A stretch of DNA of 35,691 bases from contig JAUQPE010000015.1 in assembly GCA_030550515.1 (NCBI GenBank), positions 16,319-52,009 of the forward strand, in the 5' to 3' direction. Under the pieces are notes generated by a model, which worked only from the letters and a program-made list of their open reading frames with translations, was not told the DNA's origin and ran no database searches. Positions 1-35,691 of the stretch are shown here, one piece after another. The number at the start of each line of letters is the position of its first letter. Positions within the stretch are counted from its first letter, which is position 1. A program made the translations under genes and the position numbers. The stretch comes from Thermotogota bacterium (lineage in GTDB: Bacteria; Thermotogota; Thermotogae; Thermotogales; Thermotogaceae).

Positions 1-621
1 TTGGCCGAGAGAAGGAACATCATGGAAAAACGCTGTAAGGAACTGGGTATCGAGTTCATCTTCGTCTCCGCGCCTGACCCGCTCGGAGAACAGGGACTGA
101 CGGGCGCTCAGCAGTTCATACTGGAAGACGTGCCAAGGCAGATAGCGAAATACGGAAAAGACACGGCTTTCTTCTCGACGAACTGTGGAATGCAAGAACC
201 TTTGATCAAGGCGATCCTGCAGCACGGTGGGATCTTTCCCGAGCAGTGTTGTCCTTCTCCGACACACGGTTATCCTGGTGCGCTCGGCATCGAGATTCCA
301 CCGGACAAGAAGGGTGACTACAACTACATACTCAAGGCCATCAACGACAAGATCGTTGAAAAGGGTGGGGCTGGAAGGTTTGCGACTTGGCCCGTTCCCG
401 TGAACATGGTCTTCACGGAGGCTGGTGTCGAGATAGCGATAGAGCTTGTTCAGAAGAAGATAAAGGCTGACGACATGAACGCCATAAAAGCTGTCCTCGA
501 CAGGGTTATCTCGAGCAAGATTTCAGGTTACGGTATCAAGACGATCACCAGGTACCCGAACGCTGGGAACTACTACATGATCACCATGGACTCCGTGATC
601 TTCGGTGTCACCAAATTCTGA
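1..621 (+). CDS. DUF3798-type substrate-binding protein of an ABC importer, 3' part
   Basis: Only the last 206 residues are present; the reading frame is open to the window edge, so the signal peptide and N-terminal lobe lie outside. The sequence resembles the DUF3798 family of periplasmic binding proteins (type I fold), recognised from features such as the FFSTNCGMQEPLIKAIL stretch and the PSPTHGYPGALGIEIP stretch. It is followed at once by the ATPase and two permeases of the same system, so its role is presumably to capture a small solute outside the inner membrane. The substrate is not known to me; the ATPase and permeases look like the sugar/nucleoside branch, which suggests but does not prove such a ligand. 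The TTG at position 1 is probably an internal leucine codon. A terminator directly after the stop should give this gene more transcript than the rest of the operon. Confidence 0.85.
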   Translation: MAERRNIMEKRCKELGIEFIFVSAPDPLGEQGLTGAQQFILEDVPRQIAKYGKDTAFFSTNCGMQEPLIKAILQHGGIFPEQCCPSPTHGYPGALGIEIPPDKKGDYNYILKAINDKIVEKGGAGRFATWPVPVNMVFTEAGVEIAIELVQKKIKADDMNAIKAVLDRVISSKISGYGIKTITRYPNAGNYYMITMDSVIFGVTKF

Positions 622-646
622 TCGTATCCCCTACCTCTTTGAACGG

Positions 647-679
647 AAAGATGTCGGCGTCCCCGCCGACATCTTTTTT
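647..679 (+). terminator. Internal (readthrough) terminator after the binding-protein gene
   Basis: A 13-bp perfect stem (647-659 with 664-676) with a four-base TCCC loop ends in a run of T that closes at 679. The ribosome binding site of the ATPase gene (GAGGAGG, 681-687) begins two bases later. The placement inside one transport operon suggests partial termination, giving excess binding protein over ATPase and permeases. That last point is inference from a pattern common in ABC operons. Confidence 0.85.
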
Positions 680-693
680 AGAGGAGGATGACC

Positions 694-2286
694 ATGCGGG
701 TCGTCTTGGAGATGAGAAACATAAGCAAATCCTTTTATGGAAACCAGGTTTTGAAGAACGTAAACCTCACACTGCACGAGGGGGAAGTACACGGACTCGT
801 CGGAGAGAACGGGGCTGGGAAAACAACACTCATGAACATCCTCTTCGGTATGCCAGTGATCCACAGCACGGGTGGCTTCGAGGGAGAGATCCTCATCGAC
901 GGCGAACGAGTCAACATAGACAGCCCAAGGAAAGCCATGGAGTACGGTATAGGTATGGTCCACCAGGAGTTCATGCTCATACCGGGTTTCACGGTCACCG
1001 AGAACATAAAGCTGAACAGGGAAATCACGAGAGAAAATATCTTGAGCAAGGTGTTTGGGAAGTCTCTCAGGACTCTGGACTTCCCTGCCATGAGGGAGGA
1101 CGCGAAAGAGGCCATCGGCACCATCGGAATGTCCATCGACGAGCTTGCGGTGGTCGCCGGCCTACCCGTGGCGCACAAACAGTTCATAGAGATCGCCAGG
1201 GAGATAGACAAGAAAAACCTCAGGATATTGGTTTTAGACGAACCAACGGCTGTTCTATCCGAATCTGAAGCGGAGAGGCTGTTGGACATCGTGCGGTACC
1301 TCACCAATAAGGGTGTGTCCATTCTCTTCATCTCCCACAGACTGAGTGAGGTTCTCAAGGTCTCCGACAGGATCACCATACTCAGGGACGGGGCGGTCGT
1401 GGACAGTGGCCCCGCCTCCAAGTTCACGCTCTCGGAGATCGCCGAGAAGATGGTGGGACGAAAGCTCGAAAACCTGGACTTGCCTCCCCGCACCAAGGAA
1501 CTCTCCGACGAAGACACCATCATGTCTATTAGGAATCTGAGAGTCTACATGCCCGGCGAAACGGTCAAGGATTTCAGCATAGACATCCGTCGAGGCGAGA
1601 TCTTGGGCATCGGGGGGTTGGCTGGTCACGGAAAACTGGGAGTGGCGAACGGAATCGCGGGGATGTACCCTGCGGAAGGCGAGGTTTACCTTGAAGGGAA
1701 ACCTTACAAGTTGAACGACGCGTCTTACGCCCTGAGAAATGGGGTGGTCTACCTTTCCGAGGACAGGAGGGGCGTAGGCTTGCTTCTGGATGAATCAGTG
1801 GAGATGAACATCGCTGCCACCGCGATCCTCGCGTTCGGTGAGTTCACGAGAAGGTTCCTCTTCTTCACCTTGTACGATCGAAAGAAAATAAGGGAACACG
1901 CGATGGAGATGATCAGAAAGCTCGACATACGTTGCAAATCGCCTTCTCAGATCGTCAGAAGACTCAGCGGTGGCAACCAACAGAAGGTTTGTTTGGCTAG
2001 GGCCTTCACGCTGAAACCTAAGATCTTGTTCGTTTCGGAGCCCACGAGGGGTATCGATGTTGGTGCGAAGAGGCTCGTCCTGGATTACCTGATCGAGCTG
2101 AACAGAAAACACGGCGTGACGATCGTGATGACTTCGAGTGAGCTTGCCGAGCTCAGGTCCATCTGCGATAGGATAGCGATCGTGGCTGAAGGGAGGCTCT
2201 CAGCCGTTCTGCCTCCAACAGCGAGCGATGCCGAATTCGGCTTGGCGATGGCTGGAGAGCTCCAAGGAGGGACGCACCGTGGATAA
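694..2286 (+). CDS. ABC importer ATPase with two nucleotide-binding domains (RbsA-like)
   Basis: This 530-residue protein has two fused ABC domains, as in the sugar and nucleoside importer ATPases of the RbsA type. Domain 1 carries a clean Walker A (GENGAGKTT, about residues 37-45) and Walker B (LVLDEPT), but its signature helix reads LPVAHKQ instead of LSGGQ. Domain 2 has a good signature (LSGGNQQK) and SEPTRG Walker B, while its Walker A is weak (GLAGHGKLG, no Ser/Thr after Lys), as is usual for the second domain of this family. It would power uptake through the two permeases that follow. ATG 694 is chosen over ATG 688 because GAGGAGG at 681-687 leaves six bases to 694 and none to 688. The end overlaps the next gene by eight bases. 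Confidence 0.93.
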   Translation: MRVVLEMRNISKSFYGNQVLKNVNLTLHEGEVHGLVGENGAGKTTLMNILFGMPVIHSTGGFEGEILIDGERVNIDSPRKAMEYGIGMVHQEFMLIPGFTVTENIKLNREITRENILSKVFGKSLRTLDFPAMREDAKEAIGTIGMSIDELAVVAGLPVAHKQFIEIAREIDKKNLRILVLDEPTAVLSESEAERLLDIVRYLTNKGVSILFISHRLSEVLKVSDRITILRDGAVVDSGPASKFTLSEIAEKMVGRKLENLDLPPRTKELSDEDTIMSIRNLRVYMPGETVKDFSIDIRRGEILGIGGLAGHGKLGVANGIAGMYPAEGEVYLEGKPYKLNDASYALRNGVVYLSEDRRGVGLLLDESVEMNIAATAILAFGEFTRRFLFFTLYDRKKIREHAMEMIRKLDIRCKSPSQIVRRLSGGNQQKVCLARAFTLKPKILFVSEPTRGIDVGAKRLVLDYLIELNRKHGVTIVMTSSELAELRSICDRIAIVAEGRLSAVLPPTASDAEFGLAMAGELQGGTHRG

Positions 2287-3319
2287 GCTCTTGGAATGGC
2301 TGAAGAGGGTGGATTTCCCCACCTTGGTGATATCGCTGTTCCTGGTGGCGCTGTTCTTCGTGGCGATCTTTGTGGAGGTTCCTATACCTTCTCTGTTGAG
2401 CGATTCCATAAGGCGAATAGGCATGAATGGGGTGCTCGTGTTGGCTATGGTACCGACGATCAGGGTCGGCGTGGGTCCCAACTTCGGTCTTCCGGTTGGA
2501 ATCATCGGAGGGCTCCTCGGTGCCCTCATCAGCATGCAGCTCGGTCTGAGCGGATTCCTTGGGTTTTGGGTTGCGGTTTTTCTTTCCGCGGCCATCTGTG
2601 TCGGAATAGGTTTGGGCTACGGTTGGCTACTCGAGAAGGTGAGAGGGCAAGAGATGATGGTTGGAACTTACATGGGTTATTCGATCGTCGCGTTCATGTC
2701 GATCATGTGGTTGATGTTGCCGTTCACCAACCCGGATATGGTGTGGGCGATAGGCGGAAAGGGACTCAGGTACACGCTCACCCTCGACAAGTACTTCGGT
2801 CACGTGTTGAACAACTTTCTGAAGTTCAAGGTCGGTGGGGTTGAGGTGCCGACTGGTTTGATCCTGTTCTTCGCTGGCGCTTGTCTCTTGGTGTACTTGT
2901 TCTTCAGAACCAAGGTGGGACTCGCGATAGACCTAGTGGGGCAGAACGAAAAGTACGCGATCAGTTCTGGTGTGAACCCAAAACGCGCGAGGTTGGTAGC
3001 CGTCGTGCTCTCCACGGTGATAGCGGGTGTCGGTATCATAGTCTACGCGCAGAGTTACGGTTTTCTCCAGCTCTACCAAGCCCCGCTCTTCATGACCTTT
3101 CCAGCCGTCGCTTCGATACTCATAGGGGGTGCTTCCATAAGGAGGGCTAACATACGGAACGTCGTGATCGGTACCGTCATCTTCCAAACCCTCCTGACCA
3201 TCTCCTTGCCCGTCTTGAGTCAGGTGACGCGTGGTGATGTGACCGAAGTGATGAGGTTGATCGTCAGCAACGGCATGATCCTGTACGCGCTCACAAGGGC
3301 ACCGAGGGAGGCGGGTTGA
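2279..3319 (+). CDS. ABC importer permease (BPD_transp_2 type), first of two
   Basis: A 346-residue integral membrane protein with roughly eight to ten hydrophobic segments. It resembles the branched-chain/sugar/nucleoside permease family (PF02653), including the conserved region GLAIDLVGQNEKYAISSGVNPKR followed by a hydrophobic stretch; the first part of that region is the usual coupling segment of the family. It pairs with the permease at 3321 and the double ATPase. The start is GTG 2279, with AAGGAGG at 2264-2270 placed eight bases upstream; it lies inside the end of the ATPase gene, so translation is probably coupled. Substrate unknown, as for the rest of the operon. Confidence 0.92.
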   Translation: MDKLLEWLKRVDFPTLVISLFLVALFFVAIFVEVPIPSLLSDSIRRIGMNGVLVLAMVPTIRVGVGPNFGLPVGIIGGLLGALISMQLGLSGFLGFWVAVFLSAAICVGIGLGYGWLLEKVRGQEMMVGTYMGYSIVAFMSIMWLMLPFTNPDMVWAIGGKGLRYTLTLDKYFGHVLNNFLKFKVGGVEVPTGLILFFAGACLLVYLFFRTKVGLAIDLVGQNEKYAISSGVNPKRARLVAVVLSTVIAGVGIIVYAQSYGFLQLYQAPLFMTFPAVASILIGGASIRRANIRNVVIGTVIFQTLLTISLPVLSQVTRGDVTEVMRLIVSNGMILYALTRAPREAG

Positions 3320-3320
3320 C

Positions 3321-4376
3321 ATGGAGAAGCTGAAAAAGGTACTGATCTCCTACGCGGTACCGATATTCTTTTCGATACTCTGTGTTTCCGCAGTCTTGGT
3401 CGCCAAGATCCCCCCTCTCTTCTTGGCCAGCGAGATCGTCAGAAGGCTCAGCAGGAACACTTTTTTGGTGCTTTCTCTCATCATCCCGATAGTCGCGGGC
3501 CTTGGTTTGAACTTCGGGATAGTGCTAGGTGCGATGGCGGCCCAAGCCGCCCTCTTCTTCGTGGTGGATTGGAAGATAAAGGGAATACCTGGGGTGCTGG
3601 TTGCGTGCTTGATGGCGAGTGCGATATCCGTGGTACTTGGATGGCTCGCCGGTTTAGTGCTCAACAAGGCCAAAGGAAGGGAGATGATCACGTCCATGAT
3701 CCTGGGTTTCTTCGCCAACGGCATCTACCAGCTCATCTTCCTGTTCTTCGTTGGCTCCATCATACCGTACCGAACGAGGCAGTTCTTGTTGCCCGAAGGT
3801 GTGGGGTTGAGGAACATGGTCGATCTCTACGGGACGGTCGCCTCTGCGCTGAACAACGCTTGGGTGGTTCGGATCGGAACGATCAGAGTCTTCATTCTCC
3901 CCCTCTTGATCGTAGGGGTGTTGTGTCTGTTCATCACTTTCCTCTTCAAAACGAAACTGGGACAAGACATCAGGGCGGTGGGACAAGACATGCACATCGC
4001 TGAGGTGGCTGGGATAGACGTGAACAAGGTTCGTGTCATCGCCATCGTCATCTCAACGGTGTTGGCCGCGATAGGTCAAGTGATCTACCTCCAGGACATA
4101 GGAACTGTAAACACCTACAACAGCCACGAACAAATCGGTCTTTTCTCGATAGCCGCCCTTTTGGTTGGAGGTGCCACGACGAGAAAAGCGACGATCTGGA
4201 ACGCCATCATAGGTGTTCTGCTGTTCCACACCCTCTTCGTCGTGGCCCCGAGTGCTGGAAACAGGCTCTTCGGCCAACCCCAAGTGGGTGAGTTCTTCAG
4301 GGAGTTCCTCGCTTACGCAGTCATAGCCTTCGCACTCGCCATGCACGGCTGGAGAACGAAAAGGATCCTGATGTGA
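3321..4376 (+). CDS. ABC importer permease (BPD_transp_2 type), second of two
   Basis: A 351-residue multi-spanning membrane protein homologous to the preceding permease and following it by one base. The family coupling segment appears as KLGQDIRAVGQDMHIAEVAG, followed by the typical GIDV-NK-R element. Having two different permeases beside one double ATPase suits a heterodimeric channel. ATG 3321 is preceded by a purine-rich GGGAGGCGGG stretch. The gene ends 31 bases before the convergent MFS gene. The hairpin between them has its T run on the opposite strand, so the stop of this operon is less well defined than that of its neighbour. Confidence 0.92.
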   Translation: MEKLKKVLISYAVPIFFSILCVSAVLVAKIPPLFLASEIVRRLSRNTFLVLSLIIPIVAGLGLNFGIVLGAMAAQAALFFVVDWKIKGIPGVLVACLMASAISVVLGWLAGLVLNKAKGREMITSMILGFFANGIYQLIFLFFVGSIIPYRTRQFLLPEGVGLRNMVDLYGTVASALNNAWVVRIGTIRVFILPLLIVGVLCLFITFLFKTKLGQDIRAVGQDMHIAEVAGIDVNKVRVIAIVISTVLAAIGQVIYLQDIGTVNTYNSHEQIGLFSIAALLVGGATTRKATIWNAIIGVLLFHTLFVVAPSAGNRLFGQPQVGEFFREFLAYAVIAFALAMHGWRTKRILM

Positions 4377-4380
4377 CGGG

Positions 4381-4407
4381 AAAAAAGGAGGGACCGGTGG
4401 TCCCTCC
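4381..4407 (-). terminator. Terminator of the MFS gene
   Basis: Read on the minus strand, a nine-bp perfect stem (4407-4399 with 4395-4387, three-base loop) begins directly after the MFS stop codon and is followed by six T. On the plus strand the hairpin lacks a T run, so it mainly serves the minus-strand gene, though it may also slow transcription from the ABC operon. Confidence 0.85.
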
Positions 4408-5688
4408 TCATTGAGACTCTCCTACCTTGCCAGAAGCAACGGCGAGCCTCTCCATGTTCGCTTCCAGGTTTTCGACGTCCCTCGAGAAGAAGAAGGCGAG
4501 TGCGAAGAGGAGTGCCGCGCAGATCAACCAAAAGTACGCCGAAAGTTTCAAAGCCATCGCCAAGGATCCGAAAGCCACCGACATCATTCCTCCGGCGAAC
4601 TTCCCGATACCGGTTCCGAGGGAGTCGGTGAGGTTGAATATGGAAAAGATCCTTCCCCTGTCCTGAGGCTCGTTCACGTTCAACAGCATGAACTTCACGT
4701 TTGGACCGGTGAGGCTCGCCACGAAAGAAGCCAGGAAACCAAGTAAACAGAGGATGAGCAGCCCTCCCCTGTAATCGAGCGTCAAAACGGTGAGGTACAC
4801 ACCGAAGGCGGTGGTCAAAGAGCAAAAGATGGGAACAGCCGCCTTGGACTTCTTGTAGAGCGCCGAGCCGCAAAGGCCTCCCACCACAATCCCGAACACG
4901 TTTCCAAGACCAAACACCAGAAAGACGACGGTACCCATCTCCACGGACAGTCCCCTCTCCCTCCTGAAGAACTCCACGAGAAAGTACGGGATTGCGCCCC
5001 AAGGCACCGTGCCCGCGATACCCTGCAGGAAGAGGAGCAAGTTCGTCTTCACGCTGACGAGCTTGAGGTAGTCTTCGGGCTTTGGCAATTTTGGATACGC
5101 ATAACCCACTTGAACGAGCTCTCCTATGCCCTTTTCGTAGGCTCCCCTCGCGGGCTCTTTCAAGACGAAGAGGGCCACGAGGGCCAGCGCCACGTTTGGA
5201 ACCGACACTACGATGAACGGAACCCTCCATCCAAACCTGGGTCCCAAGAATCCCGCTATGGCCAACCCCAGTACGCTCCCCACGGACATGGAGGAGGCGA
5301 TCCACGCCACAGCCTTTGCCCTCTTCACCTGATCGAACATGTCACCCAGCATCGAGTAGACGATGGGGAAGGAAGCCCCGACACCGATCCCCGTCAAGGT
5401 CCTCCAGAGGAAGAGTTCGCCGAACGACCTCGAAAAGGCCGTGAGGAGACAAGGTATCTCCCCTACCAGAATGGAAAAGATCAAAAGCATCTTCCTGTTG
5501 TGCCTGTCGGAGAGGTAACCCCACAGAAGACTCACCAAAGCTCCCACGATCGTGAAAGAAGAAGCGACAAGACCGATCTGTGCGTCCGTTATCCCGAATT
5601 CCTTCTCGACCAAGGCGATGTTCGGGGAGAGCGCCATCTGATCTGCGTTCAAGAGAACCATGAGAAGGAAGAGGAACAGGAGCGCCAT
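4408..5688 (-). CDS. Major facilitator superfamily transporter
   Basis: A 426-residue protein with about 12 predicted membrane segments. The MFS motif A is clear between helices 2 and 3 (GYLSDRHNRKMLL), and the second half carries a related loop. The overall look is that of the spinster-like and sugar-phosphate-like MFS branches, but I cannot assign a substrate. ATG 5688 is favoured because AGGAGG (5702-5697) lies eight bases upstream; the GTG at 5697 falls in the ribosome binding site itself. The gene is divergent from metE across about 147 bases and convergent with the ABC operon, so it is probably a single-gene unit ending in its own terminator. Confidence 0.92.
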   Translation of the reverse strand: MALLFLFLLMVLLNADQMALSPNIALVEKEFGITDAQIGLVASSFTIVGALVSLLWGYLSDRHNRKMLLIFSILVGEIPCLLTAFSRSFGELFLWRTLTGIGVGASFPIVYSMLGDMFDQVKRAKAVAWIASSMSVGSVLGLAIAGFLGPRFGWRVPFIVVSVPNVALALVALFVLKEPARGAYEKGIGELVQVGYAYPKLPKPEDYLKLVSVKTNLLLFLQGIAGTVPWGAIPYFLVEFFRRERGLSVEMGTVVFLVFGLGNVFGIVVGGLCGSALYKKSKAAVPIFCSLTTAFGVYLTVLTLDYRGGLLILCLLGFLASFVASLTGPNVKFMLLNVNEPQDRGRIFSIFNLTDSLGTGIGKFAGGMMSVAFGSLAMALKLSAYFWLICAALLFALAFFFSRDVENLEANMERLAVASGKVGESQ

Positions 5689-5755
5689 CGGAAACACCTC
5701 CTTTCAATTTTATGATAAAACTCGAGCCTTTCGGATTGATCCTTGAGGAAAAACA

Positions 5756-5801
5756 CTTGAAAATAGCTTGAAACGAGCGATCCAAAGAGTGTGTGTATAA
5801 T
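5756..5801 (+). promoter_or_regulatory. Candidate metE promoter with paired CTTGAAA direct repeats
   Basis: A perfect -10 box TATAAT lies at 5796-5801, inside GTGTGTATAAT. Upstream, CTTGAAA occurs twice (5756-5762 and 5767-5773), 11 bases apart or about one helical turn. The nearer TTGAAA could act as a -35 element but is 22 bases from the -10 box, too far for a normal promoter. Either an activator binds the repeats or the promoter does not need a -35. I saw no riboswitch-like structure in the short leader. Confidence 0.5.
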
Positions 5802-5835
5802 GTTTTCAACCGAAAGATCTTCTGGGGGTGGTGCC

Positions 5836-8088
5836 GTGAAAACGTTGGCTTACGGTTTCCCAAAACTTGGGGAAAAGAGAGAGTTCAAGAACCTGCTGGA
5901 GAACTACTGGAAAGGCAGGATATCCGATGTCGAATTTGTGGAAGGGATGAATTCTCTGAGGGACTGGATGGCTTCTCTCTACAGAGAGCACGTGGATCTT
6001 TTCCCTTCCAACGAGCTCTCCTATTACGACTTCGTGCTCGACATGGCGATAACCTTGGGGGTCATACCGAAAAGGTTCGGAGAGTACGAAGGTTTGCGGA
6101 CTTATTTTGAGATGGCGAGAGGAAAGGAAGCCCTCGAGATGACCAAGTACTTCAACACCAACTATCACTACCTCGTGCCGGAACTCGAGGAAAGGGTGTT
6201 CGAACCGATCAGGAACATTCCCCTCGAAGAATACACGTACTTCAAAGAGAAAGGGCTCGACACCCTTCCGAAGGTGATCGCTCCTTACACCTTCCTGAAG
6301 CTCTCCAAGATTCCAACCGAGAATGGATTCAGAAGGATCGAAAGTTTGAGGGAACTGGAAGAGTACCTGAAGGCCCTTCTTCCCGTCTACGAGGAAATCC
6401 TGGAAAGTCTGAAGGTGGCGGGAGCGAAGGTGGTCTTGATGGAAGATCCCGCCCTCTGTCTCGACGTGGAAGATTGGGCGTGGGACCTCGTACACGACGC
6501 GTACGATGTTTTGAGCGAGCACCTCGACATTTACGTGATAACTTACTACGACAGCGTTTCCGATTACGAAAAATTCGTCGATCTTCCGGTGAGGGCACTC
6601 GGTTTGGACTTCGTCTCCAACGGTGAAAACCTTGAAAATCTCAAAAGATACGGTTTTCCGGAAGGCAAGATACTCATAGCGGGTGTGATAAACGGTAGGA
6701 ACGTGTGGAGAGCGAACCTCAAAGAGAAGTTGACTTTGGTGGAAGAATTATCGAAGGTCGCTGTGGAAGTTGTGATTTCCAACTCGTGTCCCCTCTTCCA
6801 TTTACCGGTGAGCGTGCAACCAGAGGACAGCTTGCCGGAGGGTTTAAAGGAAAGGCTCTCTTTCGCGAAGGAAAAACTGTGGGAACTGAGGGTTTTGAAA
6901 CTCGCTTTCGAGGGCGATCCAGAATCTCTAAAGGAGGTTGAAAGATCCGCCGAGCTTTCCAAGAGACCTTTCGGTGTCAGGGAGGATGTGAGGAGGCGCG
7001 TGGCTTCCCTGCGGGAAGAGGACTTCCAGCGGGAGTTACCGTACGTCGAGAGAGTGAAACTTCAAAGGGAAATCTTGAAACTCCCCGTTCTTCCGACGAC
7101 CACGATAGGTTCCTTCCCTCAAACCGAGGAAGTCAAGAAGAAGAGAGCCGACTACGTCTCCGGTAAGGTAACCGAAGGAGAGTACAAGGATTTCATAAGG
7201 AAGCAGATCGAGCGCGTCGTGAGGTTACAGGAAGAGTTGAGACTGGACGTGTTGGTGCACGGAGAGTTCGAGAGAACGGACATGGTGGAGTTCTTCGCGC
7301 AGAAGCTCGAAGGTGTTGCCACCACGAAGCACGGTTGGGTGCTTTCTTACGGTTCGAGGGTCTACAGACCACCCATCGTGTATGGGGACGTCTTCAGGCC
7401 GTCACCGATGACCGTCGAGGAGATAAGCTACGCGCAGTCCCTCACGAAAAAACCCGTCAAAGGTATGCTCACCGGACCGGTGACGATACTGAACTGGAGT
7501 TATCACAGAGAAGACATCTCGAAAGAAGAGATCGCTTACCAAATAGCCCTTGCCCTGCTGGACGAGGTCAAAGATCTCGAAAAAGCCGGAATAAGGATCA
7601 TCCAAATTGACGAGCCCGCCTTCAGAGAGGGGGCCCCACTCAAGAAGAGGGACTGGCCCAAATATTTTGGTTGGGCCGTGAAGGCGTTCAGGCTCTGTTC
7701 GAAGGCGAGCCCGCAGGTGCAGGTGCACACCCACATGTGCTACAGCGAGTTCAACGAGGTGATCGATTACATACACCAAATGGACTTCGACGTCGTATCG
7801 ATAGAGGCGTCGCGCAGCAAAGGTGAGATCCTTTCCGCCTTCGAGTCCTTCAAAAACTGGGATAGACAGATAGGGATCGGCGTGTACGACGTTCATTCGC
7901 CCGTCGTGCCCACAAAAGAGCAGATCAGGGCCGTCTTGGAGAGGGCCATGCGCGTGTTGCCTGTTGAGCTCTTGTGGGTGAATCCCGATTGTGGTCTGAA
8001 AACGAGGAGATGGGAAGAGGTGATACCTTCCTTGAAGAACATGGTCGAGGTCGCCAGGGAGTTGAGGGAGAAAGTTTCCCAACGGTGA
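5836..8088 (+). CDS. metE: Cobalamin-independent methionine synthase
   Basis: MetE transfers a methyl group from 5-methyltetrahydropteroyl-glutamate to homocysteine, forming methionine in the cytoplasm. The 750-residue length and the two-barrel layout (N-terminal Meth_synt_1, C-terminal Meth_synt_2) are normal. All zinc ligands are present: His633 and Cys635 (HTHMCYSEF), Glu657 (SIEAS) and Cys719 (NPDCGLKTR), and the homocysteine-site stretch [10 protein letters not shown] marks the start of the C-terminal barrel. GTG 5836 is chosen because the family begins with a motif like the one here ([15 protein letters not shown]) and because a GGGGGTGG element sits just upstream; in-frame starts further up add only non-conserved residues. 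It is transcribed alone, with the export cassette starting 78 bases after its stop under a separate promoter. Confidence 0.97.
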
Positions 8089-8103
8089 ACGAGTAAATCT
8101 TCC

Positions 8104-8133
8104 TTGGATTTTTCCCTTTCGACCCAATATAAT
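8104..8133 (+). promoter_or_regulatory. Candidate promoter of the export cassette
   Basis: TTGGAT (8104-8109) and a perfect TATAAT (8128-8133) are separated by 18 bases, in the gap between metE and the SLBB gene. A strong GAGGAGG ribosome binding site follows at 8153-8159. Confidence 0.55.
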
Positions 8134-8166
8134 AGACTTGATGGAAAACGACGAGGAGGTAAGAGC

Positions 8167-11154
8167 GTGAAGAGGACCATTCCTATCGCTTTGGTGCTCG
8201 TCCTTCTCCTTTCTTCCTTCCTGTTCCCTTACACCCTCAGGAAGGGAGACGTGCTGAGGATAGAAGTGCTTGGGTATCCAGAGCTCACGAGGGACTGCGC
8301 GGTCGACGTGGAAGGGAAAATCACGTTTCCGTACGTTGGCAGGGTCAAGGTGGAAGGCTTGTCGATCGATCAGACCTGTGAACTTTTAAGGGATAGGCTT
8401 TCAAAGTACCTGACTCAGCCGCAGGTGTTCGTGACCTTCCTTCAGATCGCCCCCAGGAACGTGTACGTCTCAGGCGTGGTGAACAGGGTCGTGAACATGG
8501 GGGTCCAGGACCTCACGATTTCCAAGCTCATCGCCAGCTTGGAAATTGACCTTTCAAACGTCGATCTTTCCAAGGTCAAACTCGTGCGGGGTGGAAGGGT
8601 CTCGGAGATCGATCTGTCGGGACTGCTCCACGGGGAGCTACCGAAGAACGACGTGGTTCTGATGGAGAACGACCAGATCGTCCTTCCCGAGAAGAGCTAC
8701 GAGACCTTTGTGAAGGTGATTGGAGCTGTGAGAAATCCCGGTATCTATCCCTACAAGAAGAACATGACGTTGCTCGATGCGATCTCTTTGGCCGGTGGCA
8801 CGACACCGGAAAGTTCCGGAAAGATCGTTTTGATCTCCGACACGATGCGCGAGCTTTCGGAAAGGGAAGTCTTCGAGAGGTTGGTCCTGTTGAAACCTGG
8901 TGACACCGTACACGTTCAGAAGGTTGAAGAGAGGTTCGCGTACATCGTTGGAGCCGTTTTGAGTCCGGGCGCCTACACGTTCAGCAAGGAAGAACCGCTC
9001 ACCTTGAAGAACCTCGTCGCGAAAGCTGGAGGGCTCTCTCAAAGCGAGGACTTCGTGGAAAAGGTCGTGATCGTGAGGGATGGGAAGGCGTATCAGGAGT
9101 TCGACGTCAAAGTTTTGAACGAATACGTGGAGCTACGCGTTGGTGACGTGGTGGAAGTGAAGGGTTATGAGAAGACGGAAGTCTTCCTGTCCGGCTTTGT
9201 GAACTTTCCAGGTGTTTACAGGATTTCCCCCAAGAGGACGTACACCTTCTTGGAACTCCTCTCGATGGCGGGTGGATTCAAGGGGAGTGTGGAGAACGTC
9301 GACAGGATCGTCATCAACAGGGAAGGCCGAGAAATCGTTTATCTTCCCGACGAGTTGAACTTCACCGTCCTGCCGGGTGACGTGGTGAGGGTGGAAGAGT
9401 ACACGCCGAAGAGGGCTTACGTGTTGGGGCTCGTCAGAAATCCTGGGCTCTACGTGTTTGGAAAGAGGGAGTCCTTCAACCTGAGGAACCTGATAGCCAA
9501 GGCGGGAGGGGTTGTCGACGAGAGGGCCGTTCTACGCGTGAGAGTAGGGGACAGATACTACAGCTTCGAAGAGATCCTCAGAGAGGAAATCCCACTTGTG
9601 GACGGTGTGTTCGTTTACGTGGAGAGAACGCCGGAGAGGTTCGTGTACCTCGTCGGAGACAACGTGTCCAGGAACGGAAGGATGGACTTCGACCGAACGG
9701 AACCCTTCACGGTCTCCACGGCGCTCAAAAAGTACGGGATCGAAGACTTTGCGCTTGTGAAGAGGCTCTCCCTGATCCGTGGTGGTAGAGAAGAAGTCCT
9801 AGATCCCATGAAGATCGCAAAAAGCGACGTGGAACTGGAGGTTGGGGACACGTTGGTCGTGAGGTTGGTCCAAGAGAGACGGGTTTACTTCACGGGAGAC
9901 GTCTACGGTTACGTGACCTTCGGCAAGGAAGAGGAAATGGACCTCGAAAAGGCCTTGGCGAAATTCGGAAGGATCGAGAGGAAGTACGTGAGGGAGTTGA
10001 AGGTCCACTCATCGACTGGAGTGCGCTCTTTTGCGGGTGTTTCGCCCTTTCCGTTGAACGATGGTGACGTGGTGGAGGTTTCGTTGAAGAAGACGGTGAG
10101 GGTTTACGTGGATGGTTTCGTGAAGGTTCCTGGACGGGTCTCGTTCGAGCCCGACGAGAGGGTGACGTTGGATCTCGCCATAGTGAAGGCAGGAAGTTAC
10201 AAGGACAGCGCGCTCTTCGAGCCGAAAGACGTCCAAGTTTTCAGGGACAACTGGCTCCTCACGATCCCGCTGGATCAGACCAGAAACTTCGAGTTGATGG
10301 ACAACGACTTCGTCTTCGTCAGATGGAAGGAGAAGACGCACGTCTACGTCTTCGGAGAAGGTGTGAACAACGCCTTGGTGACCTTCGAGAAGGAGGAGAC
10401 ACCGAACCTTCGGAACGTGTTGAGCAAAGTCGGAGGGGTCAAGCCTTCCGCTTCCAGGAAGATCGTTCTTGTTTCTCCAAGTGGGGAGAAGAGGGAAGTT
10501 CTCTACGAAGACGCGATGAACACGGGCGGACCTGTTTTGGAGAGCGGAACGGTGGTCTTCGTACCTGTGGAGACCGAGAACTTCGTGTACGTCGTCGGAG
10601 AAGTGGCAAGACCTGGGGCGTACCAGCTCGTTGGTGACATCACGTTGGTCAAACTCATCGCGCAGGCGGGAGGACTCAGCAACTGGGCGTCCAGGACCAG
10701 GATCGTTCTGAGAAGACAGAACGAAGAGTACGTCTACGATTTCTCCGACATGTCGAAGGTCCAGGAAGTGAGACTGCAAGCCGGTGACATCGTCTACGTA
10801 CCCCCCATCGAGACGAACATCGTGTACGTCCTTGGAAGCGTGAGGAACCCGGGGATAGTGCGCGTGGACAGGTACTCCACGGTCTTCGACGCCGTGATGA
10901 GGGCGGGAGGCCTCACGCAGTCCGCCGCTCCGAGCAGGATATTCCTCTTCAGGGGAGGTTTGGAGGGAGAGGTGGTCATCTGCGACCTCTCCGGGATCCT
11001 GTCAGGGAAAGGCGTGGGGGTGAACCCAGACGTTTCACCAGGTGACGTGATCTACGTTCCCAACAACCCGCTCGCGCAACTTTCCGAAGTGATCCCGATC
11101 GTGAGGGACGTCCTCGGACTGATAGGAACGGTGAAGGGTCTCATGGGGTGGTAG
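8167..11154 (+). CDS. Very long SLBB-repeat polysaccharide export protein (OPX/Wza-like)
   Basis: A 995-residue exported protein. After a signal peptide without lipobox cysteine (residues 1-22), residues about 23-95 match the Poly_export domain (YTLRKGDVLRIEVLGYPEL start). Then come 11 SLBB-like units of 73-82 residues, each opening with a pattern such as VYVxG and continuing with PG-x-Y, AGG and GD-V-x-V; openings lie near residues 98, 179, 255, 337, 416, 490, 571, 644, 724, 804 and 884. The last 25 residues (LSEVIPIVRDVLGLIGTVKG region) could form the amphipathic helix by which Wza-type proteins cross the outer membrane. Wza has far fewer SLBB units, so this is an extended version. The start is GTG 8167, seven bases after GAGGAGG. 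It leads an operon with two barrel proteins. Family assignment is firm; the transported polymer is unknown. Confidence 0.93.
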   Translation: MKRTIPIALVLVLLLSSFLFPYTLRKGDVLRIEVLGYPELTRDCAVDVEGKITFPYVGRVKVEGLSIDQTCELLRDRLSKYLTQPQVFVTFLQIAPRNVYVSGVVNRVVNMGVQDLTISKLIASLEIDLSNVDLSKVKLVRGGRVSEIDLSGLLHGELPKNDVVLMENDQIVLPEKSYETFVKVIGAVRNPGIYPYKKNMTLLDAISLAGGTTPESSGKIVLISDTMRELSEREVFERLVLLKPGDTVHVQKVEERFAYIVGAVLSPGAYTFSKEEPLTLKNLVAKAGGLSQSEDFVEKVVIVRDGKAYQEFDVKVLNEYVELRVGDVVEVKGYEKTEVFLSGFVNFPGVYRISPKRTYTFLELLSMAGGFKGSVENVDRIVINREGREIVYLPDELNFTVLPGDVVRVEEYTPKRAYVLGLVRNPGLYVFGKRESFNLRNLIAKAGGVVDERAVLRVRVGDRYYSFEEILREEIPLVDGVFVYVERTPERFVYLVGDNVSRNGRMDFDRTEPFTVSTALKKYGIEDFALVKRLSLIRGGREEVLDPMKIAKSDVELEVGDTLVVRLVQERRVYFTGDVYGYVTFGKEEEMDLEKALAKFGRIERKYVRELKVHSSTGVRSFAGVSPFPLNDGDVVEVSLKKTVRVYVDGFVKVPGRVSFEPDERVTLDLAIVKAGSYKDSALFEPKDVQVFRDNWLLTIPLDQTRNFELMDNDFVFVRWKEKTHVYVFGEGVNNALVTFEKEETPNLRNVLSKVGGVKPSASRKIVLVSPSGEKREVLYEDAMNTGGPVLESGTVVFVPVETENFVYVVGEVARPGAYQLVGDITLVKLIAQAGGLSNWASRTRIVLRRQNEEYVYDFSDMSKVQEVRLQAGDIVYVPPIETNIVYVLGSVRNPGIVRVDRYSTVFDAVMRAGGLTQSAAPSRIFLFRGGLEGEVVICDLSGILSGKGVGVNPDVSPGDVIYVPNNPLAQLSEVIPIVRDVLGLIGTVKGLMGW

Positions 11155-11155
11155 C

Positions 11156-12370
11156 GTGAAGAGATTCGTGTTCGCCCTCTCTTTACCGCTCCTGATGGGT
11201 TTACTGGCCTTCGGGAACTCCGTGACTTTCGAACTGGAGGGTCTGGAGCGGTTGCGTTTCCTCGCCGAGGCCAGCTATTCTTTCTCATTGGGCGACTTCT
11301 CTTTTAACTACAGCGGTGGGATCGGGAAGGGATACGGGATCGTCCACCCGTACATCGTCGAACCTCTGAGGAACTTCGTGGAGTTCTACTACTTCTCCAA
11401 GGCGAGTCTTGGGGTAAAGATGGGTCCCGTCGAGATGGAAGGAGGCATCTTGCGCGAAGAGAGGGGACCTGGTATCGACAAGCTCTTCCTCGACGACAAC
11501 CCCCGCTTTTACGGTTTTCCGGGACTTTCCCTGAGGGCCTCAGCGGGAAAGGTGAGATTTGAAACGCTCTGGTTGAACTTGAGCGTACCAGGACGAGCCT
11601 TCACAAAGGGATTCAACTACAGAACGCTGGTGTTGGAATTTGGAAACCTGAGCGTCGCGTACGAAGATTCCGTCGTCTACACGGACAAACCCTTCGACCC
11701 TTATTACTTCTTCGTTCCCCTGCCTCCTTTGGTGATACAAGAGTTCTGGTACCAGAGTTCTCCCTGGCAAAGCAGAATCGACCACAACGCGCTCATGGGT
11801 GGCTGGGTGGAGTACAGATTCGAAAACGGGAGGATCTACGCGGAATTTTTGATCGATGACCTTTCTTTGAACAGGCTCCTGGGCAGAGGTGGTTACCTGA
11901 ACCCAGACAAGGTTGCCTTCCTCTTCGGAGGAGAGTACGAAGGGTCCAGTTGGAAGCTCTACGCCGAGGTTTCTGGGGCGAGCGCCTACACGTTTCAAAG
12001 AACGCACCCGGACGTCCCGTACGAGTACACTTACTTCGATGAAGGTCCTATCGAGGAGAGGATGATCGGCTACAAGTACGGGGAGAATTCGCTCTCCTTC
12101 AAGGTCGGCGTGGAGACCGAGTTGATGGGGCTGAACCTGCGCTTGTCTTACCATTACCTGATCCACGGTGACAGGACCCCAGAGGTCCCGTGGCACGGTG
12201 GAGACATGCCGCCCGACACGAAGTGGTTGGTGGGCAACGTCGAACAGGGACACGGCTTCAGGGTTGACGTTTCCAAGAGTCTGAAAGGCTGGAGGGTCGG
12301 AGGATTTTTTGAAGCGAACAGTCGAACAGGGATGACGGTCGGGGTGGTGATGAGTCTTGCGCTTCCTTAG
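11156..12370 (+). CDS. Wzi-like outer-membrane beta-barrel protein, first copy
   Basis: A 404-residue protein with a signal peptide (MKRFVFALSLPLLMGLLAFG) and alternating, aromatic-rich strands typical of outer-membrane barrels. The segment GGILREERGPGIDKLFLDDN (about residues 96-115) resembles the conserved capsule-assembly (Wzi) element in which Arg, Gly-Pro-Gly and an Asp-Asn turn precede a Phe-Pro strand. Wzi proteins hold surface polysaccharide at the outer membrane. GTG 11156 follows the SLBB stop by one base, and the end overlaps the next barrel gene by 14 bases, so the three are co-translated. The similarity is motif-level only; a plain porin-like barrel remains possible. Confidence 0.82.
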   Translation: MKRFVFALSLPLLMGLLAFGNSVTFELEGLERLRFLAEASYSFSLGDFSFNYSGGIGKGYGIVHPYIVEPLRNFVEFYYFSKASLGVKMGPVEMEGGILREERGPGIDKLFLDDNPRFYGFPGLSLRASAGKVRFETLWLNLSVPGRAFTKGFNYRTLVLEFGNLSVAYEDSVVYTDKPFDPYYFFVPLPPLVIQEFWYQSSPWQSRIDHNALMGGWVEYRFENGRIYAEFLIDDLSLNRLLGRGGYLNPDKVAFLFGGEYEGSSWKLYAEVSGASAYTFQRTHPDVPYEYTYFDEGPIEERMIGYKYGENSLSFKVGVETELMGLNLRLSYHYLIHGDRTPEVPWHGGDMPPDTKWLVGNVEQGHGFRVDVSKSLKGWRVGGFFEANSRTGMTVGVVMSLALP

Positions 12371-13778
12371 TTTTCTTTCGATCATAATGCCTTTGATTCT
12401 CTTCTCGAGCCCCTTGGTCAACTCACTCGACGCCTCCACGATCTTGAACTGTCTGGAGGCTGGTGAGGCTCTACCAGGTTTTTTCCCCTTCCCTTCGCAC
12501 GCGAAGGAGAGCAAATTGTCCTTGGACGTTTCTCCTCTCGTGTATTTCGGTGGTAATTTTGGAAAGACGAAGGTGGGTTGGTTCGTGATCGCAGATCCCC
12601 CTTGGGAGAACGCCTACCTGTACGAGAGGACACCACCCATGCTGAACGTGAAGCTGGAGTGGAACTTGAAGAGGGTTTCCCTTTACACCGAGTTCGCGCT
12701 CAAGAACAACTACAACTTCTTTTACCAGAGTTTTGCCACCAACGTTCCTCCAATCTGGGAGGCCCATCTGGAAGGGGCAGACCTCAACTTTCCGTACACG
12801 GCTTACCTACTCTACGACGACGAGGACTTCTACGTCGTGGTCGGAAGATCAAAAACCAGGTGGGGAAGTTCCGATTTCCCAGTCGCCCTTTCCGACGTGA
12901 GCCCGTGCTTCAACCACTTCACCTTCTCGACGAGGGGAATGTTCGCTTACACGTTCCAGATCGTTTCCATCAACCCGGTGCTCACAAAGGTCGAGTGGGA
13001 AAAGCAAACAAGCCTCGTACCCGTGAACGCCGATCCAACCTCTCCCTACACGGAAAAGGTGAAGACGCTCGTCACGCACAGGCTCGACGTTTCACCGCTG
13101 AGATCTCTGAGGATCGGCTTTGGGGAGCTCACCATGGTCGGTGGAAAGGTGCCGGATCTGTTCTCCATAAGCCCCCTCGCCATCTGGCACAACAACTACA
13201 ACGAGGGTTACACGAACACGATGTTCAGCGTGGATTTCTCGTGGGTGCCGTTCAGAGGTTTCGAACTGCACGGAGAGTTCGTGTTGGACGATCTCGTGGG
13301 GAAGACAGAGCTTGGTGAAAAACCCACCGCGTACGCTTTCAACGTGGGAGTCAGAAAGGTTGTGGACACACCCTTGGGAAAGGTCCTGCTCGGGATAGAG
13401 TTCGCGAAGGCCAACGAGTTCGTTTACAACACCTTCCTTCCTTACCTGAAGTTCTACAACAGGATCGTCTACGTCACCAACCACCCTCAATCCAGAACCA
13501 TCGTGGACTACCCCATAGGTTTCGCGTTTGGACCGGACGCGAGCGCGCTCAACTTCTCTTTGGATTTCATCGGAAAGGACCTCACGTTGTGCCTCGACGT
13601 GTGCCACCTCTCGAAAGGACCGAACACCTTCCACACGGAGTACCCAAGAAGGGAAGAAGGGGAAACGAAGAGTTATTGGAGCGCAAGCCTCAAGGGAAAG
13701 TACAGATGGTTGCTCTTTTCGGTGGAAAAGCACGCCGAAAATTTGATGTTCGGCGTTGGTTTCTCTCACAGTTTCTGA
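12357..13778 (+). CDS. Wzi-like outer-membrane beta-barrel protein, second copy
   Basis: A 473-residue exported protein (signal peptide about residues 1-23) ending in Ser-Phe, the usual C-terminal aromatic of outer-membrane barrels. Residues 163-180 (GRSKTRWGSSDFPVALSD) match the Wzi-type signature of Gly-Arg, Arg-Trp-Gly and Leu-Ser-Asp more closely than the first copy does. The rest is strand-rich with many Tyr, Phe and Trp. TTG 12357 lies inside the end of the preceding gene in another frame, with a GGGGTGGTGATG stretch just before it, so coupling is likely. It is probably a functional partner of the first barrel rather than a recent duplicate, as the two share little sequence. The gene ends five bases from the convergent Wzz-kinase gene with no visible terminator. 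Confidence 0.85.
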   Translation: MRFLSFLSIIMPLILFSSPLVNSLDASTILNCLEAGEALPGFFPFPSHAKESKLSLDVSPLVYFGGNFGKTKVGWFVIADPPWENAYLYERTPPMLNVKLEWNLKRVSLYTEFALKNNYNFFYQSFATNVPPIWEAHLEGADLNFPYTAYLLYDDEDFYVVVGRSKTRWGSSDFPVALSDVSPCFNHFTFSTRGMFAYTFQIVSINPVLTKVEWEKQTSLVPVNADPTSPYTEKVKTLVTHRLDVSPLRSLRIGFGELTMVGGKVPDLFSISPLAIWHNNYNEGYTNTMFSVDFSWVPFRGFELHGEFVLDDLVGKTELGEKPTAYAFNVGVRKVVDTPLGKVLLGIEFAKANEFVYNTFLPYLKFYNRIVYVTNHPQSRTIVDYPIGFAFGPDASALNFSLDFIGKDLTLCLDVCHLSKGPNTFHTEYPRREEGETKSYWSASLKGKYRWLLFSVEKHAENLMFGVGFSHSF

Positions 13779-13783
13779 GCACC

Positions 13784-15700
13784 TCACCTCAACGGATAGC
13801 TCGAGTTCTTCCTCGTCAGGCCGTTCAGTATGAAACCGTCCACCTTTTCCAGAGAGGAAAGGAGCTTGAGACTTTCTCGAAGCGTGTGTTCCAACCTCAC
13901 CACCACGTAGACCGTGTCCGCCCTCTTGGCGAGTAGCAAGGTTTCCAGCGCATCGACTGTCGGCGCGTCCACCACGACACGGTCGTACCCTTCCCTGAAG
14001 GAATCCATCAGCTCTGGTTTTTTTAAGATCACGTTCAAATCCTTCTTCTCGAAATCACCGGGCACGTCGGAGTCCGAAACCAGCAAAACTTTCTCCCTTT
14101 CAGAAAGCAAGGAAGCCAAGCAGCTCGAAAGGAAAGTCTTGCCCGCTCCGTCCTCCAGACTCGTCAGGAGGATCACCTTACCCGCTTTGGCCGCCGCAAT
14201 TCCCAGGGCCTTCTTCGCTTTCGCGAGATCGTCGGTGAGGGGAACGCGCGCGACGATCCTGTCACGGTTGAGGTAATGTTCCGCTTCGCTTTCAAGACCG
14301 ATCCTTTTGTCGGTTGCCTCCAATAGGAAGACCAGGAAGATTCCAAGGAAGACGCCCAGCGCCCCACCGAGCGCCAGAGAAAGTTTTTTGTCGGGTTTCG
14401 AAGGAGAAAGCGGGGGGATCGCCCAATCGACCACGCTCACCACACCGGCCGCCCCTACTTCGGAAACGAGCGTTTGGTACTTCGCTTGAAGCAAAGCCGT
14501 GTACATGGCCTCTTTCACCCTGTAATCCCTCTCGAGCTCTATGAGCTGCTTCTCTATAGAGGGAAGTTTCGCGAGTTCTTTTTCCATGTCCTCGTAGAGC
14601 TTCCTGAAGGCTTCGTGCTGAACCTGGAACAGGATGCGGTTGACTTCGGTCTTGATGTAGTTCGTCAAAGTTTCCTGGTACACGGGATTCAACGTCTTTT
14701 TCAGTTGAGACGCGATGAGCCTTTCGAGCTCTTCCTCCAGCTGCTTTTTGGTCTCTTCGAGTTCCGCTCTCTTTTGCCTCAACTCGGCGTTCCCTGCTGG
14801 GTACTTTTCGGAAAGACCCGCGATCTCCACCTGTAAGGTGAGGATCCTGTTTTTGAGCTGCGTGACGATCGGGTCGAAGGTGACGCTGTCGCTGACCTTT
14901 TCCAGTTCGACGTCGAAACGTTTCAGCTGGTCGGAAAGGAAAGAGAGTTGAACCTTCGCCGCGTCCAGACCTATCCGTGATTCCTCCATCTTTTGGAGAA
15001 GATTTGCGTGCTTTTCTATCAACGTTTTAAGCTGGGTTTCAACGGCGTAAATCTTGTTCTTCTCTTTGAAAATCCTGAGCCTTTCCTGAGCTTCGAGGAG
15101 TTCTACTTCAAACTGCGGGAGTATTCGATCTATGTATTCTCTCTTCAGAGTATTCTGGTCCTTCACGACGTCGCCTCTGATCTTCAGATAGTTCTCAACT
15201 ATCCTGTTCGCGAACTTGCTCGCAAGCGTGGGATCGGAGCACGAGAACTTCACTTCCAGGAGGTTTGCATCCCTTACCCGTTTCACGTTCACGATCTTTT
15301 TGTTCACAAGGTAACCGTAGAGGGATACGCTCAAATCTTCAACTGCCAAACCTCTTTTCAGCGCTTTTTCGATGTCTTCTTTCTTCATAAGCTTTTCCAC
15401 GAGACCAAGTTCCTCGATGACCGGAAGGAGGTTTCTCCTGGAAAGAATGAGCTCGATCTCGTCTTGAAGCCCCCCTCCCGTTCCAACGCCTCCCAGCAGG
15501 ATGTCCAGTGTTGGATTTCCGGTTCTGATTCCACTTGTAGGAGGAATCCTGATCTTGACAACTGCTTCGTACTGCGGTTTGGCAACGAGGAGGTACACGC
15601 CCGTTGCGAGAACGCTCAAAACCACAACCGTCCAGAAGACCAACTGTCTCTTTCTGAAGATCGATAGTAGATCCTTCAACGTCAGCTCTCTGTCTTCCAC
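13784..15700 (-). CDS. Wzz-like chain-length protein with a reduced BY-kinase domain
   Basis: A 638-residue inner-membrane protein. It begins with a Wzz segment and transmembrane helix (about residues 20-40), followed by a large periplasmic part with long coiled coils (about 170-400), a second helix (about 440-460) and a cytoplasmic P-loop domain. Walker A is SLEDGAGKTFLSS (Lys521), Walker A' is LLVSDSD and Walker B is VVVDAP. The distance from A' to B is only about 30 residues, less than in typical bacterial tyrosine kinases, and the tail has one tyrosine (NSSYPLR) instead of a cluster. It likely sets polymer length and couples to the SLBB exporter on the opposite strand. GTG 15700 lies within the end of nadE (19-base overlap), with GGAGGG just upstream. 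Kinase activity is doubtful. Confidence 0.92.
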   Translation of the reverse strand: MEDRELTLKDLLSIFRKRQLVFWTVVVLSVLATGVYLLVAKPQYEAVVKIRIPPTSGIRTGNPTLDILLGGVGTGGGLQDEIELILSRRNLLPVIEELGLVEKLMKKEDIEKALKRGLAVEDLSVSLYGYLVNKKIVNVKRVRDANLLEVKFSCSDPTLASKFANRIVENYLKIRGDVVKDQNTLKREYIDRILPQFEVELLEAQERLRIFKEKNKIYAVETQLKTLIEKHANLLQKMEESRIGLDAAKVQLSFLSDQLKRFDVELEKVSDSVTFDPIVTQLKNRILTLQVEIAGLSEKYPAGNAELRQKRAELEETKKQLEEELERLIASQLKKTLNPVYQETLTNYIKTEVNRILFQVQHEAFRKLYEDMEKELAKLPSIEKQLIELERDYRVKEAMYTALLQAKYQTLVSEVGAAGVVSVVDWAIPPLSPSKPDKKLSLALGGALGVFLGIFLVFLLEATDKRIGLESEAEHYLNRDRIVARVPLTDDLAKAKKALGIAAAKAGKVILLTSLEDGAGKTFLSSCLASLLSEREKVLLVSDSDVPGDFEKKDLNVILKKPELMDSFREGYDRVVVDAPTVDALETLLLAKRADTVYVVVRLEHTLRESLKLLSSLEKVDGFILNGLTRKNSSYPLR

Positions 15701-16578
15701 GCTCTTCCCTCCCCTTCCTCTCCGAGCGATATTCTACCAAAGCGTATGGGTCTTTCCCGCCTCCTCCTCGAAAGTTTCAGCATCTCCCTGACCCTTTCCA
15801 CTTTCTGCGGGTCCTCGCCGAACGTGTCCTCTCCCTTCTCCAACTTCGAAAGGATGCGGTCCAGCTCCGCGTAACTCATACCCAAGACGAACTCGTCCGT
15901 GAGGCCTGGGATCAGGTCGGGTGAGGGGGGTCTCTTCAATATCGACTCCGGAATGTCGAGCTCTCTGGCAAGCTCGTAGACCTGCGTTTTGTAGAGGTGA
16001 ACGATCGGTTCCAAGTCGGAGGCTTCGTCACCCCATTTCACGTAGAGTCCCACGAGGTACTCCGTCTTGTTGGTGGTCCCAACCACCGCGTAACCCCTCT
16101 TTTCCGCTTCGAAGTACAAAAGACACATCCTGACACGATGCTTGATCCTGTAGAAAGCGAGCCCTCTCAAAAACTCGGCAGGTCCGCTGTCTCTCAGATC
16201 GTCTAAGAATGGATCCTTCGAGAGCTTTCTCCATTTTCCAAGGACGTAGTTCACCACCACGCGTTCCGGAAAGAAGGCTTTTGGGGGAAAGAGACCGTAC
16301 ACACCGATCTTCCTCAAAATGGGAGTGATCGATCTCACTTCGTACTCGATACCGAGTCTTTCGCAGAGGTTCACCGCGTTTTTCACCGCATCTTTGGGTG
16401 TGTCCCTCTCCGGGAGGATGAGTCCAAGGACCCTTTCCCTTCCCAGAGCGGAACAGCAAAGCGCCAAAACGACGGCGGAATCCAACCCACCGCTCACGCC
16501 CACCACAACGCCTTTGTAGCCACACCTTTCCACGCTTTCCTTGATGAACCTTTCTACCTCTTCCCGCAAGCTTCTCAC
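15682..16578 (-). CDS. nadE: NAD+ synthetase, ammonia-dependent type
   Basis: NadE amidates deamido-NAD+ with ATP to form NAD+. The 298-residue protein has the ATP-pyrophosphatase loop SGGLDSAVV, the GTTNKTEY substrate motif, the KWGDEASDLEPIVHLYKTQV stretch and a PSPDLIPGLTDE segment equivalent to the usual PSAxLxxxQTDE. There is no nitrilase-type glutaminase domain, so it uses ammonia or an external amidotransferase. An insertion at about residues 95-125 (after YGLFPPKAFFPER) is longer than in Escherichia coli NadE. The GTG start at 16578 has AGGGG immediately upstream. The downstream overlap with the Wzz-kinase gene places an unrelated envelope gene in the same transcript. Confidence 0.95.
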   Translation of the reverse strand: MRSLREEVERFIKESVERCGYKGVVVGVSGGLDSAVVLALCCSALGRERVLGLILPERDTPKDAVKNAVNLCERLGIEYEVRSITPILRKIGVYGLFPPKAFFPERVVVNYVLGKWRKLSKDPFLDDLRDSGPAEFLRGLAFYRIKHRVRMCLLYFEAEKRGYAVVGTTNKTEYLVGLYVKWGDEASDLEPIVHLYKTQVYELARELDIPESILKRPPSPDLIPGLTDEFVLGMSYAELDRILSKLEKGEDTFGEDPQKVERVREMLKLSRRRRERPIRFGRISLGEEGEGRAWKTES

Positions 16579-16589
16579 CCCTCAACTGA

Positions 16590-16597
16590 ATTATAAT
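16590..16597. promoter_or_regulatory. Overlapping divergent -10 boxes between nadE and ispF
   Basis: The palindrome ATTATAAT gives TATAAT on both strands (plus 16592-16597, minus 16595-16590) in the 38-base gap between divergent nadE and ispF. Neither side shows a good -35 box, so this is a candidate only. If both are used, the two polymerases could not bind at once. Confidence 0.4.
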
Positions 16598-16616
16598 AGA
16601 GACGCGAGGTGATACG

Positions 16617-17087
16617 ATGTTGATCGGATTCGGATACGACAGACATCCGTTGGTTTCCGGAAGAAAACTGATCCTGGCTGGGGTAGAGGTCGAATCACCC
16701 TTTGGGAGTTTGGGCCACTCCGACGGCGACGCGTTGTGCCACGCGGTGATAGACGCGTTGCTTGGAGCGGCGGGCCTTGGGGACATCGGCGAATGGTTCC
16801 CCGAAACTGAAGAGTACAAGGACGCGAACAGCTTGGAACTTTTGAGAAAAACGGTCGAAGTTCTGGAGAAGAGAGGTTACAGGGTGATCAACGTGGACGT
16901 TACCCTCTTGCTCTCGGGTGTGAGACTGTCCCCGTACAGAGAAGCGATCCTTGGGAACTTGAAGCGCGTTCTGAAGACCGACAAGGTGAACGTGAAGTTC
17001 AAGAGCGGAAACTCGCTGGGTTTCGAGGGAGAGGGTAAAGGGATCTCCTGTTACGCCGTGTGCCTCCTTCAAGAAGCGTCAGGGTGA
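16617..17087 (+). CDS. ispF: 2-C-methyl-D-erythritol 2,4-cyclodiphosphate synthase
   Basis: IspF cyclises CDP-methylerythritol 2-phosphate with release of CMP in the non-mevalonate isoprenoid pathway. The protein has the normal length (156 residues) and the metal ligands Asp8, His10 (GYDRHPL) and His42 (SDGDALCHAVIDALLGA), plus the family segments GDIGEWFP and the C-terminal G-x-GKGISCYAV strand. ATG 16617 has GAGGTG six bases upstream. It is a single gene flanked by divergent nadE and a convergent gene whose stop overlaps its own by nine bases. No other isoprenoid gene is in view. Confidence 0.97.
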   Translation: MLIGFGYDRHPLVSGRKLILAGVEVESPFGSLGHSDGDALCHAVIDALLGAAGLGDIGEWFPETEEYKDANSLELLRKTVEVLEKRGYRVINVDVTLLLSGVRLSPYREAILGNLKRVLKTDKVNVKFKSGNSLGFEGEGKGISCYAVCLLQEASG

Positions 17088-17852
17088 TCTTCCAGTTGGG
17101 GACCTTTTGCCTTCGAGCACTTCCTGCGCTATCTTGAGTAGCCAATCTTCGTTTGAGAAAACCAGCACCCCACCCTTCCAAGGATCGTTGACGCTGATCT
17201 CGGGATTCCTCCTGTCCCTCAACACCACGGCGTTTTCCAACGCGGTCCTTCTCACCTTTTCGTGATCTACACTTTCGCCGTAACTCCAGGGAAACTCAAA
17301 GGGTTTCCCGACCAAGACGTTTCCAGCGACGTCCATCACCAGCGAGGTGACGTAGCCGAGTGACTTGAGGTACTCGTACTTTTCTTTGTCTTCAACAAGC
17401 AGAGGATAGGTGGCCTTTCTGATGACCAACGCCCTCACAACATCCGGATTCACCTGGCCCGTGGCGTCGAAAATGGGGACCACACCCGCCAAGCTCAAAC
17501 CTTGGGCGAAGAGTGTGAGGACCTGAGCCGTGATGTACGGGGAAGAGGAGATCTTTTCGAGTGGTTTTCGATCGGAACTTCTCAGCGTATCCATCGTCCC
17601 GAAGACGTAACCGTCGATCCCTTTCTCTTTCAAGATGGTACCTATCGAGAGCCCGACGCTTCTGGCGAGGTTCAGGTTACCAAGGCTTCCAAGGCACAGC
17701 AGGGACACCCCCCTCAAAATCTGATCGGGTGGAGCCTTCAAGACGACGAACCCTTCGAGACGCCCCTCGGGGATCTCACCCAGAAGCGCAACCTGTCCCA
17801 AAGAGCTCAAGAACGAAAGAAACACCAGAATCGTTGTTAGTGAGCGTAACAA
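17079..17852 (-). CDS. Secreted protein resembling a degenerate GH3 N-terminal domain
   Basis: A 257-residue protein with an N-terminal signal peptide (MLRSLTTILVFLSFLSSLGQ). Several stretches recall GH3/NagZ beta-N-acetylglucosaminidases: a helix with ARSVGLSIGTILKEKGIDG in the place of the usual iG..la.eL...Gi segment, SSSPYITAQVLTLFAQGL in the place of the S-x-DP-x-x-VA helix, and AGVVPIFDATGQ where active enzymes have AGV-x-x-x-KHFPGHG. The Lys-His pair is missing, so catalysis is doubtful; a binding or wall-related role is possible. The TTG start overlaps the phosphatase gene by 77 bases but has AAGGAGG (17868-17862) nine bases upstream. The gene is real by coding pattern and signal peptide; the GH3 link is tentative. 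Confidence 0.75.
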   Translation of the reverse strand: MLRSLTTILVFLSFLSSLGQVALLGEIPEGRLEGFVVLKAPPDQILRGVSLLCLGSLGNLNLARSVGLSIGTILKEKGIDGYVFGTMDTLRSSDRKPLEKISSSPYITAQVLTLFAQGLSLAGVVPIFDATGQVNPDVVRALVIRKATYPLLVEDKEKYEYLKSLGYVTSLVMDVAGNVLVGKPFEFPWSYGESVDHEKVRRTALENAVVLRDRRNPEISVNDPWKGGVLVFSNEDWLLKIAQEVLEGKRSPTGRSP

Positions 17853-18582
17853 AGTCCGCCGCCTCCTTCAACTTGTCTATCGCGTTACCCATCGCGACGC
17901 GAAAGCCCGCCTCTTCGAACATGAAGAGGTCGTTCTCGTTGTCCCCGAAGACGACGATCTCTTCCTTTCTCCATCCGAACCTTTCCCGCAAGAACCTGAG
18001 AGCCTTCCCCTTGTCCACATCCTTTGGAACGATCTCGAGATACGTTGGGAAAGACTTGAAGACCTTCACGACGTTTCCGAACTTCTCGAAAAGCTCTCTC
18101 TTGAGGTCCTCGAGCTCAGCAGGATCTCCTATTATGAGAAACTTCGTGGTTCCCTTTTCTGAAACGAGTTCTTTGAGCTTTGGTTCGACCACGTAAGCCA
18201 CGCTCGAGTGTTTCGCGTAACCCTTTATCTCTTCGTTTTCTTCTCTGGAGTACAAGACGTCGTCTATGTACGCCTGCCAGTGAACACCTTTCTCCTCGAG
18301 ATAAGACGCGATCACCGCCGCGACCTCTGGTTCCACCATTCTGTTGAAGACCACGCCCTCCCCCGGCACGAACACCATCGCGCCGTTGTAGGCGATGGTG
18401 GGGAAGGTTCGACCGAAAAAGTTCTTCTCCACGTTCAAGGTGGAGACGAGCATCCTGCCGCTAGCGAAGACTACGGAGCAGTTCGTCGCGATCTTCAACA
18501 CCGCCTCTCTGTCCTTTTCTGAGACCTCGAGCTTGTCGTTCAAAAGCGTTCCATCCAGGTCAAAAACGAACACCCTGTACAA
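17776..18582 (-). CDS. Cof-type HAD-IIB family phosphatase
   Basis: A 268-residue cytoplasmic hydrolase of the haloacid dehalogenase superfamily with a C2B cap. Motif I is FDLDGTLL (nucleophile Asp8, acid/base Asp10), motif II is FASGR, motif III is the lysine of TTKFLIIGD, and motif IV is GDNENDLFMFE. Family members remove phosphate from sugar phosphates, phosphorylated cofactors or nucleotides; the exact substrate cannot be read from sequence. It looks like the T. maritima protein I recall as TM0651. TTG 18582 is preceded by GGAGGGG six bases upstream. It overlaps the phospholipase-D-like gene by 23 bases and the GH3-like gene by 77, so the three are probably co-translated. Confidence 0.94.
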   Translation of the reverse strand: MYRVFVFDLDGTLLNDKLEVSEKDREAVLKIATNCSVVFASGRMLVSTLNVEKNFFGRTFPTIAYNGAMVFVPGEGVVFNRMVEPEVAAVIASYLEEKGVHWQAYIDDVLYSREENEEIKGYAKHSSVAYVVEPKLKELVSEKGTTKFLIIGDPAELEDLKRELFEKFGNVVKVFKSFPTYLEIVPKDVDKGKALRFLRERFGWRKEEIVVFGDNENDLFMFEEAGFRVAMGNAIDKLKEAADFVTLTNNDSGVSFVLELFGTGCASG

Positions 18583-19426
18583 GGTATCCCCTCCAAAGCC
18601 TCTCGAATTCTTCGACGAACGCCTTGACTATGTCTTTCCTTCTGGTTCTCAAAATGAGCTCGACGTTCCTGTGGAAACCGCTCTCCGTGAAGTTGGCCGA
18701 GCCACATATCAGCTCTTTCCCGTCCACCACCATGAACTTGTGGTGAAGCAAAGGCTCTCTCACCACGAACACCTCGAAATCGCGCATCGGAAGCCCGTAA
18801 ATCCTGGAAGACTCCAGCCACTCATCCAACAGGAGGAAGACCTTCACGCCCTTCGACGAGAGGTACTTGAGGGTGGCGAAGACGTCTTCGTCCGTGAAAG
18901 CGTAACAGCAGATCAGAACGTACCTTCTCGCTCTCAAAAGAGTCTCCACAAAGATCTTTTCGCCGTCTTCGAACGGAACAAGAAAGAATTCCCCCAGAAA
19001 AGTTTTCAGACGGGTTCTAGGCTTTTTGCCGAGGACGACCCACTCGTAGATCTCCTCGAAGAAGGACGCAATCTCTTTGGAACGGACGACGAAGAGGTTG
19101 TTCAAATCTTCTTCCAGCGCTTTCTGGTTGAAGTTCGCAGAACCAAAGATCACGACTTCTCCGTCCAACACCATGAACTTGGCGTGGAGCAAGCCAGGAC
19201 TGACGTGAACGAAGGCGTTGGATGTGAAAGTCTCCGTTGCGATCCTTGCCTTCTCCGTGAGGCCAAGGTAGGTTGGATCGACCGAGTACGCTACGACGAG
19301 GACATCTTCAGCTCCTTCCAACGAGGCCTTCACGATCGATGAGAGGTCCTCCGTGCTGGAAAAGTGTACAAGCGAGAGAGAGATGGTTTCAACCAGTAGA
19401 AGCGAAAGTAGAAACGTCGTTTTCAA
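18560..19426 (-). CDS. Secreted phospholipase D-like protein with two HKD motifs
   Basis: A 288-residue protein with a hydrophobic N-terminus ([20 protein letters not shown]), probably a signal peptide. Two phospholipase D halves each carry a full catalytic motif: HAKFMVLDG...GSANF (His81, Lys83) and HHKFMVVDG...GSANFTESG (His228, Lys230). The family includes lipid hydrolases and nucleases; an exported two-HKD protein of this size could act on phospholipids or on extracellular DNA, and I cannot choose. The start is TTG 19426, with AAAGGTGA upstream, inside the 3' end of miaB (38-base overlap). Confidence 0.92.
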
Positions 19427-20720
19427 CCCAAATCACCTTTCCGTACAACGGTCCCGCGGTGATCCTCTCCACCACCACGTCGGCGAACCTTCCGATCATC
19501 CACTCCTCTCCATCGAAGGCCACGATCTTGTTCCTCATGTCTCTTCCGTAGAACAAACCGTTGTCAGCCTGCGCTTCGACGATCACACGGACCACTTTTC
19601 CCCTGTAGCTCTCGTTCAGCGTCCTGTTGATCCTCTTCTGCAAGTTCATCAGAAACTGAAACCTCCTCACCTTTTCCTCGTAGGGCACGTCGTCCTTGTA
19701 GAGTTTCCAGGCCAAAGTTCCTTCCCTTGGAGAGTAGATCGCAAGGTTGAGCCTTTCAAACCTCGCCCTCTCGACCAAATCCACGGTTTCCATGAAGTCT
19801 TCCTCCGTCTCTCCAGGGAACCCCACGATGACGTCGCTGGTGATGGAGACTTCGGGTACGGCCTTCCTGATCTTCTCGAGCAGCTCGAGGTAGTATTCTT
19901 TCGTGTACTTTCTGTTCATCATCTTCAGTATTCTGTTGCTTCCAGACTGCACCGGAAGGTGAACGGTCTTGGCGACTTTTGGATTCCTCGCCACCACTTC
20001 TATGAGTTCGTCGGAAAAGTCGGTCGGATAGGAGGTGAGAAACCAAAGCCTTTCTATTCCCTCGACTTTGGAGGCTTCTTCCAAAAGTCTGGCGAGGGAT
20101 GTGCCATCCCGTAAGTCTTTCCCGTACGCGTCCACGTTCTGTCCAAGGAACGTGACTTCTCGATAGCCCCCTCTCGCCAACTCCCTCACCTCTTCCAGAA
20201 CGTCTTCCATCCTCCTACTCTTCTCCCTACCCCTCACGTACGGGACGATGCAGTAAGAGCAAAACCTGTCGCACCCGTGTATGACCGTGACCCAGGCGTG
20301 GTGCCTGCTGGTCCTCATTTTCGGAAGTTCGTGCGTGTACTCGTCCAGATGGTCTTCGAAACAGGCCACCTTTTCACCGGCGATCGCCTGCTTGACCAAC
20401 TCGACCACCTGCGTGATGGCCCTGGTGCCGACGAGGAAATCCACTCCTTTTTCGAACAACTTTTCTCTTTCCTTCTCCGCCACGCAGCCCGCCACGCCAA
20501 CGATGACTCTCTTTCTCTTTTTGAGCTTCAAAACTTGTCCCAGTTTCCCGTAAAACTTTTCTTCCGCTTTCTTTCTGACGGCGCAGGTGTTTATGATGAC
20601 CACATCCGCTTCCTCTTCCGAAGCGGCCAGTTCAAACCCCTCTTTCGCGAGGAGCCCTGCCATCAGTTCGGAATCGTTCTCGTTCATCTGACATCCAAAC
20701 GTTTTTATGTAGAATTTCAT
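19389..20720 (-). CDS. miaB: tRNA-2-methylthio-N6-dimethylallyladenosine synthase
   Basis: MiaB is a radical-SAM methylthiotransferase that converts i6A37 of tRNAs to ms2i6A. The 443-residue protein has all three parts: an N-terminal UPF0004 domain whose auxiliary cluster cysteines are Cys10 (TFGCQMN), Cys46 (NTCAVR) and Cys79 (AGCVAE); the radical-SAM CxxxCxxC loop at Cys151, Cys155 and Cys158 ([16 protein letters not shown]); and a C-terminal TRAM domain from about residue 370. ATG 20720 is chosen since GGAGGG (20736-20731) is ten bases upstream; the frame can be extended to a TTG at 20738, but that falls in the ribosome binding site. It heads an overlapping run of four genes. Confidence 0.96.
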
Positions 20721-20763
20721 GAGCGTTTTGCCCTCCAAATTTGTTTACTCTAATTCAGTACCA

Positions 20764-20772
20764 ATTATACCA
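20764..20772 (-). promoter_or_regulatory. Extended -10 promoter of miaB
   Basis: On the minus strand TGGTATAAT (20772-20764) fits an extended -10 element (TGnTATAAT), which can work without a -35 box. It begins at the end of the T run of the speE terminator, so the new transcript starts as the upstream one ends. Confidence 0.6.
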
Positions 20773-20796
20773 AAAAAGCCCCACTTCCGTGGGGCT
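20772..20796 (-). terminator. Terminator of the regulator-speD-speE operon
   Basis: On the minus strand an eight-bp stem (20796-20789 with 20784-20777) and a GGAA loop are followed by a run of T to 20772. The first base pairs include part of the speE stop codon. Confidence 0.87.
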
Positions 20797-21689
20797 CAGA
20801 TCAATCCTAACTCTTTCTTCACGAAGTTCGGTAAGGCGAAGGCGGCGACGTGAATTTCCTCGTTGTAGTACCTGAGCTCCTTCTTGAAGTTTCTGACCTT
20901 TTCTGGATTGAAGTCCCTTATCGGGTCTATTCCTCCCTTGGAGGCGAAGGTGTAAGACCAGATACCGGAAGGGTACGTGGGCATGAAGCTGAGGTAGACC
21001 TTCGCGATCGGGAAAGTTTTGCTGATCCTCTTGTAAGCGAGTTTGAACCAGCCCACATCGTAGAAGGGGTCTTCCGTTTCCGCGGCGAACACGCCGTCAT
21101 CTTTCAAGGCTTCGTAACAGGCCCTGTAGAACTCCTCGGTGAAGAGATGCCCGCCCTGACCCGCCGTTGGATCTGTGGAATCGATGATGATCACGTCGAA
21201 CTCGTTTTTGAAGTTCCTAACGTAGTCCGCTCCGTTCGCGATCACGATCTCGGTCTTTGGATTGTCGAACTCGCAAGAAGTGTACTTCAGGTACTTCCTG
21301 GCGGCCTCTATGACCAAGGCGTCGATCTCGCAGAGTGTGACCTTCTCCACGCTGTCGTGTTTCAAAACTTCTCTCAGGGTTCCACCGTCTCCTCCACCGA
21401 TGATGAGAACTCTCCTCGGGTTTGGATGGAGGAACATGGGGACGTGTGCGAGCATTTCGTGGTACATGAACTCGTCCCTTTCCGTGGTCATCGTGATACC
21501 GTCCAAAGAGAAGACCACTCCAAGGTCGGGGTTCTCGAAGATATCTATCCTCTGGATCTCGCTTTGACCCGAGTACAGCACCCTGTTGATCCTCATGAAG
21601 AGGCCCACATTGTTACCCGTGTAGTACTCGAAGTACCAGAGGTGTTGTCTGGGTATCAGATCTTTCTCAAGTTTTTCGAACTCGCCCAA
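20796..21689 (-). CDS. speE: Polyamine aminopropyltransferase (spermidine synthase)
   Basis: SpeE transfers the aminopropyl group of decarboxylated SAM to putrescine or a longer polyamine. The 297-residue protein has the dcSAM-binding GGGDGGTLRE loop (residues 98-107), CEID at the end of the next strand, the catalytic IIDSTDP element (Asp170, Asp173) and the gatekeeping-loop region that follows. An N-terminal stretch of about 50 residues precedes the catalytic fold, as in the crystallised T. maritima enzyme (TM0654, from memory). TTG 21689 is chosen because AAGGAGG (21704-21698) is eight bases upstream; the nearer ATG at 21696 is out of frame. It follows speD by 14 bases. Thermophile enzymes of this group can be broad in acceptor use. 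Confidence 0.96.
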   Translation of the reverse strand: MGEFEKLEKDLIPRQHLWYFEYYTGNNVGLFMRINRVLYSGQSEIQRIDIFENPDLGVVFSLDGITMTTERDEFMYHEMLAHVPMFLHPNPRRVLIIGGGDGGTLREVLKHDSVEKVTLCEIDALVIEAARKYLKYTSCEFDNPKTEIVIANGADYVRNFKNEFDVIIIDSTDPTAGQGGHLFTEEFYRACYEALKDDGVFAAETEDPFYDVGWFKLAYKRISKTFPIAKVYLSFMPTYPSGIWSYTFASKGGIDPIRDFNPEKVRNFKKELRYYNEEIHVAAFALPNFVKKELGLI

Positions 21690-21703
21690 CTCTCATCCCT
21701 CCT

Positions 21704-22096
21704 TCAAACTGCCGCCTTGTGTGGTGAACTCTCCGGTATCCCTATTTCGTCGAACTTACCCCTCAGGTGCTCTACCACGTGCACGCGTTTGGCCTTCAAA
21801 GCTTTTTTGAGGTGATCAAAAGCCTTCCAAGGATCCACGTCATCCCCACATGTGAAGAGATCAACGGCAGCGTACCCATACTCTGGCCAGGTGTGAATGG
21901 TTAGGTGGGATTCGGAGATCACCACCACACCACTCACCCCATAGGGGAGGAACCTGTGAAAAGTCGTTGTGACTATCGTGGCGCCGCTTTCGATGGCCGC
22001 TTGCTTCATCTCTTGTTCGATGAGTCGAACGTTGTCGAGGATCTCTCTGTCGCATTCGTAGAATTCCGCCACAAGGTGTCTTCCCAGACTTCTCAT
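21704..22096 (-). CDS. speD: S-adenosylmethionine decarboxylase proenzyme, prokaryotic class 1B
   Basis: The proenzyme cleaves itself to create a pyruvoyl cofactor, then decarboxylates SAM to supply SpeE. The 130-residue length is typical of the small prokaryotic form. The processing site is Glu62-Ser63 in ISESHLTIHTWPEYGYA, with His68 and Cys83 (FTCGDD) as the known catalytic partners; these positions match the T. maritima enzyme as I recall it (TM0655). ATG 22096 follows GGAGGG by seven bases; an in-frame extension to 22114 lacks a ribosome binding site. It sits between the XRE-cupin regulator (27 bases upstream) and speE. Confidence 0.97.
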   Translation of the reverse strand: MRSLGRHLVAEFYECDREILDNVRLIEQEMKQAAIESGATIVTTTFHRFLPYGVSGVVVISESHLTIHTWPEYGYAAVDLFTCGDDVDPWKAFDHLKKALKAKRVHVVEHLRGKFDEIGIPESSPHKAAV

Positions 22097-22123
22097 GTTA
22101 ATCCCTCCCCTCAAAGAGTTTTT

Positions 22124-22654
22124 TCAGTCGATCATGATCCAGAGTAGTACTGCTTTCTTCTTACCCGCGTTCTTTACGTAATGTTTCTTGTCAGCCTTGA
22201 AATAGAAACATTCCCCCTCCTTCAACCTGTACCTCTTGCCGTCCAGATAGAGATCCACTTTGCCCTGTATCACGTAACCGAACTCCGAACCTTCGTGGTA
22301 CGATTCCTCTTCGGTTTCGGCACCTGGCTCGAGCGTGACCAGCATTGGATCGATTTCTTTGTCTTCCACCCCAGACATCAGTATCTCCGTTTTCACACCT
22401 TCCGGTTCGTCGTAGACCGGTACTCTCTCTTCCTTCTTGAACACCACCTTCTCCTCTTCGAAATCTGCGAAGAAGTGTTTGAGGTCAGTGCCAAGTGCCG
22501 CCAAGATCTTCTCCAAAGTTTCTATGGACGGTGACGTCTTGTCCGACTCAAGTTGTGAAATGAAACTCCTGGAAAGATCAGTTCTTTCAGCCAACTCCTC
22601 CTGCGTGAGTCCCCTCGAAAGTCTTAACTTTTTCAACTTCTCTCCGATCTTCAC
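22124..22654 (-). CDS. XRE-family regulator with cupin domain (PuuR-like)
   Basis: A 176-residue transcription factor with an N-terminal helix-turn-helix (about residues 5-60; GLTQEELAERTDLSRSFISQ holds the two DNA-contact helices) and a C-terminal cupin sensor domain (about 105-175; YHEGSEFGYVIQG and ADKKHYVKN give the metal/ligand-pocket pattern). It is first in an operon with speD and speE, so control of polyamine formation in response to a polyamine, SAM or a related small molecule is a reasonable inference. GTG 22654 gives the usual start of the helix-turn-helix; a TTG at 22690 is in frame but lies inside the palindrome and has no ribosome binding site. The actual binding site here is only a weak AGGGG. 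Autoregulation is suggested by the palindrome just upstream. Confidence 0.92.
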   Translation of the reverse strand: MKIGEKLKKLRLSRGLTQEELAERTDLSRSFISQLESDKTSPSIETLEKILAALGTDLKHFFADFEEEKVVFKKEERVPVYDEPEGVKTEILMSGVEDKEIDPMLVTLEPGAETEEESYHEGSEFGYVIQGKVDLYLDGKRYRLKEGECFYFKADKKHYVKNAGKKKAVLLWIMID

Positions 22655-22670
22655 AAAGTTCCCAACCCCT

Positions 22671-22690
22671 TTGTCTATTATAATTGACAA
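22671..22690. promoter_or_regulatory. 20-bp palindrome, candidate operator of the XRE-cupin regulator
   Basis: TTGTCTATTATAATTGACAA is symmetric at nine of ten base pairs. It lies between the candidate promoter (22714-22741, minus strand) and the regulator start, about 17-36 bases into the predicted transcript. Two half-sites TTGTC and GACAA ten bases apart suit a dimeric helix-turn-helix protein. Confidence 0.6.
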
Positions 22691-22713
22691 AAAAGTTCAG
22701 TATCACAGACTCT

Positions 22714-22741
22714 ATTATACACGACCTTGGACGCGCGTCAA
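22714..22741 (-). promoter_or_regulatory. Candidate promoter of the regulator-speD-speE operon
   Basis: On the minus strand TTGACG (22741-22736) and TATAAT (22719-22714) are 16 bases apart. The -10 box sits in TCGTGTATAAT, which resembles the metE and cysE promoters. Confidence 0.6.
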
Positions 22742-22810
22742 TGTAAATTTTTTGTTAAAGAACGCCCCCCATATATTCGCTCAGGAATATGAAATTTGAA
22801 AACAATTTGA

Positions 22811-22816
22811 TATAAT
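22811..22816 (+). promoter_or_regulatory. Candidate -10 box for the oxygen-defence operon
   Basis: A perfect TATAAT lies 42 bases before the rubrerythrin start. The expected -35 position shows only weak similarity. The A+T-rich stretch upstream contains repeated ATTTGA words (22805-22810 and 22815-22820). Confidence 0.4.
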
Positions 22817-22857
22817 TTGATCAGGTAAGCCTAACACATCGGGAGGGATGTTGGGCC

Positions 22858-23370
22858 ATGAGGGAAATGACGAAGAAGTTCCTTGAGGACGCCTTTGCAG
22901 GCGAGAGCATGGCGCACATGAAATACCTGATCTTCGCAGATGAAGCCGAGCGGAGGGGACTGAAGAAACTTGCCAACCTCTTCAGAGCGATCGCCTACGC
23001 CGAATTCGTCCACGCGAGGAATCACTACCGCGAGCTCGGGAAGATCTACCAGGAAATGGAGAAAAACGTCCAGCAATGCATCGATGGTGAGACCTTTGAA
23101 ATCGAGGAGATGTACCCTGTCTACAACACGGTCGCCCAGTTCCAGCAGGAAAAGGGCGCTGAAAGGAGCACGAGGTTTGCTTGGGAAGCGGAGAAGATCC
23201 ACGCCGAGATGTACAAGAAGGCCAAAGAACTCGTCGAAAAGGGAGACGACTATCCCGTCGAAAAGATCTACATCTGTCCCGTGTGCGGTCACACGGTGGA
23301 AAGCGAGCCACCCGAGAAGTGCCCGGTGTGCGGTGCGCCGAAGAGCGCGTACAGAGAATTCTCGGTTTGA
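22858..23370 (+). CDS. rbr: Rubrerythrin
   Basis: Rubrerythrin reduces hydrogen peroxide to water in anaerobes, using electrons delivered through rubredoxin. The 170-residue protein has a ferritin-like four-helix domain with the diiron ligands in AGESMAHMKY, AYAEFVHARNH and the later E-x-x-H of EAEKIHAEMY, then a C-terminal rubredoxin-like Fe(Cys)4 domain with CPVCGH and CPVCGA. ATG 22858 has GGAGGG about ten bases upstream. Superoxide reductase (13 bases on) and rubredoxin follow, giving a superoxide-to-peroxide-to-water chain in one operon that ends at the terminator near 23956. Confidence 0.97.
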   Translation: MREMTKKFLEDAFAGESMAHMKYLIFADEAERRGLKKLANLFRAIAYAEFVHARNHYRELGKIYQEMEKNVQQCIDGETFEIEEMYPVYNTVAQFQQEKGAERSTRFAWEAEKIHAEMYKKAKELVEKGDDYPVEKIYICPVCGHTVESEPPEKCPVCGAPKSAYREFSV

Positions 23371-23383
23371 GGGAGGGATGAAC

Positions 23384-23776
23384 GTGTTGGCCGATTTCGT
23401 GAAGAGAGAAGACTTCAAAAAGGAAAAGCACGTGCCCGTCATAGAGGCGCCCACCAAGGTGAGGAAGAACACCCCCTTCGAAGTGAAGGTCACGGTTGGA
23501 AAGGAAATACCCCATCCGAACACCACCGAGCACCACATAAGATGGATCAAGGTCTTCTTCCATCCAGAGGGCGATCCGTACGTTTACGAGATAGGCGGCT
23601 ACGAGTTCAACGCACACGGTGAGTCCGTGCAGGGACCGAACACCGGTGCAGTTTACACCGAGCCGATAGTTGTGACCGTGGTAAAATTGAATGAATCGGG
23701 CAAGATCATCGCGCTCTCTTACTGCAACATCCATGGTCTTTGGGAGAACAGCTTGGACGTGGTGGTGGAGGAGTAG
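23384..23776 (+). CDS. Superoxide reductase (neelaredoxin type)
   Basis: This protein reduces superoxide to hydrogen peroxide without making oxygen. At 130 residues it has only the catalytic Fe(His)4Cys domain (class II, no desulforedoxin domain). The ligands are in [21 protein letters not shown] and the final SYCNIHGLW, where Cys and His close the site; the Lys of the [10 protein letters not shown] loop is the expected active-site residue. GTG 23384 is preferred because GGGAGGG (23371-23377) then stands six bases away; ATG 23378 touches the ribosome binding site and would add two residues. The peroxide product would feed rubrerythrin encoded directly upstream. Confidence 0.95.
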
Positions 23777-23790
23777 AGAGGGGGATTCGC

Positions 23791-23952
23791 GTGAAAAAGT
23801 ACAGGTGCACGTTGTGCGGTTACGTCTACGATCCGGAAGAAGGGGATCCAGACAACGGTATCGCACCTGGCACACCCTTTGAAGAGCTTCCAGACGATTG
23901 GGTGTGTCCGCTCTGTGGAGCTCCAAAAGAAGATTTTGAACCCATCGATTGA
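23791..23952 (+). CDS. Rubredoxin
   Basis: A 53-residue electron carrier with one Fe(Cys)4 centre. Both knuckles are present, [19 protein letters not shown] and [15 protein letters not shown], along with the conserved aromatic core. It probably donates electrons to superoxide reductase and rubrerythrin encoded just upstream. GTG 23791 is favoured because rubredoxins start a few residues before Tyr-x-Cys and because a GAGAGGGGGA ribosome binding site lies about six bases before it. Last gene of the operon, with a terminator starting four bases after the stop. Confidence 0.96.
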
Positions 23953-23955
23953 AGG

Positions 23956-23988
23956 GAGAAAGGGGAGGGTGACCTCCCCTTTCTCTTT
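23956..23988 (+). terminator. Terminator of the oxygen-defence operon
   Basis: A 13-bp perfect stem (23956-23968 with 23973-23985) and a GTGA loop are followed by TTT. It starts four bases after the rubredoxin stop. Confidence 0.88.
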
Positions 23989-23992
23989 CCCA

Positions 23993-24014
23993 CGGCTCGG
24001 CGGGCCCGGGCGGG
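23993..24014 (+). other. Very G+C-rich block in the leader of the SAM hydrolase gene
   Basis: These 22 bases contain 21 G or C, far above the surroundings, and include GGGCCC and CCCGGG. They lie in the 165-base gap between the rubredoxin stop and TTG 24118. The same gap holds the terminator and a GGTGTGACCTCACC inverted repeat (about 24032-24046). I recognise no known RNA class or binding site here. Confidence 0.5.
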
Positions 24015-24117
24015 ATGAGAGAAAGAGTGAACCGGTGTGACCTCACCAATAATGATACCACAAACCATTCAACGGAAGTTAATCTTTTTCAAAAAGTTGA
24101 AAAGGAAGGTGGTCGTT

Positions 24118-24909
24118 TTGATCGCGTTTCTGACGGATTGGGGGCTGAAGAGTCATTACGTGGGCGTGGCGAAGGCCGTGATGAAGCAGATCAACCCAAA
24201 GGTGGATATCGTGGACATCACACACGAGATAGAACCCTTCAACGTGAGACAAGCCTCTCACGTCCTCTACCGAGCCTCATTGGACTTTCCCACCAACACC
24301 GTTTTTCTTGTCGTTGTGGATTACGGGGTGGGAACGGCAAGGAAAGCCATAGTCATGAAGACGAAAAACGGACAAATCTACGTGGGCCCAGACAACGGTG
24401 TGTTCACGGTTGTCGCGGAGGAATACGGGGTTCAAGAGCTCAGGGAAATCGCCAACAGAGATCTCTTCTACAAGAAAGATCCTTCTTTCACGTTCCATGG
24501 GAGGGACATCTTCGCCCCCGTTGCGGCGCACATCGAAATGGGAACACCCTTGGAGAGTGTAGGGCCACGCCTTCTCTATTACGAGGCCTTGAGGATAAAG
24601 AAACCTTCAATGATCGGCGATCATTTGGAAGGTGAAGTCGCCGTTGTGGACACCTTTGGAAACGTTTCAACGAACATACCTTTTGGCCTTCTCGTGGGGC
24701 TCGGTGTGGAGTACGACGACACGGTGAGAGTGAAGATCGGAAAGAAGGAGTACAAAGCTTCCGTCGCGAAAGCCTTCGGTGATGTCGAGCCCGGTGAACT
24801 ACTCGTACACCCAGACAGCGCGGGTTTTTTGGAGATAGCGGTGAACCTCGGGAACGCAGCCGAGCTGTTGCAAGTCTCGGAAGGGGAGGAAGTCGAGGTG
24901 TGGAGATGA
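24118..24909 (+). CDS. SAM hydroxide adenosyltransferase family protein (DUF62)
   Basis: The family (PF01887) shares its fold with bacterial fluorinase and chlorinase; its common members split S-adenosylmethionine with hydroxide to adenosine and methionine. The 263-residue protein starts with the conserved IAFLTDWGLKSHYVGVAKAV segment, with the Asp-Trp-Gly that contacts SAM, followed by VDITHEI, the VVDYGVGT loop, GPDNGVFT, and HGRDIFAPVAAH; the last two hold the residues used to activate the nucleophile. TTG 24118 is chosen because the family begins at this strand and AAGGAAGG is eight bases upstream; longer in-frame starts add an unconserved Lys-rich tail. It overlaps the next gene by four bases (ATGA). 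Confidence 0.93.
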   Translation: MIAFLTDWGLKSHYVGVAKAVMKQINPKVDIVDITHEIEPFNVRQASHVLYRASLDFPTNTVFLVVVDYGVGTARKAIVMKTKNGQIYVGPDNGVFTVVAEEYGVQELREIANRDLFYKKDPSFTFHGRDIFAPVAAHIEMGTPLESVGPRLLYYEALRIKKPSMIGDHLEGEVAVVDTFGNVSTNIPFGLLVGLGVEYDDTVRVKIGKKEYKASVAKAFGDVEPGELLVHPDSAGFLEIAVNLGNAAELLQVSEGEEVEVWR

Positions 24910-25841
24910 AGGATCTCCTCAGAGAGATGAGGGAGGAGTTCCTCGTACTCCTCAAGAAAAGAGGCTGGTCGAAGAGAGACGTCGAGCGTCTCAAAAGCGT
25001 GTTCCAAGGAAGTTTGTCGAAAGTCGAATTGTCTCCCGATCTGTTTGAGTTGGCGGTGAGGAGGGCTTTGGAAGGTGATTTGAAGTTTTCCGCAAAACTG
25101 CTGGGAACGGATGAGGTGGATGTTCTCGAGATCCTCTTCTGGAAGGATCCTGGAAAGTTTCCCCTCCCATCCGAGGCGTTGAAAAACACAATCGAGTACG
25201 ATGGCGTGTCGGACTTCGTCGAAAAAGCGGACAAATTGAGGAAGAAACTTGGAGGAAGAGATTTCATGGATCTTTACCTCTTGCTCGAAAACGTGAAAGA
25301 GGAGAGAACGGAAGAGGAGAATCTTCTACCGTTGTTTGAAGAGAAACTGAAAAACTTGTCACTCGAGAGTTTGGGGAAAGACGACGTGGAAGAGTTGAAG
25401 GTTTACTACGAACTGATGAAACCCCACGAGAAGAGGAAAGTCCTCTCTTTGAACGTTCACCCTTACGTGATCGCATCGATTGTGAGAAAGGCCGCTTCGC
25501 CTGTGGTGATAGATGGGAGTAACGTTTTGTGGAAGGGGGGCCTTTCCATCTCTTACCTCGACCAGGTTTTCACATCGCTTGCCCACTACAAACATTTCTT
25601 CTTCCCGTACAAGATCGTGTTCGATCGAAACATCCCACACATACTTCCGAGATCGGAACGGGAGGAATTCAAGAGGTGGGAGAGTTCGCCGAACGTTTCC
25701 TTCGAATCCCCGGCCGACGACTTGATCATCTCGCTTGCGGTCTCGACGAACGCGGTGGTGCTGAGTTGTGACAGGTTCAGGGACAAAGTTTTACCCAAAA
25801 GGTTGAGAATCCTCACTCTCGGAGAGATAGAAGAGGGGTGA
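24906..25841 (+). CDS. Protein with C-terminal NYN/PIN-like ribonuclease domain
   Basis: A 311-residue protein. Residues 1 to about 190 are helical and highly charged and match no domain I know. From about 198 the sequence fits a NYN (PIN-like) nuclease: VVIDGSNVLWKGG with Asp203 and Asn206, FDRNIPHILPRSEREEF, SPADDLIISLA with Asp271 and Asp272, and SCDRFRDKVLP with Asp289. These acidic residues match the metal site of Regnase-type RNases, so cleavage of RNA is a fair inference. The ATG overlaps the stop of the SAM hydrolase gene (ATGA), with GAGGTG five bases before it, so the two are tightly coupled. No antitoxin-like partner is present. Confidence 0.88.
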   Translation: MKDLLREMREEFLVLLKKRGWSKRDVERLKSVFQGSLSKVELSPDLFELAVRRALEGDLKFSAKLLGTDEVDVLEILFWKDPGKFPLPSEALKNTIEYDGVSDFVEKADKLRKKLGGRDFMDLYLLLENVKEERTEEENLLPLFEEKLKNLSLESLGKDDVEELKVYYELMKPHEKRKVLSLNVHPYVIASIVRKAASPVVIDGSNVLWKGGLSISYLDQVFTSLAHYKHFFFPYKIVFDRNIPHILPRSEREEFKRWESSPNVSFESPADDLIISLAVSTNAVVLSCDRFRDKVLPKRLRILTLGEIEEG

Positions 25842-25864
25842 GCCATGCTCACCCCAATTTCTTT
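25835..25864. terminator. Shared hairpin carrying both convergent stop codons
   Basis: A nine-bp perfect stem (25835-25843 with 25847-25855) has a CAT loop. The TGA of the NYN gene lies in the left arm and the TGA of acpP, on the other strand, in the right arm. On the plus strand it is followed by AATTTCTTTT, a fair T tract; on the minus strand the tract is poorer. Confidence 0.7.
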
Positions 25865-26094
25865 TCGATGTAATCCACCACGTCTTTGATGGTCGATATC
25901 CTTTCGAGATCCGCATCGTCCACCTTCACTCCGAATTCGCTCTCGAGATCCATGACTAGGTCAACGAGATCGAGCGAATCCGCCCCAAGGTCATCGATGA
26001 GTTTGGCGCTCTCCGTCACTTTAGATTCCTCCACTCCAAGCTTGTCGGACACGATTTTCTTCACCTTCGACAGTATCTCGCTCCTGTTGGCCAC
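25849..26094 (-). CDS. acpP: Acyl carrier protein
   Basis: Carries growing fatty acyl chains on a phosphopantetheine arm. The 81-residue acidic four-helix protein has the attachment site [17 protein letters not shown] with Ser40. GTG 26094 is chosen because GGAGGT (26106-26101) lies six bases upstream; the in-frame extension to 26142 is not ACP-like. It is the last gene of a run cysE-cysK-metallohydrolase-acpP, 34 bases after the metallohydrolase, and no other fatty-acid gene is nearby, which is unusual for acpP. Confidence 0.95.
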
Positions 26095-26128
26095 CTTACC
26101 ACCTCCCACAACCGGAAGTTTTGGAAAA

Positions 26129-27763
26129 TTATAACACAACAACCCGTTCCTTCAGGACAGTGTCACCCCATCTTTGAACAAACCAAAACCTGTCTTGGGT
26201 GTGCACCGGTAAAATGTAGTCTGGTCTCACATTATTTAAGATATTTTCTAATTCCGTTGGTGAGACGTGACCCGAAGCGTGGAAATCCTTTGTGAAGATC
26301 ACGTGATCCCCCTCCACCTTCAAACCGTAGGGATGTATGTTGAAATACTTCAGCCACCGGATGAGCCTCCTCGTGTCTATCTCCTGTTCCTCTGTGTACG
26401 CTTCGCTGGTTGAGTGTATGTAAGCAGAACCGTTCAAAACGTTCTCATCGAGATCCAGAATGTGGGGGAAATCGAAGTAACCAGCGGAAATTGCGTATCT
26501 CTCCGGCCTCTCGTTTATCTCCTCAGGACCTATCAAAATCCCGTTCTCCTTCGCCTCAAGGAGCGCATCCCTTTCCAATCCCGTGTATTCCAGCTTTCCA
26601 GGATGGTAAACTCTAATGTACTCTCTTTCCTCTTCGGAAAGCCTCCAAAGGGGTTCCAGCGTTTCCACACCTCTCAAGTAAGCGTAGTCTTTGGGCATCA
26701 GAACGAGGATTCTGCCGTTTTCCATGCACACCCTGAGGAGGGTGAACAACCTCTCGAGGTGTCGAACGGGAAAATCGACGATGATCAACTTCTTCGAATT
26801 TCTGAACACCTTCATCGAATTTTCGTACACGTCTTTCTCGGTCACGTTCGTGTTCTCACCTCTGGTCACCCTGGTGCCTTCCACGATGAGCACCAAGGGT
26901 CTCCTGTCCTTGATGGCATCGAAGAAACGCGTTGATCTTTTTGAGAGTTCCAATCGTTTCTCACCGAGCACCTTAAGCCAGTACTCTTCCTCTTCCTTGT
27001 TCTCTGGCCCCATTCTGAAGTCTCCTGTGTAAGCGACCCAGTAACCATCCACTCTCACAGCTATGCCTGCAGCACCTATCACCGAATGGTACACGTGTTC
27101 GACTAGTACCTCGTCCTCCCAAAGATCTTTCAGGTTTTTCACTTCAAAATCTCTTTTTCTTTCCTCGAACCACTTCCCGAACTCACACCAACCCCCATCC
27201 GCACCGCCAAACAATGGAAGGATGTTCTTCTCACTTGAGGAAACCTTTGTCCCCAACGTACAGATACTTCTTCTCAGCCTCTCCTTTGCGTCAACGAAGA
27301 GATCTTCCCTGATGCCGTTCTTTATTTCTTCTTCCCCCGCCTTCTTTCGCCTCTTTCCCACCAGATGGCTTTTGATATCGTGTTTTCCAACGTTCGAAGC
27401 GACGAGGAGTATGGCGAGAGTTTCGGAAGTGGCAAGGAAGGGGATATCCTCTCTCACCAGGCCCACAAACCCAACGTGATCCGCGTGTCCATGGCTCAAG
27501 AAGAGAAATCTGTAACGTACACCGTCTTCGAATCTCTCTTCCAAAAGGTCTCTCCGGTAAACGTCGATCCTCGGTATCAACTTCAACTTCAAGAGATCGT
27601 GGACGATCTTTCCCGTCCGCGGGTTGACGAACTCTTCGAAGAACTCACCCCACTTTGAAAAGTTCAAACCAAAATCGAGCAGAAACGCGTCTCCCTTTTT
27701 GTTCACAACACGGATTTTGTTTCCCCCTATCTCGTCGAAACCGTCCAACACTTCTATCCTCAC
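26129..27763 (-). CDS. Metallo-beta-lactamase/beta-CASP family hydrolase, RNase J-like
   Basis: A 544-residue protein. Metal-binding motifs are HGHADH (His91-His96), a later HSVIGAAG with the third-motif His, and YTGDFRMG with the Asp of the fourth; beta-CASP motifs appear as LIVEGTR (motif A), FHASGHVS (motif B His) and LPVHT (motif C His). This is the set used by RNase J and other RNA- or DNA-processing nucleases. The N-terminal 85 residues, and the roughly 110 between the HGHADH and HSV motifs, are longer than I expect for RNase J, so it is a separate branch. GTG 27763 has GGGGGG (27776-27771) seven bases upstream. It begins 20 bases after the cysK stop. Confidence 0.9.
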
Positions 27764-27783
27764 ACGTACACCCCCCAAGGAAT

Positions 27784-28659
27784 TCAAAAGAGGCTCAAGT
27801 ATCTCTCCGCATGATCTGGGGCTATCGTCACGATCTTTGCGTCTTTCGGCATCTTCTTTGCCACCTTTAAGGCTGCGGCCACGTTGGCTCCAGATGAGAT
27901 TCCGACGAGAAGCCCCTCCTTCCGTGCCAGATACTTCATCATGTGAATCGCCTCTTCGTCTTCAACCGTCACCACTTCGTCTATCACGGACCTGTCGAGG
28001 ATCTTCGGGACAAAACCTGCTCCGATACCTTGGATACCGTGCCTTCCTGGTTGGCCCCCAGAAAGCACGGGAGAGCGTGCGGGTTCAACGGCTACCACTT
28101 TCACCCTGTCCCCGAAAAGAGTCTTGAGAACTCTTCCCACACCGCTGATCGTGCCACCTGTTCCCACGCCAGCCACGAACGCGTCGATCTCGTACTTCAT
28201 CTGCCTCAGAATTTCCGGTCCGGTCGTGAAAAGGTGCGAGTACACGTTGCAAGGGTTCTCGAATTGGTTGAGCATGTGCGCGCCTGTTTCTTTCGATATC
28301 TCGATCGCTTTCTCTACGGCCCCCCTCATGCCGAGCTCTCCCGGTGTGAGCACAACCTCTGCGCCGATCATTTCCAAAACCTTCCTTCTCTCCACGCTCA
28401 TGGTCTCGGGCATGGTGATGATCACCCTGTAGCCCCTGCTGACACCGATCATGGCGATGGCGATGCCCATGTTCCCACTGGATGGTTCGACGATACCGTT
28501 CTTCAAGAGTCCTCTCTTTTCCGCGTCCAAGATCATGAAAAGGGCGGGGCGGTCTTTCACGCTCCCACCCGGATTATTTTTCTCCAGTTTCAAGTATATC
28601 CTCGAGTCCACAGAACTCAGGTTCACGATTGGGGTGTTCCCTATCAGTTTTTCCACCAT
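27784..28659 (-). CDS. cysK: Cysteine synthase (O-acetylserine sulfhydrylase)
   Basis: CysK replaces the acetyl group of O-acetylserine with sulfide to form cysteine. The 291-residue PLP enzyme has the cofactor lysine in NNPGGSVKDRPA, the substrate loop EPSSGNMGIAIA (where most relatives have T-S-GN), the phosphate-binding GVGTGGTISGVG and the GISSGANVAAAL helix. ATG 28659 has GGAGGGG about seven bases upstream; both lie inside cysE, which continues for another 86 bases. The short length (relatives run about 300-310) results from a compact C-terminus. Confidence 0.96.
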   Translation of the reverse strand: MVEKLIGNTPIVNLSSVDSRIYLKLEKNNPGGSVKDRPALFMILDAEKRGLLKNGIVEPSSGNMGIAIAMIGVSRGYRVIITMPETMSVERRKVLEMIGAEVVLTPGELGMRGAVEKAIEISKETGAHMLNQFENPCNVYSHLFTTGPEILRQMKYEIDAFVAGVGTGGTISGVGRVLKTLFGDRVKVVAVEPARSPVLSGGQPGRHGIQGIGAGFVPKILDRSVIDEVVTVEDEEAIHMMKYLARKEGLLVGISSGANVAAALKVAKKMPKDAKIVTIAPDHAERYLSLF

Positions 28660-29233
28660 CGCTTGATCCCCTCCACTTTACGAGCCTTGCTGGTACACCT
28701 ACCACCACGGCGTTTTCCGGCACGTCGCGCACCACGACGGCGTTAGCTCCCACGATTGCGTTGTTACCAACCTTTATTGGTCCCAGGATCTTCGCGCCAG
28801 CTCCCAGTATAACGTTCTCTCCAACGTCGGGATGTCTTTTCCCAGTGCACGGATGCTTGGTCCCAAGTGTCACCCCGTGATAGATGAGAGTCCCTCTTCC
28901 AACGGACGCGGTACTCCCTATGACGACACCGATGCCGTGATCTATCACCACACCTGGTGCGATACGGGCAGCGGGGTGGATGTCCATGGCGTACAGAACC
29001 CTCATGAGATAGTGGAGAAGGTAGGCGAGGAATTTCACTTTCCATCTGTAAAAGAAATTGGCGAACCTGTACATCATCAAACCTTGAAAGGCGGGGTAGA
29101 AGAAGAAGACGTGAAGCTTACTCTCGGCGGCAGGATCGAGCTTGAGATACATCTCGAGGTCCTCGGAGATGTGCCTGAAAACCCTCAGGAAGTCTTTGAA
29201 GAAATCACCTGCCTTCTTGAACACTCGCCACAT
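28574..29233 (-). CDS. cysE: Serine O-acetyltransferase
   Basis: CysE acetylates serine for CysK. The protein has a helical N-terminal part (LDPAAESKLHVFFFYPAFQG) and then left-handed beta-helix hexapeptide repeats with the active-site IDHGIGVVIG, the YHGVTLGTKHP loop and HPDVGENVILGAGAKILG. About 35 residues beyond the usual VPARLVKW end point overlap the cysK coding region in another frame. I use ATG 29233 because it matches where similar short enzymes begin, but its ribosome binding site is too distant. TTG 29260 and GTG 29254 are in frame alternatives with none. The C-terminal tail might hinder or modify the contact with CysK that is known for this enzyme pair, as in other bacteria CysK binds the last residue of CysE, often Ile. 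Confidence 0.93.
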   Translation of the reverse strand: MWRVFKKAGDFFKDFLRVFRHISEDLEMYLKLDPAAESKLHVFFFYPAFQGLMMYRFANFFYRWKVKFLAYLLHYLMRVLYAMDIHPAARIAPGVVIDHGIGVVIGSTASVGRGTLIYHGVTLGTKHPCTGKRHPDVGENVILGAGAKILGPIKVGNNAIVGANAVVVRDVPENAVVVGVPARLVKWRGSSDGGKTDREHPNREPEFCGLEDILETGEK

Positions 29234-29244
29234 CCCGATATCAT
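29185..29244 (-). CDS. Possible cysteine-containing leader peptide over the cysE start
   Basis: A 19-codon frame (MISGCGECSRRQVISSKTS) starts at ATG 29244 with the near-ideal ribosome binding site GGAGGTGATC (29258-29249), nine bases between GGAGG and ATG. No in-frame cysE start is well placed for that site. It is out of frame with cysE and runs over its 5' end. Two cysteines in the first eight residues, ahead of a cysteine biosynthesis gene, suggest translation-based control. This is speculative; chance cannot be excluded at this length. Confidence 0.3.
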   Translation of the reverse strand: MISGCGECSRRQVISSKTS

Positions 29245-29275
29245 CTTCGATCACCTCCAACGTTGTGTCAAATCA

Positions 29276-29286
29276 ATTATACACAC
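29276..29286 (-). promoter_or_regulatory. Candidate cysE promoter (GTGTGTATAAT)
   Basis: On the minus strand GTGTGTATAAT (29286-29276) holds a perfect -10 box and is identical over 11 bases to the metE promoter at 5791-5801. There is no clear -35 box. Transcription would start near 29269, leaving a leader of about 25 bases before ATG 29244. Confidence 0.5.
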
Positions 29287-29370
29287 CTAATTGTTAAAAG
29301 AATAGAAACGAGAGAGAACAAATCGGAGACTGCTTGGTAGAATAATACCACGGAAAGGAGGAAACGTGAA

Positions 29371-30135
29371 ATGGTCGACACCCACACGCATCTGCACTTC
29401 CACCAATTCGATCTTGACAGGGAAGACATCCTGAGATCTTTTGAAAAAGACGGCATCTCTTTCGTGATCAACGTGGGGGTGAACCTGGAAGATTCGAAGA
29501 GAGCCTTAGAGCTTGCGGAGAAATTCGAAAACGTCTTTGTGGCCGTCGGTGTACACCCTCACGATTCAAAGGATGCGCCAGAAGATCTCGAAAAGAAATT
29601 GAGGGAATTCGCCTTTTCTGAAAGAGTCGTGGCTGTGGGCGAGACAGGGCTCGATTTCTACAGAAACTTGTCTCCCAGAGAAATCCAGGTGGAGATCTTC
29701 GAGAGGCACTTGTCGATCGCCCAAGAATTGAACCTACCCGTCATAGTTCACGTCAGAGAAGCTTACAAAGAAGCCCATGAGATCCTTAAAAAGTTTCCAG
29801 GGATGAGAGGTGTGGTCCACTCTTTCTCGGCGAACTACACGTGGGCCAGAAAATTTTTGGATTTGGGATTTCACCTCGGTGTGGGAGGGCCCATCACTTA
29901 CCCGAAGAACGAAGAACTGAGAGACGTCGTGAGAAAGGTTGGGCTCGACTTCTTACTCTTGGAAACGGATTGCCCCTTCCTACCACCTCAACCCTTCCGA
30001 GGAAAAAGGAACGAACCCAGGTATTTGAAGTTCGTTCTTGAAGAGGTATCAAAGCTCACGGGCTTTCCCCCTGTCGTGGTGGACGAAGTGACAACCGAAA
30101 ACGCCAAGCGATTGTTTGGGAAAGTCTCAAGATAG
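29371..30135 (+). CDS. tatD: TatD family metal-dependent deoxyribonuclease
   Basis: TatD proteins are metal-dependent TIM-barrel nucleases with 3'-5' exonuclease and AP-site activity in studied relatives. The 254-residue protein has the metal ligands of the family: His5 and His7 (DTHTHLHF), the Glu of VGETGLDFY, the His of PVIVHVREA, the His of VVHSFSAN and the final Asp of LLETDCPFLPP. ATG 29371 has AAAGGAGG about eight bases upstream. The 3' end overlaps the convergent unknown gene by nine bases. No twin-arginine transport genes are near, in line with a nuclease role. Confidence 0.95.
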   Translation: MVDTHTHLHFHQFDLDREDILRSFEKDGISFVINVGVNLEDSKRALELAEKFENVFVAVGVHPHDSKDAPEDLEKKLREFAFSERVVAVGETGLDFYRNLSPREIQVEIFERHLSIAQELNLPVIVHVREAYKEAHEILKKFPGMRGVVHSFSANYTWARKFLDLGFHLGVGGPITYPKNEELRDVVRKVGLDFLLLETDCPFLPPQPFRGKRNEPRYLKFVLEEVSKLTGFPPVVVDEVTTENAKRLFGKVSR

Positions 30136-30723
30136 GTTCTTGACAACTTTGAGGGTTGCGAAGGCGACAGCCTTCAGGAAATCACCCTCTATAGGGGCAA
30201 CTCCGACTTCCACTCTCTCCCTTCCATCCTCAGAGATGGTGATGTGAACCAGAACGTACTCCTTACCGGCCAAGTAAACCCTCTGTACGTCGTCGATGGA
30301 AACCGAGACATCGGGATTGAAGGCTTCCACAACGGCTTCACCCACGAGCTTCGGCAGGTTAGTGCTCGTACCAGCTCCCACAACCTCACCAGCCATCGTG
30401 GTGTCCTCGGCGGTGTTCGCGATCGTCACTTTCACCTGTTTTTTCCTTTCGAGGTTCTTCACCTCGAGCGACGTTATCTCGTAAACCTCCGCTCCGGGGA
30501 ACCTACCTTGGCTGAGCTGGGCGATACTGATGATCCTCCTGTCGAGCTTCATCCCGAGTGAAGCCAGAGCCACCGTTTCTATGTCTCGCACGATCTGTTT
30601 TGGATTCCTAGAAGGGTCCGCTATCACGTGGATTTCCCTTGGTTGACCACCTTCTTCGATCACCTTCACGGAGATCACGCCTGATATCTTCGATATAACA
30701 TCCTCCAACGTCTTCGCTGCCAT
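30127..30723 (-). CDS. Unknown two-domain protein, paralog of the next gene
   Basis: A 198-residue soluble protein without signal or membrane segments. Residues about 8-72 form an N-terminal domain with the pattern REIHVIAD...RNPKQIVRDIE...GMKLDRRIISIAQL, which I have the impression of seeing in unknown proteins of other phyla but cannot name. The C-terminal part (about 85-198; STNLPKLVGEAVVEAF, VSIDDVQRVYLAGKE, YVLVHITI) is clearly related to the protein encoded at 30792. No function can be given. ATG 30723 has GGGGGGTCG about nine bases upstream, and a well-formed promoter precedes it. Confidence 0.85.
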   Translation of the reverse strand: MAAKTLEDVISKISGVISVKVIEEGGQPREIHVIADPSRNPKQIVRDIETVALASLGMKLDRRIISIAQLSQGRFPGAEVYEITSLEVKNLERKKQVKVTIANTAEDTTMAGEVVGAGTSTNLPKLVGEAVVEAFNPDVSVSIDDVQRVYLAGKEYVLVHITISEDGRERVEVGVAPIEGDFLKAVAFATLKVVKNLS

Positions 30724-30766
30724 CCAAGACGACCCCCCACAGAACTCCTTAAACTCACTTATCTAA

Positions 30767-30795
30767 AGTATATTTCTGCTCCGTACTTTTTTCAA
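30767..30795 (-). promoter_or_regulatory. Promoter between the two paralogous unknown genes
   Basis: On the minus strand TTGAAA (30795-30790) and TATACT (30772-30767) are exactly 17 bases apart. The -35 box covers the stop codon of the upstream gene, so the downstream gene has its own promoter and is not merely read through. Confidence 0.65.
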
Positions 30796-31268
30796 TTCTT
30801 TAAAGCAAATATAACAGCCTGTACCACTGCTTCGGATACGTTGTTTTTTACCTCCGCAAAACCAAGGCGTTTATCTTCGCTTTCTTCTTGAAGGATTGTG
30901 AGATGAACCAGCACGATTTCCCTCCCGGAGATGGTCAATCTTTTCACCTCGTCTACCGACACCGTACAACCTGGCAGGATGGCTTCCACCGTTGCCTCCC
31001 CCAACAGCTTCAGGAGGTTGTTGAATGTCGCCGCTCCACTTTTCTCACCGCTCAGAATGATCCTTTTTTCTTCGTCTCTTAGTTGGACCTGAACCGAATA
31101 CCTCTTTCCCTCAAGTTTCACCCTCAGCGAAAAGAGACGGTACCTTTCAACCGCGGACACGGAAAGGTTGGATGGTGTAAAAGTTTTCACACGTTTTTGG
31201 AATTCTTCTTGGGAGAGCGTTTCTATAACACCGTCTTTTTTGAAAACAAAAACCCTTTCTTCCCTCAT
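30792..31268 (-). CDS. Unknown protein sharing the C-terminal domain of its neighbour
   Basis: A 158-residue protein of unknown function. Residues 1 to about 50 differ from the neighbour and lack the IHV...PKQIVRDIE domain. From about residue 60 the sequence aligns with the C-terminal half of the 198-residue protein: TFNNLLKLLGEATVEAILPG against STNLPKLVGEAVVEAFNPD, VSVDEVKRLTISGREIVLVH against VSIDDVQRVYLAGKEYVLVH, then a shared helix near the end. ATG 31268 has AGAGGGGG six bases upstream; the frame stays open to 31436 but that part is not protein-like and overlaps the leader of the flagellar operon. Confidence 0.82.
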   Translation of the reverse strand: MREERVFVFKKDGVIETLSQEEFQKRVKTFTPSNLSVSAVERYRLFSLRVKLEGKRYSVQVQLRDEEKRIILSGEKSGAATFNNLLKLLGEATVEAILPGCTVSVDEVKRLTISGREIVLVHLTILQEESEDKRLGFAEVKNNVSEAVVQAVIFALKN

Positions 31269-31301
31269 CCAAACCCCCTCTTTAGAAAAGATATTATCAC
31301 A

Positions 31302-31318
31302 TTTCAACCCGATTGAAA
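31302..31318. promoter_or_regulatory. Inverted repeat in the unknown-gene/flagellar divergent region
   Basis: TTTCAACCCGATTGAAA has six-base perfect arms and five bases between them. It lies in the 131-base gap between the divergent unknown gene and the flagellar operon, just upstream of a TAATAT box on the minus strand (31296-31291). The rest of this gap shows no convincing sigma-28 or -35/-10 promoter for the plus strand. Confidence 0.3.
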
Positions 31319-31399
31319 CTTTCACAGAGGGTTTTTCATTGGGGCGTCGTAGGAGCCCGTGTGCCCTGCGGAGAAATATGAAGATGGGAGGGAGGTCTT

Positions 31400-32311
31400 C
31401 TGAGCAAGAAGAAGAATTTCTTCTTCGCTTTTTCAATCATTCTTCTTGTGTTGATAGTGTTCTTTCTGTACGGTTACATCGTCTTCGAAATAGACAGGCT
31501 TTACGGAGGAAGGATGTCACCCTTCCAAGATTGGCGTAGTTATCTGGCGTTTCTGGCTTCGAAGATACCGTTCTTGAGGGAGAGGGTGAGGTACCAACCC
31601 ATGAAGATCGCTACCCCTTCCGAGCAGTTCTCGGAGGTTTTTCAGCGCTACATAGAGATATACAATCAAAAGATCGAAGAACTCACCAGGAAAGAGGAAG
31701 AGATGAAGAGAGAACAAGACGTGGTGAACGCACAGAAGAAAGTACTAGAGCAAACGTTGAAAGAACTCGAAACGCTGAGGAACGAACTGATGGTGGAAAA
31801 GAACAAGATCCAATCTTATCAGAAACAGCTGAAGGAACTCATCGATGTCCTTCTGAGCACGGACCCAAGAAACTTGGCGAGCGCGTTGAACCAGCTCGAT
31901 GAGGAAACGCTCGCCGCGGTGTTCAAAAACATGGACCCAACCAACGCTGGAGAATTCTTGGAGGCGCTTTCGCGCGTGAACGCTGAAAAGGCAGCTAACG
32001 TGATGAGAAAGATGATCGGTGTTCGCGAGATCCAGCAGAGAATGGAAGAGCTCATCGAGAACGCCAAAAAAAGTTTGGAAGAAGTCGTAAGGAGGGAACA
32101 ATCCATCTTCCTGAGAGAGAATTACTTGAAGGTTGCTGCAGCAGTTTTGAACGAGCTTGAACCGACATCCGCCGTCGATTTCCTGAAAAGAGAAGGGTTT
32201 GATTCAAACACGGTTAGGACCGTGCTATCCCTTATGGACAGAGTGAAGGCCCAAGCCCTTCTGAAGTACATTCAGGAGCGAAATCCTGAACTTTTGGGGG
32301 AGAAGAGATGA
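31400..32311 (+). CDS. MotE/YlxF-like flagellar protein with MgtE_N-like domain, CTG start
   Basis: An inner-membrane anchored protein of about 303 residues. The N-terminus (SKKKNFFFAFSIILLVLIVF) is a single signal anchor; it is followed by a long coiled coil (about residues 75-145) and an MgtE_N-like helical repeat (STDPRNLASALNQLDEETLA onward), the layout of MotE/YlxF chaperones of the flagellar motor. The frame has no ATG, GTG or TTG between 31394 and 31448. A strong GGGAGGGAGG (31386-31395) points to CTG at 31400. The GTG at 31448 would cut the membrane segment and has no ribosome binding site. The gene precedes fliK with an ATGA overlap, as ylxF does in Bacillus. Confidence 0.85.
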   Translation: MSKKKNFFFAFSIILLVLIVFFLYGYIVFEIDRLYGGRMSPFQDWRSYLAFLASKIPFLRERVRYQPMKIATPSEQFSEVFQRYIEIYNQKIEELTRKEEEMKREQDVVNAQKKVLEQTLKELETLRNELMVEKNKIQSYQKQLKELIDVLLSTDPRNLASALNQLDEETLAAVFKNMDPTNAGEFLEALSRVNAEKAANVMRKMIGVREIQQRMEELIENAKKSLEEVVRREQSIFLRENYLKVAAAVLNELEPTSAVDFLKREGFDSNTVRTVLSLMDRVKAQALLKYIQERNPELLGEKR

Positions 32312-34137
32312 GAGTCGCAAAAGTTCTCCCGAAGAGCTCTTTTGTTCCTTCGAATTCTATTCACACGAAAAGAATCAGGGGGAAAACTGAGGAGTTTGCG
32401 ATCTTTCTTTCAGCATCGAAAAACGAGATAAACCAACTCAAAAAAACGATATCCCCGAAAAGCGTGGAAGCTAGAAAAATTGGTGCCTTGGAAAACTTTC
32501 CGAAACCTTCCCTTGACGAGGCGAAAAGACCACCGCTGCAGCGCGTTGTCGAAAAAAGGAAAGAGGAGAAGCTTTCATTCGAGGATCGAAAGCTTGTGAG
32601 GGAACCCCGACGAACTCGTGAAGCTCGCCCGAAAGAGTGTATTGATTCAACAAACCTATCTCAGGCTTCCAACTTGGTGCGTTTGGATGGGAACATCCCA
32701 GAGCGATCGAAAAACCTTGAGTCCAAGGTGAACGCGAAAGTGACACAAGATCCGGTAACGCCTTTTTCCAACCGTTTAGAGGAGCGTGTTACCCAGGATC
32801 TGAAAGTTGATGTCAACTGTCGATTCGGAGAGAGATCCCTCGAAGTGGGACAAGACGGGAAAGGAGAGCACGAAAATTTGGAAACATCGATGGCTGAGAA
32901 GACCAAGACCTCGACTGAAAGTTTCGCTCCCTCCGAATCGAAGGCGATCAATGCCCACAAAGACGAATCCTTCGCGTCTTCTTCGGCAGGGATAACATCA
33001 ACCGTTTTCCAAGTTGTTGAAGCTGGAGGTGAAAAGGCAACGAAGGAAGAGCCCAAGACGCGACATTTGACACCAACTGTCCCGAAAGGCGATGAGGAAG
33101 TTCTCCTCAAATTTACTTTTACTTTGAGTTCAAACGAGCTTTCTGAACACTTCGCGGTCGAATCGGACCAAATTTTCACAACGAAAGAAAGAAGCGCATT
33201 CACACCAAGAAAAGAAATCGAAGATGTCGCAGGAAAGGTCGTACAAACGCAGGTTCCCGTCAAGGAAACGCCCGCATCACACTACAAGGATATTCCTCTC
33301 ATCCGCGAAAGAACATCTCTCAAAGATCAAAAGGACGTGTTAGCGTTCGGTGAGAGGAATTACGAGTTCGAGGCTTTCGCTTTCGTGCGGAAAAGTGTTG
33401 AAAAAGAAACGGACGAAAGGGTACCCCTAGAAATCGAGAACACCGAGCGCATCGCCAAAAACGCATTTTCCTTCCACGCGGTGGAGCCACAACGTCGAAA
33501 AAGTGAGGAAGGATCCATAAACCATCACGAAATGGGATCTCCTACGATTCCTTTGGAACAGCATCCGAAAAATGCCGGAGAATTCGAGGCCTTCCAGGAA
33601 GTAGTGCGCGACACCCGCATCGCGGAAGTTCCAGTTCTCTACGAAAGACGTGAAAGGCTTGAGAGTTTCACGGAGACGCTCGGTGAAAGTTTGTCGGAGC
33701 TAGTTCAACACGCCAGGGCGCATGAAGCTTACATCATCCAGGGAACGCCGAGAGAAGGGGAAATGGTATCAGTCCATTCCATACCCAAAATTGTCGAGAG
33801 GATGTACGTTCAAAAACAAGAGAGGGCTCTCATGACGCTCAACCCGCCGGAGCTCGGCAGAGTAGAGGTGGTGATCGAAAAGAGCGGTGAAGAGGTGCGC
33901 GTGGTGTTGAAGGTTTTCACTGAAGAAGCCAAGAACGCTTTGGAGAGGGAAGTCCCACAGTTGGTTGAAAGGCTTTCCGAGAGAGGCTTCGACGTGCACG
34001 TTCAGGTTGAAAGACACCAGGAAAGAGACCTCCTCCAGGAGGGAAAGGACAGGAGGGAAAGAAGGCAAAGGGAGAAGTACCCGAACAGAACAGAGGGTGA
34101 GGACTTCTCCGAAACGATGAAGGAGGTGGTTGGATGA
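32308..34137 (+). CDS. fliK: Flagellar hook-length control protein
   Basis: FliK measures the hook and switches export specificity of the flagellar type III apparatus. Of 609 residues, the first 450 or so are a low-complexity, Lys/Glu/Ser/Thr-rich region with little fixed structure, as expected of the ruler part. The C-terminal Flg_hook domain (about 500-590) has the signature MTLNPPELGRVEVVIEKSG, then VVLKVFTEEAKNALE, a leucine-rich helix and the SERGFDVHVQVE strand. ATG 32308 overlaps the preceding stop, with a GGGGGAGAAG site upstream, and the end overlaps flgD in the same ATGA way. The ruler region is A+T-richer than the rest of the window, normal for an unconstrained segment. Confidence 0.93.
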   Translation: MRVAKVLPKSSFVPSNSIHTKRIRGKTEEFAIFLSASKNEINQLKKTISPKSVEARKIGALENFPKPSLDEAKRPPLQRVVEKRKEEKLSFEDRKLVREPRRTREARPKECIDSTNLSQASNLVRLDGNIPERSKNLESKVNAKVTQDPVTPFSNRLEERVTQDLKVDVNCRFGERSLEVGQDGKGEHENLETSMAEKTKTSTESFAPSESKAINAHKDESFASSSAGITSTVFQVVEAGGEKATKEEPKTRHLTPTVPKGDEEVLLKFTFTLSSNELSEHFAVESDQIFTTKERSAFTPRKEIEDVAGKVVQTQVPVKETPASHYKDIPLIRERTSLKDQKDVLAFGERNYEFEAFAFVRKSVEKETDERVPLEIENTERIAKNAFSFHAVEPQRRKSEEGSINHHEMGSPTIPLEQHPKNAGEFEAFQEVVRDTRIAEVPVLYERRERLESFTETLGESLSELVQHARAHEAYIIQGTPREGEMVSVHSIPKIVERMYVQKQERALMTLNPPELGRVEVVIEKSGEEVRVVLKVFTEEAKNALEREVPQLVERLSERGFDVHVQVERHQERDLLQEGKDRRERRQREKYPNRTEGEDFSETMKEVVG

Positions 34138-34787
34138 TACACGACGTCTCGTTCCTTTACTATTCCACGTTGGCGGGGATCAGGAGTAAGGTTAGTGGGG
34201 TTCTCGACAAAGATGCCTTCCTTCAACTTCTGATACAAGGGTTGAAGTCCCAAAATCCACTCGAACCGATGGAAACCAAGGACATGATAGCCCAGTTTTC
34301 ACAACTCACGAGTCTAGAACAGGTGATCAACCTCACCAAGGCGGTGGAAGAGTTCGTGAGGGTCCAGACCAGCGTGAATCCAGCTCAACTTGCTTCTTTG
34401 GTTGGAAAGTACGTCGTCGTGAAGAACAACACCTTGTCCGTCGTGAACGGACAGGCGGATGGTATCGTCTTTTACCTCGAGCGAGAGTCGAGGGTGATCG
34501 TACGGATAGAAGACGAGAACGGAAACGTGGTCAGGGTTGAAGATCTGGGTTACGTGAAGCCGGGGATGAGGGCTTGGCAGTGGAACGCGAGGGACAACAA
34601 CGGCATACCCGTGAGGGACGGAAAATACGCGTACCACGTTTACAGGGTGAACGAGAAAGGTGAATTGGAAGACATTGGCGGAATAGACGGAGGCACCGTG
34701 AGCGCCGTTCAGATCAAAAATGGGAAGGCGTACGTTTTGGTGAACGGAAACCTTTACCCTGTCGAATCCATAGTTGAGATCTCGTGA
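34134..34787 (+). CDS. flgD: Flagellar hook assembly (capping) protein
   Basis: FlgD forms the cap under which hook subunits polymerise. The 217-residue protein has the N-terminal FlgD motif (DAFLQLLIQGLKSQNPLEPM, then MIAQFSQLTSLEQV), and a C-terminal half with the tudor-like/FnIII part (GMRAWQWNARDNNGIPVRDG, the typical W-x-G-x-x-x-G-x-x-x-x-DG turn). ATG 34134 is coupled to the fliK stop, with AAGGAGG upstream at 34121-34127. The hook gene follows 15 bases after the stop, the arrangement seen in many flagellated bacteria. Confidence 0.95.
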   Translation: MIHDVSFLYYSTLAGIRSKVSGVLDKDAFLQLLIQGLKSQNPLEPMETKDMIAQFSQLTSLEQVINLTKAVEEFVRVQTSVNPAQLASLVGKYVVVKNNTLSVVNGQADGIVFYLERESRVIVRIEDENGNVVRVEDLGYVKPGMRAWQWNARDNNGIPVRDGKYAYHVYRVNEKGELEDIGGIDGGTVSAVQIKNGKAYVLVNGNLYPVESIVEIS

Positions 34788-34802
34788 GGAGGGTGATGAT
34801 CC

Positions 34803-35691
34803 ATGATGAGATCTCTCTACAGCGGGATAACCGGACTTCGAAACTTCCAAATTGCGATGGATGTTGTGGGAAACAACATAGCCAACATCAACACGGTGGG
34901 GTTTAAGGCGTCGAGGGTGAACTTCGAAACGATGCTCTCGCAAACGCTCAAGGCGGGGAGCGCTCCGCAGGGGAACGTTGGTGGAACGAACCCCATGCAG
35001 ATCGGTCTTGGATCGCAGGTGTCCAGCATAGACAAGATCATGACGCAGGGTTCGTTCCAGAACACGGGTGTCAAGACGGACCTCGCCATACAGGGTGACG
35101 GTTTCTTCATCGTCTCGAACGGGAACGCCTACTACTACACCAGGGCGGGCGCCTTCACGCTCGACAGCGACGGCTACTTGATACAAACCTCGACAGGCTA
35201 CAAGGTCCAAGGTTGGACGGCCGTGCAGGATCCGGGATCTGGGAAAAGGTACGTGGACACGAACAAGCCGATAGGGGACTTGATCGTGAGCGCCGGTATG
35301 ACCATGCCGGCCAGAAAGACTTCCCAGGTGAGGTTTGAGGGCAATTTGAACTCCTCGGTTGGTCCCAGGGCCTTCACGATCACGCTCGTGGGTTCGGCCG
35401 GAAACGGACACGACGTCAGGATATGGTTCGAAAAGACCACAGCCGACTTTGGGACGGATCCATTCAGCAAGACCCAAACCTTCACGATGCGGATAGACAC
35501 TGATGGTGACGGGGTAGCCGACGTGAGCGGCTTTCTCACCTTCAACGAGTTCGGGAGGGTGGTGAACGGGGGGGTCTACACTCCCAGGACTCTCGAGATG
35601 AACGTGCAAGCTACTGCTAACGGTTCACTCTCCGGAAGTGTGAATCTACCCAACGGCACTTACAGGGTTGTCGTTCAAGACTTGACGACCA
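34803..35691 (+). CDS. flgE: Flagellar hook protein, 5' part
   Basis: The hook subunit; 296 codons are present before the window ends, so the C-terminus is missing. The N-terminal rod/hook signature is clear (RSLYSGITGLRNFQIAMDVV, then GNNIANINTVGFKASRVNFE), as are the ALD-type IQGDGFFIVSNG and YYTRAGAFTLDSDGYLI elements. The following part (from about residue 165) is the start of the variable surface domain. FlgE rather than FlgF or FlgG is chosen because of the gene order fliK-flgD-flgE and the length already seen. ATG 34803 has GAGGAGGG (34786-34793) nine bases upstream; ATG 34806 is also possible. Confidence 0.94.
   Translation, partial: MMRSLYSGITGLRNFQIAMDVVGNNIANINTVGFKASRVNFETMLSQTLKAGSAPQGNVGGTNPMQIGLGSQVSSIDKIMTQGSFQNTGVKTDLAIQGDGFFIVSNGNAYYYTRAGAFTLDSDGYLIQTSTGYKVQGWTAVQDPGSGKRYVDTNKPIGDLIVSAGMTMPARKTSQVRFEGNLNSSVGPRAFTITLVGSAGNGHDVRIWFEKTTADFGTDPFSKTQTFTMRIDTDGDGVADVSGFLTFNEFGRVVNGGVYTPRTLEMNVQATANGSLSGSVNLPNGTYRVVVQDLTT

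Follow-up and report, generated by a model that had tools for sequence, protein, structure and literature searches.

Here we show that the number of SLBB units in an outer-membrane polysaccharide export (OPX) protein and its relatives follows the length of the Ompalpha-type rods encoded in the same genomes, in two phyla, each added unit corresponding to roughly the height expected of a ring. The protein is encoded in a stretch of DNA of 35,691 nucleotides, the whole of which was analysed and is referred to as the window. We consider it probable that this protein builds a Wza-like conduit of stacked rings, docked on a PCP protein, with a number of rings matched to the gap between the two membranes. 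The wider proposal, that Thermotogota and Limnochordia possess a complete trans-periplasmic conduit with rings counted to the gap, tuned in evolution one ring at a time in its middle part, and with the gap of a species readable from two genes, is one that we favour with some reserve. Saidi et al. (2022, PMC9603273) set out four models as to whether OPX proteins form a closed trans-periplasmic channel or leave the polymer uncovered. The way in which the unit count keeps pace with the spacer in both phyla, by roughly the height of one ring for each unit, speaks for a structure that spans the periplasm.

Domain make-up of the OPX protein

The OPX gene (8167..11154, forward strand) encodes 995 amino acids from a GTG start at 8167, which is preceded by a GGAGG ribosome-binding site, to a stop codon at 11154, and no comparable reading frame is present on the reverse strand of this interval. 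The protein begins with a signal peptide read from the sequence (residues 1-21, 8167..8229, boundary approximate) that has no lipobox. Next comes the Poly_export (PES) domain (residues 22-98, 8230..8460), the predicted dock on the PCP apex; the search with PF02563 that the first-pass annotation had proposed returned this domain at residues 22-91 with a value of 3.8e-21, above the Pfam cut-off. That annotation had also counted 11 SLBB units of about 78 residues behind a single Poly_export domain, and a unit HMM, built from the window protein's own units and then iterated over its relatives, found exactly 11 of them with a mean length of 78.9 aa, tiling residues 99-966 with linker-sized gaps only. 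The doubt that most units might turn out to be something other than SLBB was dispelled by the same profile, to which all 11 belong with E ≤ 3.3e-9 (range 3.3e-9 to 7.5e-20). Pfam itself detects the fold (SLBB_2 at 1.8e-62, SLBB at 1.2e-56); its counts were rejected as a measure of unit number, as it separates just 6-9 of the 11 units.

All units lie on the forward strand and were delimited by the unit HMM. They comprise unit 1 (8461..8706, a conserved end unit, E = 3.3e-9), unit 2 (8707..8934), unit 3 (8935..9180), unit 4 (9181..9414, missing from a 10-unit Pseudothermotoga relative), unit 5 (9415..9639), unit 6 (9640..9882), unit 7 (9883..10101), unit 8 (10102..10341), unit 9 (10342..10581, missing from the 10-unit relative G020), unit 10 (10582..10818, E = 7.5e-20) and unit 11 (10819..11070), the last being the most conserved in the pairwise unit alignments of the window protein. 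The array is closed by an amphipathic helix (residues 969-995, 11071..11151, forward strand) that aligns with the C-terminal pore helix of Wza. A possible membrane helix had been suggested here, of which the helix itself stands (972-994) while its classical membrane character does not, the segment being amphipathic and hydrophobic instead.

The AlphaFold2 model of the monomer (13 aligned sequences, mean pLDDT 76) consists of 11 repeats of one strand-helix-strand pattern, followed by a terminal helix at 972-994; its pTM of 0.28 makes the relative placement of the domains unreliable, and it describes the monomer only. Comparison of this model with the PDB by Foldseek gave the crystal and cryo-EM structures of Wza as the best matches (E about 1e-15), and phmmer aligned Wza with two stretches, the Poly_export domain and the last two units together with the C-terminal helix, Wza being the best match in both sequence and fold. 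The window protein is a Wza-family OPX protein, a family that is already known, and it shows the features by which the family is recognized, namely a Poly_export domain followed by at least one SLBB, a secretion signal and a nearby PCP gene. Like it, E. coli Wza (PDB 2J58; Wza-Wzc, PMC12881504) combines Poly_export, SLBB and a C-terminal helix with a PCP partner, but Wza is a lipoprotein of 140 A with 2 SLBB, whereas the window protein has 11 SLBB, no lipobox and no Pfam match to Wza_C.

The assignment to a class is less simple. Class 1 OPX proteins have a Wza_C helix and up to 14 SLBB, about 78% of them being lipoproteins, and class 3 proteins have neither Wza_C nor GfcC and carry SLBB(1-7) (PMC9603273). 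Both share the Poly_export-SLBB(n) plan, and 11 units fall within the published range (up to 14 in class 1, up to 7 in class 3; PMC9603273). For the window protein no Wza_C (PF18412) was listed at E ≤ 10, where filters drop most weak matches, nor was a GfcC domain listed. By Pfam domains it would be of class 3, yet its 11 SLBB exceed the range published for that class, SLBB(1-7). Among the Thermotogota OPX proteins, 75 reach 700 aa or more, and none of these has a lipobox-like motif, which would be expected if the length of the tube kept a lipid attached at the N-terminus from reaching the outer membrane.

Unit number and rod length in two phyla

As a proxy for the distance between the membranes we took the length of the Ompalpha-type rod, recognized by an SLH domain, a coiled coil and a hydrophobic C-terminal anchor. 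In T. maritima OmpA1/Ompalpha is the described spacer of the toga, which stands at about 50 nm (PMC3387000), and its Ompalpha-type rod has a coil of 316 residues. A Poly_export match was present in 83 of 103 Thermotogota genomes, almost always as a single gene. The remaining 20, of which some are incomplete, gave no such match, and the majority of them nevertheless have SLH proteins. The counting of SLBB units in orthologs, as the first-pass annotation had advised, yielded 8 to 20 units in intact Thermotogota genes (a short gene of family f5, G058, has 5). Petrotogaceae-like genomes stand at the lower end with 8-9 units, Thermotoga has 11, and Mesotoga-like genomes and Kosmotoga are at 18-20. 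The Kosmotoga-like G056 has 20, and Thermotogota relatives with 18-20 units go beyond the published maximum of 14 (PMC9603273).

Across 69 Thermotogota genomes the length of the SLBB array was strongly correlated with rod length (r = 0.926; Spearman 0.92), and HMM unit counts used instead of array length gave a very similar value (r = 0.917). In genus g20, with units of about 68 aa, the HMM count differs from array length/79; both regressions agree. The correlation was recovered from genus means (r = 0.91, n = 29 genera) and within families (pooled r = 0.86; permutation p = 5e-5), survived the removal of any one family, and was found with the mean rod paralogue (r = 0.92) as well as with the shortest (r = 0.85). 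Family f2 taken alone, whose counts barely vary, showed no such relation. The length of the PCP was weakly correlated (r = 0.44) and on that account was set aside as a scaling partner.

A correlation of this kind might be a by-product of shared ancestry, or of a lineage-wide lengthening of proteins, and mechanically meaningless. Both traits have a strong phylogenetic signal (lambda 0.92-1), as such a reading would have it, and the plain (unweighted) contrasts over all RpoB tips, which include near-zero branches, gave r = 0.04, also in its favour and the main statistical caveat of this analysis. This low value arises because near-zero branches with unit differences (G015/G042) dominate the contrasts, and without the five largest of them r is 0.73. 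We used PGLS in place of unweighted contrasts, obtaining on the RpoB tree 21.9 ± 2.1 rod residues per unit for genera (p = 9e-11) and 19.3 ± 1.7 for all Thermotogota tips (p = 7e-17), and on the OPX-ends tree 22.8 ± 1.6 for Thermotogota (p = 9e-22). The agreement of PGLS on two trees, the within-family permutation, the length of RpoB, which taken as a control did not scale with the array (r = -0.05), and the equal slope and intercept of a second phylum all speak against such a by-product, which we regard as very improbable.

That second phylum was reached through relatives of the window protein with 9-16 units in MAGs of Bacillota (Limnochordia). An Ompalpha-like rod profile was matched in 37 of the 37 OPX-bearing genomes searched in this group, and the 22 genomes with a complete OPX gene and a rod gave r = 0.951 with a slope of 24.7 ± 1.8, neither slope nor intercept being different from those of Thermotogota. 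One genome (G105; 16 units, rod of 472) was missed by the automatic anchor filter and added by hand, with r at 0.94-0.95 either way. On the OPX-ends tree PGLS estimated 18.9 ± 2.1 rod residues per unit in Limnochordia (p = 1e-8) and 21.6 ± 1.3 over all 91 genomes (p = 2e-29). The idea from which the work started, that a long tube may suit the wide periplasm beneath the toga, is in this way supported, SLBB number following the length of the toga-spacing Ompalpha rod in both phyla. Elsewhere, no SLH match was found in the one genome searched of Photobacterium, which has 8-unit OPX proteins. Armatimonadota (L298, L299, L359) have OPX proteins with 5 SLBB units, and the one genome searched among them, that of L298, also encodes SLH proteins of about 700 aa, which could make this group a third lineage for comparing the two lengths.

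This scaling contrasts with the published absence of a length relation, since Saidi et al. (2022) found the length of OPX proteins to be unrelated to measured periplasm width in 92 pairs from many phyla (PMC9603273). Their set probably comprises mostly short OPX proteins from very different envelopes, and the two results need not be in conflict. In the literature searched we did not find a co-scaling of OPX proteins with SLH spacers. Ompalpha/OmpA1 (PMC3387000), SlpA and OmpM (PMC9388160, PMC10628300) are SLH-coiled-coil spacers that keep the outer membrane at a distance from the wall, and not an export tube; rods of the Ompalpha type share their genomes with OPX. The closest parallel is Lpp/RcsF of E. 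coli (PMC5736177), where an envelope-crossing protein must likewise fit the length of the spacer. That case is engineered, while OPX and rod form a natural record in two phyla and in discrete units. The scaling of unit number with the spacer brings a sequence-based estimate of envelope spacing in uncultured bacteria within reach, and it opens the question of a closed channel to simple experiments.

Proposed ring geometry and changes in length

The fitted line relates rod residues to SLBB unit number as about 59 + 22.5 x units. A coiled coil rises by 1.485 A per residue, and about 22 rod residues per unit correspond to about 32 A, with the individual fits ranging from 28 to 37 A. WzaB, composed of Poly_export and one SLBB, has been put at about 62 A, that is about 31 A per domain (PMC9603273), and our slope agrees with the 31 A or so expected per ring. 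We propose that the tube rests on the PCP at the inner membrane through its Poly_export domain and that the 11 SLBB domains would stack, presumably as an octamer, into about 11 rings of approximately 31 A. Eleven such rings together with the PES domain and the PCP (110-165 A, the upper value from PMC9603273 and the lower estimated by us on the basis of the 220-A Wzc, PMC12881504) add up to 48-54 nm, against the spacing of about 50 nm of the T. maritima toga (PMC3387000).

The way in which length changes is visible in the arrays themselves. Unit-by-unit alignment of 11 pairs showed that relatives differ by entire units located mid-array, and units 1-2 and the last two were paired in every one of the 11 alignments. 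The number of rings may be adjusted by such gains or losses of whole units. One genome encodes two OPX proteins that share 84% identity, and each of them has 14 units. In genus g20 (family f9) the OPX proteins of L135/L136 and L139/L140 differ by 1-4 near-alike tandem units of about 68 aa, probably the result of recent unit duplication.

Length matching, mid-array indels and conserved ends would equally be predicted if the SLBB array were a beads-on-a-string tether or polymer-binding strut running from the PCP to the outer membrane, its length still matched to the gap, and the linear polyubiquitin-like strings that Foldseek also returned for the OPX model would suit such a tether. The best structural relatives, on the other hand, are octameric Wza channels, the proximity of the PCP and the Wza-like C-terminal helix favour a function in export, and the slope suits close-packed rings, all of which renders the tether unlikely in our view.

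The stacked conduit, which we prefer, leaves the question of what is matched to what, as the SLBB-rod correlation carries no direction. The array itself could be the ruler and determine the gap around it, with rods adapted to the OPX protein. Against this, the described spacer of the toga is OmpA1/Ompalpha (PMC3387000), and most of the 20 Thermotogota genomes, out of 103, in which OPX was not found have SLH proteins, even if some of these genomes are incomplete. The data fit toga spacers that set the gap and a tube that matches it better than a repeat-number ruler, to which we give little credence. The Ompalpha-type SLH rods would accordingly be what holds the gap open, the tube following, a direction that we infer.

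Several genomes depart from a strict matching. The Kosmotoga-like L120 and L121 have 20 units and a rod of about 437, short of the line, which predicts about 510; a further rod, or an envelope that departs from linearity, might account for this. L099 (G015) and L101 (G042), with near-identical RpoB, have 12 and 13 units and rods that differ in the opposite sense (386 vs 369), and form a natural pair that tests, and goes against, a strict matching.

Gene neighbourhood and possible exit across the outer membrane

The locus is a polysaccharide export locus. Convergent with OPX lies a gene for a PCP (13784..15700, reverse strand) with Wzz, GNVR and a shortened tyrosine-kinase-like domain, and OPX and PCP genes are close together in many Thermotogota loci. 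The kinase-like domain is unusually short (about 130 aa) with Walker-type motifs kept, and the C-terminus, NSSYPLR, has no tyrosine cluster. The genome also encodes an initiating sugar-phosphate transferase (PF02397, 5.7e-65).

Two genes for secreted proteins follow OPX on the same strand. The first (11156..12370), which begins one base past the OPX stop codon, encodes a protein of 404 aa without Pfam or NCBIfam family, a possible beta-barrel partner. The second (12357..13778) encodes a weakly Wzi-like protein of 473 aa (PF14052, 1.2e-4) with a C-terminal Phe, as in porins, and is a possible outer-membrane partner. Both are aromatic-rich (16%) and have signal-like N-termini. The model of the 404-aa protein (pLDDT 37) was too poor for a fold search, and the 473-aa protein matched no solved structure at E ≤ 1.

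Either the C-terminal helix of OPX or a neighbouring beta-barrel would carry the sugar polymer across the outer membrane. If the barrel does so, the tube would stop short of the outer membrane, on its inner side, and the 404-aa or the 473-aa protein would let the polymer out, an arrangement that agrees with the matched conduit up to its last step and that we hold to have a real, if somewhat below even, chance of being correct. It draws on the position of two secreted candidate barrels directly downstream, which accompany OPX in Thermotoga-like genomes and lie near it in Mesoaciditoga, on the OPX-Wzp precedent of Myxococcus (PMC9603273) and on the unmatched Pfam Wza_C. It is weakened by the C-terminal helix, which is conserved across Thermotogota OPX proteins and aligns with that of Wza, by the low confidence of the 404-aa model, and by the surroundings of OPX in most other families, in which no sequence homologue of either candidate turned up.

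Farther along the window (31448-34787, forward strand) lie flagellar genes, for a MgtE_N/FliG_M-like protein, the hook-length control protein FliK and FlgD. The flagellar rod is another part that crosses the envelope, and it too may scale with the gap.
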